From the NCBI GenBank assembly GCA_016124745.1, contig WGNC01000008.1, positions 248,001-312,000 on the forward strand: a stretch of 64,000 nt of DNA, in the 5' to 3' direction. The translations under genes were made by a program, and so were the position numbers. Positions within the stretch are counted from its first letter, which is position 1. Each line of letters opens with the position of its first letter. This document shows positions 1 to 64,000 of the stretch, one piece after another. The DNA comes from Thiobacillus sp. GTDB taxonomy: Bacteria > Pseudomonadota > Gammaproteobacteria > Burkholderiales > Thiobacillaceae. The notes beneath the pieces were generated by a model. That model was not told where the DNA came from and searched no databases. It saw only the letters and a program-made list of their open reading frames with translations.

Positions 1-657
1 CAGTGAGATCACTGGCCAGCCCTTTTTCACTGCGTGCTCGCGCAAGGTGGGATCGGGGTCGACCGCGACGGGGTGATTGACCTTTTCCAGCAGTGGCAGG
101 TCGTTGTGCGAGTCGCTGTAGAACCAGCTGGTGTCGAGGCAGTCCAGCCGGGTGCCATGGGCTTCGAGAAAGCGCTCGAGGCGGCTGACCTTGCCTTCGC
201 GAAAGCAGGGCGTGCCGGCGACTTCTCCGGTGAAGCGGCCGTCGATTTCCTCGGGGTCGGTGGCGATCAGGTGCGCGACGCCGAACTCCTTTGCGATCGG
301 ACCGGTGACGAAGCTGTTGGTGGCGGTGATGATGGCGACCAGGTCGGCATCGTGCAGATGCCTGTCGACCAGATCGCGTGCGGCCCGGGTGATCATCGGC
401 CGGATGCGGGTTTCCAGGTATTCGGCGTGCCAGGCATCGAGCTGGGCGCGCGTATGGGTGGCGAGCGGGTGCAGCGCGAATGCGAGGAAGGCGTAGATAT
501 CCAGGCGCCCGGCCTTGTAGTCGTCGTAGAAGGCCTTGTTCTTGGCTTCGTAGTGCGCACCGTCGACCACGCCCTTGTGGATGAGGAATTGGCCCCATTC
601 GTAGTCGGAGTCTCCGGCGAGCAGGGTGTTGTCGAGGTCGAACAGGACGAGTTTCAT
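1..657 (-). CDS. HAD-superfamily phosphatase, subfamily IB (SerB-like), 3' end outside window
   Basis: The 219 visible residues begin MKLVLFDLDNTLLAGDSD, the HAD motif I (DxDxT) with the nucleophile Asp near residue 7. A motif II-like Thr occurs in IITATNSF and motif IV is SDSHNDLPLL. The spacing and the helical cap between motifs I and II resemble the HAD-IB hydrolases related to phosphoserine phosphatase. Small phosphomonoesters are the expected substrates in this family, but the actual one cannot be told. The start ATG is at 657; the reading frame stays open to base 1, so the C-terminus lies outside the window. The upstream side holds only a repeat before the next minus-strand gene. Confidence 0.85.
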   Translation of the reverse strand, partial: MKLVLFDLDNTLLAGDSDYEWGQFLIHKGVVDGAHYEAKNKAFYDDYKAGRLDIYAFLAFALHPLATHTRAQLDAWHAEYLETRIRPMITRAARDLVDRHLHDADLVAIITATNSFVTGPIAKEFGVAHLIATDPEEIDGRFTGEVAGTPCFREGKVSRLERFLEAHGTRLDCLDTSWFYSDSHNDLPLLEKVNHPVAVDPDPTLREHAVKKGWPVISL

Positions 658-714
658 GGCGGATGCACGTTACACGATTCAGGTTACAGAATTCATTAGG
701 GAAGCGCTGATTTA

Positions 715-757
715 TTCTGTTCGTGGTGAGCCCTTCGACAAGCTCAGGGCGAACGGA
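715..757. repeat. Dispersed REP-like repeat, family A, single copy
   Basis: This short sequence has the core CTTCGACAAGCTCAGG flanked by GTTCGTGGTGAGC and GGCGAACGG. The ends pair imperfectly with each other. The same core recurs in the window at 17605-17638, 28043-28136, 32131-32367 and 39494-39720, always between genes. It lies between a minus-strand HAD gene and the stop of another minus-strand gene. Repeats of this kind are frequent in betaproteobacterial genomes; a function as terminator or mRNA stabiliser is inference. Confidence 0.8.
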
Positions 758-777
758 CCAAATTGACCGGCGCCTCC

Positions 778-1461
778 TTAGACGAACGTGCCCTGGCCAC
801 GATCAAGCCAGAATTCGCGCAGTTCGTAGGCGCCCCACAGCGCCAGCGCAAGATGGTCCTCGCGACTGACGGCGCGCTCATCGGGGGTGAGTTCGTCGGG
901 CGGCGCGGCCAGCACGTAGAACGGGTCGAGCACTTCGTCGACGAAGGCTTCGTCCTTGCTGTCCGCGGGCAGGGCCCAGTCGGCCTCCCAGTATTCCACT
1001 GCCAGCAGGAAGCCGGCGGCCCACAGCTGGGCATAGGGTGGAATTCCGGCGGCTTTCAGATGCCGGGCTTCGGCTGCAGGCAATTCGGCCAGCAATCCCT
1101 GCCAGTCCATGACCAGCGGCGACAGTGCCCTGGGATCGGCCAGGTTTTCGATCGGCGCGGCGAGTGCACGGGCGATTTCCCGGCGCCGGCGTTCGAACAG
1201 CGCCAGAAAGCGTGCCTCGTCGGCTGCGTCCTCGAATACTGCTTCCAGACCTGCCTCACGGTCGAGCAGCACCGCAAAATATTCGTTGGGCGGGATAACG
1301 CGTGGACTGCAGACCAGCGCGGTGATGAAGCCGTCCAGACTTTCCAGCGAGATCTGCACGTCGGTACATTCGTCGACGAGATCGACGAGATCGGCCAGCT
1401 CATCGATCTCGTCATCGCCGAGCGGGGCATTGCGGGAAGGTGCTACAGGGCTGGCTGACAT
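778..1461 (-). CDS. YecA/UPF0149 family protein
   Basis: A 227-residue protein with the YecA/UPF0149 hallmark near the N-terminus: an acidic helix (DDEIDELADLVDLVDE), then LDGFITALVCSPRVIPPNEY. Tryptophan-rich helices follow in the second half (YWEADWALP, ALWGAYELREFW). Many family members end in a zinc-binding SEC-C tail; none is visible here. The ATG at 1461 is chosen because the family domain begins just after it; an in-frame ATG at 1512 would add about 17 residues without homology and would overlap the divergent gene at 1511. Molecular function of the family is unclear. Confidence 0.8.
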   Translation of the reverse strand: MSASPVAPSRNAPLGDDEIDELADLVDLVDECTDVQISLESLDGFITALVCSPRVIPPNEYFAVLLDREAGLEAVFEDAADEARFLALFERRRREIARALAAPIENLADPRALSPLVMDWQGLLAELPAAEARHLKAAGIPPYAQLWAAGFLLAVEYWEADWALPADSKDEAFVDEVLDPFYVLAAPPDELTPDERAVSREDHLALALWGAYELREFWLDRGQGTFV

Positions 1462-1510
1462 GGCAGGTCTCGCAGAGTGGATGGCGGAGAGCATCGCGTA
1501 AAATCCGCTC

Positions 1511-2179
1511 ATGAATTTTACCGCGCTTGTCCTTCCTCAATCATTTCATCTCGTCGGCTGGATCGGGCTGGCCTATCTGGCCTGGCGCTGGATGATGAGC
1601 GGAGACTGGCGCAGGCTCGCCGATCCTGAGACGCTGAACCTGTTTCTCGGCGCCACGGTGGCGGTGCTGGCGCTCTGGCAAATCCGCACCGGCGTGAAGC
1701 CCGGGCTCGCGTTTCATCTGTATGGCATGTCGGCCTTGACCCTGATGTTCGGTTTCTGGCGCGCGAGCTTCGCCGGCGTGCTGGTTCTGCTGACCAATGC
1801 CGTATTCGGGCGCGGCAACCTGACTTCACTGGGATTCGACGCACTCCTGCTGGCGGCGCTGCCCGCTGCGGTGAGCTGGGGCATGTTCCGCCTGCTGGAC
1901 CGCAAGCTGCCGAATCATTTTTTCGTCTATGTGCTGGGCAACGGCTTCTTTGGCACGGCGCTGGCCGTGGCGGCGATCGGTCTGGCCACCACGGCGGTGA
2001 TGACGCTGGCCGGCGTGTATTCGCTCGACTACCTGCTCGCGCAATACACCCCGTTCGCCACCTTGCTGATCAGTTGGGCCGAGGCGTTCTCCACCGGCAT
2101 GGCCATCACCGTGATCGCGGTGTACCGACCGGCCTGGCTGGAAACTTTCGATGACGTCAAATACCTTCAGAACAAATAG
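1511..2179 (+). CDS. CbiM-like integral membrane protein (putative ECF-type permease component)
   Basis: A 222-residue polytopic membrane protein with about six hydrophobic segments. Wording such as GLAFHLYGMSALTLMFGFWRASFAGVL and LLISWAEAFSTGMAITVIAVYRP resembles the CbiM/NikM substrate-capture family of energy-coupling-factor transporters for cobalt or nickel. The N-terminal Met-His metal motif of true CbiM is not evident, and no CbiN, CbiQ or CbiO partner lies nearby, so metal transport is not shown. It starts 49 bp from the divergent YecA-like gene and its last 29 bp overlap the start of hrpA, suggesting joint transcription. Confidence 0.6.
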   Translation: MNFTALVLPQSFHLVGWIGLAYLAWRWMMSGDWRRLADPETLNLFLGATVAVLALWQIRTGVKPGLAFHLYGMSALTLMFGFWRASFAGVLVLLTNAVFGRGNLTSLGFDALLLAALPAAVSWGMFRLLDRKLPNHFFVYVLGNGFFGTALAVAAIGLATTAVMTLAGVYSLDYLLAQYTPFATLLISWAEAFSTGMAITVIAVYRPAWLETFDDVKYLQNK

Positions 2180-5100
2180 CCCCTTGCAGATTACCTACCC
2201 TGACTTGCCGGTCAGCAAATGCCGCGACGACATCCTCGCCGCGCTGCAAAAGAACCGGGTGCTGATCCTGTGCGGCGAAACCGGTTCGGGCAAGACCACG
2301 CAGATTCCCAAGATGTGCCTGGAAGGCCAAATGGGATCAGCGGCGGCCCGGCCCGGCAAGCTCATCGGCTGTACCCAGCCGCGCCGCATCGCCGCGCGTT
2401 CGGTGGCCGCGCGCATCGCGCAGGAGCTCGGTGGCGAACTCGGCGGTCTGGTCGGTTACAAGGTGCGCTTCACCGACAAGGTGCGCCACGACACCGCGAT
2501 CAAGGTGATGACCGACGGCATCCTGCTGGCCGAAAGCCAGGGCGACCCGCTGCTCTCGCGCTACGACACCATCATCATCGACGAGGCCCACGAGCGCAGC
2601 CTCAACATCGATTTCCTGCTCGGGTACCTGAAGACGCTGGTGGAAAAGCGCAACGACCTGCGCGTGGTCATCACCTCCGCCACCATCGACGCCGAGCGCT
2701 TTTCCAGACATTTCAACGACGCACCGGTGATCGAGGTGTCGGGGCGCACCTACCCGGTGGAAATCCGCTGGCGGCCCATCGAGAGCGAAGACCCCCCCTC
2801 TCCCCAACCCTCTCCCGCAAGCGGGAGAGGGAGCAAACGTGATGCCCAAACCGATTTAACCGCGGCCATACTCGATGCCACCGACGAACTGGCGCGCCTG
2901 GGCTCCGGCGACATCCTGGTGTTTCTGCCGGGCGAGCGTGAGATTCGTGACACCGCCGAAGCCTTGAGAAAACACCATCCGCCCGGCACCGAAATCCTGC
3001 CGCTGTTCTCCCGCCTGTCGGTGGCCGAGCAGGACGCGATCTTCAAGCCGACGAACGCGCTGCGCCGCATCGTGCTGGCGACCAACGTCGCGGAAACCTC
3101 GCTCACGGTGCCCGGCATTCGCTATGTGATCGATCCCGGCACCGCGCGAGTGAAGCGCTATTCGGCGCGCAACAAGGTCGAGCAACTGCTGATCGAAAAG
3201 GTATCGCAGGCCTCGGCCAATCAGCGCGCCGGGCGCTGCGGCCGGGTGGCCGACGGCGTCTGCATCCGCCTCTACGACGAGGCTGATTTCAATAACAGGC
3301 CACGCTTCACCGATCCAGAACTGCTGCGCTCCTCGCTTGCCGGCGTCATCCTGCGCATGAAGTCGCTGGGCCTCGGCGACGTGGTGGGGTTTCCCTTCCT
3401 CGATGCGCCGAGTTCGCGTCTGGTCACCGACGGCTACCAGCTGCTGGCGGAACTGCACGCGCTCGACGAGCAGGGGCAACTGACCAAGATCGGCACCCGG
3501 CTTGGCAGGCTGCCGCTCGACCCGCGCATCGCCCGCATGCTGTTGGCGGCGGAGCAGCAGCGCTGCGTGCGCGAGGTGCTCATCATCGCCAGCGCGCTGT
3601 CCGTTCAGGATCCGCGCGACCGCCCGATGGAACGCGCGCAGGCTGCGGACGAGAAGCACAAGTTGTTTGCTGACGAGCGTTCCGACTTCATGGGCTGGCT
3701 CAAGCTATGGCGCTGGTACGAGGAACAGGTGCAGCACAAGAAAACCAACCGCCAGCTGCAGGCGCTGCTGCAGGATCATTTTCTGTCGCCGCGGCGGATG
3801 CGCGAGTGGCGCGATATCCACGGCCAGCTGCACGCGCAGATGGCCGAACTTGGCCTGCGCGAAAACGACAAGGACGCCGGCTATGACGCGATCCATCAAG
3901 CCCTGCTGAGCGGCCTGCTTGGCAACATCGGCTTTCATTCCCCCTCCCCAACCCTCCCCCGCTCGCGGGAGAGGGGGCAAACGCCGAGCCCAAACCGATT
4001 GAACGAAGGCTATTACCAGGGTGCGCGCGGCATCAAGCTGTCGATCCATCCCGGCTCGGCGCTGGCGAAAAAGGGTCCGAAGTGGATCATGGCGGCCGAG
4101 CTCACCGACACCGGACGGCTGCTCGCGCGCACCGTCGCCGAGGTGCGCCCGGAGTGGATCGAAGCCGCTGGCCGTCACCTGCTGACGCGCATGTACATCG
4201 AGCCGCATTGGGAGAAGGACGGTGCACGCGTGGTGGCGTTCGAACGCGTGAGCCTGTATGGCATCACGCTGGCGCCGCGGCGCAAGATCCACTACGGCAG
4301 CATCGACCCGGTGCTGTCGCGCGAATTGTTCATTCGTGGTGCACTGGTGGCGGGCGAGTACGACACGCAAGCGCCCTGGTTCACGCACAACCGCGCACTG
4401 ATCAAGGAAATCGAGGAGCTCGAGCACAAGGCAAGAAAATCCGGCGTCTGGCTGGACGAGGAACGCATCTTCCGCGCATTCGATGCGCGCATCCCGGCCG
4501 ACCTCCACAACGGCGCGGCGTTCGAGAAATGGCGGCGGGGCGCCGAGCAGGTCGATCCGAAAGTGCTGTTCCTGCAGCGCGAGGATATTCTGGGAGAAGG
4601 GCTGGGCGCCGATCACACGCTGTTTCCGGAAACGATGACGGTCGACGGTGTTGCCTGCAAGCTCAAGTATCGTTTCGAGCCGGGCCACGCGCTCGACGGC
4701 GTGACGCTGCACTTGCCGCTGTTTCTGCTCAACCGCATCGAGCCGGCTCAGGTCGGCTGGCTGGTGCCCGGCCTGATCCGGGAGAAACTCACGCTGCTGC
4801 TGAAGTCCCTGCCCAAGGACAGGCGCCGTCCCTTGATTCCTCTGCCTGATACGGTGACGGCATTTCTTTCCGCCGCCGGGCCGGGCAAGCAGCCGCTGAC
4901 CGATGCGCTGGCGGGTTTCATCCGCAAGCAAACCGCCGCCGATATCCACCCCGACGAATGGGGGCGCGAATTGCCGGCCCACCTGCTGATGAATGTCAGC
5001 GTGATCGACGACAGCGGCCAGGAACTCGCCAGCGGACGCGATCTGGCCGCGCTGCGCCAGCAGTTGGGCGGTGCGGCGCGCATCACCTATGGCGGCGGTG

Positions 5101-5984
5101 CCGAGGATAGCGAGTTCGAGCGCACGGGCCTTGTCGAATGGAATTTCGGCGACCTGCCCGAGCAGGTGAAATTCAAGCGCGGCGGGCGCGAACTCAGCGG
5201 CTATCCGGCGCTGGTCGACAACGGCGAGAGTGTCGACCTGCGCCTGCTCGATGCGGCCGACGTGGCGGAGAAGGAGAGCCGCCGCGGCGCGGTGCGCCTG
5301 CTGCGCATTGCGCTGGCCGCCCAGTTCAAGCAGCTCGACAAGGACCTCTCCCGCGAAACGGCACTGGCGCTGAAATACCGCAGCTTCGGCAGTCCCGAAC
5401 AGCTTCGCGCCGCATTGATCGACGCCATTGCCACGCGCGCGCTGCTGGGCGACGACGATACCCCTCGCGACGAGAAGACGTTCAGCAAACAGAAAGAACG
5501 CGCCAAACCCAAAGTTGCCGTGGTTAAACAGGCGCTGCTGCGCGACGTCGCGGAAATCCTCGACCTGCACGCGCAGGTGGCGGTACGGCTCGACGCCAGG
5601 CCGCAGTTCACCGCCGCGATGCGCGACGAAACCACGCATCTCGCCGCGCTGGTGTCTGCGGACTTCATCACTGCCACCCCATGGGCGCACCTCAAGGACC
5701 TGCCACGTTACCTGCGTGGCATCCTCAAGCGGCTGGAAAAGCTGCCTGCCGCCGAGCAGCGCGATGCGCGGGGCATGGCCGGGGTGCTGACGCTGCAGAA
5801 CAAGTACCTGGCGCGTCGCGCACAGGTCAAGGGCGAGGGCCCCGCCGAACTGGAAGACTTTCGCTGGCAACTGGAAGAGCTGCGGATATCCCTCTTCGCG
5901 CAGGAACTGAAGACGCCCTATCCGGTGTCGGTGAAGCGGCTCGACAAAGTGTGGGACGAGATTGCCAGACAGCCTTTGAATTGA
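2151..5984 (+). CDS. hrpA: ATP-dependent RNA helicase HrpA
   Basis: A 1277-residue DEAH-box helicase. Walker A is GETGSGKTT (residues 42-50) and the DEAH box is IIDEAHERSLNIDFLL (about 144). SAT follows in ITSATIDAERF, and motif VI is QRAGRCGR. A helicase-associated HA2/OB region and the long C-terminal DUF3418-type region typical of HrpA follow (E. coli HrpA is about 1300 residues). In E. coli HrpA acts on stalled ribosomes and mRNA maturation. Two in-frame palindromic repeats insert extra residues at about 214-238 and 597-618, both between conserved blocks. The start at 2151 overlaps the preceding gene by 29 bp; the next ATG would remove the ATPase motif. Confidence 0.95.
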   Translation: MTSNTFRTNSPLQITYPDLPVSKCRDDILAALQKNRVLILCGETGSGKTTQIPKMCLEGQMGSAAARPGKLIGCTQPRRIAARSVAARIAQELGGELGGLVGYKVRFTDKVRHDTAIKVMTDGILLAESQGDPLLSRYDTIIIDEAHERSLNIDFLLGYLKTLVEKRNDLRVVITSATIDAERFSRHFNDAPVIEVSGRTYPVEIRWRPIESEDPPSPQPSPASGRGSKRDAQTDLTAAILDATDELARLGSGDILVFLPGEREIRDTAEALRKHHPPGTEILPLFSRLSVAEQDAIFKPTNALRRIVLATNVAETSLTVPGIRYVIDPGTARVKRYSARNKVEQLLIEKVSQASANQRAGRCGRVADGVCIRLYDEADFNNRPRFTDPELLRSSLAGVILRMKSLGLGDVVGFPFLDAPSSRLVTDGYQLLAELHALDEQGQLTKIGTRLGRLPLDPRIARMLLAAEQQRCVREVLIIASALSVQDPRDRPMERAQAADEKHKLFADERSDFMGWLKLWRWYEEQVQHKKTNRQLQALLQDHFLSPRRMREWRDIHGQLHAQMAELGLRENDKDAGYDAIHQALLSGLLGNIGFHSPSPTLPRSRERGQTPSPNRLNEGYYQGARGIKLSIHPGSALAKKGPKWIMAAELTDTGRLLARTVAEVRPEWIEAAGRHLLTRMYIEPHWEKDGARVVAFERVSLYGITLAPRRKIHYGSIDPVLSRELFIRGALVAGEYDTQAPWFTHNRALIKEIEELEHKARKSGVWLDEERIFRAFDARIPADLHNGAAFEKWRRGAEQVDPKVLFLQREDILGEGLGADHTLFPETMTVDGVACKLKYRFEPGHALDGVTLHLPLFLLNRIEPAQVGWLVPGLIREKLTLLLKSLPKDRRRPLIPLPDTVTAFLSAAGPGKQPLTDALAGFIRKQTAADIHPDEWGRELPAHLLMNVSVIDDSGQELASGRDLAALRQQLGGAARITYGGGAEDSEFERTGLVEWNFGDLPEQVKFKRGGRELSGYPALVDNGESVDLRLLDAADVAEKESRRGAVRLLRIALAAQFKQLDKDLSRETALALKYRSFGSPEQLRAALIDAIATRALLGDDDTPRDEKTFSKQKERAKPKVAVVKQALLRDVAEILDLHAQVAVRLDARPQFTAAMRDETTHLAALVSADFITATPWAHLKDLPRYLRGILKRLEKLPAAEQRDARGMAGVLTLQNKYLARRAQVKGEGPAELEDFRWQLEELRISLFAQELKTPYPVSVKRLDKVWDEIARQPLN
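2791..2862. repeat. REP-like element, family B, inside hrpA (copy 1, in frame)
   Basis: A perfect inverted repeat CCCTCTCCCGC-AA-GCGGGAGAGGG occupies 2808-2831, preceded by a C-rich run and followed by GGAGCAAACG and a CCCAAACCGATT tail. The same composite recurs at 3939-4005 in the same gene. It encodes about 24 residues (beginning PPSPQPSPASGRGSKRD) between the first RecA domain strand YPVEIRWRPIE and the second RecA domain (GDILVFLPGEREI). The frame is kept open through the palindrome. Confidence 0.85.
3939..4005. repeat. REP-like element, family B, inside hrpA (copy 2, in frame)
   Basis: Second copy of the element at 2791-2862, with an inverted repeat at 3952-3975 that has one mismatch and the shared tail GGGGCAAACG...CCCAAACCGATT. 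It is read in a different frame from copy 1, giving HSPSPTLPRSRERGQTPSPN instead of PPSPQPSPASGRG. It falls between GLLGNIGF and YYQGARGIKLSIHPGS, a variable junction in HrpA. Confidence 0.85.
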
Positions 5985-6070
5985 TCAGGCCTGGGCGTCT
6001 CAGTGTCTGCTCGCGCAAGTCTTGCTATATTTGGCCCGTCATCGACCCAGACTTACCAAACCAGACGCCC

Positions 6071-6646
6071 ATGAGCGAGCGCGTATTCAACCTGCCGAAC
6101 GTCATCACCCTGCTGCGTCTGGCGGCAGTTCCGGTGGTGGCATGGCTGATCCAGCAGCAGCGCTGGGAGGCTGCCTGCTGGCTTTTCCTGGCCGCTGCCG
6201 TGTCGGATGGCATCGATGGCTTGCTGGCACGCTGGCTCGATCAGATGACCCAGCTGGGCGCCGCGCTCGATTCAGTCGCCGACAAGGCCTTGGGGCTGGT
6301 GACGCTGGTGTTGCTGACACAGGCGGAGGCCATCCCGGTCTGGGTGACGCTGGCCATCCTGCTGCGTGACAGCATCATCGTGCTGGGCGCCTTGAGCTAC
6401 CGGGGGCTGGCGGGTCATCTGGAAATCCATCCCACCTGGCTCGGCAAGACGCACATGGCGGCCGAATTCGCGCTGTTGACGCTGGTGCTGGCCGATTTGG
6501 GCAAACTGCTGGCGCTGGATGAATGGCTGCAGCCGCTCTTCGTGACGGTATTCGTCATCGCCGTGGTGTCCGGCATTCAGTATGTGTGGATCTGGAGTGC
6601 CAAGGCCCGGCGTGAGCGCGCCGCGGCACGCATCCGCTCTCACTGA
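6071..6646 (+). CDS. CDP-alcohol phosphatidyltransferase family protein
   Basis: A 191-residue membrane enzyme beginning MSERVFNLPNVITLLRLAAVP, typical of PgsA and cardiolipin-synthase-like members. The complete family signature is present: SDGIDGLLAR, then eight residues, G, three residues, D, three residues, D (GAALDSVADK, about residues 48-75). Four to five further hydrophobic helices follow. The family transfers a phosphatidyl group from CDP-diacylglycerol to an alcohol; glycerol-3-phosphate is likely but not proven. The ATG at 6071 is used because the conserved N-terminus starts there. Its 3' end overlaps the convergent diguanylate cyclase by 7 bp. Confidence 0.85.
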   Translation: MSERVFNLPNVITLLRLAAVPVVAWLIQQQRWEAACWLFLAAAVSDGIDGLLARWLDQMTQLGAALDSVADKALGLVTLVLLTQAEAIPVWVTLAILLRDSIIVLGALSYRGLAGHLEIHPTWLGKTHMAAEFALLTLVLADLGKLLALDEWLQPLFVTVFVIAVVSGIQYVWIWSAKARRERAAARIRSH

Positions 6647-7851
6647 AACTCGAGGTGGTGCTGGCGCACCGATTCGCTGCCCGACTTGACGCGATACATG
6701 GCAGCATCGGCGGCGCGCATCAGGGCATCTTCGTCGGCACCGTCGTCGGGGTAGAGCGCCTGGCCGATGCTGGCAGAGATTTCCACGTCGAGTCCAAAGA
6801 AATGTGAATCCGTATTCAGCGCTTCCCCTATCTTGTGCGCGGTCGCGATGAATTCCTCGCGTCCCTGCACGCCGTCGAGCAACACCACGAACTCGTCACC
6901 GCCCAGGCGTGCGACCGAATCGGAATCACGAATGCTGGAGCTGAGGCGCTTTGCCACTTCGGTCAGCACCGCGTCGCCCACATGGTGGCCGTGCTGATCG
7001 TTGATGGCCTTGAAGCGGTCGAGATCCACATACAGGATGCCCACCTTGCCGCCGTAGCGATTCGCATGGCGGATGGCCTGCTGCAGCCGGTCGTACAGCA
7101 GCCGACGGTTGGCCAGGCCGGTGAGCGGATCATGCGAGGCCTCCTGGCGCAACGCTGCGCGCGAGCGTTCGAGTTCCACCATCTGTTCCTCTATCAGTTG
7201 TGATTTCTGGCTGACTTTGCGCACCGTACGCCAGGCAATGAGCAGCGCCATGGCGATCGCCACGATGCCGAATATCAGCGTAAGCAGGAAGGTGTGCCGG
7301 TAGGTTTGCTGGGCCTGTTGCTGGGCGGCCAGGTTGGCCTGTTGATAGAGAACGCGCATGTCGGCCAGTTGCCGGTTGAAGGCTTCCTGCAGGGGAATCG
7401 CTTCCTCCACCAGCATTTGGCGTGCCGCTGCATCGCGGCCGGCCGTGAGCAGGTCGACCACCTGTTCCTGCACCGTTTGAATATCGGCGATCACGCGGGA
7501 CTGGTCATCGAAACTCCGTTGCTCGTCAGGCGTGAAGCCCATCTGGCGCAAGGCGTTGCGTCCACTGCCCACCAGAAATCCGGCACGGTTGAAATTCAGG
7601 AAAAATTCGTCGCGCTCGAACGGGTCATCGGCCAGCGCCATGCGGAACAGGCTGTCAGTGCGGGTGTGCGCCGCCACCTGGGTCTGGGTGATGAGGTCGA
7701 TCTTGCGATCATGAATCTCGACTACGGTGCGCAACTGCGTGCCCAGCGCATGCAGTTGCACCAGGCCGTTGAAAGCCAATCCGCAAATCAGGACGATCAG
7801 GGCGACGAAGGCGGTGCTGGTGATGAGTGAGATGCCGCGTGGCGGGAACAT
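6640..7851 (-). CDS. Membrane-anchored diguanylate cyclase (GGDEF)
   Basis: A 403-residue protein with a TM helix at about 8-28, a periplasmic helical sensor region of roughly 160 residues (4-helix-bundle MCP-like, Gln/Asp-rich) and a second TM helix at about 190-210. A C-terminal GGDEF domain follows (SHDPLTGLANRRLLYDRL to the end). The active-site motif is RLGGDEF, near residue 317. The product-inhibition I-site RDSD lies five residues before it, so an active, feedback-inhibited c-di-GMP synthase is expected. No EAL domain is present. It is transcribed alone, convergent with the phosphatidyltransferase gene. Confidence 0.9.
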   Translation of the reverse strand: MFPPRGISLITSTAFVALIVLICGLAFNGLVQLHALGTQLRTVVEIHDRKIDLITQTQVAAHTRTDSLFRMALADDPFERDEFFLNFNRAGFLVGSGRNALRQMGFTPDEQRSFDDQSRVIADIQTVQEQVVDLLTAGRDAAARQMLVEEAIPLQEAFNRQLADMRVLYQQANLAAQQQAQQTYRHTFLLTLIFGIVAIAMALLIAWRTVRKVSQKSQLIEEQMVELERSRAALRQEASHDPLTGLANRRLLYDRLQQAIRHANRYGGKVGILYVDLDRFKAINDQHGHHVGDAVLTEVAKRLSSSIRDSDSVARLGGDEFVVLLDGVQGREEFIATAHKIGEALNTDSHFFGLDVEISASIGQALYPDDGADEDALMRAADAAMYRVKSGSESVRQHHLEFQ

Positions 7852-7878
7852 GGCGTTGTGCGCTCGGAGCCGTATGAC

Positions 7879-8451
7879 CTATTTATCGGGCAACGGACCC
7901 GAATGCTGCAGTCCGGAGCGCTGCAGGGCTTGCAGGGCATGCGCCACTTCCTGCGCGTGACTGCTCGGGTCGACCTTGTCGAAACGTGCGGCGATGCGGC
8001 CATCCGGCGCGATGATGAAGGTGTGGCGTCGCGCGAATCGCACCAGGCCGAGATTCAGCAGGCTGCCGTAAGCCGCGGCCGTCTGCCCGTCCGGGTCGGA
8101 CAGGAGGGCGAACGGCAACTGGTATTTTTCTTTGAAACGGGCGTGCGACTGCGCATCGTCGACGCTGACCCCGACGATGGCCGCACCGAGGTCACCCAGC
8201 GTGCCGATGTCGTCGCGAAAGCGGCACGCCTCGCGGGTGCAGCCGGGCGTGTCGTCCCGGGGATAGAAGTACAGCACCAGCCAGCGTCCGCCGTAATCAC
8301 CCAGGCGATGCGTGTTGCCATCCTGGTCCTGCAAGGCAAAATCAGGTGCCGCGCTGCCTTCTGCCCGTTGCGAGCCTGGCCTCAACATCCAGAACCCCGC
8401 GCTTGCCAGCAGCAACAGGACCGCCAGTCCACCAAATATGAGTTTGATCAT
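7879..8451 (-). CDS. Membrane-anchored peroxiredoxin, PrxQ/BCP type
   Basis: A 190-residue protein. A hydrophobic N-terminal anchor (IFGGLAVLLLLASAGFWML) precedes a thioredoxin-fold peroxiredoxin domain. The peroxidatic cysteine is in YPRDDTPGCTREAC, and the second Cys five residues later is the PrxQ-type resolving position. The domain should face the periplasm and reduce peroxides. ATG 8451 is preferred over an in-frame TTG at 8463 because a strong ribosome binding site (GGAGAGG) lies just before it. It sits 27 bp upstream of the cyclase gene on the same strand and may share its transcript. Confidence 0.88.
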   Translation of the reverse strand: MIKLIFGGLAVLLLLASAGFWMLRPGSQRAEGSAAPDFALQDQDGNTHRLGDYGGRWLVLYFYPRDDTPGCTREACRFRDDIGTLGDLGAAIVGVSVDDAQSHARFKEKYQLPFALLSDPDGQTAAAYGSLLNLGLVRFARRHTFIIAPDGRIAARFDKVDPSSHAQEVAHALQALQRSGLQHSGPLPDK

Positions 8452-8511
8452 GTCCTCTCCCAAACCCCATCATAGACGGCGCACGCTCGCATCGGGGGGA
8501 TGCGGGACGGT

Positions 8512-8540
8512 TCGGCAATCCATCCGGGATTCGTTAGAAT
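8512..8540 (+). promoter_or_regulatory. Putative promoter of tRNA-Arg
   Basis: A TAGAAT -10 hexamer at 8535-8540 is followed by a G+C-rich discriminator (GCGCG) and the tRNA 5' end at 8550, a pattern common for stable-RNA promoters. The -35 region (TCGGCA at 8512-8517) is weak. Confidence 0.4.
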
Positions 8541-8549
8541 GCGCGTCTC

Positions 8550-8625
8550 GCCCCGGTAGCTCAGTGGATAGAGCAACCCCCTCCTAAGGGGTAGGTCGGA
8601 CGTTCGATTCGTCTTCGGGGCGCCA
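8550..8625 (+). tRNA. tRNA-Arg (anticodon CCT)
   Basis: A 76-nt cloverleaf can be drawn. The acceptor stem GCCCCGG pairs with TCGGGGC (one G-U), the discriminator is G and a CCA end is encoded. The D arm is GCTCAGTGGATAGAGC and the anticodon stem ACCCC/GGGGT carries the loop CTCCTAA with anticodon CCT. The T arm contains TTCGATT. It reads AGG codons. The tRNA is followed directly by lower-G+C glycosyltransferase genes; tRNA-Arg genes are common integration sites. Confidence 0.97.
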
Positions 8626-8849
8626 TATATACATGAGCTTAGCGATTTTCGGTGCTATGCTCAGCGCCTGAAAAATCGCCGGAAAACCACCTGGCATAAA
8701 TGCCCCACTTCATTAGTAGCGGGTGCTTGAGCCCAGTGCTTAAGGAGCCTGCCGATTGAGCTTGGCTGGGTGCAGGTCTCTTGTTTGGCGGTCTGCCGGC
8801 TGAACAGATCTGGACATCTATTACGCATGAAATGCTTGGGAATTCATAG

Positions 8850-9827
8850 ATGCCTCCTTTCGTTCTGACCCTGGTCGTCCCGGTATTTAACGAAGCCGAG
8901 GCCATTGCACCCTTCATTGAAACTGTGACGCGTGTATTCAACGGACAGACAACCGTGAATATCGAGTTCGTATTCATAAATGACGGAAGTACCGACTCGA
9001 CCCTAGACCGGCTGCTCGCAAGCCAGCGTGGTGACACACGGATCAGGATCGTGGATCTCAGCCGCAATTTCGGCAAGGAGGCTGCCCTGACTGCAGGTTT
9101 GCATGTCGCCTGTGGAGACGCCGTCGTGCCGATCGACGCGGATCTTCAGGACCCGCCGGAACTCATTCCGGAAATGATAGAAAAATGGCGGCAGGGAAAC
9201 GAGGTTGTGTTGGCACGGCGGATTGACCGCCAATCGGACTCCTGGGGAAAGCGTGCGTCTGCACGCTGGTTCTACCGGCTGCACAATTGGATCTCCCAAC
9301 CAAAGTTGCCAGACAATGTCGGTGATTTTCGCTTGATGGACAGACGGGTTGTTGAAGCCATCAAGGAACTTGGCGAGTCCCGCCGCTTCATGAAGGGGCT
9401 TTTCGCCTGGGTGGGATTCCGCACCGCTTATATCGATTATGTCCGTCCCCCACGTGAAACGGGGAGCACCAAGTTCAACGGCTGGAAACTGTGGAATCTT
9501 GCGCTGGAAGGCGTAACAAGTTTTAGCACTGCACCTCTGCGCATATGGACGTATATCGGGTTCTTCGTTGCGCTCATTTCTTTTGTTTTCGCTTTGTTCA
9601 TCATGATCAAGGTGCTCGTCATAGGCAGAGACGTGCCGGGCTATGCCTCCTTGATGGTCGTTATCAGTTTCCTTGGGGGCATACAAATCATGGGGATCGG
9701 CATAATCGGAGAGTATCTCGGTCGAGCCTACATGGAATCGAAGCGTCGTCCTGTTTTCCTTATCCGCCAGATCTACGAGCCGGGGCAGATTATGGCGCTT
9801 AGGCAAAAGGACTTCTCTGGCAATTAG
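8850..9827 (+). CDS. gtrB: GtrB-like undecaprenyl-phosphate glycosyltransferase
   Basis: A 325-residue GT2-family enzyme. The N-terminal GT-A domain contains VVPVFNEAEAI, FINDGSTDST and the metal-binding DADLQDPPEL; the C-terminal part has two TM helices (WTYIGFFVALISFVFALFIM; YASLMVVISFLGGIQIMGIGII). GtrB transfers glucose (or another sugar) from the nucleotide sugar to undecaprenyl phosphate on the cytoplasmic face. It is followed 11 bp later by gtrA. Local base composition is lower than elsewhere: 9541-9600 contains 25 G or C out of 60. The 224 bp between the tRNA and this start hold no gene I can support. Confidence 0.9.
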   Translation: MPPFVLTLVVPVFNEAEAIAPFIETVTRVFNGQTTVNIEFVFINDGSTDSTLDRLLASQRGDTRIRIVDLSRNFGKEAALTAGLHVACGDAVVPIDADLQDPPELIPEMIEKWRQGNEVVLARRIDRQSDSWGKRASARWFYRLHNWISQPKLPDNVGDFRLMDRRVVEAIKELGESRRFMKGLFAWVGFRTAYIDYVRPPRETGSTKFNGWKLWNLALEGVTSFSTAPLRIWTYIGFFVALISFVFALFIMIKVLVIGRDVPGYASLMVVISFLGGIQIMGIGIIGEYLGRAYMESKRRPVFLIRQIYEPGQIMALRQKDFSGN

Positions 9828-9838
9828 GGTTTACGCCA

Positions 9839-10279
9839 ATGCCGTTCATTACCGGGGGGACCAAGGGCGTGCCTGGAAAAATGACCCTGCGAACAAAAGT
9901 CTGGACTGAGATGGCCATTGCTGCCCGCTTCGGCCTGATCGGCATCGCAGCGACCATCGTACATATTCTGGTCGTTTCACTACTCCTCGCCGCAACGCAG
10001 ATGCAACCGCTATTTTCGAACGCCATTGCATTCCTGACTGCGTTCAGTGTTTCTTTCACGGGAAACTATTGGTGGACATTCGGCGCGCCTGGAAACCCGG
10101 CCAAGGCAATGCGGCGCTTCATCTTGATCTCGGGCAGCGCATTCGTCCTGAACACCATCGTACTGGCCGTCATCCTCCGTGCGGCCTGGTTTTCGCCATT
10201 CATCTCAGTGATGTGTGCAATAGCCATCGTTCCCGCGCTTACGTTCCTCGCAAGCAGGTTGTGGGGGTTTAGAACATGA
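9839..10279 (+). CDS. gtrA: GtrA-like flippase
   Basis: A 146-residue protein with four TM helices and the GtrA family wording FGLIGIAATIVHILVV, SVSFTGNYWWTFG and LASRLWGFRT. GtrA is proposed to flip the undecaprenyl-linked sugar to the periplasm. The ATG at 9839 is used; Met15 or Met24 are possible alternative starts because the first residues are poorly conserved. The stop overlaps the next start (ATGA at 10276-10279), indicating translational coupling. Confidence 0.88.
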   Translation: MPFITGGTKGVPGKMTLRTKVWTEMAIAARFGLIGIAATIVHILVVSLLLAATQMQPLFSNAIAFLTAFSVSFTGNYWWTFGAPGNPAKAMRRFILISGSAFVLNTIVLAVILRAAWFSPFISVMCAIAIVPALTFLASRLWGFRT

Positions 10280-11892
10280 ACAGGCACGTGAATCAAGCCA
10301 CGCTTCCGTCTCGCCTCATGTCTAAGGTGTGGCGTTTTGTCCGGCAAGAAAACTTGCAGCGAGGAGTCGACGCAGCTCTTCTGCCGCTTAGCCTGTTTCT
10401 GGCATTCGGTAGCGCCCTGGTAGTTTCCTATGGACATTCCGATGACTACTCGGTGCTCTTTCTCAAACAAATCGGCTGGGAGCAGATGAACATCGACTGG
10501 TTCCTTGCTTCCGGACGGCCAATTCTGGGTTTTCTCATTGATTGGTTGCTGGATTGGGTCGATTCCGTCGATGGCCTGGCCAGGCTCAGAACGGTTGGTT
10601 TCTTGTTGCTGCTCTGGCTGGGCTGGGAAATCAGGCGTTTGCTGCTCAACAGCCGGCTCCCCAGACATGAAGCGACATTCCTCGCCTCGGCATGCGTACT
10701 GACGCCCTCGGCCGCGGTTTTCGTCGGATGGGCGGTCACGTCAGCCTCCATGCTTGCCGGCATCGTCGCGCTACTCGCTTATCGGACGGCAGAAAGAGCC
10801 TGGCGCGACTGGGGCGCACACAGGGAAGAAAACATGGGAAAAGTGCGTGTTGTGGCATGGCTTGGATTGGCGGCCGCGGCGCTGTTGAGCGCATTCCTCA
10901 TTTACCAGCCGCTCGCACCGCTATTCTTGCTGGCAGCTTTACTACGCTTCGCATTCGATCAGGAAGCAGAGCGACCCCAGCGTCGCCTGTTGGCAATGTT
11001 GGCGGGTTATATCATCGTCATGGCCGTTTACCTGGCGATTTATAAGATGTTCATCGTCCCAGCCTTGGCCGGTAACCCGGCGCTCGAAAGGGGCGGGCTG
11101 GACCACTCAGCCATGGCCGCTGCGAAGCACTTGATCAAGACGCTGCCGATGCTGTGGGGTGGATGGGAGTTCTTTCTCAGCGGGATTCATCCGGAAGGGT
11201 TGCCACGACAGGTGAGGTTGACTGTGACCATGCTGGCAGTGGCGCTGCTGCTTCCCGTCGGACTGTGGCACATCGCCGGCAAGCGAGGCGGTGGAGTGAT
11301 GCGGCGCATCTCCGCCATATTCCTGGTCCTGCTGGTATGGCTGGTAAGCCTGCTTCCCATGCTGATTCTCAAAGAGCACTACCTGCCGACCCGCACGCTC
11401 TTCTTCAGTTACGCCGCTTTGTGCCTGTTGATTTACCTGGCCTTCAAGGCCTTGACCAAGGACCACATCTGGCCTCGCTGGACCACCATGGGCGTTCTGT
11501 TTTTGTTGGCAGCGCAGGCAGGGCTGGGCTTCTGGGATGGCATCGTGCGCATACAGCGCCAGGAATTTGCCGTGCTCAGGAATGCCATTAACGCAATGCC
11601 TGAGCGACCAAAGAAACTAGTTTTTATCCAGCCCGACCATAGCCTCGCTCCAGACCATCAGCTGCGCACATATTACGAATACTACATCTACAGTTCCGAT
11701 CATGACTGGGTGCCAAATCCAATCGTTAATCTGATCTGGAATCAGCGGGAAGGGATAGGGATGGGACATGCTGATGGGGCCCGGCTCGTCTACACAGAAG
11801 TAGAACGGATTCGGCCTGGCCAGCTCCTCCCAATAAAATACGATGCCGTGCTGGATACGCAGTTGCTGCTGTGTGGTGTTCCGGGCCGGTAG
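10276..11892 (+). CDS. GtrC/GtrII-like polytopic glucosyltransferase
   Basis: A 538-residue membrane protein with roughly ten or more hydrophobic helices and a soluble C-terminal tail. An early acidic periplasmic loop motif (SYGHSDDYSVLF) is followed by DWFLASGRPILGFLID, as in the GtrII-type glucosyltransferases that move the sugar from undecaprenyl phosphate to O-antigen or another surface glycan. It is the third gene of a coupled gtrB-gtrA-gtrC set, the order used in serotype-conversion cassettes. These third genes are strain-variable, so the acceptor and linkage cannot be predicted. Confidence 0.72.
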   Translation: MNRHVNQATLPSRLMSKVWRFVRQENLQRGVDAALLPLSLFLAFGSALVVSYGHSDDYSVLFLKQIGWEQMNIDWFLASGRPILGFLIDWLLDWVDSVDGLARLRTVGFLLLLWLGWEIRRLLLNSRLPRHEATFLASACVLTPSAAVFVGWAVTSASMLAGIVALLAYRTAERAWRDWGAHREENMGKVRVVAWLGLAAAALLSAFLIYQPLAPLFLLAALLRFAFDQEAERPQRRLLAMLAGYIIVMAVYLAIYKMFIVPALAGNPALERGGLDHSAMAAAKHLIKTLPMLWGGWEFFLSGIHPEGLPRQVRLTVTMLAVALLLPVGLWHIAGKRGGGVMRRISAIFLVLLVWLVSLLPMLILKEHYLPTRTLFFSYAALCLLIYLAFKALTKDHIWPRWTTMGVLFLLAAQAGLGFWDGIVRIQRQEFAVLRNAINAMPERPKKLVFIQPDHSLAPDHQLRTYYEYYIYSSDHDWVPNPIVNLIWNQREGIGMGHADGARLVYTEVERIRPGQLLPIKYDAVLDTQLLLCGVPGR

Positions 11893-12179
11893 CCTCCTGT
11901 GGTCGGTTTGGCACCCAGAAGGCAATTGAAGTTCAGCAGTTTCCTGCCATCAGTTCTCCCAATCGACACCACGAAGCTAGCGTCTGCCCTTGGGGGCAGT
12001 CCATGGAAACGCACGCATCGGTATGGTTTCATGCGCGCGTCCATCCAGCATCTAATCAGGGTCTGGTAGACACTGATTGCCAAGCGGCCGTGGGTGCGTG
12101 TGCATGTTTGGTGCACTTGCAAGAACGGCCCCTGGGGTTTGGCCGATGTCCGTTGCTGTTCTCACTGCCCCTTGAGTGC

Positions 12180-13049
12180 TCAGTACATCACCGCCATCTG
12201 TGTGCAGCCGGGGAAGTTGGCAGACACGGTTCCCACGAGATGCAACCCGTCGGCTGACTTCTTCACGCCTGTCGCTATTGCGGGTGCTTGTGCTGCCAAA
12301 GCAAAAGATACGACGGTCCCGCTCATGTTATACCCGGTATCGCTGTTTCCAGAATTTGTTGTCATTATGTAAACAACCAATTCGTTACCTGTAGTCGGGA
12401 GCGCGTAGATCACGATGCCGGTCGGATCAGCCGCCAGCGCACCCGCTGTCGCAAAAAATGTTTGGTTACCGGTTAAAAAGTCATACAAGTAACAGCTGCT
12501 CCCGCTCACCGATACTGTAGCGTTTTGCGCATAGGTGCCGTTCAGGCCTGACAGGTCGTTCGCCGTGTCCCCGATCCCGGTCACCAGGAAGTTCTGGAAC
12601 GACTGCACCCACGGGAGCGTGGCGGCCTGACCCGGATGGGGGAAATCCGGAACCTTCGTCTGCTTGCTCACCCCGGTCAGCCATTGCTCTCCCCCGGACT
12701 TGACTGTCGTGATCGTGTTCGTGCCGAACGGGATGCCGTCCGCGGTCACCGAAATGGTGTGCTGGCCATTGTCGAGGTTGCTGAAATTGTAGAGAAACGA
12801 GTAGCCCGTATCGGTGCGGCCGCAGACGTCTTGCGTTCCCAGAAGCTGGGTACCGGCGCCCGCAGGGCCAAACGACACCCCGTCAATGAACACCTGAATG
12901 TTCTTCGAGGTGCAGTGGTAACCGGAAATCGTGCTGACCCCGGAAATCGTGCTGCCATCCGGAGGCGTGCCCAGCACCCCTACAGTGGATTGCGCGCTTG
13001 CGCCGTTGACCAGCAATATCAACGGAAAAAGGAAATAACCGATTTTCAT
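12180..13049 (-). CDS. Secreted protein with an N-terminal Ig-like domain, function unknown
   Basis: A 289-residue protein with a signal peptide (KIGYFLFPLILLVNGASAQ), cleaved probably after ASA. An Ig/bacterial-adhesion-like beta segment follows (TPPDGSTISGVSTISGYHC ... VFIDG ... NGQHTISVTADG, about residues 25-110), then a unique C-terminal region with SWAEAF-free, Ser/Thr/Gly-rich beta-type sequence and four or five cysteines. A short internal duplication (STISG twice) is visible. Two adjacent ATGs (13052, 13049) follow the ribosome binding site GGGAGG; 13049 gives the better spacing. It is an orphan between the gtr cluster and surE; an FNR-like palindrome lies about 115 bp upstream. Confidence 0.6.
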   Translation of the reverse strand: MKIGYFLFPLILLVNGASAQSTVGVLGTPPDGSTISGVSTISGYHCTSKNIQVFIDGVSFGPAGAGTQLLGTQDVCGRTDTGYSFLYNFSNLDNGQHTISVTADGIPFGTNTITTVKSGGEQWLTGVSKQTKVPDFPHPGQAATLPWVQSFQNFLVTGIGDTANDLSGLNGTYAQNATVSVSGSSCYLYDFLTGNQTFFATAGALAADPTGIVIYALPTTGNELVVYIMTTNSGNSDTGYNMSGTVVSFALAAQAPAIATGVKKSADGLHLVGTVSANFPGCTQMAVMY

Positions 13050-13520
13050 CATGCCTCCCGGGAAATGAGCAACCCATGTCACAGATGAGATTTGCAGAAC
13101 CTGACCAATTACCAGACCAGCAAATCCTTTTATGTGTATAGCCTTCTGTTCTCGGTTTGTAACTGACATCGATCAATGCCCCCGCAGAAACAGGTGAGGC
13201 ATGAACACGCGTGGTTGCCATGGCGGTAGCGGTGGAACAGCGCATCGGCCGCGCAGGCAATGCCGTTGTTTCAGGCGCCATGTTCGATTCGTTGACTGGC
13301 CGGTTCAACCCGGTCTTCGCCGATCCGACCTTCGCTCAAGTTTCGTTCCGGCAAGCCATGTTGCCGCATGCGTGCGTCAGGTGACTTCGATGTTTTCCAG
13401 CCCGGAAATCGGGCTGAATCCGGCGACGCCCAATGGTAGAATCCAACGCATGCTCGATGTCCCTGTCCTTGCCATCCCGGCCCCGCGCCGTTCGCCCGCC
13501 GTGTCCGGAGGCCTGTGCTG
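13050..13520. other. Intergenic stretch without a supported gene
   Basis: About 470 bp lie between the exported protein and surE. At 13163-13176 is CTGACATCGATCAA, which on the minus strand reads TTGAT-N4-GTCAG, an imperfect FNR/CRP-type palindrome placed to control the gene at 13049. A 7-bp stem hairpin (CAGCCCG/CGGGCTG) lies at 13398-13416 but has no T run. The 11-mer GTTCGATTCGT at 13282-13292 also occurs in the T arm of tRNA-Arg. The ribosome binding site GGAGG at 13507-13511 serves surE. Confidence 0.4.
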
Positions 13521-14264
13521 ATGCGCATCCTGTTGTCCAATGACGACGGCTATTTCGCACCCGGCCTGGCCGCATTGGCCCGGTCGCTTGCGCCGCTCGC
13601 CGACATCACGGTGGTGGCGCCCGAGCGCGACCGCAGCGGGGCGTCCAACTCGTTGACGCTCGACCGTCCGCTGATGCTGCGCCAGGCGCCCAGTGGGTTT
13701 TATTACGTCAACGGCACGCCGACCGACTGCGTGCATCTGGCGGTGACCGGCATGCTCGACCATATGCCCGACATGGTGATTTCCGGCATCAATCACGGCG
13801 CCAACATGGGGGACGACACGATTTATTCCGGCACCGTCGCCGCCGCCACCGAGGGCTATCTGCTGGGGATTCCGTCGATCGCGGTATCGCTTGCCAGCCA
13901 CAATGCCGAGCACTTCGATACCGCCGCGCGCGTGGTGGTCGATCTGGTACAGCGCATTCAGGCGCAGCCGCCGACCGAACCGATGCTGCTCAACGTCAAC
14001 GTGCCGGATCGTGCCTGGGAGGATCTAAGCGGCCTCGCGGTGACCCGTCTGGGCAAGCGCCACAAGGCCGAATCGGTGGTGAAAACCACCAACCCGCGCG
14101 GCCAGATCGTCTACTGGGTGGGCGCTGCCGGGGCCGCCCAGGACGCAGGCGAGGGCACCGATTTCGATGCCCTCGCCCAGGGTTTCGTTTCGATCACCCC
14201 CCTGCAGATGGACCTGACCCGTTTCAGCCAGATGGACAGCGTGAGCGCATGGCTGAAACCCTGA
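13521..14264 (+). CDS. surE: 5'/3'-nucleotidase SurE
   Basis: A 247-residue stationary-phase survival protein. The metal-binding N-terminus [16 protein letters not shown] is followed by [24 protein letters not shown] and [22 protein letters not shown], the full set of SurE signatures. It hydrolyses nucleoside monophosphates and short polyphosphate. ATG 13521 is chosen over a GTG at 13515 because the ribosome binding site at 13507-13511 has normal spacing only for the ATG. It heads surE-pcm-nlpD-rpoS; pcm begins within its last 16 bases. Confidence 0.96.
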
Positions 14265-14929
14265 GCTCCCGCGCCGGCATCGGCATGACGTCGGCACGCA
14301 CGCGCGGCCGCATGGTCGAACGCCTGCGCGAGCAGGGCATCAAGGACGAAATCGTGCTGGCGGCGATGGGCAGCGTGCCGCGCCATCTGTTCGTCGACCA
14401 GGCGCTGGAGTCACGCGCCTACGAAGATACTGCGCTGCCGATCGGCTTCGGGCAGACCATATCCAACCCCTACATCGTGGCGCGCATGGCCGAACTGGCA
14501 CGTCATGGCGAGAACGGCCAGGGGCACGAACTTGGGCGGGTGCTGGAAATCGGGCTCGGCTGCGGCTATCAGGCTGCGGTGCTGGGCAAGCTGGCGCGCG
14601 AGGTCGTGTCGATGGAGCGCATCGCGGCGCTGGTCGGCAAGACGCGCGCGCGGCTGCGTGAACTCAGGGTCAACAACGTCAGGCCTAAGCACGGCGACGG
14701 CATGCAGGGAGCGAAGGATTTCGCGCCGTTCGACGCCATCGTGATCGCCGCTGCATTTGCCGAGGTGCCGCAGGCCCTGCTGGCACAGTTGGCCGAAGGC
14801 GGACGGCTGGTGATGCCGCTTGGTCATTCCACGCAGACCTTGTGCGTGATCGAGCGCCGAGACGATGCGTTTACCGAGCAGTTGCTCGAAGGGGTGAAGT
14901 TCGTTCCCCTGCTGCCGGGGGTGGCGTGA
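14249..14929 (+). CDS. pcm: Protein-L-isoaspartate O-methyltransferase
   Basis: A 226-residue SAM-dependent enzyme that methylates isoaspartyl residues and so starts repair of aged proteins. Typical family wording is present: [30 protein letters not shown] and the SAM loop [18 protein letters not shown] (usual form GTGSGYQ). Near the end are [15 protein letters not shown] and FVPLLPG. The Cys in GCGYQ replaces the more usual Ser. It overlaps surE by 16 bp and lies 22 bp before nlpD. Confidence 0.94.
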
Positions 14930-14951
14930 CCGGATGGCGGCTGGAGTCGGC

Positions 14952-15929
14952 ATGAAAAGCGTGGCGCTCGGGGCGATGATGCTGACCTTGCTGGCGGGAT
15001 GTTCCTCGCGCGGACCCGCACCCGTGACCGAGCGCGTGCCGGCAAAGGTGCGTACCGCGCCCCCCGTCGTTGTCGAGAAACCCGAACGTCCTGTCACGCC
15101 GCAGATCGCGCCCTCCACCAATGGCCTGCATACCGTGCAGCGTGGTGACACCCTGTATGGGATCGCCTTCGCCAACAACCTGGATTATCGCGAAATCGCG
15201 AGCTGGAACCAGCTCGAGTCACCCGACCGCATCATGGTCGGGCAGGTGCTGCGGCTGACGCCTCCATCGAATGCGGTCGAAATCAAGCCGCTGGTGGAGG
15301 CGCCCCCGCCAAGCGCACAACCCTTGACGGAGCCGCCTCTGCTCACCACCCCGCAGGCGGTATTGCTGCCTTATACGGCAGCCAACTGGGCGCAGGTATC
15401 GAGGCCGCCGCCCGCCCCCTCCGCTGCCATGCCCGTGGCGCCCACTGTCCAGCCCGTGGTCACCGCCACGTCGTCTGCAACCAAGGCGGCAATCCCGACC
15501 CCGCCCCCGACCGTCGCATCCGTGGTGCAGGTTCCGGCAGTCGCTCCGCCGGTGTCGGCCGAACTGGTCTGGCTATGGCCGGCCGACGGCAAGCTGATCG
15601 GGAATTTTGGCGCGGCGGGCGGCAAGGGCATCGATATCGTCGGACAGCGTAATGCGCCGGTGGTAGCGGTGGCGCCCGGCAAGGTGGTATACAGTGGCAG
15701 CGGTCTGCGCGGGTATGGACAATTGCTGATCGTCAAGCATGCGGGCGAGTATCTCTCGGCCTATGCACACAATGATTCGCTGCTGGTAAAGGAGGGAGAC
15801 ATGGTGACCGCCGGGCAGAGAATCGCGCTGATGGGTGACAGCGACGCCGACCGGGTGAAGCTTCACTTTGAGATCCGCCGTTACGGCAAGCCGCTCGACC
15901 CCTTGAACTATCTGCCGGAGCGCTCATGA
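14952..15929 (+). CDS. nlpD: LysM/M23-domain lipoprotein NlpD
   Basis: A 325-residue outer-membrane lipoprotein with signal and lipobox LTLLAGC (Cys about residue 17). A LysM domain (HTVQRGDTLYGIAFANN, about 56-99) is followed by a Pro/Ala-rich linker of about 100 residues and a C-terminal LytM/M23 domain. The metal ligands of active M23 peptidases are missing (GGKGIDIVG where a His would be), as in E. coli NlpD, which activates the amidase AmiC instead of cutting peptidoglycan itself. ATG 14952 is favoured by GGAG upstream; an in-frame ATG at 14934 lacks one. The stop overlaps the rpoS start. Confidence 0.93.
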   Translation: MKSVALGAMMLTLLAGCSSRGPAPVTERVPAKVRTAPPVVVEKPERPVTPQIAPSTNGLHTVQRGDTLYGIAFANNLDYREIASWNQLESPDRIMVGQVLRLTPPSNAVEIKPLVEAPPPSAQPLTEPPLLTTPQAVLLPYTAANWAQVSRPPPAPSAAMPVAPTVQPVVTATSSATKAAIPTPPPTVASVVQVPAVAPPVSAELVWLWPADGKLIGNFGAAGGKGIDIVGQRNAPVVAVAPGKVVYSGSGLRGYGQLLIVKHAGEYLSAYAHNDSLLVKEGDMVTAGQRIALMGDSDADRVKLHFEIRRYGKPLDPLNYLPERS

Positions 15930-16879
15930 TTCGCGAACCCAGCGATGAGTCGGAAGATCTGATACCTGAAGAAGCCGAGGCCGAGGCCGAAGCGGAGCAG
16001 CATGCTGCGGATACCAGCGAGGAATTGTCATCGGCCATCCTCGGCGAAGCGCAGGTCGACGTCACCCAGCTGTATCTCAACGAGATCGGCCAGGCGCCGC
16101 TGCTGACGCCCGAAGAAGAGGTCGCGCTGGCACGACTTACCGTACAGGGCGATTTCGCTGCACGCCAGACCATGATCGAGCGCAACCTGCGGCTGGTGGT
16201 CAACATCGCCAAGCATTACGCCAATCGCGGGCTGACCCTGCTCGATCTGGTGGAAGAAGGCAACCTCGGCCTCATTCACGCGCTGGAGAAATTCGATCCC
16301 GAGCGCGGGTTCCGCTTCTCCACCTACGCGACCTGGTGGATCCGCCAGAACATCGAGCGCGCGATCATGAACCAGTCGCGCACCATCCGCCTGCCGGTGC
16401 ATGTCATCAAGGAACTCAACATCTATCTGCGCGCGAAGCGCCACCTGGAAACGCACGGCGTGACCGACGCCAGTTCCGAAGATATCGCGGCGCTGACCGG
16501 GCATACGGTGGATGACGTGCGCCGCATCATGCAACTGAACGAGCGGGTCGCCTCGCTCGACGCGCCGCTCGATGTCGACCCCACGCTGTCGCTGGGGGAG
16601 GCGATCGCCGACGACAATGCACAGCTGCCGGACGACATGCTCCAGCTCGAGGAGATCGAGCACCACGTCCGCGAATGGTTGACCCAGCTCAACGACAAGC
16701 AGCGCTGGGTGATCGAGCGTCGCTTCGGTCTCAACAATTGTGAAGCCTGCACCCTGGAGGACCTGGCGCTGGAGTTGCAGGTGACGCGCGAGCGCGTGCG
16801 GCAAATCCAGATGGAAGCCCTGCGCATGCTGCGGCAGATGCTGCGGCGACGGGGCGTATCGAAGGACGAACTGTTCTGA
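15926..16879 (+). CDS. rpoS: RNA polymerase sigma factor RpoS
   Basis: A 317-residue group 2 sigma-70 factor. Region 1.2 is DVTQLYLNEIGQAPLLTPEEE, region 2 is RLVVNIAKHYANRGLTLLDLVEEGNLGLIHALEKFDPERGFRFSTYATWWIRQNIERAI, listed here only by its ends, and region 4.2 is LEDLALELQVTRERVRQIQ. The acidic N-terminal extension (EAEAEAEAEQ) is common in betaproteobacterial RpoS. It governs the stationary-phase and general stress response. Start and stop overlap with nlpD (ATGA), so a promoter within nlpD, as in E. coli, is likely but was not located. Confidence 0.96.
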   Translation: MIREPSDESEDLIPEEAEAEAEAEQHAADTSEELSSAILGEAQVDVTQLYLNEIGQAPLLTPEEEVALARLTVQGDFAARQTMIERNLRLVVNIAKHYANRGLTLLDLVEEGNLGLIHALEKFDPERGFRFSTYATWWIRQNIERAIMNQSRTIRLPVHVIKELNIYLRAKRHLETHGVTDASSEDIAALTGHTVDDVRRIMQLNERVASLDAPLDVDPTLSLGEAIADDNAQLPDDMLQLEEIEHHVREWLTQLNDKQRWVIERRFGLNNCEACTLEDLALELQVTRERVRQIQMEALRMLRQMLRRRGVSKDELF

Positions 16880-16883
16880 AGCC

Positions 16884-17555
16884 ATGTCACGCGTCGCCGT
16901 GATCGACTGGTCACGAATCGATACCGTCCTCCTCGACATGGACGGGACCCTGCTCGACCTCCACTTCGACAACCATTTCTGGCGCGAGCACATGCCGCGC
17001 CGCTACGCCGAATACCATGGGCTGGAGGAAGCAGTGGCGCGCGCGCACCTAGACCAGCATTACGACCGCCACGCTGGCACGTTGAACTGGTATTGCCTCG
17101 ATTTCTGGAGCAGCGAACTCGCGCTCGACATCGTGCAACTGAAGGAGGAGGTCGTGCATCTCATCGCCATCCGTCCGGATGTGCCGGCCTTTTTGCAGGC
17201 ACTGCGCAACGCTCGCCGCCGGGTCGTTATGGTCACCAACGCGCACCCGAAGAGCCTTGGCCTGAAGATGCGCGAGACCCGCCTCGATGCCTATTTCGAT
17301 GGGTTGATCTCCTCCCATCAGATCGGGATGCCCAAGGAACATCCCGATTTCTGGCAGGGCTTGCAAGCTGTAGAACCCTTCGATAAATCGCGCACGCTTT
17401 TCGTGGACGACAGTTTGCCGGTACTGAAAAGCGCGCAGGCGTATGGCATCGCGCATCTGCTGGCGGTGTGCAATCCGGATTCGCGCCAGCCGCACAAGGA
17501 CTGCGGCGAGTTCGATGCGATCACGAGTTTTGAGCAGGTGATGCCGGGGGCTTAA
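16884..17555 (+). CDS. HAD hydrolase, GMP/IMP nucleotidase (YrfG-like)
   Basis: A 223-residue HAD phosphatase with motif I VLLDMDGTLLDLHFDNHFW, motif II MVTNAH, the Lys region GMPKEHPDFW and motif IV FVDDSLPVLKSA. The sequence LDLHFDNHFWREHMPRRYAE is characteristic of the YrfG purine nucleotidase group, which dephosphorylates GMP and IMP. It begins 4 bp after rpoS and is probably co-transcribed with it. Confidence 0.87.
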   Translation: MSRVAVIDWSRIDTVLLDMDGTLLDLHFDNHFWREHMPRRYAEYHGLEEAVARAHLDQHYDRHAGTLNWYCLDFWSSELALDIVQLKEEVVHLIAIRPDVPAFLQALRNARRRVVMVTNAHPKSLGLKMRETRLDAYFDGLISSHQIGMPKEHPDFWQGLQAVEPFDKSRTLFVDDSLPVLKSAQAYGIAHLLAVCNPDSRQPHKDCGEFDAITSFEQVMPGA

Positions 17556-17604
17556 GAACGCACCGTTCGCGCTGAATGCGCCGTGTGATCGAAGTGGACA
17601 TCCT

Positions 17605-17638
17605 CGGTCCGTTCGCCCTGAGCCTGTCGAAGGGTTGG
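17605..17638. repeat. Dispersed REP-like repeat, family A, single copy
   Basis: The complement reads CCTTCGACAGGCTCAGGGCG followed by AACGGA, the same core as at 715-757 but in the opposite orientation. It lies between two convergent genes, where it could help end both transcripts. Confidence 0.8.
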
Positions 17639-17762
17639 TTGTAGCAGTGAAGGTTTTCGCCCGGCCAACGGTCAGCAGCCCTGCGAAGACCCCGACCATT
17701 GCCGCCAGCGCTTCGACACGCTTGCACTAACGGTTCCGCGTTCCGCAAGCGCATTGGCAACA

Positions 17763-18152
17763 TCAGGCCATAGCCGCCGGCTCGATCAGCACTGCCGCCC
17801 CGACACTCCGGCCTTCCGAAATCAGGTAGTTGTAGGTGCGGCACAGGGCTCCGATGTCCATCACTTCCAGACCGATGCGCGCCTCCACCAGCGAACGTGT
17901 GAGCGAGGGGTGGGGGAAGCGCAACCGGGTACCGGTGCCGAGCAGCAAAATGTCCAGTTCGCGCTGGGCGACCCATTCGAAATGCGCGGCGGTGAGCGCC
18001 CCGAATCCCAGTCCGGCCCAGGGCGCGATTTCGACGCCCTGCGCGGTAAGCAGCAGGCTGGCCTCGTGGCGATGGCCGTTGATGAGGACGTGGTCGCTGC
18101 CATAGCCGGTAAACATCAGTTGGCCAGCGCCGGTGTTGAGATGCAGTTTCAT
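17763..18152 (-). CDS. Mth938-like domain protein (DUF498/NDUFAF3-like)
   Basis: A 129-residue single-domain protein: MKLHLNTGAGQLMFTGYG, the core LDILLLGTGTRLRFPHPSL, then IGLEVMDIGALCRTYNYLISEGRSVGAAVL. This matches the Mth938-like fold that includes human NDUFAF3, a complex I assembly factor; the bacterial function is not established. The ATG at 18152 is chosen because homology begins there. It is divergent from the aminotransferase gene. Confidence 0.82.
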   Translation of the reverse strand: MKLHLNTGAGQLMFTGYGSDHVLINGHRHEASLLLTAQGVEIAPWAGLGFGALTAAHFEWVAQRELDILLLGTGTRLRFPHPSLTRSLVEARIGLEVMDIGALCRTYNYLISEGRSVGAAVLIEPAAMA

Positions 18153-18253
18153 GGCGAAACCATAGCAGATTCCCGTTGCGTGATGCACAACAGCAGATGG
18201 CGTCGCGAGGGCGTTTCGGTACCGGTTTCGTTTGCCGGGGCAAGGCGCCTCCG

Positions 18254-18292
18254 GTAAAATCACGCGTTTCCCAAGGCTTTGTTTTGCCTTGG
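18254..18292 (+). promoter_or_regulatory. Promoter -10 and leader hairpin before the aminotransferase operon
   Basis: TAAAAT at 18255-18260 could be a -10 element. The leader then forms CCAAGGC-N8-GCCTTGG (18271-18292) followed by TTTTG, similar to a weak intrinsic terminator placed before the coding start. It could attenuate the alaA-hom-thrC operon or simply be a leader structure; no leader peptide rich in Thr or Ile codons was seen. Confidence 0.3.
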
Positions 18293-18303
18293 TTTTGTGC
18301 AGG

Positions 18304-19566
18304 ATGACCAGGAAGATCGCCGTGACGGCCGACAACAAGCCACGCTTACGCACCATCCACAAATCGTTCAAGCTCGACAACGTCTGCTACGACATTCGGG
18401 GTCCGGTGATGGCGCGCGCGCGGCAGATGGAGGAAGAGGGCCATCGCATCATCAAGCTGAACATCGGCAACCCGGCGCCGTTCGGCTTCGAGGCGCCCGA
18501 GGAGATCGTGCAGGACGTGATCCTGAACCTGCCCAATGCATCGGGCTACAGCGATTCCAAGGGGCTGTTCTCGGCGCGCAAGGCGATCATGCACGAGACC
18601 CAGCGCAAGGGCATTGCCGGCGTTCAGATCGACGACATCTTCGTCGGCAACGGCGTGTCGGAACTCATCGTGATGGCGATGCAGGCATTGCTGAACAATG
18701 GCGACGAAGTCCTGGTGCCTGCCCCCGACTATCCGCTGTGGACGGCGGCGGTGAGTCTGGGCGGCGGCAAGCCGCGCCACTACCTGTGCGACGAGGGGGC
18801 CGGCTGGCTGCCGGATCTGGACGACATTCGCGCCAAGATCACTCCCCATACCCGCGCCATCGTCGTCATCAATCCGAACAATCCCACCGGCGCGTTGTAT
18901 CCGACCACGCTGTTGCTGGAAATTCTCGAAATCGCGCGCCAGCATCAGTTGATCGTGTATGCCGACGAAATCTACGACAAGGTGCTGTTCGACGGCGTCA
19001 CGCACACCTCGCTCGCTTCGCTGGCCGACGACGTGCTCATCGTCACCTTCAACGGCCTGTCGAAAAACTACCGTGCCTGCGGCTACCGTTCGGGCTGGCT
19101 GATCGTGTCGGGCGACAAGCGCCACGCCAGGGATTACCTGGAAGGCCTGAGCATGCTGGCGTCGATGCGCCTGTGTTCCAATGTGCCTGGACAATATGCA
19201 ATCCAGACGGCCCTCGGCGGCTATCAGAGCATCAACGACCTGGTCGCGCCGAGCGGACGGCTGACGCGCCAGCGCGATCTGGCACACGAGCTGCTGACCC
19301 TGATTCCCGGCGTGACGTGCGTGAAACCCAAGGCGGCGATGTACCTGTTCCCCAGGCTCGACCCCAAGCTCTACCCCATCCATGACGACCAGAAGTTCAT
19401 TCTCAACCTGCTCGAAGAGGAGCGCGTGCTCGTGGTGCAGGGCAGCGGCTTCAACTGGCCGCGACCCGACCATATCCGCGTGGTGTTCCTGCCGCATGAG
19501 GAAGATTTGACCGAGGCGATCGGGCGCATGAGCCGGTTCCTCGACCGCCAGCGTGCACATCGCTGA
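18304..19566 (+). CDS. alaA: PLP-dependent aminotransferase, AlaA-like
   Basis: About 420 residues, fold type I aminotransferase. The N-terminus LDNVCYDIRGPVMARARQ with KLNIGNPAPFGFEAPEEI is typical of AlaA (YfbQ), the glutamate-pyruvate transaminase. PNNPTGALYP contains the substrate-binding Asn and YADEIYDKVLFDG the PLP-binding Asp/Tyr; the Schiff-base Lys is in FNGLSKNYRACGYRSGW. The start is uncertain: ATG 18304 has almost no ribosome binding site, while GTG 18322 has AGGAAG at good spacing. It is the first of three genes with hom and thrC, a common betaproteobacterial arrangement. Confidence 0.88.
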   Translation: MTRKIAVTADNKPRLRTIHKSFKLDNVCYDIRGPVMARARQMEEEGHRIIKLNIGNPAPFGFEAPEEIVQDVILNLPNASGYSDSKGLFSARKAIMHETQRKGIAGVQIDDIFVGNGVSELIVMAMQALLNNGDEVLVPAPDYPLWTAAVSLGGGKPRHYLCDEGAGWLPDLDDIRAKITPHTRAIVVINPNNPTGALYPTTLLLEILEIARQHQLIVYADEIYDKVLFDGVTHTSLASLADDVLIVTFNGLSKNYRACGYRSGWLIVSGDKRHARDYLEGLSMLASMRLCSNVPGQYAIQTALGGYQSINDLVAPSGRLTRQRDLAHELLTLIPGVTCVKPKAAMYLFPRLDPKLYPIHDDQKFILNLLEEERVLVVQGSGFNWPRPDHIRVVFLPHEEDLTEAIGRMSRFLDRQRAHR

Positions 19567-19589
19567 TTTTTAATTTGACGAGAAATTAG

Positions 19590-20903
19590 ATGAAACCCAT
19601 CAATGTTGGCCTGCTGGGCCTGGGAACCGTCGGTGGCGGCACGCTCACCGTGCTGCGCCGCAATGCCGAAGAAATCAGCCGTCGCGCCGGGCGCGACATC
19701 CGCGTGCTGCGCGCGGCCGTGCGCAACCTTGAAAAGGCCCGTGCGCTGGCAGGCGACCTGCCGCTGTCGACCAATCCGTTCGACGTCGTCGACGACCCTG
19801 AAATCGATATCGTGGTCGAGCTGATCGGCGGTCTGGAACCTGCCAGGGAACTGGTACTGCAGGCGATCGCCAACGGCAAGCACGTGGTGACCGCCAACAA
19901 GCATCTGGTCGCCAAATACGGCAACGAGATTTTTGCCGCGGCGCAGGCCAGGGGCGTGATGGTCGCGTTCGAGGCCGCGGTGGCGGGCGGCATACCGATC
20001 ATCAAGGCGCTGCGCGAAGGCCTCACGGCCAACCGCATCGAATGGCTGGCCGGCATCATCAACGGCACCAGTAACTTCATCCTCACCGAAATGCGCGACA
20101 AGGGCGCGGCCTTCGAGGACGTGCTGAAGGAAGCGCAGGCGCTGGGATACGCCGAGGCGGACCCGACCTTCGACATCGAGGGCATCGACGCCGCACACAA
20201 GCTCACCATCCTGTCGGCGATCGCCTTCGGCATCCCGATGCAGTTCGACCGCGCCTATACGGAAGGCATTTCGAAACTGACGCGCGAGGATGTGCAGTAC
20301 GCCGAGGAACTCGGCTACCGCATCAAGCTCTTGGGCATCGCACGCCGCGCGGAGAACGGCATCGAGCTGCGCGTGCATCCGACGCTGATTCCGGAGCGCC
20401 GCCTGATCGCCAACGTCGACGGCGCGATGAACGCCGTGCTGGTGCTGGGCGATGCCGTCGGACCGACGCTGTACTACGGCGCCGGCGCCGGCGCCGAGCC
20501 GACCGCTTCCGCCGTGGTGGCCGACCTGGTCGACGTGACGCGCCTGCACACGGCCGACCCGCACCATCGCGTCCCGCATCTGGCGTTCCAGCCGGATCAG
20601 CTGGCGGCCACGCCGATCCTGCCGATGGAGGAAGTGCGCACGGCGTATTACCTGCGCCTGCATGCATATGACCGCCCCGGCGTGCTGGCCGACATCACGC
20701 GTATCCTGGCCGACGGCGACATCTCGATCGACGCCATGGTGCAGAAGGAGCCCGCGGAAGGCGACGAACTGGTCAATATCATCCTGCTGACGCACATCAC
20801 GGTGGAAAAGAACATCAATGCCGCGATTGCGAAGATCGAGGCACTGGATAGCGTGTCGGGTCAGGTGATGCGCATCCGCCTCGAAGAACTGGCGGCCAAG
20901 TAA
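19590..20903 (+). CDS. hom: Homoserine dehydrogenase
   Basis: A 437-residue enzyme that reduces aspartate semialdehyde to homoserine. The NAD(P)-binding N-terminus is VGLLGLGTVGGGTL; VTANKHLVAKYG and the catalytic region EAAVAGGIPIIKALREGL...AGIINGTSNFILTEM follow. A C-terminal ACT domain (about residues 350-430, YDRPGVLADITRILAD) should give feedback control by threonine. The stop TAA overlaps the thrC ATG by one base (20903). Confidence 0.97.
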   Translation: MKPINVGLLGLGTVGGGTLTVLRRNAEEISRRAGRDIRVLRAAVRNLEKARALAGDLPLSTNPFDVVDDPEIDIVVELIGGLEPARELVLQAIANGKHVVTANKHLVAKYGNEIFAAAQARGVMVAFEAAVAGGIPIIKALREGLTANRIEWLAGIINGTSNFILTEMRDKGAAFEDVLKEAQALGYAEADPTFDIEGIDAAHKLTILSAIAFGIPMQFDRAYTEGISKLTREDVQYAEELGYRIKLLGIARRAENGIELRVHPTLIPERRLIANVDGAMNAVLVLGDAVGPTLYYGAGAGAEPTASAVVADLVDVTRLHTADPHHRVPHLAFQPDQLAATPILPMEEVRTAYYLRLHAYDRPGVLADITRILADGDISIDAMVQKEPAEGDELVNIILLTHITVEKNINAAIAKIEALDSVSGQVMRIRLEELAAK

Positions 20904-22327
20904 TGAACTACCTCAGCACGCGCGGTCTGGCACCGCAATTACGCTTTTCCGAAATCCTGCTCGGCGGGCTGGCCAGCGACGGCGGCCTGTACGTGCCGGA
21001 AAGCTATCCTCGCCTGAGCGCCGCCGATCTGGCGGCGATGCGCGGCATGAATTACCGTGACCTCGCCTTCGCCGTGCTGTCGCGCCTGATCGACGACATT
21101 CCGCACGACGATCTGCGCAGGCTGATCGACAGGACCTACACGGCGGAGGTCTACCGCTACACGACGAATGGCGAAAACGCGCAGGACATCACCCCGCTGA
21201 AAACGCTGGAACCCGGCCTGCACGTGCTGGCACTTTCGAACGGTCCGACGCTGGCGTTCAAGGACATGGCAATGCAGCTGCTGGGCAACCTGTTCGAGTA
21301 TGTGCTCGACAAGACCCACGGCGAACTGAATATTCTCGGTGCCACTTCCGGCGACACCGGCTCCGCTGCCGAATACGCGATGCGCGGCAAGCGCGGCATC
21401 CGTGTCTTCATGCTGTCGCCGGTGCACGGCATGACGCGGTTCCAGCAGGCGCAGATGTATGCGCTGCAGGACGCCAACATCCACAACCTGGTGATACGCG
21501 GTGTGTTCGACCAGTGCCAGGACATCGTCAAGGCGGTATCGAACGATCTCGATTTCAAGGCACGCCACCGCATCGGCGCGGTCAACTCGATCAACTGGGC
21601 GCGCGTCGCGGCGCAGAGCGTGTACTACTTCAAGGCCTACTTCGCGGCGACACACAGCAATGAGCAGAGTGTGTCGTTCTCGGTGCCGTCGGGCAATTTC
21701 GGCAACGTCTGCGCCGGCCACATCGCGCGCCAGATGGGCCTGCCGATCGAGAAGCTGATCGTCGCGACCAACGAGAACGACGTCCTCGACGAATTCTTCA
21801 GGACCGGCGTCTATCGCCCGCGACCGGAGACGCAGCACACCTCCAGCCCGTCGATGGACATTTCCAAGGCGTCCAACTTCGAGCGCTTCGTGTTCGACCT
21901 GACCGGGCGCGATGCGGCCAGGATCCGCAGCCTTTGGAACGCCGTGGAATCCGGCGGCAGTTTCGATCTGAAGGCAGATGGCCTGTTCGACCGTGTGTCC
22001 GATTTCGGCATGGCCTCGGGATCGAGCAACCATGCCAACCGTCTCGATACCATCCGCACGGTCTACGAGGTGTACGGCACCATGATCGACCCACATACCG
22101 CAGACGGCCTGAAGGTGGGGCTGGAGCATCGCGAACCGGGGGTGCCGCTGATCTGCATGGAAACGGCGCAGCCGGCAAAATTCGAGGACGCGATCCGTGA
22201 AGCGCTCGGCATCGATCCTGTGCGCCCGGCAGAGCTTGCCGATCTGGAGTCCCTGCCGCAGAGAAAGCATGTCATGGATGCCGACGTGCATGCAGTCAAG
22301 CAGTACATCGTCGACCACGCAGGCTGA
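20903..22327 (+). CDS. thrC: Threonine synthase
   Basis: A 474-residue PLP enzyme that converts O-phosphohomoserine to threonine. The start MNYLSTRGLAPQLRFSEILL and ASDGGLYVPE are typical. The PLP lysine lies in GPTLAFKDMAMQLLGN, and the phosphate-binding loop is ATSGDTGSAAEYAM. It belongs to the long ThrC type found in proteobacteria. A short hairpin (CACTGC/GCAGTG at 22329-22348) follows but lacks a T run. Confidence 0.96.
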   Translation: MNYLSTRGLAPQLRFSEILLGGLASDGGLYVPESYPRLSAADLAAMRGMNYRDLAFAVLSRLIDDIPHDDLRRLIDRTYTAEVYRYTTNGENAQDITPLKTLEPGLHVLALSNGPTLAFKDMAMQLLGNLFEYVLDKTHGELNILGATSGDTGSAAEYAMRGKRGIRVFMLSPVHGMTRFQQAQMYALQDANIHNLVIRGVFDQCQDIVKAVSNDLDFKARHRIGAVNSINWARVAAQSVYYFKAYFAATHSNEQSVSFSVPSGNFGNVCAGHIARQMGLPIEKLIVATNENDVLDEFFRTGVYRPRPETQHTSSPSMDISKASNFERFVFDLTGRDAARIRSLWNAVESGGSFDLKADGLFDRVSDFGMASGSSNHANRLDTIRTVYEVYGTMIDPHTADGLKVGLEHREPGVPLICMETAQPAKFEDAIREALGIDPVRPAELADLESLPQRKHVMDADVHAVKQYIVDHAG

Positions 22328-22524
22328 TCACTGCGCCTGCCTGCAGTGAAGACACCGGGCGATGCCGGCCAGGCGCGCGGGCGCCGCGTACGTGAGGCCC
22401 GCATGCCCGGACTCGAGTGCAAGGTGCCGCCAGCCTTGCATGAACGAGTTGGAACCGGGCTCGCGGCAGAGGATAATGGCGGCACACAATCTGGCCTGGC
22501 TCATACGCAGCTCGAAGACCCCGC

Positions 22525-23133
22525 ATGAAACTCGTCACCTCGCTCACCAGCCCCTACGGTCGCAAAGTCCGCATCGTGCTGCTCGAGAAGAAAATCCCGT
22601 TCCAGCTTCAGGTCGAGAATCCATGGGCGCCCGACAGTGTCGTGCCCACGCTCAACCCGCTCGGCAAGGTACCGGTGCTGGTGCTGGAAGACGGCGTCAG
22701 CGTGTTTGATTCGCGGGTGATCGTCGAGTATCTCGATCACATCAGCCCGGTGGGGCACCTGATTCCCAGCGAGCCGAAAATCCGCATGATGGTGCGCGGT
22801 GTCGAGGCGCTGGCCGATGGCATCACCGACGCCGCAGTCGCGGTGTATCTGGAACGAAAGCGGACACCGGAACAGCAGAGCGCAGACTGGCTGGTGCTGC
22901 AGGAAAGGACCCTGTACCGCGGACTCGAAGCGCTGGCCGAAGCACTGGGTGAGAAGGCCTTCTACCTTGGCAACAGCATGACGCTGGCAGATATTGCCTG
23001 CGTCTGCATGCTGGGTTATCTCGATCTGCGTTTTCCCGAAATCGACTGGCGCACGGCACATCCCAATCTGGCCAGGCTCGCCGATACCCTCGCCACTCGC
23101 GGGTCGTTCATGGAAACGGTTCCCGTCGTCTGA
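22525..23133 (+). CDS. Glutathione S-transferase family protein (YibF-like)
   Basis: A 202-residue protein with a thioredoxin-like N-terminal domain (MKLVTSLTSPYGRKVRIVLLEK; LNPLGKVPVLVLEDG; VFDSRVIVEYLD, the cis-Pro and the Ser/Thr glutathione site) and an all-alpha C-terminal domain (NSMTLADIACVCMLGYLD). Ser at residue 9 is the likely catalytic or glutathione-contacting residue. It lies 12 bp before msrA, so a shared transcript in oxidative-damage defence is likely. The 197 bp after thrC hold nothing else recognised. Confidence 0.88.
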   Translation: MKLVTSLTSPYGRKVRIVLLEKKIPFQLQVENPWAPDSVVPTLNPLGKVPVLVLEDGVSVFDSRVIVEYLDHISPVGHLIPSEPKIRMMVRGVEALADGITDAAVAVYLERKRTPEQQSADWLVLQERTLYRGLEALAEALGEKAFYLGNSMTLADIACVCMLGYLDLRFPEIDWRTAHPNLARLADTLATRGSFMETVPVV

Positions 23134-23145
23134 CGGAGGCACATC

Positions 23146-23685
23146 ATGGCCCATGCGGTAGCGACCCTGGCGGGCGGCTGTTTCTGGTGCATCGAAACCG
23201 TTTTCAACCGCTTGCGTGGCGTCGAATCGGCGGTGTCGGGCTATATGGGCGGCCGCACGCTGAATCCGACCTACCGGGACATCTGCAACGGCGACACCGG
23301 CCACGCCGAGGTGGTGCAGGTGAGCTTCGATCCGGAAGTGATTGCGTTCCGTGATCTGCTGGCGGTCTTCTTCACCCTGCACGACCCGACGCAGCTCAAT
23401 CGCCAGGGCAACGACGTCGGCACGCAGTATCGGTCGGCGATTTTCTGGCACACGCCGGAGCAGAAAGCCGAAGCCGAAGCGCTTATCGCCGCATTCACGG
23501 CCGAACATCGATACGATCGCCCCATCGTGACCGAAGTGACCCCAGCGATGGCCTTTTACCCCGCCGAAGCCTACCATCAGCGCTATTTCGAGCAGAATCC
23601 GATGCAGCCCTATTGCCAGTTCGTTGTGGCGCCGAAGGTGGCGAAGGCGCATGAGGAGTTTGCCTCGATCATTGAGGAGAAATAA
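23146..23685 (+). CDS. msrA: Peptide methionine-(S)-S-oxide reductase MsrA
   Basis: A 179-residue enzyme that reduces methionine-S-sulfoxide in proteins. The catalytic motif GGCFWCIE (first Cys nucleophile) lies at residues 9-16 and VSGYMGG, YRDICNGDTGHAEVVQV and YRSAIFW follow. The second Cys inside GGCFWC is unusual relative to the common GCFWG and may act in recycling. A strong ribosome binding site GGAGG precedes the ATG. Confidence 0.95.
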   Translation: MAHAVATLAGGCFWCIETVFNRLRGVESAVSGYMGGRTLNPTYRDICNGDTGHAEVVQVSFDPEVIAFRDLLAVFFTLHDPTQLNRQGNDVGTQYRSAIFWHTPEQKAEAEALIAAFTAEHRYDRPIVTEVTPAMAFYPAEAYHQRYFEQNPMQPYCQFVVAPKVAKAHEEFASIIEEK

Positions 23686-23918
23686 GGATGCCCAGAACAG
23701 TTGTCCCTATTCGTCTACTTGCCGAGGCGTGCAGATAGGCATGTCAGCAGATTTCCACCCGGTGTCCGGATATGTCCATTTCAACGGATGGGCGGATGCT
23801 AAGATGACAACTGATTTGAGTCGATTACACGCTGCTCGTGGCGAAGGTACATGAGAATTTCACTCCATTCCTGCAGAGAAACCAGGGCTGCCAGACCGAC
23901 TGCCGAAAGACACCCGAC

Positions 23919-24452
23919 ATGAAGATCCCTCGTAAGCCGATCACTCTGGCCGTCGTGCTGCTCCTCGTGTCTTCGACGGCACATGCCTCTTTCCTGCAAG
24001 GAGACACTCTGGACGCGGTGGCCAAGTGGCTCGCACTGTTCATCATCTTCTTCGTTCCGATCGGCGGCATCTGGCTGTTCTGGCTGATCCATATCCTGCC
24101 CGAGAAGGTGGCCGAGAAGCGGCACCATCCGCAGAAGGACGCGATCAAGACCCTGTGCCTGCTTTCACTGGTGTTCGGCGGCATGCTGTGGCCGTTCGCT
24201 TGGCTGTGGGCGTATACCAAACCGGTGACCTACAAGCTGGCCTACGGTACGGAAAAGCATACGGACTACTTTCTTGAAGCGGGCGAAAAAGCGATGAAAC
24301 AGGAGATGACGCTGGACGAAATCCGCGTGCTGCGCGAGGAACTCGACCAGTTGGAGACGAGGGGGCACCTCACTGCGGAACTTCTGCGGGTGCGCGACCA
24401 GCTGGTCGCGGCGGAAGTCGCGCTGCTTGCTGCAGCTGAGGGCACACGCTGA
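23919..24452 (+). CDS. DUF3302 inner-membrane protein, partner of HlyD-type adaptor
   Basis: A 177-residue protein. An N-terminal signal or TM segment (PITLAVVLLLVSSTAHASF) is followed by two TM helices (WLALFIIFFVPIGGIWLFWLI; TLCLLSLVFGGMLWPFAWLW) and a charged C-terminal coiled coil (EMTLDEIRVLREELDQLE). This matches the DUF3302/YiaW-YibI group that accompanies HlyD-like YiaV/YibH. ATG 23919 is preferred to a GTG at 23838 because the signal starts there. The stop overlaps the next start. The 233 bp upstream contain no gene I could support. Confidence 0.78.
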   Translation: MKIPRKPITLAVVLLLVSSTAHASFLQGDTLDAVAKWLALFIIFFVPIGGIWLFWLIHILPEKVAEKRHHPQKDAIKTLCLLSLVFGGMLWPFAWLWAYTKPVTYKLAYGTEKHTDYFLEAGEKAMKQEMTLDEIRVLREELDQLETRGHLTAELLRVRDQLVAAEVALLAAAEGTR

Positions 24453-25672
24453 TGGAAGCCATTCTCGCTGGGATTTATGCCTTCTTCGTCTGGCTGATTT
24501 TCATCAAGTTCAAGTGGCTGCCCTGGAACACCAAGACCCAGGTGATCGTGGTCATTATCCCTGTCGTGGCCATCACGGCGCTCATTCTGACGCTGAACAT
24601 TGTCGCGCCGTCGTCGGCCGACGTGCGGGTCATCAAATATGTGGTGCAGGTGGTACCGCAGGTACGTGGACGCGTGATCGAAGTACCGGTGACCGGCAAC
24701 GATTACGTGAAAAAGGGGGCCGTGCTGTTCAAGATCGACCCCACGCCCTACAACAACACCGTCAAGCAGCTCGAAGGCAAGCTCGCCGCCAACCAGGCCG
24801 CATTGAATGAAGCGCTGGCGGGCCTCAGCCAGGCCGGGGCCAGCGTCGGCGAGATGCGCGAGGCGGTAACCGCTGCCGGCGGCCAGATAGGCGCGCTGCG
24901 TTCCCAGCTCGACCTGGCTCGCCAGCGGGTGGCGCAGTACCGCGAACTGGTGGCAACCGGCGCCGGCGACCGCTTCGGTCTTGAGCAATGGCAGGCCAAT
25001 GCTCGCGAACTGGAAGGACAGCTGGTTGCCGCAATCGCTGCAGAATCGCAGGCGAAACTGAAACTATCGGCGAGTTCCGGTGGCGTACAGGCAACAGTGG
25101 CCCAGGCCAAGGCCAGGGTGGCGACAGCCAAGGCTCAGGAAGAGGCGACGCAGGCCGATCTCGACAATGCGCGTTGGGAATTGTCGCAAACCGTGATGGT
25201 GGCGCCGGCCAATGGCTGGGTGATGAACCTGCAGCTGCGCCCCGGCTCTTTTGTTGTGGGAATGCCCCTGGCGCCGGCCATGACCTTCGTCGAGGATGAC
25301 TACCAGGTCATCGCGCTGTATCACCAGAACGAGCTGCATCAGGCGCAGGCGGGCGATGCGGCCGAAGTGGTGCTGAAAACGCTGCCGGGTGAGGTCATCA
25401 AGGCCAGGGTGAATTCGATCGTCTGGGGCCAGGGCCAGGGCCAGTTGCCGACTTCCGGCATGCTGCCGCAGACCGGGGCAGCACCTGAGTTTCCCAACCG
25501 CTTCGCGGTCAAGCTGGACATCGAGCCCAAGGACAGGGGCATCTTCCTGGCCGCGGGAGCGTCAGGTATTGCTGCCGTCTATACGGATCGGCTGAAGGCG
25601 ATTCACATCCTGCGCATGGTGCTCCTGCGCGTGACGTCTTATACCAACTACCTCATTCTCAAATTGCACTGA
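24452..25672 (+). CDS. HlyD-family membrane fusion protein (YibH-like)
   Basis: A 406-residue periplasmic adaptor with two N-terminal TM segments (about 5-25 and 32-52), a biotinyl-lipoyl half motif (VVPQVRGRVIEVPVTGNDYVKKGAVLFKIDP), a long Ala/Gln-rich coiled-coil hairpin (about 95-250), the second lipoyl half (VMVAPANGWVMNLQLRPGSFV) and a beta-barrel domain. This is the EmrA/YibH class. It is coupled to both neighbours by 1-bp start/stop overlaps, forming an adaptor plus outer-membrane factor without an obvious transporter. Confidence 0.88.
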   Translation: MEAILAGIYAFFVWLIFIKFKWLPWNTKTQVIVVIIPVVAITALILTLNIVAPSSADVRVIKYVVQVVPQVRGRVIEVPVTGNDYVKKGAVLFKIDPTPYNNTVKQLEGKLAANQAALNEALAGLSQAGASVGEMREAVTAAGGQIGALRSQLDLARQRVAQYRELVATGAGDRFGLEQWQANARELEGQLVAAIAAESQAKLKLSASSGGVQATVAQAKARVATAKAQEEATQADLDNARWELSQTVMVAPANGWVMNLQLRPGSFVVGMPLAPAMTFVEDDYQVIALYHQNELHQAQAGDAAEVVLKTLPGEVIKARVNSIVWGQGQGQLPTSGMLPQTGAAPEFPNRFAVKLDIEPKDRGIFLAAGASGIAAVYTDRLKAIHILRMVLLRVTSYTNYLILKLH

Positions 25673-27117
25673 TGCGTGTCCTGACCCCTTTCACGCGCAC
25701 CGGAATTTCCCTGGCGGTCAGTCTGCTCGCCGGCTGCAGCTTGCTCGCACCACCGGCCAATGACGAACTGCGCAAGGACGCGCTGCCCAATGTGAGCGTG
25801 CCGCAGCAATGGAAGCAGCCGGCCGAGCCGGGCGCGGTGATGGATAGCGAATTCTGGAAATTCAACGATCCTGCGCTGGCTGAACTGGTGAAGGAAGCGC
25901 TGGCCTACAACGCCGATCTGCGCGCCGGCGCCGCCCGGGTGGAGCAGGCGCGTGGTTATGTCACCGTCGCGGGTGCGGACCTGATGCCCAGCGTCGCTGT
26001 GCTCGCCAAGGGCGGCGGCAAGTGGAGCGGCGATTACAGCGGCATGCAGACCGCGCTGATCGGCGCCACCTGGGAACTCGATGTGTGGGGGCGCCAGCGT
26101 TACGGCGCGCGTGCCGCGACCGACAGCTACGCCTCAGCCGAACTGGATTACGAATACGCGCGGCATTCGCTGACGGCATGGTTGGTGCGCAGCTGGCTGC
26201 TGGCGGTCCAGACCACGGAGCAGGAGGACTTGCTGCGGGAAATGGTGCAGTCCTCGGACAAACTGGTCGAAATGGCCCAGCTGCGCCTCAAGGCCGGCAT
26301 TGGCGATGAAACGGACGTCGCGCAGGCGCGGGCCAGTCTCGGCGAGTACCGCGACCTCCTGCGGCAGGTTCAGCTGGCGCGCACCAATGCGCTGCGTGCG
26401 CTGGAAGTGCTGCTGGGCCGCTACCCTGGTGCGGAAGTCCGGACCGCGTCGCGTCTGCCTGCCATGCCGGGCCCCATCCCGGCCGGTCTGCCGTCCGAAC
26501 TGCTGGAGCGGCGTCCCGATGTAGTCGCCGCCGAGCGGCGCGTCGCCGCAGCCTTCAACCTCACCCAGGAAGCCAAGGCCGCGCGCCTGCCCAAGCTCAG
26601 CCTGACTGCCACCTTCGGTGCCGTCTCCAGCGACCTCATCGTGCTGCAGGACAAGGACAACCCCACCTTCGGACTGGGCGGCAACCTGCTGTGGCCGCTG
26701 TTCACCGCCGGTGCGTTGCAGGCCCAGGTCGACATCCGCACCGCGGAGCAGCAGGAAGCCGTAGCCAATTACGCGACGATCGGGCTGCGCGCCTTCGACG
26801 AGGTGGAGGGCGCGCTGGCGAGCGAGACCGCGCTGCGCGAGCGGCAGGAGATCCTGAAGCAGGTGGCCACGGACAACCGTCGCGCCTTGGAACTCGTCAC
26901 GGTGCAATACAAGATCGGCAGCAGCGATTTGCGCAGCGTGCTGCAGGAGCAATTGCGGCTTTACAGCACTTTGACGACCCTGGTGCAGATCCAGGGTGAG
27001 CGGCTGGCCCAGCGCGTCAACCTGCATCTTGCACTGGGTGGCGGGTTCGGGCTGCCGGCTGCCAGCGCGGCAGCAGAGCAGCCTGTTTCCCCGCCCACCG
27101 CCAAACCGGCCAGCTGA
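25672..27117 (+). CDS. Outer-membrane efflux lipoprotein, NodT/OprM family
   Basis: A 481-residue TolC-type channel. The lipoprotein signal ends in LLAGCSLL (Cys about 22). Two repeated OEP domains each have a long coiled-coil stretch. Family motifs include WELDVWGRQRYGARAATDSY and LPSELLERRPDVVAAERRV. It should provide the outer-membrane exit for the adaptor upstream; an inner-membrane pump must be supplied by the DUF3302 protein or elsewhere. Confidence 0.9.
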   Translation: MRVLTPFTRTGISLAVSLLAGCSLLAPPANDELRKDALPNVSVPQQWKQPAEPGAVMDSEFWKFNDPALAELVKEALAYNADLRAGAARVEQARGYVTVAGADLMPSVAVLAKGGGKWSGDYSGMQTALIGATWELDVWGRQRYGARAATDSYASAELDYEYARHSLTAWLVRSWLLAVQTTEQEDLLREMVQSSDKLVEMAQLRLKAGIGDETDVAQARASLGEYRDLLRQVQLARTNALRALEVLLGRYPGAEVRTASRLPAMPGPIPAGLPSELLERRPDVVAAERRVAAAFNLTQEAKAARLPKLSLTATFGAVSSDLIVLQDKDNPTFGLGGNLLWPLFTAGALQAQVDIRTAEQQEAVANYATIGLRAFDEVEGALASETALRERQEILKQVATDNRRALELVTVQYKIGSSDLRSVLQEQLRLYSTLTTLVQIQGERLAQRVNLHLALGGGFGLPAASAAAEQPVSPPTAKPAS

Positions 27118-27167
27118 CGCACCGGCCCCGGTTCTGAAAATCCAGTCGACTTGAACAGGAGACATAC

Positions 27168-28022
27168 ATGGGCAAGAAAAAAGCAAAAGCCGAATTGAAA
27201 TCTGGCGCCAGGCAGGAAGCAGCAAGCAGCACCACAGCGGGCAAACTCAAGCGCCGCGAATACGAAAAGGAACTGCTCAAGCTGCAGGCGGAACTCTGCA
27301 TGGTTCAGGACTGGGTCAAGGCCACCGGCCAGCGCATCATCATCATCTTCGAGGGCCGCGACGCCGCCGGCAAGGGCGGCACCATCAAGGCGATCACGGA
27401 GCGTGTCAGCCCGCGGGTATTCAGGCTGGTGGCGCTGCCTGCGCCCACCGAGCGGGAGAAGACGCAGATCTATGCCCAGCGCTACGTGGCCCATTTCCCG
27501 GCGGCGGGGGAGGTGGTGATCTTCGACCGCAGCTGGTACAACCGCGCCGGCGTCGAAAAGGTCATGGGCTTCTGCACCGCGGAGCAGCACCAGAAGTTTC
27601 TGGAGATGTGTCCGGCATTCGAAAAGAACATCCTCGTGGACAACGGCATCATCCTGCTCAAATACTGGCTCGAGGTCGGCGACAAGGAACAGGAACGGCG
27701 CTTCCGTGCGCGCATCGAGGACCCGGTGCGGCAGTGGAAGCTCTCGCCGATGGATCTGCCTTCGCGCCAGCGCTGGTACGATTATTCGCGCGCGCGCGAC
27801 CAGATGCTCGACGCCACGGATACCGACTTTGCGCCCTGGCACGTGGTGCACTCGGATGACAAGAAGCGGGCGCGCCTGAATCTGATCACCCACCTGCTGG
27901 AACAGATCCCCTACGTGCGCCAGAAGCGTGAGAAGGTCAAGCTGCCGCGCCGCATCACGAAAAACGCCTACGACGATGAGGCGACCATGACCACGCGTCG
28001 CTGGATTCCGGAACGTTATTGA
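27168..28022 (+). CDS. ppk2: Polyphosphate kinase 2 family protein
   Basis: A 284-residue class I-type PPK2. Walker A is FEGRDAAGKGGTIK (about 63-76) and the lid or Walker B region is VIFDRSWYNRAGVEKVMGF. The C-terminal signature is PLKYWLE-like (ILLKYWLEVGDKEQERRF) and WHVVHSDDKKRARLN. The family transfers phosphate between polyphosphate and nucleoside diphosphates or monophosphates; which nucleotide is used cannot be told. A Lys-rich N-terminal tail (GKKKAKAELK) is present. The ribosome binding site AGGAGA precedes the ATG. Other putative polyphosphate enzymes occur at 37971 and 39810. Confidence 0.92.
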   Translation: MGKKKAKAELKSGARQEAASSTTAGKLKRREYEKELLKLQAELCMVQDWVKATGQRIIIIFEGRDAAGKGGTIKAITERVSPRVFRLVALPAPTEREKTQIYAQRYVAHFPAAGEVVIFDRSWYNRAGVEKVMGFCTAEQHQKFLEMCPAFEKNILVDNGIILLKYWLEVGDKEQERRFRARIEDPVRQWKLSPMDLPSRQRWYDYSRARDQMLDATDTDFAPWHVVHSDDKKRARLNLITHLLEQIPYVRQKREKVKLPRRITKNAYDDEATMTTRRWIPERY

Positions 28023-28042
28023 GTTCAATGATCTCCACTTAA

Positions 28043-28136
28043 CCGTTTGTGGTGAGCCCTTCGACCATGCTCAGGAGAGCCTTGTCGAACCACCAGATTC
28101 TATTGCAGTGCCCTTCGACCAGCTCAGGGTGAACGG
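28043..28136. repeat. Family A REP-like repeats, two facing copies
   Basis: Two copies of the CTTCGAC...CTCAGG core at 28043-28094 and 28109-28136 lie in the 130-bp gap after ppk2. The first carries the GTTTGTGGTGAGCCC flank and the variant CCATGCTCAGGAGAG, which also occurs at the left of the 39494 array. Confidence 0.8.
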
Positions 28137-28154
28137 AGATACGGGCCGATAGCC

Positions 28155-29159
28155 ATGTTCAAACTCTTGCAGTCCTTTTTCGGTGGCAACGAAACCCGCG
28201 GGCGCTATCCCGAGTCGCTCATCGAAATGGCGATCGAGCGCGCCGTCGACGGCACCGACTCGCGGCTGCGACTGCTTCCCGGTTATCGCAAGCGTCTGCG
28301 CGCGCCGGTCATTCAGGCCATCGACCATGTCGTGGCGCTGGTGGACGACCTCCCCGCGCCGCTGGCGGCAAGCCGTGACGGCTTCAATGCCGACCCGCGC
28401 CTGGCCACGTTGTTCGTGTCCGCGGCGCAGATGCTCGAAGTGCTGGGGCACGACCGCGCCATGCTCGAATACCTGAGCGGGAGTTCGGGACTTGCCGATC
28501 GGCTCACGGCGCTGCTTCTGGTGGAGCGGATCGAGAAAAACGCGCTCGGCATGGAACTGGCCGGCGACCAGGTTCGGCGTGACGTCGCCCAGCTCACGGT
28601 CAGTTTCCGCAATCACCGCCTGGTGGACGTCGCCGACAGCGAAGCGGAAAGCCGCCGCCTGCTCAAGCGTCGCGCCTTCGACCATCTGCTGACCCTGGCA
28701 CTGGCGCGCATCGCCGAAGCGCGTGAGGAACGCACCGATCTCGCCCGCCAGCGGGATGTGCTGCGGCACAAGCTGGCCACGCTGGAGCGCAGCGGCTGGA
28801 GCTTCGAGGCGGGGGAGGCCACACCGCCCGCCCCTGTCAGCCTGCAGTCAGAACTGACCGACATCGAGACTCAGCTCGAGCGCCTGGGATCGGATGCAGG
28901 CGTGCTGAGCAGTCATCTCGATATCGTTGTCGAGCAGTTGGCGCAGGCCGAGCAGTTGCTGCAGGGGGATACCTTCCGCATGCGGCTGGACAGCATGAAT
29001 GTCCAGCGCGATGCGCTCGATGAGACAGGGCGCGACATCGAGCTGCCGGAAATCTGCAATGCCCGCGGACGCAGGAACGTGCTGCTGCTGATTTCCGTGA
29101 TCCCGGGCGAGTTGCCGCCACGCGAGAATCTGCTGGCCTCGGCGTACCGCTATCTTTGA
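28155..29159 (+). CDS. Conserved-looking cytoplasmic coiled-coil protein of unknown function
   Basis: A 334-residue soluble protein with no signal peptide or TM helix. The N-terminal half is helical and basic (GYRKRLRAPVIQAIDHVVALVDDLPAPLAASRD). The middle is charged and helical (RRLLKRRAFDHLLTLALARIAEAREERTDLARQRDVLRHKL, given here as two parts of one heptad-rich segment), and a second coiled coil spans about 230-280. The C-terminus is compact (ICNARGRRNVLLLISVIPGE). I do not recognise the family. It is transcribed alone, between a repeat and a convergent gene. Confidence 0.7.
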   Translation: MFKLLQSFFGGNETRGRYPESLIEMAIERAVDGTDSRLRLLPGYRKRLRAPVIQAIDHVVALVDDLPAPLAASRDGFNADPRLATLFVSAAQMLEVLGHDRAMLEYLSGSSGLADRLTALLLVERIEKNALGMELAGDQVRRDVAQLTVSFRNHRLVDVADSEAESRRLLKRRAFDHLLTLALARIAEAREERTDLARQRDVLRHKLATLERSGWSFEAGEATPPAPVSLQSELTDIETQLERLGSDAGVLSSHLDIVVEQLAQAEQLLQGDTFRMRLDSMNVQRDALDETGRDIELPEICNARGRRNVLLLISVIPGELPPRENLLASAYRYL

Positions 29160-29250
29160 GCGGTGACCGCGCCGGCTGCCGCAATGCACTGCGCGTCCGG
29201 CACCGTATCCCGGCAACGCGACCGACCTGAAACGCGTTGCCGCTGGCCGG

Positions 29251-29835
29251 TCAGTTCAGCTCGTCCGCCTTGTAGTACTTGGAACCCTTGACCGTCAACG
29301 ACGCCGCGAGACCATCTCCAGCGAGCTGGTAGATCCACACGCCGGGCGAGACAGGAATGGCGCCCGCGTATCCGCCACCCTCGCCGGCAGCCTGAGCGTT
29401 CAGGGTTGCCTGACCGCCGAACTCCCAGCCGCTGTTGACGAAGTTGTTGAATGCCCCCTGGGTTTCGAATACCCATACCTGCTTCAGCTTGGAGAACCCG
29501 ACGCCGAGGCCGGCCTGGACTTCCGCCATCTTCATGTATACGACCTGCTTGGTCTGGTTGTTCACCGCCATGCCCGAGCCCATGCCGCCGCCCGCGAAAA
29601 ATATCTTGAGGCCGGCGGTGCTGAACACGGCAAAACCGGCGGCCCGATCCACGACGCCCTGGGCACTGGGCTGGACCCGGATCAACTCGCTCAGGATGTC
29701 CTGCGAGACCTTGCGGATGTCCGCCTGTTGTTGCGCCTTGTCATCGGCCTGGGCGGGGATGACCGCAATGACCATTGTTGCCAGCAGGAACGCGGTCAAT
29801 ATGCGGGTTGCATTGAAAAATGTGGGTGTTCTCAT
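29251..29835 (-). CDS. SYLF/YSC84-domain exported protein
   Basis: A 194-residue protein with a signal peptide (ILTAFLLATMVIAVIPAQA) and a SYLF lipid-binding domain: VDRAAGFAVFSTAGLKIFFAGGGMGSGMAV, NQTKQVVYMKMAEVQAGLGVG and FNNFVNSGWEFGGQATLNAQ, listed as separate blocks. SYLF domains bind phosphoinositides in eukaryotes; bacterial members are periplasmic or envelope proteins of unclear role. ATG 29835 is chosen because the signal begins there. It is the last of four minus-strand envelope genes. Confidence 0.88.
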   Translation of the reverse strand: MRTPTFFNATRILTAFLLATMVIAVIPAQADDKAQQQADIRKVSQDILSELIRVQPSAQGVVDRAAGFAVFSTAGLKIFFAGGGMGSGMAVNNQTKQVVYMKMAEVQAGLGVGFSKLKQVWVFETQGAFNNFVNSGWEFGGQATLNAQAAGEGGGYAGAIPVSPGVWIYQLAGDGLAASLTVKGSKYYKADELN

Positions 29836-29974
29836 TGTTCCGATTTCTTTTGGGATATAGGGGGCAGCCGCTGTGACAGTCAAATGCCACTGACGCCGTC
29901 CAGGCAGGACGGCGCCGCGCTGCATACGCTTACGTTGTCCAGTTCATCAGCTTACCCAAATTCGGCAACCGTTC

Positions 29975-30295
29975 TCACTGGACATTGACAATCACATACT
30001 GGTTGCCAGAAGCCTGGTAGTAGGTTCCCCCGCACTGCTGCAGTGTGGTGCCTTCGATCACGACGACCGTGCAGGTGGGCGGCAGCGTCGCAACGTAAAC
30101 GGATGTCGCATAGATCGCGCGCCGCGTGGTGCGCCGCGCCACTCCCGCGTAGCTCACCGGCGTCAAGGGCCTGCCGATGACGGCATGGGCCTCCTTCACC
30201 AGTGACCATCCCTCGATGCCGCTTCCCGGCTGGTAATCACCGGCTGCCAGCACAAGACCGAGCGCCATTATTCCAAGTATCGATTTCTTCATCAT
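29975..30295 (-). CDS. Small exported protein of unknown function
   Basis: A 106-residue protein with a signal-like N-terminus (KKSILGIMALGLVLAAG) and a body with SYAGVARRTTRRAIYATSVYVATLPPTCTVVVIEG, then QQCGGTYYQASGNQYVIV; two Cys may form a disulphide. This ending resembles small DUF6515-like or glycine-zipper-associated envelope proteins, but I cannot assign it. The start overlaps the stop of the DUF2092 gene (30292-30295), so translation is coupled. Confidence 0.75.
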   Translation of the reverse strand: MMKKSILGIMALGLVLAAGDYQPGSGIEGWSLVKEAHAVIGRPLTPVSYAGVARRTTRRAIYATSVYVATLPPTCTVVVIEGTTLQQCGGTYYQASGNQYVIVNVQ

Positions 30296-31083
30296 TTGTT
30301 CTCCTGCTCGACAATGATCTCGCCGGCCTCGTCGACCGGGAGTGCCTCTACCCTGACCGCACCTGTCGGGACGGCGAATCTGAAGCGGCCCGGCACGATC
30401 ATCGGTTTGGTGTTCCAGTCACTTAGTTGGACGCTGTACTGCGGCGCGCCTGTCATCCACTTGGTGGTGATCACGTATTTCATGGGCAGCGGCTCGTCGC
30501 CCGTTTTTACCCAGATCTGCCAGTCCACTTTGGGCGTGCGGAAGGCAAGGTGATGACATTCGACGCCGCCTACGTAAGCCGTGCCGAAATAGCCGCTGCT
30601 GGTGACGCCGGACGTGAGTGCCGCGTAGGGGTCGGAGAGCAAGAGATCGGCCCCTGGAACGCTCAGACTGGTTTCCCGCTCGATCGCGTGGATGGCGTCG
30701 TCGATGGTGCCTGCGACCTCCTTCTGGATGTAGGCGTTCAGCGTCTTGCCATACAGGGTCAGCGTCGCGCCATCGAAGAACAGTGCCACGTCGGCAAACC
30801 TGCCTTGGCGGTTGACAAGAAAGCCTGACGGCCGCTCCACGATCAGCGTCGAACGACTGTTGAACTGCAATTTCTGTCCTTCAAGCGTGAGGATCTCGTT
30901 GCTGTTGTCCATCGACACGCTGAAGGCCTTGGTGCCCGCGAGGAAGTTGGACATCGACCGCAGGATCTCGTCCGCATGCGGGTTGACGTCTTCGGCCGCG
31001 ATTGCTGCTCCGGCCGAGAGACCGAAGCTGAGCGCGAGCGACGCGGCCACAAGGCTGCGCCTGATCAATGATTCATGTTTCAT
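30292..31083 (-). CDS. DUF2092 family exported protein
   Basis: A 263-residue protein with a signal peptide (LVAASLALSFGLSAGAAIAA) and the DUF2092 pattern: LRSMSNFLAGTKAFSVSMD, LQFNSRSTLIVERPSGF, LFFDGATLTLYGKTLNAYIQ and VECHHLAFRTPKVDWQIWV. Predicted architecture is a LolA/LolB-like open beta-barrel, so lipid or lipoprotein handling in the periplasm is plausible but inferred. A good ribosome binding site (AAGGAG) precedes the ATG. It is coupled to the small exported gene downstream. Confidence 0.85.
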   Translation of the reverse strand: MKHESLIRRSLVAASLALSFGLSAGAAIAAEDVNPHADEILRSMSNFLAGTKAFSVSMDNSNEILTLEGQKLQFNSRSTLIVERPSGFLVNRQGRFADVALFFDGATLTLYGKTLNAYIQKEVAGTIDDAIHAIERETSLSVPGADLLLSDPYAALTSGVTSSGYFGTAYVGGVECHHLAFRTPKVDWQIWVKTGDEPLPMKYVITTKWMTGAPQYSVQLSDWNTKPMIVPGRFRFAVPTGAVRVEALPVDEAGEIIVEQENK

Positions 31084-31130
31084 GGAATCTCCTTGCCTGT
31101 GCGGCAGTTGACTGAAAAAGGCGAAAAGAA

Positions 31131-31144
31131 TTGACGCAAGTCAG
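31131..31144 (-). promoter_or_regulatory. FNR/CRP-type imperfect palindrome upstream of DUF2092 gene
   Basis: The sequence TTGACGCAAGTCAG has two half-sites related to TTGAT-N4-ATCAA. It lies about 48 bp upstream of the ATG at 31083, a position suitable for activation. The second half deviates from consensus, so binding is uncertain. Confidence 0.35.
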
Positions 31145-31234
31145 TATGCGGCAATGTTCGGTGCGCGCTTCGATCTCCAGGCCAGCCGAATAGAAGCGGA
31201 ACCTTGCCTGAAGCGGTGGCGTCGAGTCTCCCCG

Positions 31235-31789
31235 TCATGGCTTCACCGGGACGACACCCTTGGGCTGACCGGACGCTTCCGCGGCGGATTGCGGCACGGT
31301 CATGGCATCCTGCCGGGACTTCAGGCTGTCGGCGGTGAAACTGGCGCTCGAGGCCTTGGTCGATGCTTCATAGGCCTTGACCTTCGCCTCGGTGGCAGCC
31401 TGGGTAGCACGTTGGCTGATGGTCAAGGCGTCGCTGCTGGCGGCCCTGGCCTGGTCGCTGACGGATAGAGCCTGAGCGGCCGCATTGCCGGCTTCACCTG
31501 CAGTCTTTTCAGCCCGACCGGCAACCGCCGACGCTTCGCTGCTGGTCGCCCTAGCCTGTTTGCTGGCAGAGAGCGCGGCATCTGCTGTTTGACTGGCCTC
31601 GCTGGCGGTGACATGGGCCGCCTCGGCGACACTGGTCGCTTGAGTGACAGTGCTCTGCAACTCATCCACCCGCTTCTGCAAGGATTCGAGATCGCTAGTG
31701 GTGGCGCAACCACCCACGATTCCCGCAAGCAGGACCGGCAATGAAACTGAGAATACTCGCCGCAGTCCGCCGGAATGAAGGCTTTTCAT
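31235..31789 (-). CDS. Alanine-zipper coiled-coil lipoprotein (Lpp-like)
   Basis: A 184-residue lipoprotein with signal and lipobox GIVGGC (Cys about residue 28). It begins with a leucine-containing heptad segment (LESLQKRVDELQSTV) and continues as a roughly 110-residue Ala/Ser-rich repeat (AEAAHVTASEASQTADAAL and similar) with small residues at a and d positions, then a Pro-rich tail. It is much longer than E. coli Lpp (58 residues mature), and no terminal Lys for peptidoglycan attachment is obvious (it ends VPVKP). The ribosome binding site AGGAAAGGAG is strong. A perfect FNR-type site lies about 210 bp upstream. Confidence 0.83.
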   Translation of the reverse strand: MKSLHSGGLRRVFSVSLPVLLAGIVGGCATTSDLESLQKRVDELQSTVTQATSVAEAAHVTASEASQTADAALSASKQARATSSEASAVAGRAEKTAGEAGNAAAQALSVSDQARAASSDALTISQRATQAATEAKVKAYEASTKASSASFTADSLKSRQDAMTVPQSAAEASGQPKGVVPVKP

Positions 31790-31999
31790 GGAAAACTCCT
31801 TTCCTGACGCGTTGAAACTGAATCGATTCGTGAATTCATTTTGTAAACAAAAAAAACCTTCTCACCCGATGATAGATGGCCAGTGACACAACGATAGCCG
31901 GGTATCCCGCTTGGGGAGAACTTATATTTCGCCGCGCGTTTTCCGACTCGCTGTTCCCGGACGATTGAACCCCGGCGCGGAACGGATTGTTATCGAACA

Positions 32000-32013
32000 T
32001 TGATCCGGATCAA
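32000..32013. promoter_or_regulatory. Perfect FNR/ANR-type binding site
   Basis: TTGATCCGGATCAA matches the FNR consensus TTGAT-N4-ATCAA exactly and is fully palindromic. The nearest coding start downstream in either direction is the alanine-zipper lipoprotein (31789, minus strand). The distance of about 210 bp implies a long leader or an upstream promoter, unless an unrecognised RNA is controlled. Confidence 0.55.
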
Positions 32014-32130
32014 GCAGACGGAGCGCAGTTTATTGATGCACCGTGACAAGCGAATGAAGGTCCAGGCCTGCATGACTGGAGGGGACACACAGGCCGGGGA
32101 ACACTAGCCGAATCCCATGCCCGTCCTCCT

Positions 32131-32367
32131 GGGAAGTCCTGAACAAGTCTTTCGACAAGCCTGTCCTGAGCCCCGTCGAAGGGCCTGTCCTGAGCCCCGT
32201 CGAAGGGCGTGTCCTGAGTTGCACCGAAGGGCTCACCACGATGGTTCGACAGGCTCACCATGAACGGAACCAATACGTTGCCGTTCGTCCTGAGCCTATC
32301 GAAGGAAGCCTGTCGAGGGAAGCTTGTCGAAGGAAGCCTGTCGAAGGACTTGTTCAGGACGTCCCAT
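32131..32367. repeat. Composite family A repeat array with 20-bp terminal inverted repeats
   Basis: The 237-bp block is bounded by inverted copies of a 20-mer (32131-32150 and 32348-32367, one mismatch). Inside are three tandem 24-nt units beginning C(C/G)TGTCCTGAG (32161-32232; the first two identical). Next come GGTTCGACAGGCTCACCATG, a central hairpin GAACGG/CCGTTC, and several CTGTCGA(A/G)GGAAG units on the other arm, so much of it can fold back. A homologous block lies at 39494-39720. Any open frame across it is a by-product of the repeats. The rest of 31790-32383 holds the FNR site and an A-rich stretch only. Confidence 0.85.
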
Positions 32368-32383
32368 GCAAACGCCGGCCTGG

Positions 32384-32611
32384 CTATTTGCCCTTCGACT
32401 TTTTCCTGATCTCGGCCATGTTCTTCCGCCATTCATTCAACTCTTCATCCTCGATCTCGAGCTGAATTGCAACGGCCTCCAGTTCGCTGAACTTGTTGCC
32501 TTCCAGTCTGCGCGTAAGCTTCGAGCGCATTCTCGACATCAGGCGCTCCGTTTCTTCCTTGGTCAGAAGCTTGGCTTTCTCTAGGTACTCTTCAGCGGGC
32601 GTTTTCTTCAT
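32384..32611 (-). CDS. Small charged helical protein, unknown
   Basis: A 75-residue, strongly charged, helical protein (KKTPAEEYLEKAKLLTKEE...RMRSKLTRRLEGNKFSELEAVA, quoted in parts) with no signal or TM segment. The ATG at 32611 follows GAGG at suitable spacing. It ends 17 bp from a repeat array. Function not recognised. Confidence 0.65.
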   Translation of the reverse strand: MKKTPAEEYLEKAKLLTKEETERLMSRMRSKLTRRLEGNKFSELEAVAIQLEIEDEELNEWRKNMAEIRKKSKGK

Positions 32612-32875
32612 CGCAACATCCTCTGCAAACAGTAAAAGGCCGTCTGGAATTCCCCTCAGGGAGCAACAAGGCACGTCGAACCGCTCCAGTTCGTCAACGA
32701 AATACTAGCCCACCTGGCGTCAGGGCATTGGATAATTCAAGACAGCTAATGGGCTTAATCGGACACGACGGCATGCATTCACTGCGCGCCTGAGAGGTGT
32801 TCTGCACAGCGATCAGCACACGGATGAGCCGCGTAGCGTCACTTTCAAGTTGATGGGTTCGCCGCCCGCCCCGAA

Positions 32876-33154
32876 TCAGGCGTTCTTTTCGTTTTCCGTC
32901 GCCTTGTCCAGGATTTCCTTGTAAAGGTGAAGGATGCGGGCCACCAGATCCTGATATTCGGGATGCCGGTCGAGCATTGGCTGGAGCGTCTGGGTATCGG
33001 CGAAAACCTCCTCCAGTCTTTTGATATCGTAATCGCTGAGCGTTCCGCCCTGGTCGACTTTTTCCTTCAGTGACAGCGCGAATGGGAGCCGCTGCGAGTT
33101 CAGCCGGTCGAGCAGGGTCTGGATTACGCCCGCGTCCTGGGTGGGGTTGCTCAT
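32876..33154 (-). CDS. Small acidic helical protein, unknown
   Basis: A 92-residue cytoplasmic helical protein: LLDRLNSQRLPFALSLKEKV, then DYDIKRLEEVFADTQTLQP and YQDLVARILHLYKEILDKA. TTGAGGA precedes the ATG. The gene stands alone in the same orientation as the small gene at 32384. Function not recognised. Confidence 0.7.
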   Translation of the reverse strand: MSNPTQDAGVIQTLLDRLNSQRLPFALSLKEKVDQGGTLSDYDIKRLEEVFADTQTLQPMLDRHPEYQDLVARILHLYKEILDKATENEKNA

Positions 33155-33468
33155 GATTTTGTCCTCAAGTTGATTGCTGGTTTCGGCGCACGCTCCCCGA
33201 TACGGCGAGCACGATTCGCTTTATTGTAGCGAAGTGACCGCTCCTGGTGTCGGTCCGGAGATGGAAACATCGCGCGGGATTGTGATCCAGAATTGACCAT
33301 GGATGCGGGGACGGAGATACTTTCGGTCAGCGTCGAATTCCCCTCGATTCTTGCCATAGGCGTGTCACTGCAAACGCCGAAAAGCCACGCTTGCAGTGCG
33401 CAAGGCCGGGTTTGGGACGGTGACGTGACGATTTGGCTTGATACGCTAACCATCGAAAGCGGGCACGC
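33155..33468. other. Intergenic stretch with one palindrome
   Basis: The 314 bp hold TTCGCT-N7-AGCGAA at 33215-33233; its minus-strand spacer contains TACAAT, a possible -10 element of the small gene at 33154, so the palindrome could be an operator. Nothing else recognised. Confidence 0.35.
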
Positions 33469-33621
33469 ATGAAATATCTGTCCAGCACCGATCTGTCGTT
33501 CATCCTGGCATGTAGTGCATCCGTCAACGTCAACGCGGCCACGACCGATACCGACAGCACCGGCGCCAGGGCCATCGGCGAATGCGCTGACATCCGCTTC
33601 GACTGCGGGGGTGGCAAATGA
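33469..33621 (+). CDS. Very small exported peptide coupled to phospholipase-D-like gene (tentative)
   Basis: A 50-codon frame with a signal-like start (MKYLSSTDLSFILACSASV, then NVNA) and a hydrophilic, Asp/Gly-rich remainder with two more Cys (GECADIRFDCGGGK). Its TGA overlaps the ATG of the next gene in the 4-bp ATGA pattern (33618-33621), which favours real translation. GAAAGCGGG upstream is only a moderate ribosome binding site. It could instead be a chance frame. Confidence 0.35.
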   Translation: MKYLSSTDLSFILACSASVNVNAATTDTDSTGARAIGECADIRFDCGGGK

Positions 33622-35171
33622 GGTGGCGCGGACTCATGGTTGCGACGCTGGCACTGGTCTTCAGTGGCTGCGCGAGCCTGCCCAGCAATGACGCGCGTAT
33701 TGAATCGCATGCCTTGCAGGCCACGGCATCGACGACCCTCGGGCGACAGAGCCAGGCTGAACCGCAGGCACACCCGGGCCAAAGCGCCTTTCGTCCGCTG
33801 AACAGCGGCGTCGATGCGCTGCTGGCGCGCGTCGTCCTGGCCGAAGCGGCAGAGCGTTCGCTCGATGCCCAGTACTACATCTGGCACGATGACCTGACCG
33901 GACGCATTTTCGCCGATGCGCTACTGCGCGCCGCGGACCGCGGTGTGCGCGTCCGCGTGCTGCTCGACGACGTCGGCGCCCAGGCCAACGACACTAACCT
34001 GCTGATCCTCGATTCCCACCCCAACATCGAGATCCGGCTGTTCAATCCGATCGCCTCGCGCAGCTTCCGCGGGCTCGGCATGCTCGGCGATTTCTCCCGC
34101 GTTAATCGGCGCATGCACAACAAGGCGTTCGTCGCCGACAATCAGGCAGCGATCCTGGGCGGACGCAACGTCGGCGACGAGTATTTCGAGGCGTCCAGCG
34201 AGGTGGCCTTCGGCGATCTGGACGTCCTGACGGCCGGCCCGGTGGTGGCAGAGGTGTCCGGTGCTTTCGACCAGTTCTGGAATGCCCCGTCGTCCTACCC
34301 GATCACGACGCTGCTCGGCCGTGGTGCGGGCAGCGAGGACCTCGCCAAACTGCGCGGCGACCTCGCAGCGTACATCGAAGCGAACCGCGACAGCCCCTAT
34401 GTCACGCGTGCGGGCAGCAGGCTCGCCGAGGAAGCGAACGCGGGACGCTATGACTATTACTGGGGCAAGGCCACGCTGCTCTATGACGATCCAGCCAAGA
34501 TCAGTCGGGCTTCCGACGTCACCGAGGGGCATCTGCTGCCGCAGTTCAAGAAGATCGGTTTGCAGCCACGTCAGCAACTGTTGATCGTCTCGCCCTACTT
34601 CGTCCCGGGCGAGGTGGGCGTGGCCTGGCTGCGCGGACTGGTGGCGAACGGGGTTCGCGTCACGGTCCTGACCAACTCCCTCGCTGCCACCGACGTCAGC
34701 GCAGTGCACTCGGGCTATCAGCGTTACCGCGAAGCGCTGCTGGAGGGCGGCGTCGTACTGTACGAACTCAAGCCCGGCGCCGTTCTTCTCGAAAAAGCCG
34801 ATCAGAAAACCAAGGGCTTCGGTTCTTCACGCGCGTCACTGCACGCCAAGACTTACGTATTCGACCGTAGCGCCGTGTTCATCGGATCGCTCAATCTCGA
34901 TCCCCGCTCGGCCCGGCTCAACACCGAGATAGGCGTGATGTGCGAAAGCGCACCCATGGCTGAGGACATCGCCGGCGGCCTCGAAAAAAAGCTCGACAGC
35001 ATCGCCTGGCGGCTGGAGCGCGTCAGGGATGCCTCCGGAAGTGCGCACATCGAGTGGGTGGAAGCCGGCGCCGAAGGCGAGCGACGGTACACAGAAGAAC
35101 CCGAAGTCAGCACCATGCGCCGTTTCTCGGTCTGGTTCCTCGGGCTGCTGCCGATCGAGTCTCAGCTATGA
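33618..35171 (+). CDS. Phospholipase D-like lipoprotein (cardiolipin synthase C-like)
   Basis: A 517-residue protein with a lipoprotein signal (ATLALVFSGCASLP, Cys about 18). Two HKD active sites are present: HNKAFVADNQAAILGGRN (about residue 166) and HAKTYVFDRSAVFIGSLN (about 408). Overall wording (AQYYIWHDDLTGRIFADALL, LFNPIASR) matches the ClsC/YmdC group, which in E. coli makes cardiolipin together with YmdB from phosphatidylglycerol and phosphatidylethanolamine. Here the lipobox would place it on a membrane surface outside the cytoplasm. No YmdB homologue is next to it. Confidence 0.88.
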   Translation: MRWRGLMVATLALVFSGCASLPSNDARIESHALQATASTTLGRQSQAEPQAHPGQSAFRPLNSGVDALLARVVLAEAAERSLDAQYYIWHDDLTGRIFADALLRAADRGVRVRVLLDDVGAQANDTNLLILDSHPNIEIRLFNPIASRSFRGLGMLGDFSRVNRRMHNKAFVADNQAAILGGRNVGDEYFEASSEVAFGDLDVLTAGPVVAEVSGAFDQFWNAPSSYPITTLLGRGAGSEDLAKLRGDLAAYIEANRDSPYVTRAGSRLAEEANAGRYDYYWGKATLLYDDPAKISRASDVTEGHLLPQFKKIGLQPRQQLLIVSPYFVPGEVGVAWLRGLVANGVRVTVLTNSLAATDVSAVHSGYQRYREALLEGGVVLYELKPGAVLLEKADQKTKGFGSSRASLHAKTYVFDRSAVFIGSLNLDPRSARLNTEIGVMCESAPMAEDIAGGLEKKLDSIAWRLERVRDASGSAHIEWVEAGAEGERRYTEEPEVSTMRRFSVWFLGLLPIESQL

Positions 35172-35257
35172 TCCGGCTTTGATGTTTCGTTTCCTGACTA
35201 GCGGGCCAACGATGATCGAGCGGTGTCGAACCGTTCCGATTTGAAAAAAGAAGAAAG

Positions 35258-37099
35258 ATGAATATCCCTACACCGTCACCTGAGGAATCGCCGAGCGCAA
35301 CTGCGGACACTGCACCCCGTTATCCTTATGCGGACTACATCCGTGGTAGTGGCAGCGGTGTTTTGCATGTCAGTTATAACGCGCTTGCGCCGCAAATCGA
35401 ATACGCGGCCGATGGCCGGCCCTTGCCGTACCACGCCCCCATGCTGCAACTGCGGCCGAAGGAAGTGGCGCGTCTGCTGCAGCCTTACGTCTCGGTCCGT
35501 TTCATGGACCAGGTGCGTGCGGTGGTGCCCCTGGCCATCTACCTCGCGCTGTTCCAGATTTTGATCCTGCGGCAGCTGGTCGAGGACGCCTGGCTCGTCA
35601 CGGGTGGCATGTTCGCGGTGGTCGTCGGACTGATGTTGTTCATGGAGGGGCTGAAGATCGGCCTGATGCCCTTCGGCACCGTCATCGGCGAACAGCTGCC
35701 GCGCAAGCTGGCATTGCCGCTGGTGCTGATCATCACCTTGTTGCTGGGTATCGGCGTGACCTTCGCCGAGCCGGCGATCGGCGCCCTCAAGATGGCGGGG
35801 CAGATCGTCTCGGTCGAGCGGGCGCCGTATCTGTATGCGTTGCTGAACGAGTGGTCGGATGCCCTGGTGCTGGTGGTGGGCGCGTCGGTCGGGCTGGCCG
35901 CCGTGATCGGCACGCTGCGCTTCCTCTACGGCTGGAGCCTGAAGCCCCTGATCTACTTTTCGCTGCTGCTGGTGATGCTGCCCACGCTGTATATGGCGAG
36001 CGACCCGCAACTGGTGTCGGTGCTCGGTCTTGCCTGGGATGCGGGGGCGGTGACGACCGGGCCGGTGACGGTGCCGCTGGTGCTGGCACTCGGCGTGGGG
36101 ATTTCGGCGGCGGCAGGCAAGGGTAGCGGCGGCCTTGCCGGCTTTGGCATTGTGACCCTGGCCTCGCTGTTCCCGATCGCCGGCGTGCTGTTCCTGGCGC
36201 TCTACGTGGCGTCGGTGCAGTCGCCGGCCGACATCATCGAGGCGGCGCGGCAGGCCGCCGCCGTCGCCGATGCGGGCGTCAGCGCCTGGTATACGCGCAG
36301 CCCGGGCGTCGAGATCGTTGCGGGCGTGCGTGCCATCCTGCCGCTGGTGATTTTCCTGTTCCTGGTGTTGAGCCTGATCCTGCGCGAGCGGCTGGCCAAC
36401 CAGGCGGAAATCTTCCTCGGCATCGGCCTGACCATACTCGGCATGTGCGTTTTCAATCTCGGCCTGACCTACGGCCTGTCGATGCTGGGCAACAGCGCCG
36501 GCAATCTGGTGCCCACCGCATTCATGGAGGTGGCGGGTATAGAGTCGTCGCCCCTTTATCGATACGGCATCGGGCTGACAATCGCGCTGGCGTTTGCCTG
36601 GTTTCTCGGCTTTGGCGCCACCATCGCGGAGCCGGCGCTGTCGGCTTTGGGCATGACAGCCGAGGAACTCACCAACGGCGTGTTCAAGAAGAAGACGCTG
36701 ATCATGGCGGTGTCGACCGGTGTTGCCTGCGGGATCGCGCTCGGTCTCGCCAAGCTCATTTTCGAGCTGCCGCTGGTCTGGTTGCTGGCCGGGAGTTACG
36801 CGGCGGCGGCGGGGCTGACGCTGCTGTCGAGCGAGGCCTTCGTCAACGTTGCCTGGGACAGTGCCGGCGTCACCACCGGCCCGGTCACGGTGCCGCTGGT
36901 GCTGGCCATGGGCCTGGGCTTCGGCAGCGCGACCCAGGCCGTCGAAGGCTTCGGCATTCTGTGCCTGGCATCGGTCGGCCCCATCATCACGGTCCTGGTC
37001 TCCGGACTCTGGTCCAGCTACAAGAGCCGGCGTGAGGTGCGGGCTGCCGCCCAGGCACCGAGCCTGTCCCCACTCGCCACTGCACAGGAGATTCTATGA
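35258..37099 (+). CDS. DUF1538 polytopic membrane protein, putative transporter
   Basis: A 613-residue protein with about twelve TM helices arranged as two homologous halves. Each half carries FAEPAIGAL/IAEPALSALG and AWDAGAVTTGPVTVPLVLA / AWDSAGVTTGPVTVPLVLA, near residues 262 and 531. The TTGPVTVP repeats are the DUF1538 hallmark and probably form re-entrant or substrate-path segments, as in inverted-repeat transporters. An N-terminal cytoplasmic tail of about 75 residues precedes the first half. Substrate unknown. The stop overlaps the next start, and two PII-like genes follow, so activity is probably gated by a cytoplasmic effector. Confidence 0.85.
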   Translation: MNIPTPSPEESPSATADTAPRYPYADYIRGSGSGVLHVSYNALAPQIEYAADGRPLPYHAPMLQLRPKEVARLLQPYVSVRFMDQVRAVVPLAIYLALFQILILRQLVEDAWLVTGGMFAVVVGLMLFMEGLKIGLMPFGTVIGEQLPRKLALPLVLIITLLLGIGVTFAEPAIGALKMAGQIVSVERAPYLYALLNEWSDALVLVVGASVGLAAVIGTLRFLYGWSLKPLIYFSLLLVMLPTLYMASDPQLVSVLGLAWDAGAVTTGPVTVPLVLALGVGISAAAGKGSGGLAGFGIVTLASLFPIAGVLFLALYVASVQSPADIIEAARQAAAVADAGVSAWYTRSPGVEIVAGVRAILPLVIFLFLVLSLILRERLANQAEIFLGIGLTILGMCVFNLGLTYGLSMLGNSAGNLVPTAFMEVAGIESSPLYRYGIGLTIALAFAWFLGFGATIAEPALSALGMTAEELTNGVFKKKTLIMAVSTGVACGIALGLAKLIFELPLVWLLAGSYAAAAGLTLLSSEAFVNVAWDSAGVTTGPVTVPLVLAMGLGFGSATQAVEGFGILCLASVGPIITVLVSGLWSSYKSRREVRAAAQAPSLSPLATAQEIL

Positions 37100-37467
37100 G
37101 CGACAGCAGCATCACCTACCTCACCGATGTGGTCATGATCACCTGCATCGTCACACAAGGTCGCGGCGACGAGGCCATCAAGGTGGCGCGCGAGGCCGGT
37201 GTCGTCGGTGCCCTCGTTTATCATGCGCGCGGCAGCGGGGTGCGCGAACGTCTGGGCCTGCTGGGAATCGCAGTGGAAGCCGAGAAGGATGTGGTCACCA
37301 TGCTTGCCGCAACCGATCAGCGCGACCTCGTCATGCACAATCTGTACACCCAGCTTGGGCTGGACCGGCCGGGGGCGGGCGTGATCTACGCCATGCCGCT
37401 GGACAAGATGGCCACCTACATTCCTGCGGATGAGCGCCAGCGCCTGCAAGCGGAAGCGTTGAAATGA
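37096..37467 (+). CDS. PII-like signalling protein, first of pair
   Basis: A 123-residue ferredoxin-like-fold protein of the GlnB/PII superfamily: VVMITCIVTQGRGDEAIKVAREAGVVGAL (strand-helix), a T-loop region around GSGVRERLGLLGIAVEAEKD, and PGAGVIYAMPLDKMATYI in place of the classical GDGKIF signature. The uridylylated Tyr51 of GlnB is not evident, so classical GlnD control is unlikely. It is coupled by ATGA overlaps to the DUF1538 gene before it and the second PII-like gene after it. By analogy with AmtB-GlnK and SbtA-SbtB it probably binds and regulates the membrane partner. Confidence 0.82.
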   Translation: MSDSSITYLTDVVMITCIVTQGRGDEAIKVAREAGVVGALVYHARGSGVRERLGLLGIAVEAEKDVVTMLAATDQRDLVMHNLYTQLGLDRPGAGVIYAMPLDKMATYIPADERQRLQAEALK

Positions 37468-37838
37468 CCGGGATCGATGCGACGCCGCTCGAAAGCGTGC
37501 GGCTCATCATCTGCGTGCTGCCGGACGACGGCACCGACCGCAGCCTGATCCGCGCCTTGCGCAAGGAGCAGGGGATCGAAGTCGCCGACAGCATCGCCTG
37601 CCGTGGCGTGTCGATGCTGCAGGAGGCAAAAGCCCTGCGGGCCGGGCAACTGCCCGAATCGAACTTCGTCAGACTGCTGCAGATCGTCGTCCCCGAGACT
37701 GCGGCGGATGCGCTGTTCGATTACGTCTATGAGACGGCCCGGATCGGTCGCCCCAGGGGCGGGATCGTCACGCTGAGCCAGGCGATCCATGCCACGCCGT
37801 ATCGGCTTCCGGAGGGTTTGCCCGACGAGACGGATTGA
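37464..37838 (+). CDS. PII-like protein, second of pair
   Basis: A 124-residue paralogous ferredoxin-like protein: VRLIICVLPDDGTDRSLIRAL, then LLQIVVPETAADALFDYVYE, and a C-terminal GRPRGGIVTLSQAI replacing the GDGKIF region. It is strongly diverged from the first PII-like protein. The two could form a mixed trimer or act separately on the transporter; this is inference. It is the last gene of the three-gene coupled operon. Confidence 0.75.
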   Translation: MTGIDATPLESVRLIICVLPDDGTDRSLIRALRKEQGIEVADSIACRGVSMLQEAKALRAGQLPESNFVRLLQIVVPETAADALFDYVYETARIGRPRGGIVTLSQAIHATPYRLPEGLPDETD

Positions 37839-37871
37839 GGCGATCATCGGAATCGAACTATCCGTTCGGCA

Positions 37872-37899
37872 TTGACAGCCGGCGCACAGCGCTTAGAGT
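37872..37899 (+). promoter_or_regulatory. Candidate sigma-70 promoter
   Basis: TTGACA at 37872-37877 and TAGAGT at 37894-37899 are separated by 16 bp, about 70 bp upstream of the CYTH/Ppx fusion gene. Confidence 0.4.
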
Positions 37900-37970
37900 A
37901 AAATCATCAAGGACATGCTTGTCGTTTAATGCTATTCCAGAAGCGACATTTCAAGCGAGACTAGGCCATC

Positions 37971-39464
37971 ATGGAAAAAATCATACCGCGCTGGGAATGG
38001 CGCTCGTTCGGCCGCAGCTTCGGCAGGGCTGAAGCGCAGTTGGCGGCAATGGCGCCGGAGGGGGTGCAGGAGAGCGACGAGGTCTATCTGCTATCCGGTG
38101 CCGGCGATAATGTGAAGGTCCGGGCGGACCTGATGGACATCAAGGTGCTGCGGGAGGTCAATACAGACGGTCTCGAGCAGTGGACGCCGGTCATGAAGGC
38201 GGGATTTCCGCTTGCGTCGGCCGAGGTGGCAAAGGTGTTCGAATCGCTCCAGCTCCCGGTGCCGGCACTGTCCCGCGCGAACTACACGCTCGACGCGTTC
38301 ATCGATGCGTTCGCCCAGCCGGGCAGTGCGATTCGCAGGGTGAACGTTCACAAGCGCCGGGTCCGCTACACGGTCGGCGGCTGCACGGCAGAACTCTCTG
38401 ATGTGGTGGCAAACGGCAAGCCCACCCGCACGATCGCCGTCGAATCGACGGATGCCGAAGCGGTCATCCGTGCCGTCTGCGAACTCGGACTGGGCGGCTA
38501 CACGAACACCAGCTACCCGCGCGGGCTGGCCGCCTTGGCCGACGATGAACCGGAACGCTACGCCGTCATCGATGCCGGCACCAATTCGATCAAGTTCCAC
38601 ATCGGCGAACGTGAGCTTGACGGGCGCTGGCGCACCGTCGTCGATCGTGCGGAGCTGACGCGCCTCGGCGAGGGACTCGCGCAGCAGGGCGTGATCATCG
38701 ACACCGCACTCGAGCGAACTGCTACCGCGATCGCGGGCATGGCCGATGAAGCGAAGCGGCACGGCGTGCGGGCGATCGCGGCAGTGGGAACGGCAGGCCT
38801 GCGGATCGCCGCGAACGGTGCCGCGGTCGTCGCCGCCATCCAGGCGCGCAGCGGCGTGCAGATCGAAGTGATATCCGGCGACGAAGAGGGCCGGCTGGCT
38901 TATCTGGCAGCCAAATCGGGCCTCGGGCTGAAGACGGGCTCGCTCGTCGTCTTCGATACCGGAGGCGGCAGTTCGCAGTTCACCTTCGGGCACGACTCGG
39001 TGGTGGACGATCGCTTCAGCGTCGAAGTCGGCGCCGTGCGCTACACCGAGCGCTACAAGCTGGATGGCGTCGTGTCGCCTGAAGTGCTGAACGAGGCCAG
39101 GGCGGCGATTGCGGCCGACCTGTCGCGCATCGCCGGGCGCCCGGTTTCCGACAAGCTCGTTGCGATGGGGGGCGTGGTGACCAACATGACCGCGGTCGCG
39201 CACGGGCTCGCCACCTACGATCCGGCTGTCGTCCAGGGCACGATCCTCTACCGCGCCGAGATCGATCGCCAGATCGAGCTCTACCGGTCGCGCGACGCGG
39301 ATGCGCGCCGCTCCATTGTCGGCCTGCAGCCGAAGCGGGCGGAAGTCATCCTCGCCGGCGCTTGCATCGTGCGGACCGTGATGGAGTTGCTGGGCAAGCA
39401 GAGCCTCACGGTGAGTGATCGCGGCCTGCGTCACGGCGTGCTGGCAGAGCGCTTCGATGCTTGA
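37971..39464 (+). CDS. CYTH-like domain fused to Ppx/GppA phosphatase
   Basis: A 497-residue protein. The C-terminal ~305 residues are an exopolyphosphatase/pppGppase domain: AVIDAGTNSIKFHIGE (about 197), TAGLRIAANG, ISGDEEGRLAYLAA, VVFDTGGGSSQF and AMGGVVTNMTAVAHGL. The N-terminal ~190 residues look like a CYTH tunnel fold (VKVRADLMDIKVLRE, EQWTPVMKAGFPL, KRRVRYTVGGCTAELSDV, TRTIAVEST). The usual ExExK entry motif is reduced to WEWRS. CYTH and Ppx domains both handle polyphosphate or nucleoside polyphosphates, so the fusion could bind polyphosphate in one domain and cut it in the other. The domain assignment of the N-terminus is from pattern only. Confidence 0.8.
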   Translation: MEKIIPRWEWRSFGRSFGRAEAQLAAMAPEGVQESDEVYLLSGAGDNVKVRADLMDIKVLREVNTDGLEQWTPVMKAGFPLASAEVAKVFESLQLPVPALSRANYTLDAFIDAFAQPGSAIRRVNVHKRRVRYTVGGCTAELSDVVANGKPTRTIAVESTDAEAVIRAVCELGLGGYTNTSYPRGLAALADDEPERYAVIDAGTNSIKFHIGERELDGRWRTVVDRAELTRLGEGLAQQGVIIDTALERTATAIAGMADEAKRHGVRAIAAVGTAGLRIAANGAAVVAAIQARSGVQIEVISGDEEGRLAYLAAKSGLGLKTGSLVVFDTGGGSSQFTFGHDSVVDDRFSVEVGAVRYTERYKLDGVVSPEVLNEARAAIAADLSRIAGRPVSDKLVAMGGVVTNMTAVAHGLATYDPAVVQGTILYRAEIDRQIELYRSRDADARRSIVGLQPKRAEVILAGACIVRTVMELLGKQSLTVSDRGLRHGVLAERFDA

Positions 39465-39493
39465 GGGAAGTGCTGACCTGGATGATTCCGCCC

Positions 39494-39720
39494 ATGCCCT
39501 TCGACTACGCTCAGGAGAGTGTGCGACAAGCATGTCCTGAGCCCCTTCGAAGGGCCTGTCCTGAGCGGCGTCGAAGGGCCTGTCCTGAGTGAAATCGATG
39601 GGCTCGCCACGATGGTTCGACAGGCTCACCATGATCGTTCGACAGGCTCACCACGAACAGAATCAACCGCTGGCCGTTCGTCCCGAGCCTGTCGAGGGAA
39701 GCCTGTCGAAGGACTAGTTC
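39494..39720. repeat. Composite family A repeat array, second copy
   Basis: Homologous to 32131-32367 and in the same orientation. It again has three tandem 24-nt units (39531-39602), then ACGATGGTTCGACAGGCTCA, and CTGTCGA(A/G)GGAAG units to the right. The left edge is replaced by a CCCTTCGACTACGCTCAGGAG unit like that at 28050, and an extra CTCACCACGAACAG segment is inserted, so the terminal inverted repeats are not intact. The remaining intergenic DNA to 39809 shows nothing else. Confidence 0.85.
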
Positions 39721-39809
39721 AGTGCTTACTGAGGTGTATCGCGTTTTCGGAAAGTGTATTGTTGGAATCGAGAAATTTCTTACGTTAAAGACAAGGACAG
39801 AGATCAATC

Positions 39810-40694
39810 ATGACCACTCCAAAAAGCACCCGGACCACGAAGACCACGACCGCCGCGAAGGCCACGAAGGCCACGAAGACCACCAGGGTCCTCGCAGCCA
39901 AGAAGGTTTTGAGGCCCCGCCCGGCCAAGCCGGCAAGTGAACCACGCCCCCTTTCAGCCGAGGATTTGGCGAAGGCTTTCGAATTGAGCAAGGCCTCGAC
40001 CAGCATCGAATTGAAGCTGTCCATTCCCGCCACCGGGCACCGGGCGACGATCAAGCGCCTGAAGCTCGACCCGGTCGAGGCGCAGCCGCGACAGGCGTTT
40101 TTCTTCGATACGCCCAACCTGGACCTGTTCAAGGCCGGCATCGTGGTCCGGGCCCGGCGTATCCAGGGCGGGCGCGGTGATACTGTCGTCAAGCTGCGCC
40201 CGGTGGATCCCAACCAGATCGATCCCGAACTGCGGCGCTCGGCAAGCTTCAAGGTTGAGCTGGATGCAATGCCGGGCGGATTCGTCTGCTCGGCATCATT
40301 CAAGGGCGCGTGCACCGGCAAGGAGGTGCTCGACATGACCGCAGGCAAAGCGCCGCTCAGTTCGTTGTTTTCGAAGGGACAGCGCGCGTTCTACAAAGCG
40401 CACGCGCCGGCAGGCATCGATTTGGATTCCCTCGTCACATTGGGCCCCGTGTTCCTGCTCAAGGCCACGCACAAGCCGAAGGACTACGATAGCGACGTCA
40501 TCGTGGAAATGTGGCTCTACCCGGACGGCTCGCGCATTCTCGAGGTCTCCACCAAGTGCCTGCCGGAGGAGACTTTTCAGGCCATCGCCGAGTTCAAGGC
40601 TTATCTCGCCAGGTGCGGTATCGCACTCAGCGGCGCCCAGGAACCGAAAACCAGGGCTGCGCTCGAGTATTTTCAGGCCCACCTCGGCGAGTAG
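39810..40694 (+). CDS. CYTH-domain protein with histone-H1-like N-terminal tail
   Basis: A 294-residue protein. Residues 1-45 are a Lys/Thr/Ala-rich, nearly repetitive tail (KTTTAAKATKATKTT...), typical of DNA- or polyanion-binding H1-like tails. A CYTH domain follows from about residue 63: SIELKLSIPA, then AFFFDTPNLDLFKAGIVVRARR, TVVKLRPVDP, and IVEMWLYPDGSRILEVSTK. The canonical ExExK is shortened to ExK. CYTH enzymes hydrolyse triphosphate or polyphosphate or make cAMP; which applies is unknown. It stands next to a CYTH-like/Ppx fusion across a repeat array. Confidence 0.75.
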   Translation: MTTPKSTRTTKTTTAAKATKATKTTRVLAAKKVLRPRPAKPASEPRPLSAEDLAKAFELSKASTSIELKLSIPATGHRATIKRLKLDPVEAQPRQAFFFDTPNLDLFKAGIVVRARRIQGGRGDTVVKLRPVDPNQIDPELRRSASFKVELDAMPGGFVCSASFKGACTGKEVLDMTAGKAPLSSLFSKGQRAFYKAHAPAGIDLDSLVTLGPVFLLKATHKPKDYDSDVIVEMWLYPDGSRILEVSTKCLPEETFQAIAEFKAYLARCGIALSGAQEPKTRAALEYFQAHLGE

Positions 40695-40904
40695 GATCGA
40701 TGCATTGGCGGATGGTCAAAAAATGACGGCTTGCCGGTCCCCGGATGCGTCGGGACAGGTGAGTCGGTGCGCTGCATGAACGGGCTTTTTCCAGGTGCCC
40801 GCTGCATTTCACCCAGTGCAACATTCAATGACCTTCTGACATGCCCTAGAGAAAAATCCCCAGTAGCTTCTTCAGCAGGTCTTCCCACGGAGTCATGGTG
40901 AGCA

Positions 40905-41528
40905 CTAGAAGGTCACCCCAATCGAGCCGATGAAAATCTGGTCGTCCGCGCCGGGATTGAACCAGTAGCCGCCGACGCTGAAGCGGTCCCGGTTCACCTG
41001 GGCGAACGGCCCGCGCTGGATATCGCGCTCTTCGCCAAAGATCCGTGTGCGTTGGACCGCGAGTCCGATGCGCAGCCAGTCCTGCGCCGCGAACCCCAGT
41101 TCGCTCCAGGCATAGGTGTAGGGCGCGTCCCCGTCGTCGACGTATTCGCCTTCCAGGTAGAAGTCGAAGCGCTGGTACGCGAGGCTCAGTTCCACGCCGG
41201 GCACGAAGGCCTGAAAGGGCCCCCAGACGCCGCCCAGCAAGGGCGTGATCTCCCAGGTCAGCGTTTCGCCGCCGGAGAAATTCCAGCCGACGAATGCCGA
41301 CCGCGCACCGGCCGCTTCGTAGCTGTAGCGCGCCTCCAGATGCAGCACGCCACGATCCGCAGTGCCGATCGCCGACGTATAGTTGTTGTCGCGACCCGGC
41401 ACCACGGTGGGATAGGCCGTCAGCGCGAACTCCCAGGCCGGCGGAGCTTCCGGTGCAGACTCGTCAGCCCAGGCGCATGTCGCAGCCCAGACCGTGCATA
41501 CCGTGATCGTGAAGCGAACGGCGCTCAT
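40905..41528 (-). CDS. Outer-membrane beta-barrel-like protein, unknown
   Basis: A 207-residue protein with a signal peptide (TITVCTVWAATCAWA) and alternating polar/hydrophobic strands rich in Tyr, Trp and Phe (LHLEARYSYEAAGARSAFVG, ELSLAYQRFDFYLEGEYVD, ELGFAAQDWLRIGLAVQRTR). It ends IGSIGVTF, a C-terminal Phe typical of outer-membrane barrels. Its start overlaps the stop of the VIT-like gene (41525-41528), so it is the third gene of the SulP operon. Function unknown; it may be a porin-like partner. Confidence 0.72.
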   Translation of the reverse strand: MSAVRFTITVCTVWAATCAWADESAPEAPPAWEFALTAYPTVVPGRDNNYTSAIGTADRGVLHLEARYSYEAAGARSAFVGWNFSGGETLTWEITPLLGGVWGPFQAFVPGVELSLAYQRFDFYLEGEYVDDGDAPYTYAWSELGFAAQDWLRIGLAVQRTRIFGEERDIQRGPFAQVNRDRFSVGGYWFNPGADDQIFIGSIGVTF

Positions 41529-42196
41529 CCTCCGAGTGCGATGACGACAGCCACTACCGCCATCCCCAGCCCGGCCATCATCGCGCCTGTCTTCCAACTG
41601 CCATAGCCTGCATAACGGCCGAGCGCGAGCCCGCCGAGAAACAGCATCGCCACCGCGATCGCACGCGACACAAACAGTGCGAAGGAGGCATCTTCGAAAA
41701 TGACAAAGGGCAGCGCTACCGGAAAGGTCGACGCGACCACGATCAGGAAGATGCCGAACGCTGCAAGGAAGTCCTCGCGCTGCAATCGGGGACGCGCCGG
41801 CAGGTCGGTCATTGCGACGACACGACCACGGATTGACTCGATCTCGTCCGCTGCAACCAGTTTTGCCATGCTCTGGGGAAGGGCACCCTTGATGATCCTG
41901 CGTCCGGCCTCCGCGTTCGGGGCGGCCTGCACCGAGCGGGCCAGCGTCAACGAACGCCCGCGCTCGGTCACCGTGCGCACCAGGTACATGACCGCATCGA
42001 CGATCCCCCAGGCCAGGTTGCACCCCAGTGCGGCGTGCAGCATGGTCCGGATTTCGTCTCGAGCGGACGTGGCCACGGACACGACACCGACGAAGGTCAG
42101 CGCCATGAACAGGCCGAAGAGCATCTCGGAAACCCGGTCCACCGGATTGAGCAGGGGCTCGCGAACGTCCTGCTCGAATTGCTGCAGCGTACTCAT
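41525..42196 (-). CDS. VIT1/CCC1-like membrane protein
   Basis: A 223-residue protein with about five TM helices. NPVDRVSEMLFGLFMALTFVG near residue 17 and ALGCNLAWGIVDAVMYLVRT resemble the VIT1/CCC1 family of iron or manganese transporters. A soluble segment of about 60 residues separates TM2 and TM3, as in VIT proteins. Metal specificity cannot be told. It lies one base after the SulP stop and overlaps the outer-membrane gene by 4 bp. Confidence 0.68.
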   Translation of the reverse strand: MSTLQQFEQDVREPLLNPVDRVSEMLFGLFMALTFVGVVSVATSARDEIRTMLHAALGCNLAWGIVDAVMYLVRTVTERGRSLTLARSVQAAPNAEAGRRIIKGALPQSMAKLVAADEIESIRGRVVAMTDLPARPRLQREDFLAAFGIFLIVVASTFPVALPFVIFEDASFALFVSRAIAVAMLFLGGLALGRYAGYGSWKTGAMMAGLGMAVVAVVIALGG

Positions 42197-42197
42197 T

Positions 42198-43877
42198 TCA
42201 GTCCTGGATTTGCCGGGATGACGCGGGCTGGCGTGCCTCGAACGCGGCGACCGCCTGCTCGACGGTGAAGAACATGCGCTCGTGACCCAGGCGTTCCGCC
42301 AGCGGGGTGCGCTTCACCAGTTCCAGCGCCTCCGGGTTGAGCGCGGCAAGCCAGAGCTCGATGCCCTGTTCACGCTGTTTCTCCTCCCCCTCGACCAGCA
42401 TCTTGAGCGCGGTGTATTCGAAACCCGGGATCGCGGAACAGTCGAGCAGGACCACCTTCGGCTCGGCGGCCTTGCCCAAGGCCAGCAGTTTGCTGGCCAC
42501 GTTCGCGGCATTGCCGAAATAAAGGCGGTCCTGGGGACGCACGATGAGCAGGCCCGGAATGGCCTCGTCGTCGGGATGCTCGGGCGAGCGCGGGCGGAAC
42601 ACGTTCGTTCCCGGCTTGCGTCGGAGTTCATCGACGCGTGGATCGTACGCGATGTACATGAGGCTCAACAGCGACAGCACGATGGCGACCACGATGCCCT
42701 TGAGCGTGCCCAGCATCATCACGCCGAGACAGGCGACCAGGGCCCAGCGGAACTCCATCGTGCGCACGTGGCGAATCGCTGCCATCTCCGCCGGGTTCAC
42801 CAGGCTGATCGAGTAGGCGATGACGACCGCAGCCAGCGTGGCGTGCGGCATCAGTGCGAGCACCGGCGCAAGGAACAGCAGCGTGGCGAACGCGACCGCC
42901 GCAACCACCAGCGAGGTGGCCTGGGTCTGCGATCCGGCCTTGAGGCTGACCGCCGTCTGCGAGGTGCCGCCGCCGGCAGGCATCGAACCGATGAAAGCGC
43001 CCGCGGCATTGGCGGCGCCGATGGCCAGCAGCTCGCGGTTCGCGTCGATCGCGGGATCCGTGCGGCGGACGAATGCCCGCGCCGCGGCGATCGACTCGGT
43101 AAAGGAGATCAGCGCGATGCCGGCGGCCGCCGGCCACATCGCCTCGAACAGCGCGGGCTGCGGTAGCACGGGCATCGGAAAGCCACCGTGAATCGCACCG
43201 ACCACGCTCACGCCGGCGGCTTCGAGCCCTGCGATGGCCGAGGCGGCGATGCCCGCGGCCACGGCGAGCAGCGGCGCCGGGGATTTCGGCAGGAAGCGCT
43301 TGGCGAGATAGATGACGGCGAAGGTTGCCAGTGCGACGGCAAGGGTGGCCCAGGACAGTTCCGGGACGTGCTTGAATATCGACAGCACGTCGCGGAAGAA
43401 ACCCTCCTTGTGGATGTGGATGCCGAGCAGCTTGGGCACCTGGTCGGCGACGATGACGAAGCCGACCCCCGCCTTGAATCCGGTCAGCACGGGTTCCGAT
43501 ATGAAGTTGGCCAGGAAGCCGAATCGAAGGACACGCGCGGCCATGAGCATCAGGCCCACGAGGACCGAGAGGGTGGCTGCGGCGGTGAGGGGGTCCAGTC
43601 CCGGGTTGTCGCGCAGCGCTTCGCCGATGGCAGTGGCGCACAGGATCGCGATCGGCGTGGTGGTGCTGACGGAGAGCAGGCGTGAAGTGCCGAGAGCGGC
43701 ATACACCACCATCGGCACCATGGCCGCGAACAGGCCTGCCTGCACCGGCAAGCCGGCAATGGTCGCGTAGGCAAGCGCCTTCGGCACCACCACGGCCGCC
43801 GTGGTGAGGCCGGGTATCAGGTCCGCAGTGAAGGGGCTGCGCCGGGGGGCATGCGGGTCGGACGTTTCGCCGCTCAT
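42198..43877 (-). CDS. SulP-family anion transporter with STAS domain
   Basis: A 559-residue protein with 12-14 TM segments in the SLC26/SulP fold: DLIPGLTTAAVVVPKALAYATIAGLP, NFISEPVLTGFKAGVGFVIV and SFTESIAAARAF, quoted by block, and SMPAGGGTSQTAVS. A C-terminal cytoplasmic STAS domain spans about 435-545 (VVLLDCSAIPGFEYTALKML). SulP members carry sulfate, bicarbonate or dicarboxylates; in autotrophs some serve bicarbonate uptake. The substrate is not decided by sequence here. First gene of a three-gene minus-strand operon. Confidence 0.88.
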   Translation of the reverse strand: MSGETSDPHAPRRSPFTADLIPGLTTAAVVVPKALAYATIAGLPVQAGLFAAMVPMVVYAALGTSRLLSVSTTTPIAILCATAIGEALRDNPGLDPLTAAATLSVLVGLMLMAARVLRFGFLANFISEPVLTGFKAGVGFVIVADQVPKLLGIHIHKEGFFRDVLSIFKHVPELSWATLAVALATFAVIYLAKRFLPKSPAPLLAVAAGIAASAIAGLEAAGVSVVGAIHGGFPMPVLPQPALFEAMWPAAAGIALISFTESIAAARAFVRRTDPAIDANRELLAIGAANAAGAFIGSMPAGGGTSQTAVSLKAGSQTQATSLVVAAVAFATLLFLAPVLALMPHATLAAVVIAYSISLVNPAEMAAIRHVRTMEFRWALVACLGVMMLGTLKGIVVAIVLSLLSLMYIAYDPRVDELRRKPGTNVFRPRSPEHPDDEAIPGLLIVRPQDRLYFGNAANVASKLLALGKAAEPKVVLLDCSAIPGFEYTALKMLVEGEEKQREQGIELWLAALNPEALELVKRTPLAERLGHERMFFTVEQAVAAFEARQPASSRQIQD

Positions 43878-43914
43878 TTAAGGCCTCTTCGTTCTGAAGG
43901 CAGGGAATTTGGCG

Positions 43915-45558
<1,644 letters not shown>

Positions 45559-45918
45559 TGTTTTACCTTGGAATCTCAGTTGATGTTGGGTTCATTTTGC
45601 AACATCAGCGCGAGAACGACCACCGAACTCAATTGAACCCCGTAATCCGGTTGCGTTGCCTGCTTGCAGGCCTGGATGTCATCCGCCAAAGCCACTACTG
45701 AAGTCGATGCAGCGCCGCCAGGGCTGGCCGCTTTCAGCCCCGAAATGGAACCTGCCCGGTCACGCTCCACTCGCGGTCGGGCGGTCCGTTGGAAAAGGGC
45801 CACGGACGGTTTACCGTGGGGTGCCCATCTTGTACCATCCACGCGTCGCTCTCAGTTGCCATCTGGATCGGATCCGTTCCGCCCACGGACCCGCATATTA
45901 AGAATCAAAGGAGGACCG
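45559..45918. promoter_or_regulatory. Divergent intergenic region with an inverted repeat
   Basis: The 360 bp separate pgm from the RND operon. CCACGG-N8-CCGTGG at 45800-45819, extendable outwards to GGGC...GCCC with a bulge, could be an operator or hairpin. AAAGGAGG at 45907-45914 is a strong ribosome binding site and fixes the GTG start at 45919. No regulator gene lies nearby. Confidence 0.4.
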
Positions 45919-47430
45919 GTGCACAACGAGCCGTATCACCCGACTGCCTCACGACCGCACACCCGACGCTGTGCCTGGGTCCTGCTCCCGGCGTGCGTGC
46001 TCCTGTTCGAAGCGTGCTCCAAGGAAGCCCCGCCACCGCCCCCACAGAGCGCCGAGGTCAGCGTGCTCAGGATCGAGCCGCGCGACACCCCGGTCAGCAG
46101 CGAATACATCGCGCAGACCCAGAGCCCGCAGGAGGTCAGCATCGTGGCGCGGGTCAACGGCTTTCTCGACAAGCAGCTATACACGGAAGGGGCGATCGTC
46201 AACGAAGGCCAGATCCTGTTCCAGATGGATCGCAAGCCTTTCATCGCGCAGCTCGACTCCGCCCAGGCCGCGCTGGACAAGACCAACGCCGCACACGACA
46301 CCGCAGTGGCCAACCTGAAGCGGGTCAAGCCGCTTGCCGAACAGAACGCCCTGTCGCAGAAGGACCTCGACGACGCGACCGGCCAGGCCGATAGTACGGC
46401 GGCCTCGGTGGCCCAGGCGCAGGCCAACGTCGATACTGCAAAACTGAACCTTTCCTATACGACCATCGCCTCGCCGCTGCGCGGGATCGCGGCCGCCGCC
46501 CAGCAGAAGGAGGGAGCTTACCTGAGCCCGCAGAACAACCTGCTGACCACGGTCTCCTCGCTCGACCCGATGTGGGTGAACTTCAGCATGTCGGAAAACG
46601 CGTTCACGCATTATCGCAGCCAGATTGCCCAGGGCCTGCTTATCCCGCCCAAGGACAAGAGTTACGAGGTCGAACTGATCCAGGTCGACAATACCCCGTT
46701 GCCGCAGAAGGGCCGCATCACCTTCGTCAATCCTTCGTACAACGCGCAGACCGGAACGTTCCTGATCCGGGTGACGATCGCCAATCCGGACGGTACGCTG
46801 CGTCCAAACCAGTTTGTCCGGGTTCGCCTGCACGGCGCGATCCGGCCCAACGCGATCACGGTGCCACAGCGTGCCGTGCAGCAGGGCGCGAAGGGGCATT
46901 TCGTCTGGGTCGTGAATGCGTCGGGCAAGGCCGAGTTGCGGCCGGTGACCGTCGGCGAATGGTATCGCGACAGCTGGTTCATCAATCAGGGTCTCGCCGC
47001 CGGCGACCAGGTCGTCGTCGACGGCGCCCTGCGGCTCGCCCCGGACACGCCTGTCAGGGTGAAGCCCTACGTGCCGGATCCGGGTTCGCTGGAAGCAGCG
47101 CCGCAGACGCGACCGTTGGGTGCAACGGTGTCGGTCCATTTCGCCATGGCCAGGACGACGCTCGATTCCGAGTCCAGGCGGATGCTGAAGCAGCTCGCGC
47201 TCTCGATGAAAACCACCTCGAACCCGGTCGACATCACCGGCATTGTCGACTGGACCGGCAAGCACCAGACCAATGTCGAACTTGCGCGGCGCCGCGCCGA
47301 AGTCGTCCGCGATGCGCTGCTCGCCGAAGGCCTTGCCGCCGACCGTCTCCGCGTGCAGCCGTCGCGGGAGGAACCGGGTCCCGTGAGCAGCCGTGACGCC
47401 CGTCGGGTGGAAATCGCGGTTGCAAGATAG
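45919..47430 (+). CDS. RND periplasmic adaptor with C-terminal OmpA-like domain
   Basis: A 503-residue protein starting at GTG, fixed by AAAGGAGG. The N-terminal signal ends in LLFEACSKEA, an atypical lipobox with Glu at -2. The MFP body runs from about 40 to 395: lipoyl half IVARVNGFLDKQLYTEGAIVNEGQ, coiled-coil hairpin, second half TIASPLRGIAAAAQQKEGAYL, and beta-barrel VPQRAVQQGAKGHFVWVV. Residues ~404-503 form an OmpA-like peptidoglycan-binding domain: VSVHFAMARTTLDSESRRML, GIVDWTGKHQTNVELARRRA with the conserved Asp and Arg, and RRVEIAVAR. Usual MFPs lack it. Confidence 0.88.
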   Translation: MHNEPYHPTASRPHTRRCAWVLLPACVLLFEACSKEAPPPPPQSAEVSVLRIEPRDTPVSSEYIAQTQSPQEVSIVARVNGFLDKQLYTEGAIVNEGQILFQMDRKPFIAQLDSAQAALDKTNAAHDTAVANLKRVKPLAEQNALSQKDLDDATGQADSTAASVAQAQANVDTAKLNLSYTTIASPLRGIAAAAQQKEGAYLSPQNNLLTTVSSLDPMWVNFSMSENAFTHYRSQIAQGLLIPPKDKSYEVELIQVDNTPLPQKGRITFVNPSYNAQTGTFLIRVTIANPDGTLRPNQFVRVRLHGAIRPNAITVPQRAVQQGAKGHFVWVVNASGKAELRPVTVGEWYRDSWFINQGLAAGDQVVVDGALRLAPDTPVRVKPYVPDPGSLEAAPQTRPLGATVSVHFAMARTTLDSESRRMLKQLALSMKTTSNPVDITGIVDWTGKHQTNVELARRRAEVVRDALLAEGLAADRLRVQPSREEPGPVSSRDARRVEIAVAR

Positions 47431-47447
47431 CCAGGGCGAGACCGGCG

Positions 47448-50400
47448 ATGTTCTCCCGCTTCTTCATCGAACGACCGATCTTCGCGGCGGTCATTTCGAT
47501 CATTCTCTGCCTTGCCGGCCTGGTCGCGATGTTCGTGCTGCCAGTCCAGCAGTACCCGACGATCACCCCGGTGCAGGTGACCGTCTCCGCCACCTATCCC
47601 GGCGCCGATTCGAAGACGCTGGCCGATTCGGTCGCATCGCCCATCGAGGCCCAGATCAACGGCGTCGACAACATGCTGTACATGTCGTCGACCAGTTCGG
47701 CCAACGGCCAGCTGACGCTGACCGTGTATTTTTCGCTCGATACCGATCCCGACATCGCCCAGGTCCAGGTACAGAACCGGGTCAACCTCGCCCTGCCGCA
47801 GCTGCCCACGGCCGTCACCCAGCTCGGCGTCTCGGTGCAGAAGAAATCTTCGTCGATCATGATGCTGATCGGCGTGTTCGGCAAGGGCGACCGCTACAGC
47901 GCCGATTACGTTGCCAATTTCGCAAACGTCTATGTTCTCGATGCGGTGAAGCGCGTACCCGGTGCCGGACAGGCGCAGATCATGGGCGTGCCGGACCAGG
48001 CAATGCGGATCTGGATGAATCCGGACCGGATGGCGTCGCTCGGCATCACGACCAGCGACATCACCAATGCGATCAAGGCGCAGAACGCGCTGTTCGGCGC
48101 CGGCCAGATCGGGCAGCAGCCCACTGCCGGCCCGGTCGAACTGACCTTCCCCGTGGTCACCCAGGCGCCGTTCACCGATCCGCGCCAGTACGAAGACATC
48201 ATCCTGCGTGCCAGCCAGGACGGCAGCGCGATCGTGCGATTGGGCGATGTCGCGCGTGCCGAGGTCGGGCTGCGCCAGTACATCGTCGATTCGAAGCTCA
48301 ACGGCACGCCAACGACCTTCATCGCGGTATATCTGCAGCCGGGCGCCAACGGCATCAAGGTATCGGACGCCGTGCGCAGGACGATGGCGGACATGAAGAC
48401 GCGCTTTCCAGAGGGAATCGACTACCGGATCGCGCTCGATACCAACGACTTCGTCAAGCTGTCGATCGAGGAGGTGCTTCACACGCTGCTCGAAGCGATC
48501 GTGCTGGTGGTGCTCGTGGTGTACCTGTTCCTGCAGAGCTTCCGCACGACCATTATTTGCACGATCGCGATCCTGGTCTCGCTGATCACGACCTTCGCCG
48601 GCATGCTGGCCCTGGGCTTCTCGATCAACCTCGTCACCTTGTTCGGGCTCGTGCTGGCGATCGGTATGGTCGTCGACGACGCGATCGTCGTCGTCGAGAA
48701 CGTCGAGCGCAACATGCACCAGCATCAACTCGGACCGAAGGAAGCCACCATCCGGTCGATGGACGAGATCGCCAGCTCGCTCGTCGCCGTGGTGCTCGTG
48801 ATGGCGTCGGTGTTCATCCCTGCCGCCTTCCTGCCGGGGACGACGGGCCAGCTCTACAAGCAGTTCGCGATCACGATCGTGGTGTCGGTCGTGGTGTCGG
48901 GCTTCGTGGCGCTGACCCTCACGCCGGCGATGTGCGCCCTGTTGCTCAAGCCCGGTGCGCCGCCGCAACGCGGGTTCTTTGCCTGGTTCAATCGCCGGGT
49001 CGACGGCGTGACGCAGGGATTCGGCCATGCGGTCGAGCTGGTGATCAAGCGTTCGGTCATCGCGCTCGTGCTGTTCGCCGGCTTCATCTGGAGCATTTAC
49101 CACCTGTTCAGCATCCTGCCATCGAGCTTCGTTCCGAACGAGGACCAGGGCTATGTGATGGCCGCTATCATCATGCCCGAGGCGGCGAGCATCGATCGCA
49201 CGCAGGCCGTGGCCGAGAAGGTCGACGCGGTGTTCGAGAAGCTGCCGGGCGTCGAGACACGTTCGATGATCACCGGCTACAGCCTGCTCGACAGCGGCTT
49301 CAAGACCAATGCCGGGGCGTTTTTCGTGACCCTCAAGGACTTCAAGGAGCGCTACGCGTCGATCGAAACGGCGAAGCAGCAGAATGCGCGTGCCATTTTG
49401 ATGGACTTCTACGCGCAGGCCCGCGGCATCGAGGAGGCGATCGTTCTGCCTGTCGCGCCGCCACCGATTCCAGGAATCGGGACCACCGGCGGTTTCGAGT
49501 TCTGGATCCAGGATACCGGCTCGGGCGATCCTTCCCGGCTCGACGAGGTGACCCAGGCATTTCTTGCCAAGGCCCGGAGCAACCCCGCCCTGATGAGCCT
49601 GTCGTCGACTTTCCGCGCCAACACGCAGCAGTTGCGTGCCCTGGTCGACCGCGACAAGGCCATGCTGCTCGGCGTACCGGTCGAGGATGTCTACACCGCG
49701 ATCCAGGCGCAGTTCGGCTCGCTGACCGCGAGCCAGTTCAACCAGTTCAGCCGGGTCTGGTGGGTCATCGTACAGTCCGATGCGAAGTACCGACAGAACC
49801 CCGACGACCTGACCCGCCTGTATACGCGTTCGAGCAACGGCCAGATGGTTCCGCTGTCGGCGCTGGTCACGACCAAGTGGACCGCTGGCCCCGACCTGCT
49901 GCCCCATTTCAACGGCTTTCCTGCAGCGAAGATCAACGGCAACGCATCGCCGGGCTACAGTTCCGGCGATGCGATCGCCGCAATGGAGGCGACGGCGAAG
50001 GAAGCCCTGCCGCCGGGCTTCACGTTCGCCTGGTCCGGTCTCGCGTTCGAGGAGAAGAAATCCGGCGGCACCTCGATGATCGCGTTCGTATTCGGTCTCA
50101 TCATCGTGTTCCTGGTGCTGGCGGCGCAGTACGAATCGTGGACGCTTCCGGGTGCTGTGATGTCCGCGGTGCCGTTCGGCATCCTCGGGGCGCTCGTTAC
50201 CATCTGGCTGCGCGGACTCGAGAACGATGTGTACTTCCAGATCGGCCTGCTGGTGCTGATCGGGCTCGGGGCGAAGAATGCCGTGTTGCGCGTGTCGGCT
50301 GCGGTGGAGTTCCGCAGGCAGGGCAAGTCGATCATGGAAGCGACGGTGCTCGCCGGGGAGCAGCGGCTGCGTCCGATCATCATGACCTCGCTCGCGTTCG

Positions 50401-50648
50401 CGATGGGCGTCCTGCCGCTCGCCATCGCGATGGGCGCCGGTGCCAACGCGCGCCATTCGATCGGTACCGGGATCATCGGCGGCATGATTGGCGAGACCAC
50501 GCTCGCGATGCTGTACGTGCCCCTGCTGTTCTACCTGTTCGACAGGTTCGCAGAGCGTGGGAAGAAGGAGGCGCCTCCCCCCAGCGCGGCGGAGCGCGCA
50601 GGCAGCGATACGGATCCGGCGCCGCACGGGGAGCGCCGCGATGATTGA
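47448..50648 (+). CDS. RND efflux permease, HAE1 family
   Basis: A 1066-residue inner-membrane pump with 12 TM helices and two large periplasmic loops. The N-terminus is MFSRFFIERPIFAAVISI. TM4 has GMVVDDAIVVVENVER with the double Asp of the proton relay, and TM10 has a Lys-containing counterpart (GLGAKNAVLRVSAAVEF; the usual form is GLxxKNAILIVEFA). AcrB-type signatures such as VQQYPTITPVQVTVSATYPGA are present. Polyaromatic drugs, detergents or dyes are typical substrates. It is 17 bp after the adaptor and overlaps the outer-membrane gene by 8 bp. Confidence 0.95.
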   Translation: MFSRFFIERPIFAAVISIILCLAGLVAMFVLPVQQYPTITPVQVTVSATYPGADSKTLADSVASPIEAQINGVDNMLYMSSTSSANGQLTLTVYFSLDTDPDIAQVQVQNRVNLALPQLPTAVTQLGVSVQKKSSSIMMLIGVFGKGDRYSADYVANFANVYVLDAVKRVPGAGQAQIMGVPDQAMRIWMNPDRMASLGITTSDITNAIKAQNALFGAGQIGQQPTAGPVELTFPVVTQAPFTDPRQYEDIILRASQDGSAIVRLGDVARAEVGLRQYIVDSKLNGTPTTFIAVYLQPGANGIKVSDAVRRTMADMKTRFPEGIDYRIALDTNDFVKLSIEEVLHTLLEAIVLVVLVVYLFLQSFRTTIICTIAILVSLITTFAGMLALGFSINLVTLFGLVLAIGMVVDDAIVVVENVERNMHQHQLGPKEATIRSMDEIASSLVAVVLVMASVFIPAAFLPGTTGQLYKQFAITIVVSVVVSGFVALTLTPAMCALLLKPGAPPQRGFFAWFNRRVDGVTQGFGHAVELVIKRSVIALVLFAGFIWSIYHLFSILPSSFVPNEDQGYVMAAIIMPEAASIDRTQAVAEKVDAVFEKLPGVETRSMITGYSLLDSGFKTNAGAFFVTLKDFKERYASIETAKQQNARAILMDFYAQARGIEEAIVLPVAPPPIPGIGTTGGFEFWIQDTGSGDPSRLDEVTQAFLAKARSNPALMSLSSTFRANTQQLRALVDRDKAMLLGVPVEDVYTAIQAQFGSLTASQFNQFSRVWWVIVQSDAKYRQNPDDLTRLYTRSSNGQMVPLSALVTTKWTAGPDLLPHFNGFPAAKINGNASPGYSSGDAIAAMEATAKEALPPGFTFAWSGLAFEEKKSGGTSMIAFVFGLIIVFLVLAAQYESWTLPGAVMSAVPFGILGALVTIWLRGLENDVYFQIGLLVLIGLGAKNAVLRVSAAVEFRRQGKSIMEATVLAGEQRLRPIIMTSLAFAMGVLPLAIAMGAGANARHSIGTGIIGGMIGETTLAMLYVPLLFYLFDRFAERGKKEAPPPSAAERAGSDTDPAPHGERRDD

Positions 50649-52146
50649 GCTGCGCAGCGCGGGTGCGCTGCTCGCGCTTGCCGCGGCACTGGGCGGCTGC
50701 ATGGTCGGCCCGAATTATTCGCGGCCTGGGATCGACATCCCGGCTGCGTTCCAGCATGAGCAACCGGATGCGCGTGAGCTGGCCGACACCGAGTGGTGGA
50801 AGCAGTTCGGTGAACCGGTGCTCGACGGACTGATCGACGAGGCGCTCGTTCACAACAAGGACCTGCAGATTGCGGCAGCCAACGTCGAGGCTGCGACGGC
50901 GCTCCTCACCCAGAGCCGGTCGGGGCTGTTTCCGCAGGTCGGCTACCAGGGCACCGCCGGGCGGCAGCGCATCTCGGAAAGCAGCGCCAGCCCGGTTTCC
51001 AAGCTCATCCCGAACCCGCAGACGGCCTACGAGGCGCTGCTTGGCGTGAGCTGGGAGGTCGACCTCTGGGGCCGCATCCGGCGCCTGTCGGAATCGGCAC
51101 GGGCTAACGCGCTGGCGACGGAAGAAGCGCGCCGCGGTGCGATCCTCTCGCTCGTCGCCTCAGTTGCGAGTTCCTACCTGCAGCTGCGCTCGCTCGACTA
51201 TCAGCTCGAGATCGCGCAGCGCACGCTCGCGAGCTACGCCGAGTCGGTCAAGCTTTTCGAACTGCAATTCAAGTACGGCCAGATTTCGCAGATCACCGTG
51301 GAGCAGGCCCGATCGCAGTACGAGACGGCTGCCGCCGCAATCCCGCAGATCGAGCGCGACATCGTGTTGACCGAGAACGCGATCTCCATCCTGCTTGGAC
51401 GCAATCCCGGCACCGTGGCCCGCGGCAAGGCACTCACGGAACTTTCCCTGCCGGCTGTGCCGGCCGGCGTGCCGTCACAGCTGCTCGAGCGCAGGCCCGA
51501 TATCGCGCAGGCCGAGCAGCAGCTCATCGCCGCCAATGCGCAGATTGGCGCGGCCCGGGCGCAGTACTTCCCGACGATTTCGCTTACCGGCGCCTTCGGT
51601 TCCGCGAGCGGGCAGTTGTCTGACCTGTTCAGCGGACCCGCGGGTGTCTGGAACTATGCCGGGGCGATCGCCGGGCCGATCTTCACCGGCGGCTTCATCT
51701 CGGGCCAGGTCGCGCAGGCGGAAGCCAGCCAGCAGGCAGCACTCTTCAACTACGAAGCCGTGATCCAGAGCGCGTTCGCGGACGTCGAGAACGCGCTCGT
51801 GAGCCGCGAGAAAATAGCGCAGCAGGTCGACGCCGAGGCACGGCGGGTCAGGGCGCTTGCCGAGTATGGACGGCTCGCGCAGCTGAAGTTCGACGGCGGC
51901 TACACCGACTATCTCACCGTGCTCAACGCGCAGCAGCAGCTTTTTCCCGCCGAGATCAACTATGCGCAGAACCTGGGCCAGAAATACAATGCGCTCGTCA
52001 CGCTCTACAAGGCGATGGGTGGCGGCTGGATCGACAAGGCCGACGCATGGGCACCGCAGCCTGTGCACGGATCGAGCCTGTTCGCAGCGCCGATCCCGCG
52101 CGGCGGGACCGCGGCCAACAGCCCGTCACCTGCCAGCACGCCTTGA
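50641..52146 (+). CDS. RND outer-membrane channel lipoprotein, NodT/OprM family
   Basis: A 501-residue protein. The lipoprotein signal ends in LAAALGGCMVGPNYSRP (Cys about 20). Two OEP repeats contain WEVDLWGRIRRLSESARANA and VPSQLLERRPDIAQAEQQL. It completes an adaptor-pump-channel operon. The ATG at 50641 lies inside the end of the pump gene; the reading frame continues upstream but without a signal sequence. Confidence 0.93.
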   Translation: MIELRSAGALLALAAALGGCMVGPNYSRPGIDIPAAFQHEQPDARELADTEWWKQFGEPVLDGLIDEALVHNKDLQIAAANVEAATALLTQSRSGLFPQVGYQGTAGRQRISESSASPVSKLIPNPQTAYEALLGVSWEVDLWGRIRRLSESARANALATEEARRGAILSLVASVASSYLQLRSLDYQLEIAQRTLASYAESVKLFELQFKYGQISQITVEQARSQYETAAAAIPQIERDIVLTENAISILLGRNPGTVARGKALTELSLPAVPAGVPSQLLERRPDIAQAEQQLIAANAQIGAARAQYFPTISLTGAFGSASGQLSDLFSGPAGVWNYAGAIAGPIFTGGFISGQVAQAEASQQAALFNYEAVIQSAFADVENALVSREKIAQQVDAEARRVRALAEYGRLAQLKFDGGYTDYLTVLNAQQQLFPAEINYAQNLGQKYNALVTLYKAMGGGWIDKADAWAPQPVHGSSLFAAPIPRGGTAANSPSPASTP

Positions 52147-52246
52147 GGCCGGATGCGGACCGGTACCGCCTGCAGGCCTGCAGCGCCCGCAGTAGGGTCC
52201 TGTTTCCGGTGCTTGAAACGCAACCACGGGTTTCGGCGTGGCGTGT

Positions 52247-53305
52247 CTACTCGGGCCGGAGTTCTTCATTGACCCACGCGTCGATCAGCGTATAGCCGAC
52301 AGCGAGGACTACCGGGCCGACGAAGATGCCCACCAGGCCGAGGGTGATCAACCCGCCGATCACGCCGGCAAAGATCAATAGCAGCGGCAGGTCGGCACCT
52401 TTCTTGATCAGATAGGGGCGCAGGAAGTTGTCGATGCTGCCGACGATCGTGGACCAGACCAGCAGGACCGTGCCCCAGGTGTTGTCGCCGCTCCAGTACA
52501 TCCAGCCGACTGCCGGAATCAGCACCAGAAGCGGGCCGAGCTGGGCGAGGCACAGCATGAACATCAGCACGGTCAGGACCGCAGCCATCGGCACGCCGGC
52601 GATGGCCAGCCCGATGCCGCCCAGCACCGATTGCGCCACTGCGGTCACGACAACCCCCAGTGCGACGCCACGGATGGCCTGGCTGGCCAGCACCACCACA
52701 CCCTCGCCCCGCTGCCCCCCGAGGCGTGCGCCGAAACGCTTCAGCCAGGCCGCGGCCGACTCCCCGCCTGAATACATGATGGCTGCGATGAGCACGGTCA
52801 GCAGAAACTGAAACAACACCTTGCCGAAATTACCCATCTGGTTGGCGAACCAGCTGCCGATGACATTGGCATACGGGACGAGCTTGGTGGCGAAATCCTG
52901 CACGCCTTCTGCGACAAACTGTTGCCAGAACTGATGGAGTTTGGAACCGATCACGGGAAGTCCGGCGACCCAGTCCGGTGGCGGCGGAACGCGGATCTCG
53001 GCCAGCTGCTTCGACCATCCGGCGATGCGATCCGTATTTTCCACGAGCGCGGCAATGGCGAGCGACAGGGGAACGACCAGCAGGAGCAGCAGGAGGATCG
53101 TCATCGTCGCGACTGCCAGCGATCGCTTGCCCCACAGCCTGGCCTGGATGCCGAGCATCATCGGCCAGGTGGCCACGGTCACCAGCGTGGCCCAGATCAG
53201 GGCCGGCAGGAAGGGCCGCATGATCCAGAATGCGGCAGCGATCAGGCCACCGATGAAAAGGACGGCCAGGGTGATCTGGGCAAGGTCGCGCGGCTTTGTA
53301 TTCAT
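52247..53305 (-). CDS. AI-2E transporter family (PerM/YdiK-like) membrane protein
   Basis: A 352-residue polytopic protein with TM helices at the N-terminus (ITLAVLFIGGLIAAAFWIM), about 60-80 and a C-terminal cluster (LGGIGLAIAGVPMAAVLTVLMFML). The family motif PVLVLIPAVGW appears as GPLLVLIPAVGWMYWSGD, and NFLRPYLIKKGADLPLLLIF is present. The family includes the AI-2 exporter TqsA but also sodium or organic exporters, so the substrate is not assigned. It stands alone between the RND operon (convergent) and glnS. Confidence 0.88.
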   Translation of the reverse strand: MNTKPRDLAQITLAVLFIGGLIAAAFWIMRPFLPALIWATLVTVATWPMMLGIQARLWGKRSLAVATMTILLLLLLVVPLSLAIAALVENTDRIAGWSKQLAEIRVPPPPDWVAGLPVIGSKLHQFWQQFVAEGVQDFATKLVPYANVIGSWFANQMGNFGKVLFQFLLTVLIAAIMYSGGESAAAWLKRFGARLGGQRGEGVVVLASQAIRGVALGVVVTAVAQSVLGGIGLAIAGVPMAAVLTVLMFMLCLAQLGPLLVLIPAVGWMYWSGDNTWGTVLLVWSTIVGSIDNFLRPYLIKKGADLPLLLIFAGVIGGLITLGLVGIFVGPVVLAVGYTLIDAWVNEELRPE

Positions 53306-53448
53306 GTCGGGGTGCTCATGGAGAGGGCGGGTGAGGGATCATGCATCGTCCTTGCGATCCGGTGGGGTCGGCTGGTTTCAATAAATCGGGAGGCGCGCCT
53401 GCAGTGCCATTCCGAGACGGAGTGCTATCAGACTTGCCACCTCTTCAC

Positions 53449-55179
53449 TCAGCTCTTGTCCTTGCCCCACGAATCCTTCAGCGTCACCGTGCGGTTGAAT
53501 ACGGGCGCCCCGGGCTTCGAGTCGACGCGGTCGGCGACGAAGTAGCCGTGGCGCTCGAACTGGAAACGGTCTTCCGGCGCAGCGTCCCGGAGGACGGGTT
53601 CCAGCTGCGCGCGGATGACACGCACCGAATCGGGGTTCAGGTCTTTCAGGAAGTCACCGCTTTCGTCGCCCGGCTGCGCGGTCGTGAACAGGCGGTCGTA
53701 CAGCCGCACTTCGGCTTCACAAGCGTGTGCCGCGGATACCCAGTGGAGGTTGCCCTTGACCTTGACCGAATCGGCACCCGGGGTGCCCGACCTGGTATCG
53801 GGCAGGTAGTCGCAGTGCACGGCGACGATGTTGCCGGCGGCGTCCTTGTCGCAGCCGGTACAGGTCACGACGTAGCCGTAGCGCAGCCGCACCGAATTGC
53901 CCGGCTGCAGGGTGCCCGACGCGTCGGGACGCGGCGGGTACAGACGGAAGTAGCCCTTGGGCGGGGTTTCCGTGAAGTCCTCGCGCTCGATCCACAACTC
54001 GCGCGATAGGGGCACCGCGCGTTTGCCGAGGTCGGGCTGCTGCGGATGGTTGGGTGCGAAGCAGTCTTCCGACTGGCCTTCCGGATAGTTGTCGATGACG
54101 AGCCTGACCGGGTCGAGCACGGCGATGCGCCGCAGCGCCGTGTCGTTCAACACGTCGCGCTGGCAGGCCTCGAACACGCTGTAGTCGATCCAGCCGTCGG
54201 ATTTCGATACGCCGATCTGGTCGGTGAAACGCCTGAAGCCTTCGGCCGTGTAGCCACGGCGGCGCGCGCCAACGAGCGTCGGCAGGCGCGGATCGTCCCA
54301 GCCGGCAACATGTTTCTCGTCGACCAGTTGGATCAGCTTGCGCTTCGACAGCACGACGTAGGTGAGGTTGAGGCGCGCGAATTCGATCTGCTGCGGCACG
54401 GGCCGGGTGAAGAAGCCGCCGTCGGCCAGTTTGTCGAGCAGCCAGTCGTAGAACGGGCGCTGGTCCTCGAATTCCAGCGTGCAGATCGAGTGCGTGATGT
54501 GCTCGATCGCATCCTCGATCGGATGCGCGTAGGTGTACATCGGGTATATGCACCATTTGTCGCCGGTGTTGTGGTGATGCGCGCGCTTGATGCGGTAGAT
54601 CGCCGGGTCGCGCAGGTTGATGTTGGGCGAGGCCATGTCGATCCTGGCGCGCAGCACATGCGCGCCATCGGGAAATTCACCGGCGTGCATCTTGCGAAAC
54701 AGGTCGAGGTTTTCTTCCACGCTGCGGCTGCGGTAGGGGCTGTCCCGGCCCGGCTCGGTCAGCGTACCGCGATGGGCGCGCATCTCGTCGGCACTCAGGG
54801 AGTCGACATAGGCGTGGCCGGACTGCACCAGGTATTCGGCGCAGGCGTACATGGCGTCGAAGTAGTTCGACGCGAAGTAGAGGTGCTCGCCCCAGTCGAA
54901 GCCCAGCCACTTCACCGACTCGATGATGGCGTCGACGTATTCCTGTTCCTCTTTCTCCGGATTGGTGTCGTCGAAGCGCAGATGGCACACGCCGCCGTAA
55001 TCGCGCGCCAGGCCAAAGTTCAGGAAAATCGACTTGGCGTGGCCGAGATGCAGGTAGCCATTTGGCTCGGGCGGAAAGCGTGTTTCGACGCGGCCGCCCC
55101 ATTTTCCGGAGGCATTCTGCTCGTCGATGATGTTGCGGATGAAGTTGGCGGCCGGGGCGGGTGGCGTTGTATTGCTCAT
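53449..55179 (-). CDS. glnS: Glutaminyl-tRNA synthetase
   Basis: A 576-residue class I synthetase. The HIGH motif is YLHLGHAKS (about residue 42), preceded by RFPPEPNG. The KMSKS equivalent is VVLSKRKL. The GlnRS-specific anticodon-binding beta-barrels make up the C-terminal third. Presence of GlnS fits a proteobacterium that charges tRNA-Gln directly. Confidence 0.97.
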   Translation of the reverse strand: MSNTTPPAPAANFIRNIIDEQNASGKWGGRVETRFPPEPNGYLHLGHAKSIFLNFGLARDYGGVCHLRFDDTNPEKEEQEYVDAIIESVKWLGFDWGEHLYFASNYFDAMYACAEYLVQSGHAYVDSLSADEMRAHRGTLTEPGRDSPYRSRSVEENLDLFRKMHAGEFPDGAHVLRARIDMASPNINLRDPAIYRIKRAHHHNTGDKWCIYPMYTYAHPIEDAIEHITHSICTLEFEDQRPFYDWLLDKLADGGFFTRPVPQQIEFARLNLTYVVLSKRKLIQLVDEKHVAGWDDPRLPTLVGARRRGYTAEGFRRFTDQIGVSKSDGWIDYSVFEACQRDVLNDTALRRIAVLDPVRLVIDNYPEGQSEDCFAPNHPQQPDLGKRAVPLSRELWIEREDFTETPPKGYFRLYPPRPDASGTLQPGNSVRLRYGYVVTCTGCDKDAAGNIVAVHCDYLPDTRSGTPGADSVKVKGNLHWVSAAHACEAEVRLYDRLFTTAQPGDESGDFLKDLNPDSVRVIRAQLEPVLRDAAPEDRFQFERHGYFVADRVDSKPGAPVFNRTVTLKDSWGKDKS

Positions 55180-55251
55180 GAACGGTACGTGTCTGTGTAA
55201 AGCGGATCTGTGTAAAGCGGCGCGAAATCGAAACGAGGTGGCCGGGGTGGC

Positions 55252-55578
55252 TTATTCGCCAAGCAACCGCCGCGCCAGCAAGGTTTGCATGTCGCGCCGG
55301 CCATCGGCGATCAGGACGATATAAACCTTCCGTTCGATTATCCGGTAAATCAGTCGATAGGGCTGGAAAAAAACCTGGCGGTATTCACGAATACCGAGCG
55401 TGATCAATTCTCGCGGATAAACGCCGCGGCCCGGAAAAGCGGCCAGGGTATCTGCGGCCTTTAGCGCCCCGTCCAGCACATGATCTGCGCTTGCCCTGGA
55501 ATCGAACGCGGAAATGTGGTCGTAGATCGATTCCAGATCCCGCTCGGCACCGGCAGTGAGTCGAACCGCATACCGCAT
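55252..55578 (-). CDS. ParE/RelE-superfamily toxin
   Basis: A 108-residue protein with the ParE pattern: VRLTAGAERDLESIYDHISAF, a central LREL-like segment (YPRELITLGIREYRQVFFQPYRLIYRI, quoted by block) and KVYIVLIADGRRDMQTLL. ParE toxins poison gyrase and RelE toxins cleave mRNA. The catalytic residues of RelE are not evident, so ParE-like is preferred. It follows its antitoxin by 9 bp. Confidence 0.87.
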   Translation of the reverse strand: MRYAVRLTAGAERDLESIYDHISAFDSRASADHVLDGALKAADTLAAFPGRGVYPRELITLGIREYRQVFFQPYRLIYRIIERKVYIVLIADGRRDMQTLLARRLLGE

Positions 55579-55587
55579 GGGCCGCCT

Positions 55588-55854
55588 TTATTTCTTGCTG
55601 CGCAGACGCTTGGCGACATCCGCAATCGGACTGGTCTTTCCAGCTTCGATTTCCCGCGTGCCCAGCGCCAGGATTTTCAAAAGGGCAAGCGTCTCCTGGG
55701 TTTCTTCATAGCTTGCCACGTCTTGAATCACGGCTCTGGCCTCGCCATTTTGTGTGATGACCATCGGTTCGCGGTGCTCAGTCAGCTGATGCAGGACTTC
55801 AGCAGCGTTGGCTTTCAGATAACTGATGGGTTTGACCTGGGTCGAGTAGCGCAT
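55588..55854 (-). CDS. Phd/YefM-family antitoxin
   Basis: An 88-residue protein: MRYSTQVKPISYLKANAAEV, then TEHREPMVITQNGEARAVIQDV, the Phd/YefM DNA-binding fold, and a C-terminal tail (TSPIADVAKRLRSKK) that would wrap the toxin. ATG 55854 follows GGAGG and is preferred to a start four codons upstream. It precedes the toxin gene, the usual order, and should autoregulate the pair. Confidence 0.87.
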   Translation of the reverse strand: MRYSTQVKPISYLKANAAEVLHQLTEHREPMVITQNGEARAVIQDVASYEETQETLALLKILALGTREIEAGKTSPIADVAKRLRSKK

Positions 55855-55874
55855 GAAATCCTCCAATTAAGACA

Positions 55875-55890
55875 AGACTGAATATAGTCT
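55875..55890 (-). promoter_or_regulatory. Putative toxin-antitoxin operator and -10 element
   Basis: AGACT-GAATAT-AGTCT is an inverted repeat about 20 bp before the antitoxin start; on the coding strand its centre contains TATATT, a good -10 hexamer, so repressor binding would block the promoter. Confidence 0.5.
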
Positions 55891-55916
55891 CTTATCAGTC
55901 CTTCTGCAATGTGCGG

Positions 55917-56993
55917 TCAGGAAATAACACCGCCGCCGAGACACACCTCGCCGTCGTACAGGACCACCGACTGGCCGGGCGTGACCGCCCATTGCGAGCT
56001 ATCGAACGCGAGTTCCAGCGTGTCGCCTTCAAAGCGGGTGATGCGGCAGGGTGCATCGGTCTGCCGATAGCGGGTCTTGGCGGTATAAGGCTTGTCGGGA
56101 TCAGGCGCGATGCCGCTGATCCAGTTGAGCTGGCCGGCGGCCAGCGTCGCACGCTGCAACAGCGGATGGTCGTGGCCCTGCACCACGACCAGCGTGTTGG
56201 TCGCCATATCCTTGGCGGCGACGAACCACGGTTCGGTATTGCCGTCCTTCTGGCCGCCGATACCGAGCCCTTGCCGCTGCCCCAGCGTGTAGTACATCAG
56301 GCCCTGATGCTGGCCGACGACTCGGCCTTCGGGCGTTTTCATCTCGCCGGGGTCGCGCGGCAGGTAGCGCTCGAGGAATTCGCGGAAGTTGCGCTCGCCG
56401 ATGAAGCAGATGCCGGTGCTGTCTTTTTTCGATGCATTGGGCAGGCCGATTTGTTGCGCGATCTCACGCACCTCGGGCTTGGGCAGATGCGCCAGCGGAA
56501 ACAGCGCGGGCTGCAACTGCGACTGGCTCAGCCGGTAGAGGAAGTAACTCTGGTCCTTGTTGGCATCAGCCGCCTTCAGCAGCGTGGCGTGGCCGGCAGC
56601 ATCCGTGCCCTTGCCTACGTAATGGCCGGTGGCGATGAACTCGGCGCCGCGCGCGATGGCGTCTTCCAGGAACGCCTTGAACTTGATTTCCGCATTGCAC
56701 AAAACATCCGGATTCGGCGTGCGCCCGGCCTGGTATTCGGCAAGGAAAAAGCTGAACACGCGCTCCTTGTATTCGGCAGCGAAGTTCACTGCCTCGACCT
56801 CAATGCCGAGCACGTCGGCCACCGCCAGCACGTCGAGAAAATCCTGCCGCGCCGTGCAGTGCTCCGTGTTGTCGTCGTCGTCCCAGTTCTTCATGAAGAC
56901 GCCGAGTACATCGTAGCCCTGCTGCTTCAGGAGATGGGCGGCGACGGCAGAATCGACACCGCCCGACATGCCGACGACGACGCGCGTGTTCAT
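55917..56993 (-). CDS. mnmA: tRNA-specific 2-thiouridylase MnmA
   Basis: A 358-residue enzyme thiolating U34 of tRNA-Lys, -Glu and -Gln. The PP-loop is [17 protein letters not shown]. The catalytic Cys are in [12 protein letters not shown] and [31 protein letters not shown] and the C-terminal beta domain complete the family pattern. The start overlaps the stop of nudJ by 4 bp. Confidence 0.96.
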
Positions 56994-57454
56994 GCGTGGC
57001 GCACGAAGTCGAGCGGAAAGCGCCGCCCCGCCAGGTAATCCTCGATGCAGCGCATCACGAGCGGGCTGCGGTGCGGGATGGGGCTGGTAAAGAGTTCCTC
57101 AGGTGTCAGCCATACGGCGCGCACGATGCCTTCATCCAGTTGGCGTTCGGCGTCGAAGCCGGCGATCTCACAGACATAGGCAAAACGCAAATAGGTGATG
57201 TCGCGGCGCGGATAGTGGGTGGTGTAGCAGCCAATCAATGCGAGTGGCTCGACCAGATGTGCGGTTTCTTCGAGCGCTTCGCGGCGCACGGCGTCCAGCA
57301 GCGTCTCGCCGCGCTCCCAATGACCGGCGGGCTGGTTGAGGCGCAGGCCTTCGGCGGTGTGCTCCTCCACCAGCAGGAATTTGCCGTCGCGTTCGACGAT
57401 GGCGGCGACGACGACGTGGGGCAACCAGGGTGTGTTCGAACTAGGCTCGGACAT
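56990..57454 (-). CDS. nudJ: NUDIX hydrolase, NudJ-like
   Basis: A 154-residue pyrophosphohydrolase. The Nudix box [25 protein letters not shown] has all acidic ligands, although the final Gly is replaced by Ala. [21 protein letters not shown] and [10 protein letters not shown] are typical of NudJ, a thiamine-pyrophosphate or nucleotide phosphatase often located before mnmA. ATG 57454 lies within the end of the upstream rluE gene (14-bp overlap). Confidence 0.88.
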
Positions 57455-58022
57455 GCAGTTCTTTCCATTCGCCGGGCTGCAATTCACCGAGGGTCCATTC
57501 GCCGACCGCGGCACGAACCAGGCGTAGCGTGGCAAAGCCTATCCTGGCGGTCATGCGGCGAACCTGGCGATTCTTGCCTTCGGCAATCACGAGTTCGATC
57601 CAGCTCGTCGGGATGGCCGCGCGGGTGCGGATCGGCGGATTGCGCGGCCACAGCCCGGCAGGTTCGTCGATGAGACGCGCCCGGGCCGGACGCGTGACGA
57701 AGTCGCCGAGGTCGACGCCGCGACGCAACGGTTCGAGAGCGGCATCGTCGGGCGCACCCTCGACCTGGGCCCAGTAGGTTTTGGGCAGTTTGTGCCTGGG
57801 GTCGGCGATGCGGCTCTGCAGCACGCCGTCATCGGTTAAAATCAGCAGACCTTCGCTGTCCGCATCGAGGCGTCCGGCTGCGTATACACCCGGCAGCGCG
57901 AGGTAATCCCGCAAACCCTGCCAGCGGCCTTCGGCGGTGAACTGGCTGAGTACGCCGTAGGGTTTGTTGAACAAAATAAGACGCGACACTTCGGTGGGGG
58001 GCAAAGTCCCAATTTTACCCAT
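57441..58022 (-). CDS. rluE: 23S rRNA pseudouridine synthase, RluE-like
   Basis: A 193-residue RsuA/RluE-type enzyme without an S4 domain: [18 protein letters not shown], then the catalytic [26 protein letters not shown] and [16 protein letters not shown]. The length and the [11 protein letters not shown] start match RluE (U2457 in E. coli). First gene of the overlapping rluE-nudJ-mnmA operon, divergent from icd with only 27 bp between starts. Confidence 0.9.
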
Positions 58023-58049
58023 TTAAGGGAACAACGTTTCGAGACCTTC

Positions 58050-59288
<1,239 letters not shown>

Positions 59289-59333
59289 CTGGATTTGCGC
59301 GCCGGGACTCGCGCCGTGACGGGAATTCCGGCC

Positions 59334-59360
59334 GAAAAAAAGCCCCGCCTTGGCGGGGCT
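59334..59360 (-). terminator. Intrinsic terminator of the cold-shock gene
   Basis: On the minus strand AGCCCCGCC-AA-GGCGGGGCT is followed directly by seven Ts. It lies 20 bp after the cspA stop. For icd on the plus strand the stem lacks a T run but could still block read-through. Confidence 0.85.
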
Positions 59361-59380
59361 CTCAGTTTCAGCTCAACAGC

Positions 59381-59587
59381 TCAGCCCTGCGGCTGGATGT
59401 TGGAAGCCTGTTTGCCTTTGGGTCCCTGGCTGACTTCGAAGGAGACCTTCTGACCTTCTTTCAGCGTTTTGAAGCCACTGCTCTGGATGGCGGAAAAATG
59501 TGCGAACACATCCTCGCCGCCGTCATCGGGGGTAATGAATCCAAAACCCTTGGCATCGCTGAACCACTTCACAGTACCTGTTGCCAT
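59381..59587 (-). CDS. cspA: Cold-shock domain protein, CspA family
   Basis: A 68-residue OB-fold RNA/DNA chaperone: [20 protein letters not shown] (RNP1 KGFGFI), [10 protein letters not shown] (RNP2-like) and [15 protein letters not shown]. The strong ribosome binding site AAGGAGGAAG precedes the ATG. Whether it is cold-induced is not shown by the coding sequence; several Csp paralogues usually exist. Confidence 0.95.
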
Positions 59588-59965
59588 TCAAACTTCCTCC
59601 TTGGCGGACACTTAATACAACTACTCAACATAACCGCGAAAAGCAGAAATGCACCCCTTGGGGCGTAAACGCTGGCGGATGACATGACGGCTTGATTTTT
59701 TTGGCCGTCGGTCTGAATTCAAGCGCGCTACCCGGTGATGCCCTGCGGTAATGCCAAACCTGCACGGTTCTTGAAACCAAACTTTTTGCTTTTTACTACC
59801 GCGCATGAGTTTTTACAAGGGGAGAACAGCAAAAAGCAAGGCTCTCTGGCGTGCTGTGGTTTTCATTCAACCTAACCGTGAAATGAGCAGGGGAAGCAAG
59901 GCTTGCTTCAATTGCGGCCTTCCGGGACCCGTTACGTGGGATCTCGCTTCGGGGGATGCGTTAGC
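59588..59965. other. cspA leader and intergenic region before earP
   Basis: The 378 bp include the cspA 5' side, where CCCCTTGGGG (59654-59663) and GACGGC/GCCGTC (59686-59709) can form hairpins; structured leaders are common for cold-shock mRNAs, so a temperature-responsive leader is possible. Toward earP, GGGGGA at 59951-59956 is the likely ribosome binding site. Nothing else recognised. Confidence 0.35.
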
Positions 59966-61141
59966 ATGCGTGCCATGCGCGCTACCTGGGACATCTTCTG
60001 CAACGTCGTCGACAATTACGGCGATATCGGCATTGCCTGGCGGCTGGCGCGCGGTCTGGTCCGCGAGCATGGGCAGACGGTGCGGCTGTGGGTGGATGAT
60101 TTAGGGGCGTTTCGGCACATCTGGCCCGTTATCGCGACGGATGTGAATCGGCAAATCTGCGAAGGGGTGGACGTCTGCGCATGGCATGCGGAATTTTCGG
60201 CAGTCGAACCGGCGCAGGTGGTGATCGAAGCTTTCGGCTGCAAGCTACCTGAATCCTATCTGCTTTCGATGAGCGTGCAGGCGCCACCGCCGGTCTGGAT
60301 CAACCTCGAGTATCTGAGCGCCGAGCCCTGGGTGGCCGAGCACCACGGCATGCCTTCACCGCACCCCCGGCTGCCGCTGACCAAATATTTCTTCTTTCCC
60401 GGTTACACGCCGGACACCGGCGGCCTGCTGGCCGAGGCAGACCTGGCCGAGCGGCGCGCTGCGTTCGTCCATTCCGGGATACCCGCCTTCTGGCGCGCGC
60501 TGGATCTTGAAGTGCCGCGGGCGGATGAACTGCGGGTGTCTCTGTTCGCCTACGAGAATCCGGCGCTGCCCGGCTTGCTCGATGCCTGGGCCGCCGACAC
60601 GCGGTCCGTTACCTGCTTCGTTCCGGAAGGGCGGATCATTCCGCAACTCGCAGCGTGGCTGGGCATTACCAGTTTGCAGGCCGGTGAGGCGTACCGGCGG
60701 GGCGCCTTGCGACTACACATCCTGCCGTTCCTGGATCAGGATACGTATGACCACATGTTGTGGGCTTGCAATCTGAATTTCGTGCGCGGCGAGGATTCCT
60801 GTGTGCGGGCACAGTGGGCAGCGCGTCCCATGGTGTGGCAGGCCTACCCGCAGCAAGACAATGCGCACTGGGACAAACTCGATGCCTTGCTGCAGCACTA
60901 CACGGAAGGGCTGGCGTCGGAAGCGGAACACGCGGTGAGCGGGCTGTGGCGGCACTGGAACGGCATGCCGGATGTGGCAGACATGGCCACCTGCTGGGCC
61001 GCATGGCGCGCGCAGCAGGCAGCAATCGAAAGGCATGCGACGGCCTGGTGCGACCGCCTGGGCCTGGCCGGCCGGCTGACCGGCAAGCTGGTTAATTTTG
61101 CTGAAAATAAGCTAAAATGCCGGGTTTTCGCAAACCCTTAG
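59966..61141 (+). CDS. earP: EF-P arginine rhamnosyltransferase EarP
   Basis: A 391-residue GT-B glycosyltransferase that adds rhamnose to Arg32 of EF-P using dTDP-rhamnose. The family N-terminus WDIFCNVVDNYGDIGIAWRLA contains the catalytic Asp. PPVWINLEYLSAEPWV, KYFFFPGYTPDTGGL and the sugar-nucleotide site FVRGEDSCVRAQWAARPMVWQ are diagnostic. Met codons at 59966 and 59975 are both possible; the first has the better ribosome binding spacing. efp follows after 25 bp. Confidence 0.94.
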   Translation: MRAMRATWDIFCNVVDNYGDIGIAWRLARGLVREHGQTVRLWVDDLGAFRHIWPVIATDVNRQICEGVDVCAWHAEFSAVEPAQVVIEAFGCKLPESYLLSMSVQAPPPVWINLEYLSAEPWVAEHHGMPSPHPRLPLTKYFFFPGYTPDTGGLLAEADLAERRAAFVHSGIPAFWRALDLEVPRADELRVSLFAYENPALPGLLDAWAADTRSVTCFVPEGRIIPQLAAWLGITSLQAGEAYRRGALRLHILPFLDQDTYDHMLWACNLNFVRGEDSCVRAQWAARPMVWQAYPQQDNAHWDKLDALLQHYTEGLASEAEHAVSGLWRHWNGMPDVADMATCWAAWRAQQAAIERHATAWCDRLGLAGRLTGKLVNFAENKLKCRVFANP

Positions 61142-61166
61142 CGCTCTTGCAGCAGGATAAATACCC

Positions 61167-61727
61167 ATGAAAATCGCACAGGAACTCCGCGCCGGCAACG
61201 TCGTGATGATCGGCAAAGACCCGATGGTGGTGCAGAAGGCCGAATTCTCGAAATCGGGCCGCAATGCCTCCGTCGTCAAAATGAAAATGAAGAACCTGCT
61301 CAACGGTTCCGGTATGGAAAGCGTTTACCGCGCCGATGACAAGTTCGAAACCGTCACCCTCGACCGCAAGGAATGCACCTATTCCTATTTTGCCGATCCG
61401 CTGTACGTCTTCATGGACAGTGAATACAACCAGTACGAAGTCGAGGGCGACAACCTCGGCGACGCCCTGAACTACCTCGACGACGGCATGCCGGTTGAAG
61501 TGGTGTTCTACGATGGCAAGGCGATCTCGGTCGAAATGCCCACCACGGTCATCCGCGAAGTCGAATACACTGAACCCGCGGTGCGCGGCGACACCTCCGG
61601 CAAGGTCATGAAGCCCGCCCGCATCAAGCCGACCGGTTTCGAACTGCCGGTGGCCGCGTTTGTCGACATCGGCGACATGATCGAGATCGACACCCGCACC
61701 AACGAATTCAAGCGCCGCGCGAACTGA
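61167..61727 (+). CDS. efp: Elongation factor P (Arg32 type)
   Basis: A 186-residue, three-domain protein that relieves ribosome stalling at polyproline. The loop of domain I reads [11 protein letters not shown], placing Arg at residue 32, the residue rhamnosylated by EarP; Lys-type EF-Ps have Lys here. The adjacent earP gene agrees. The C-terminus [17 protein letters not shown] is typical. Confidence 0.97.
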
Positions 61728-61743
61728 CGCCCCGAACGTCCTT

Positions 61744-61804
61744 GTAGGAGCGGCGCCCTCGCCGCGATTGCGGGCAGACATCGCGGCGAGGGCGCCGCTC
61801 CTGC
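61744..61804. repeat. Long perfect palindrome, REP-like family C
   Basis: Perfect 23-bp arms (61746-61768 and 61780-61802, AGGAGCGGCGCCCTCGCCGC... and its complement) flank an 11-nt loop. The outer GTAGGAGCGGC...CCGCGAT form resembles REP sequences known from Pseudomonas and Xanthomonas. It lies between the efp stop and the efp terminator, so it may stabilise the mRNA 3' end. Confidence 0.85.
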
Positions 61805-61832
61805 CTGAACAAGATCATCGGGGTTCGAACAC

Positions 61833-61860
61833 AAGGCAGCTGCGGCTGCCTTTTGTTTTT
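61833..61860 (+). terminator. Intrinsic terminator of efp
   Basis: AAGGCAGC-TGCG-GCTGCCTT is an 8-bp stem with a 4-nt loop, followed by TTGTTTTTGG. Confidence 0.88.
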
Positions 61861-61913
61861 GGCTCTTCCGTTGGCGGCGGTAAAATGGCGGCCTGCTTTT
61901 TCGTTGCCCGCCT

Positions 61914-64000
61914 ATGACCGATCCGCGTTTCATTCACCTCCGCCTGCACACCGAATATTCCGTCGTTGATGGGCTGGTGCGGGTGGGCGAAGCGGTCAAG
62001 CGCGCGCGCGACATCGCGATGCCTGCGCTCGGTCTCGCCGACCTGTCGAACACCTTTGGCTGGGTGAAGTTCTACCGCGCTGCCCGGGGTGCCGGGATCA
62101 AGCCCATATTCGGTTGCGACGTATGGATCACCCATGCCGCCGACCGAAACCGCCCCTCGCGCCTGCTGCTGCTGGTGCAGCATCGTGAAGGCTATCGTCG
62201 CCTATGTGAATTGTTGACCCGTGCCTATCAGGAAAACCTCCATCGCGGCCGTGCCGAGATCGATCCTGCCTGGTTGCGTGACGGCACCGACGGCCTGCTG
62301 GCGTTGTCGGGCGGCGACGCCGGCAACGTCGCACAGGCGATTCTGGACGAAAAGCCCGACGCGGCACGCGCCGCAGCCGAGGCCTGGGCCGCGTTGTTTC
62401 CCGGACGCTACTACTTGGAACTGCAACGTTTCGGCCAGCCGCACACCGAGCGCCTGATCGACGGCCTGCTCGATATCGGCGCGGCACTCGAGTTGCCGTC
62501 AGTCGCCACCCATCCAATCCAGTTCATCGCCCCCGACGACTTCAAGGCGCACGAGGCGCGCGTGTGCATCGCCGAGGGCATGATGCTGGGCGACCCGCGG
62601 CGGCCGCGTTCATTTACAGCCGAGCAGTATTTCAAGACACCGGACGAGATGGCGGAACTGTTCGCCGACCTGCCCGAAGCCTTGCAGAACAGCGTCGAAA
62701 TCGCCAAGCGCTGCAACCTCACCCTGGAGCTTGGCAAGAGCAGGCTGCCCGATTTTCCGACGCCGGATGGCATGAGCCTCGACGATTACATGCGGCAGCG
62801 CTCCATCGAGGGCCTGCATGAACGCATGGCGGCGCTTTACCCAGACACTGAAATCCGTGCCGCCAGGCTGCCGGAATACCTGGCGCGCCTGGAGTTCGAG
62901 CTTGGCACCATCATCCAGATGGGGTTTCCCGGCTACTTCCTGATCGTGGCCGACTTCATCAACTGGGCCAAGAACAATGGCGTGCCGGTGGGACCGGGTC
63001 GCGGCTCCGGCGCGGGTTCGCTGGTCGCCTACAGCCTCGGCATCACCGACCTCGATCCGCTCGCCTACGACCTGCTGTTCGAGCGCTTCCTGAACCCCGA
63101 GCGGGTGTCGATGCCCGACTTCGATATCGACTTCTGCCAGGACGGCCGCGATCGCGTCATCCAGTACGTGAAGGACAAGTACGGCCATGACGCGGTGTCG
63201 CAGATTGCCACCTTCGGCACCATGGCGGCCAAGGCGGTGCTGCGCGACGTCGGCCGCGTGCTCGACCTGCCGTATCTGTTCGTCGACAAGTTCGTCAAGC
63301 TGGTGCCGAACGAGCTCGGGATTTCGCTGGCCGAGGCGCGCGAGAAGGAACCGCAGATCGACGAGCGTGCGCGGAACGAGGAAGAACTCGCCGAGTTGCT
63401 GCCGCTGGCCGAAAAGCTCGAGGGCGTGACACGAAACGTCGGCATGCACGCGGGCGGCGTGCTTATCGCGCCGGGCAAGCTCACCGACTTCTGTCCGCTG
63501 TATCGCGCCGAAGGCTCGGATGCGGCGGTGTCGCAGTTCGACAAGGACGACGTCGAAGCCATCGGCCTCGTGAAGTTCGACTTTCTCGGCCTGCGCACGT
63601 TGACCATCCTGGCCGAGGCGGTGCGCTTCGTGCGGCGGCACGACGACCGCAGGGACTTCCGCCTGGAAGACCTGCCGCTCGACGATCCCGCCGTGTACAG
63701 GTTGTTCGCCGAGGGCAACACCACGGCCGTATTCCAGTCCGAATCGCGCTCGGCCAAGGATCTGGAAAAGAAGCTCAAGGGCGACTGTTTCGAAGACATC
63801 ATCGCGCTGATGGCGTTGAACCGGCCGGGCCCCCTGGGCTCGGGCATGGTGGACGATTTCATCGCACGCAAGCAGGGCAAGCAGAAACCGGAGTATTTCC
63901 ATCCCGATCTCGAGCCGGTACTGAAATCGACCTACGGCATCATCGTCTACCAGGAGCAGGTGATGCTGGTGGCGCAGATCCTGGCGGGCTACAGCCTCGG
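61914..64000 (+). CDS. dnaE: DNA polymerase III alpha subunit, 3' end outside window
   Basis: The first 695 codons of the replicative polymerase. The PHP domain begins FIHLRLHTEYSVVDGLVRVGE (ligands partly changed: HLRLHTEYS) and GLADLSNTFG. The catalytic palm has PVGPGRGSGAGSLVAYSLGITDLDP and MPDFDIDFCQDGRDRVIQYV with the Asp pair, quoted by block; the third part of the active site is in DFLGLRTLT. IALMALNRPGPLGSGMVDDFI follows. The frame is open to base 64000. TAAAAT at 61880 may be a -10 element. Confidence 0.97.
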   Translation, partial: MTDPRFIHLRLHTEYSVVDGLVRVGEAVKRARDIAMPALGLADLSNTFGWVKFYRAARGAGIKPIFGCDVWITHAADRNRPSRLLLLVQHREGYRRLCELLTRAYQENLHRGRAEIDPAWLRDGTDGLLALSGGDAGNVAQAILDEKPDAARAAAEAWAALFPGRYYLELQRFGQPHTERLIDGLLDIGAALELPSVATHPIQFIAPDDFKAHEARVCIAEGMMLGDPRRPRSFTAEQYFKTPDEMAELFADLPEALQNSVEIAKRCNLTLELGKSRLPDFPTPDGMSLDDYMRQRSIEGLHERMAALYPDTEIRAARLPEYLARLEFELGTIIQMGFPGYFLIVADFINWAKNNGVPVGPGRGSGAGSLVAYSLGITDLDPLAYDLLFERFLNPERVSMPDFDIDFCQDGRDRVIQYVKDKYGHDAVSQIATFGTMAAKAVLRDVGRVLDLPYLFVDKFVKLVPNELGISLAEAREKEPQIDERARNEEELAELLPLAEKLEGVTRNVGMHAGGVLIAPGKLTDFCPLYRAEGSDAAVSQFDKDDVEAIGLVKFDFLGLRTLTILAEAVRFVRRHDDRRDFRLEDLPLDDPAVYRLFAEGNTTAVFQSESRSAKDLEKKLKGDCFEDIIALMALNRPGPLGSGMVDDFIARKQGKQKPEYFHPDLEPVLKSTYGIIVYQEQVMLVAQILAGYSL

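Follow-up and report, generated by a model that had tools for sequence, protein, structure and literature searches.

A fused DUF1538 membrane protein encoded with two PII-like proteins in a Thiobacillus sp., a candidate PII-regulated ion transporter

Why would a bacterium encode a DUF1538 membrane protein and two PII-like proteins in one tightly joined unit? The question is raised by three open reading frames, here called D, B and C, at 35258–37838 on the plus strand of the window, which is the whole 64,000-nucleotide stretch of Thiobacillus sp. DNA that was analysed. The reading frames and a check of the sequence show that the genes are joined by two ATGA overlaps and form one unit. The overlaps and the duplicated TTGPVTVP motif are present where an earlier note, made from the sequence alone, had placed them. 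We consider it fairly probable that D is a secondary ion transporter of the DUF1538 family, a distant relative of the antiporter UmpAB, and that the PII-type regulators B and C gate it. The features of the unit are as follows.

35258–37099, plus strand: D, fused two-repeat DUF1538 membrane protein (PF07556, E 1e-99), with an UmpA-like N half (residues 82–314) and an UmpB-like C half (residues 357–593)
35315–35512, plus strand: N-terminal extension of D, residues 20–85, kept in the D-B-C subtype (protein comparison)
36053–36076, plus strand: TTGPVTVP, repeat 1, at the break between model helices 253–265 and 271–285 of D
36872–36895, plus strand: TTGPVTVP, repeat 2, at the break between model helices 526–538 and 544–559 of D
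37096–37467, plus strand: B, PII-like protein with an ATGA overlap with D (PF00543 in alignment members, hhalign, profile search)
37228–37257, plus strand: conserved RGSGVRERLG of B in the T-loop region, residues 45–54
37369–37380, plus strand: PGAG of B at the B-loop position, residues 92–95, in place of the canonical PII GDGK
37464–37838, plus strand: C, diverged PII-like protein with an ATGA overlap with B (AF2, Foldseek, VIA, hhalign to B)

Upstream of the trio lies a phospholipase-D/cardiolipin-synthase-like gene (33618–35171), and downstream a gene for a Ppx/GppA phosphatase-domain protein (37971–39464). The window also carries a sulfate-permease-family gene with a STAS domain (42198–43877) and, on the minus strand, a cspA thermoregulator RNA (59335–59625; Rfam RF01766, 81.9 bits).

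D matches DUF1538 over two stretches, with 332.5 bits against a cut-off of 22.6. It also matches the NCBIfam models for UmpA (NF041627; 1e-56, 192 bits) and UmpB (NF041628; 3.1e-49, 167.7 bits), below their equivalog cut-offs of 490 and 500; four ordinary split UmpA/UmpB pairs likewise stay under these cut-offs, at 351–391. In all 35 fused proteins examined, the best model was that of the first split gene for the N half and that of the second for the C half. The characterised DUF1538 pair is UmpAB of Halomonas zhaodongensis, described as a heterodimeric Na+(Li+,K+)/H+ antiporter that is active at pH 6.5–9.5 with an optimum of 9.0 (PMC5484666). Homology to this antiporter supports the earlier reading of D as a transporter and, for DUF1538 in general, corrects the statement that no substrate is known, with the proviso that the window subtype differs at the TT-motif. 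DUF1538 is also listed among pH-adaptation genes in a table of a machine-learning study of growth pH (PMC13255231).

The ion and mechanism of UmpAB cannot safely be transferred to D, because D has TTGP instead of TTST, scores far under the UmpA and UmpB cut-offs, and its model matched no named PDB fold. D probably exchanges an alkali cation for protons; a different specificity is possible, since the TT-motif is changed in both repeats. In the model, the TTGP segments stand at helix breaks, one per repeat, and are the likely ion site. The N-terminal extension has 18–40 of 66 residues identical in 29 other long fused proteins and 3–11 of 66 in five short ones; it is a candidate docking segment for the PII-like proteins.

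The window's B alone gave a value of 0.012 against PF00543, under the cut-off. PF00543 was matched by 43 of 45 members of the B alignment at E<=1 and was precomputed for 20 of the 120 listed relatives. A profile of 21 B-type proteins retrieved PII structures (best 6.6e-7), and hhalign aligned B with the PII family linked to UmpAB at 99.2% (E 1.4e-19). Profile homology thus assigns B to the PII superfamily. The AF2 model of C (pLDDT 87.6) has PII topology and was placed with GlnK/PII by Foldseek and VIA. hhalign related C to B (E 2.1e-16) and to the UmpAB-linked PII family (E 1.7e-7). C is therefore assigned to the same superfamily by homology and predicted fold, and looks like a diverged paralogue of B. 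The PII-like identity first proposed for both proteins holds, and the structure prediction of C did not bring the counter-evidence that the earlier note had named, a lack of support for a PII-like fold. At least six PII-superfamily genes, B and C included, are carried by the genome.

B and C are nevertheless not canonical. Positions are named as in E. coli GlnB (Gln39, Tyr51, Lys90, Arg101, Arg103). Against the genome's own GlnB, positions 39, 51, 90 and 101 are R, A, V and T in the window's B and L, N, I and P in its C. This alignment confirms that neither protein has the GDGKIF signature or Tyr51, as had been noticed earlier. Across the B set, Gly87 (33/34) and Gly89 (34/34) are kept, and Gln39 (2/34), Lys90 (0/34) and Arg101 (0/34) are not; the corresponding counts for C are 17/33, 27/33, 1/33, 0/33 and 4/33. 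At the Arg103 column, 33 of 34 B proteins have a gap, and the window's C has Arg. For Lys58 of B the equivalence is uncertain: MAFFT shows a gap, while HMMER puts near that site a Lys that is invariant in the 21 B-type proteins. Where canonical motifs would stand, B has conserved RERLG and ATYIP stretches, and C has its own conserved pattern, LPDDGTD with GG at the B-loop position. Judged by the GDGK B-loop, Gln39, Tyr51 and Arg101/Arg103, both proteins fall outside canonical GlnB/GlnK, and by alignment most canonical nucleotide-site residues are absent from them. Nucleotide binding is still possible, because the genome's SbtB-like protein also lacks Lys90 and SbtB proteins reportedly bind adenyl nucleotides (PMC10991534).

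The DUF1538 loci fall into three subtypes. The first has split UmpA-UmpB genes and one PII gene; both repeats read TTST in 39 of 40 pairs, L084 being the exception. The second, with five examples, is a short fusion with mixed motifs, one PII gene and no extension. The third, to which the window belongs, is a long fusion with the conserved N-terminal extension and two PII-like genes; TTGP stands in both repeats of 26 of 30 long fusions, and the searched pattern is absent from the other four. The fused UmpA-like and UmpB-like halves, the extension and TTGP in place of TTST mark the window's D, by sequence, as a distinct subtype. On the question raised in the earlier note, whether one or two PII-like genes follow DUF1538, one is found in most loci seen, usually together with a CBS-pair gene, and two belong to the third subtype. 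Of 39 DUF1538 loci with UmpAB-linked PII, from which the CBS model was built, 31 have a two-CBS gene no more than 120 bases after the PII gene; the same holds for 0 of 31 D-B-C loci and 0 of 3 mixed loci. Both kinds occur in the window genome, where contig C1 (18720–20928; L016) carries, one after another, umpA and umpB as separate genes, a single PII-like gene and a gene for a two-CBS protein. A tree separates long from short fusions, which suggests two fusion events. L084 (2337–4097) combines a split DUF1538 pair carrying TTGP motifs with one B-type PII, and has neither extension nor C; it adjoins the long-fusion group in the tree, where the program warns of long branches, and is a possible intermediate between subtypes.

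Because C, apparently a paralogue of B that has diverged, occupies the position of the CBS-pair gene in ordinary UmpA-UmpB-PII loci, control is probably two-input. Tentatively, the ancestral unit may have been UmpA-UmpB-PII-CBS, its CBS-pair regulator later displaced by a second, strongly diverged PII in a subtype with altered ion specificity, so that B and C, each reading a different small ligand, would together set cation/H+ exchange by way of the extension of D. A rather doubtful alternative is that B and C form a single mixed trimer, one regulator of two subunits with a single input. In its favour, every D-B-C locus seen has B and C side by side, the E-values above place C nearer to B than to the UmpAB-linked PII family, and the lower conservation of C at Gly87 and Gly89 fits a non-binding subunit; the conserved LPDDGTD pattern and B-loop GG of C may instead mean a separate ligand or partner.

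Conservation of the linkage was surveyed across genomes. Of the 398 genomes sampled from the window's phylum, with family f39 over-represented among them, 126 have DUF1538. Loci were taken from 39 of these 126, mostly one per genus and from listed places only, and in 36 of the 39 the next gene 3', on the same strand, is PII-like, at a gap of at most 57 bases except in L033 (215). Each genome of the three loci without an adjacent PII gene (L043, L045, L047) has such a gene elsewhere, and at L021 a second system carries the PII gene 5' of the DUF1538 pair. In a second phylum, DUF1538 occurred in 5 of 118 genomes and was directly followed by a PII gene in all five, one of which was found through C and served as the entry point to that phylum. 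The absence of conserved linkage, which the earlier note had named as counter-evidence, was thus not what was found.

Searches that started from the PII-like genes gave the same arrangement. A scan of 84,980 species genomes for the C pattern, which undercounts because one narrow pattern was used, found 11 loci, all with D, B and C in order on one strand (D is cut by the contig end in two). Strong B-type matches (E<=1e-28) occurred in 40 genomes, and all 20 loci fetched, from 20 of these genomes, show the order D-B-C. Among the 26 genomes with weaker DUF1538 scores (best E from 1e-28 to 4e-57, limits set after the list was inspected), 22 had a strong B-type match somewhere; those without one (G172, G236, G269, G281) are 57–89% complete. 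Ion-channel genes with a cyclic-nucleotide-binding domain were observed near D-B-C loci L058, L060, L061 and L071, Na/H exchanger genes near L042 and L066, and sulfate-permease relatives near L006 (by Pfam) and L008 and L015 (by BLAST grouping only).

The distances of D and C are correlated (Mantel r 0.60, p 0.001). This co-divergence is weakly in line with contact, since for D and B the whole set of 30 loci gave r 0.01 (p 0.48), and r rose to 0.63 once four diverged loci were left out.

It is unlikely, in our estimate, that B and C control another target, such as gene expression or an enzyme, and that their operon with an ion transporter is historical. PII genes of the UmpAB-linked type stand without DUF1538 in the fetched stretch at 11 loci (L076–L083 and L085–L087), which were fetched because they appeared unlinked; L080 could hide an upstream D, because its stretch begins at the contig edge, and at L079 a CBS-pair gene follows the PII gene. 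Eight of these 11 genomes carry DUF1538, among them G084, G093 and G116, whose DUF1538 locus has no adjoining PII gene. Against this reading, the genes adjoin in 36 of 39 loci and in the second phylum, in split and fused forms, and have translational overlaps in the window; moreover, PII proteins such as SbtB and GlnK are described as acting on the transporter encoded next door (PMC8352866).

The genome encodes RuBisCO and, roughly 5 kb from a RuBisCO gene, a separate SbtA-SbtB pair (L106 on contig C43): a gene for SbtA (PF05982, E 8.7e-101) and, after it, a PII-like gene of the SbtB type. That D is a bicarbonate (inorganic-carbon) transporter of autotrophs with B and C as SbtB-like carbon sensors would suit this pair and the RuBisCO, as well as the relatives of B, C or D named from the sulfur-oxidising or nitrifying genera Thiogranum, Thiobacillus, Halothiobacillus, Sulfurimonas and Nitrospira, but is very improbable, as RuBisCO occurs in 17 of 21 strong-B genomes within f39 and in only 1 of 19 outside it (the window's own), UmpAB moves alkali cations, and B lies near the UmpAB-linked PII family in a profile comparison with that family.

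Under gating of an ion transporter by B and C, D would move an ion through the TTGP sites of its two repeats. B and C would assemble as trimers and hold a small ligand in the clefts between subunits, and the state of the ligand would decide whether they dock on the cytoplasmic face of D through their T-loops, perhaps helped by the N-terminal extension. Once docked, they might block transport, or release it.

PII-type sensing is known for nitrogen and carbon uptake, and PII control of a neighbouring transporter is not new. The literature searched yielded no description of DUF1538 paired with PII, of the PII-plus-CBS pattern or of the two-PII subtype; the DUF1538 and bacterial UmpAB papers checked for PII made no mention of it. 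If gating by B and C is true, PII-type sensing also governs a widespread cation/H+ antiporter family, and a testable regulator is at hand for pH and salt homeostasis. Some of the non-canonical genes at present annotated as 'P-II family nitrogen regulator' would gain a role, and two PII paralogues would be seen to serve one transporter. The recurrence of the trio in distant bacteria suggests an undescribed on/off switching of ion transport.

Among known systems, UmpAB shares with D the DUF1538 family and two homologous repeats, UmpA-like first and UmpB-like second, whereas the window has a single fused chain, an N-terminal extension, two PII genes and TTGP where split pairs typically have TTST. 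In E. coli, UmpAB activity came from a clone in which umpB is the last of the described reading frames, so PII is not needed for activity, which counts against the proposed gating; the words PII and P-II are absent from the main text of that paper (PMC5484666). The UmpA-UmpB-PII-CBS loci likewise have DUF1538 followed by a PII-like gene, but they encode one PII and a CBS-pair protein instead of two PII-like proteins. PII trimers are described as blocking transporters, SbtB on SbtA and GlnK on AmtB, with the T-loop entering from the cytoplasmic side, although the same source cites doubt about the in vivo role (PMC8352866). In SbtA-SbtB, as in the window, a PII-like gene whose product has a non-canonical B-loop comes after the transporter gene; the differences are that SbtA belongs to PF05982, not PF07556, and that there is one PII gene. 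AmtB-GlnK shares the encoding of a PII-type protein beside a membrane transporter, and T-loop gating of D by B and C is presumed from this analogy. The genome's own GlnB/GlnK keep GRQKG, Tyr51, GDGKIF and RIRTG, whereas B and C have diverged from all of these.
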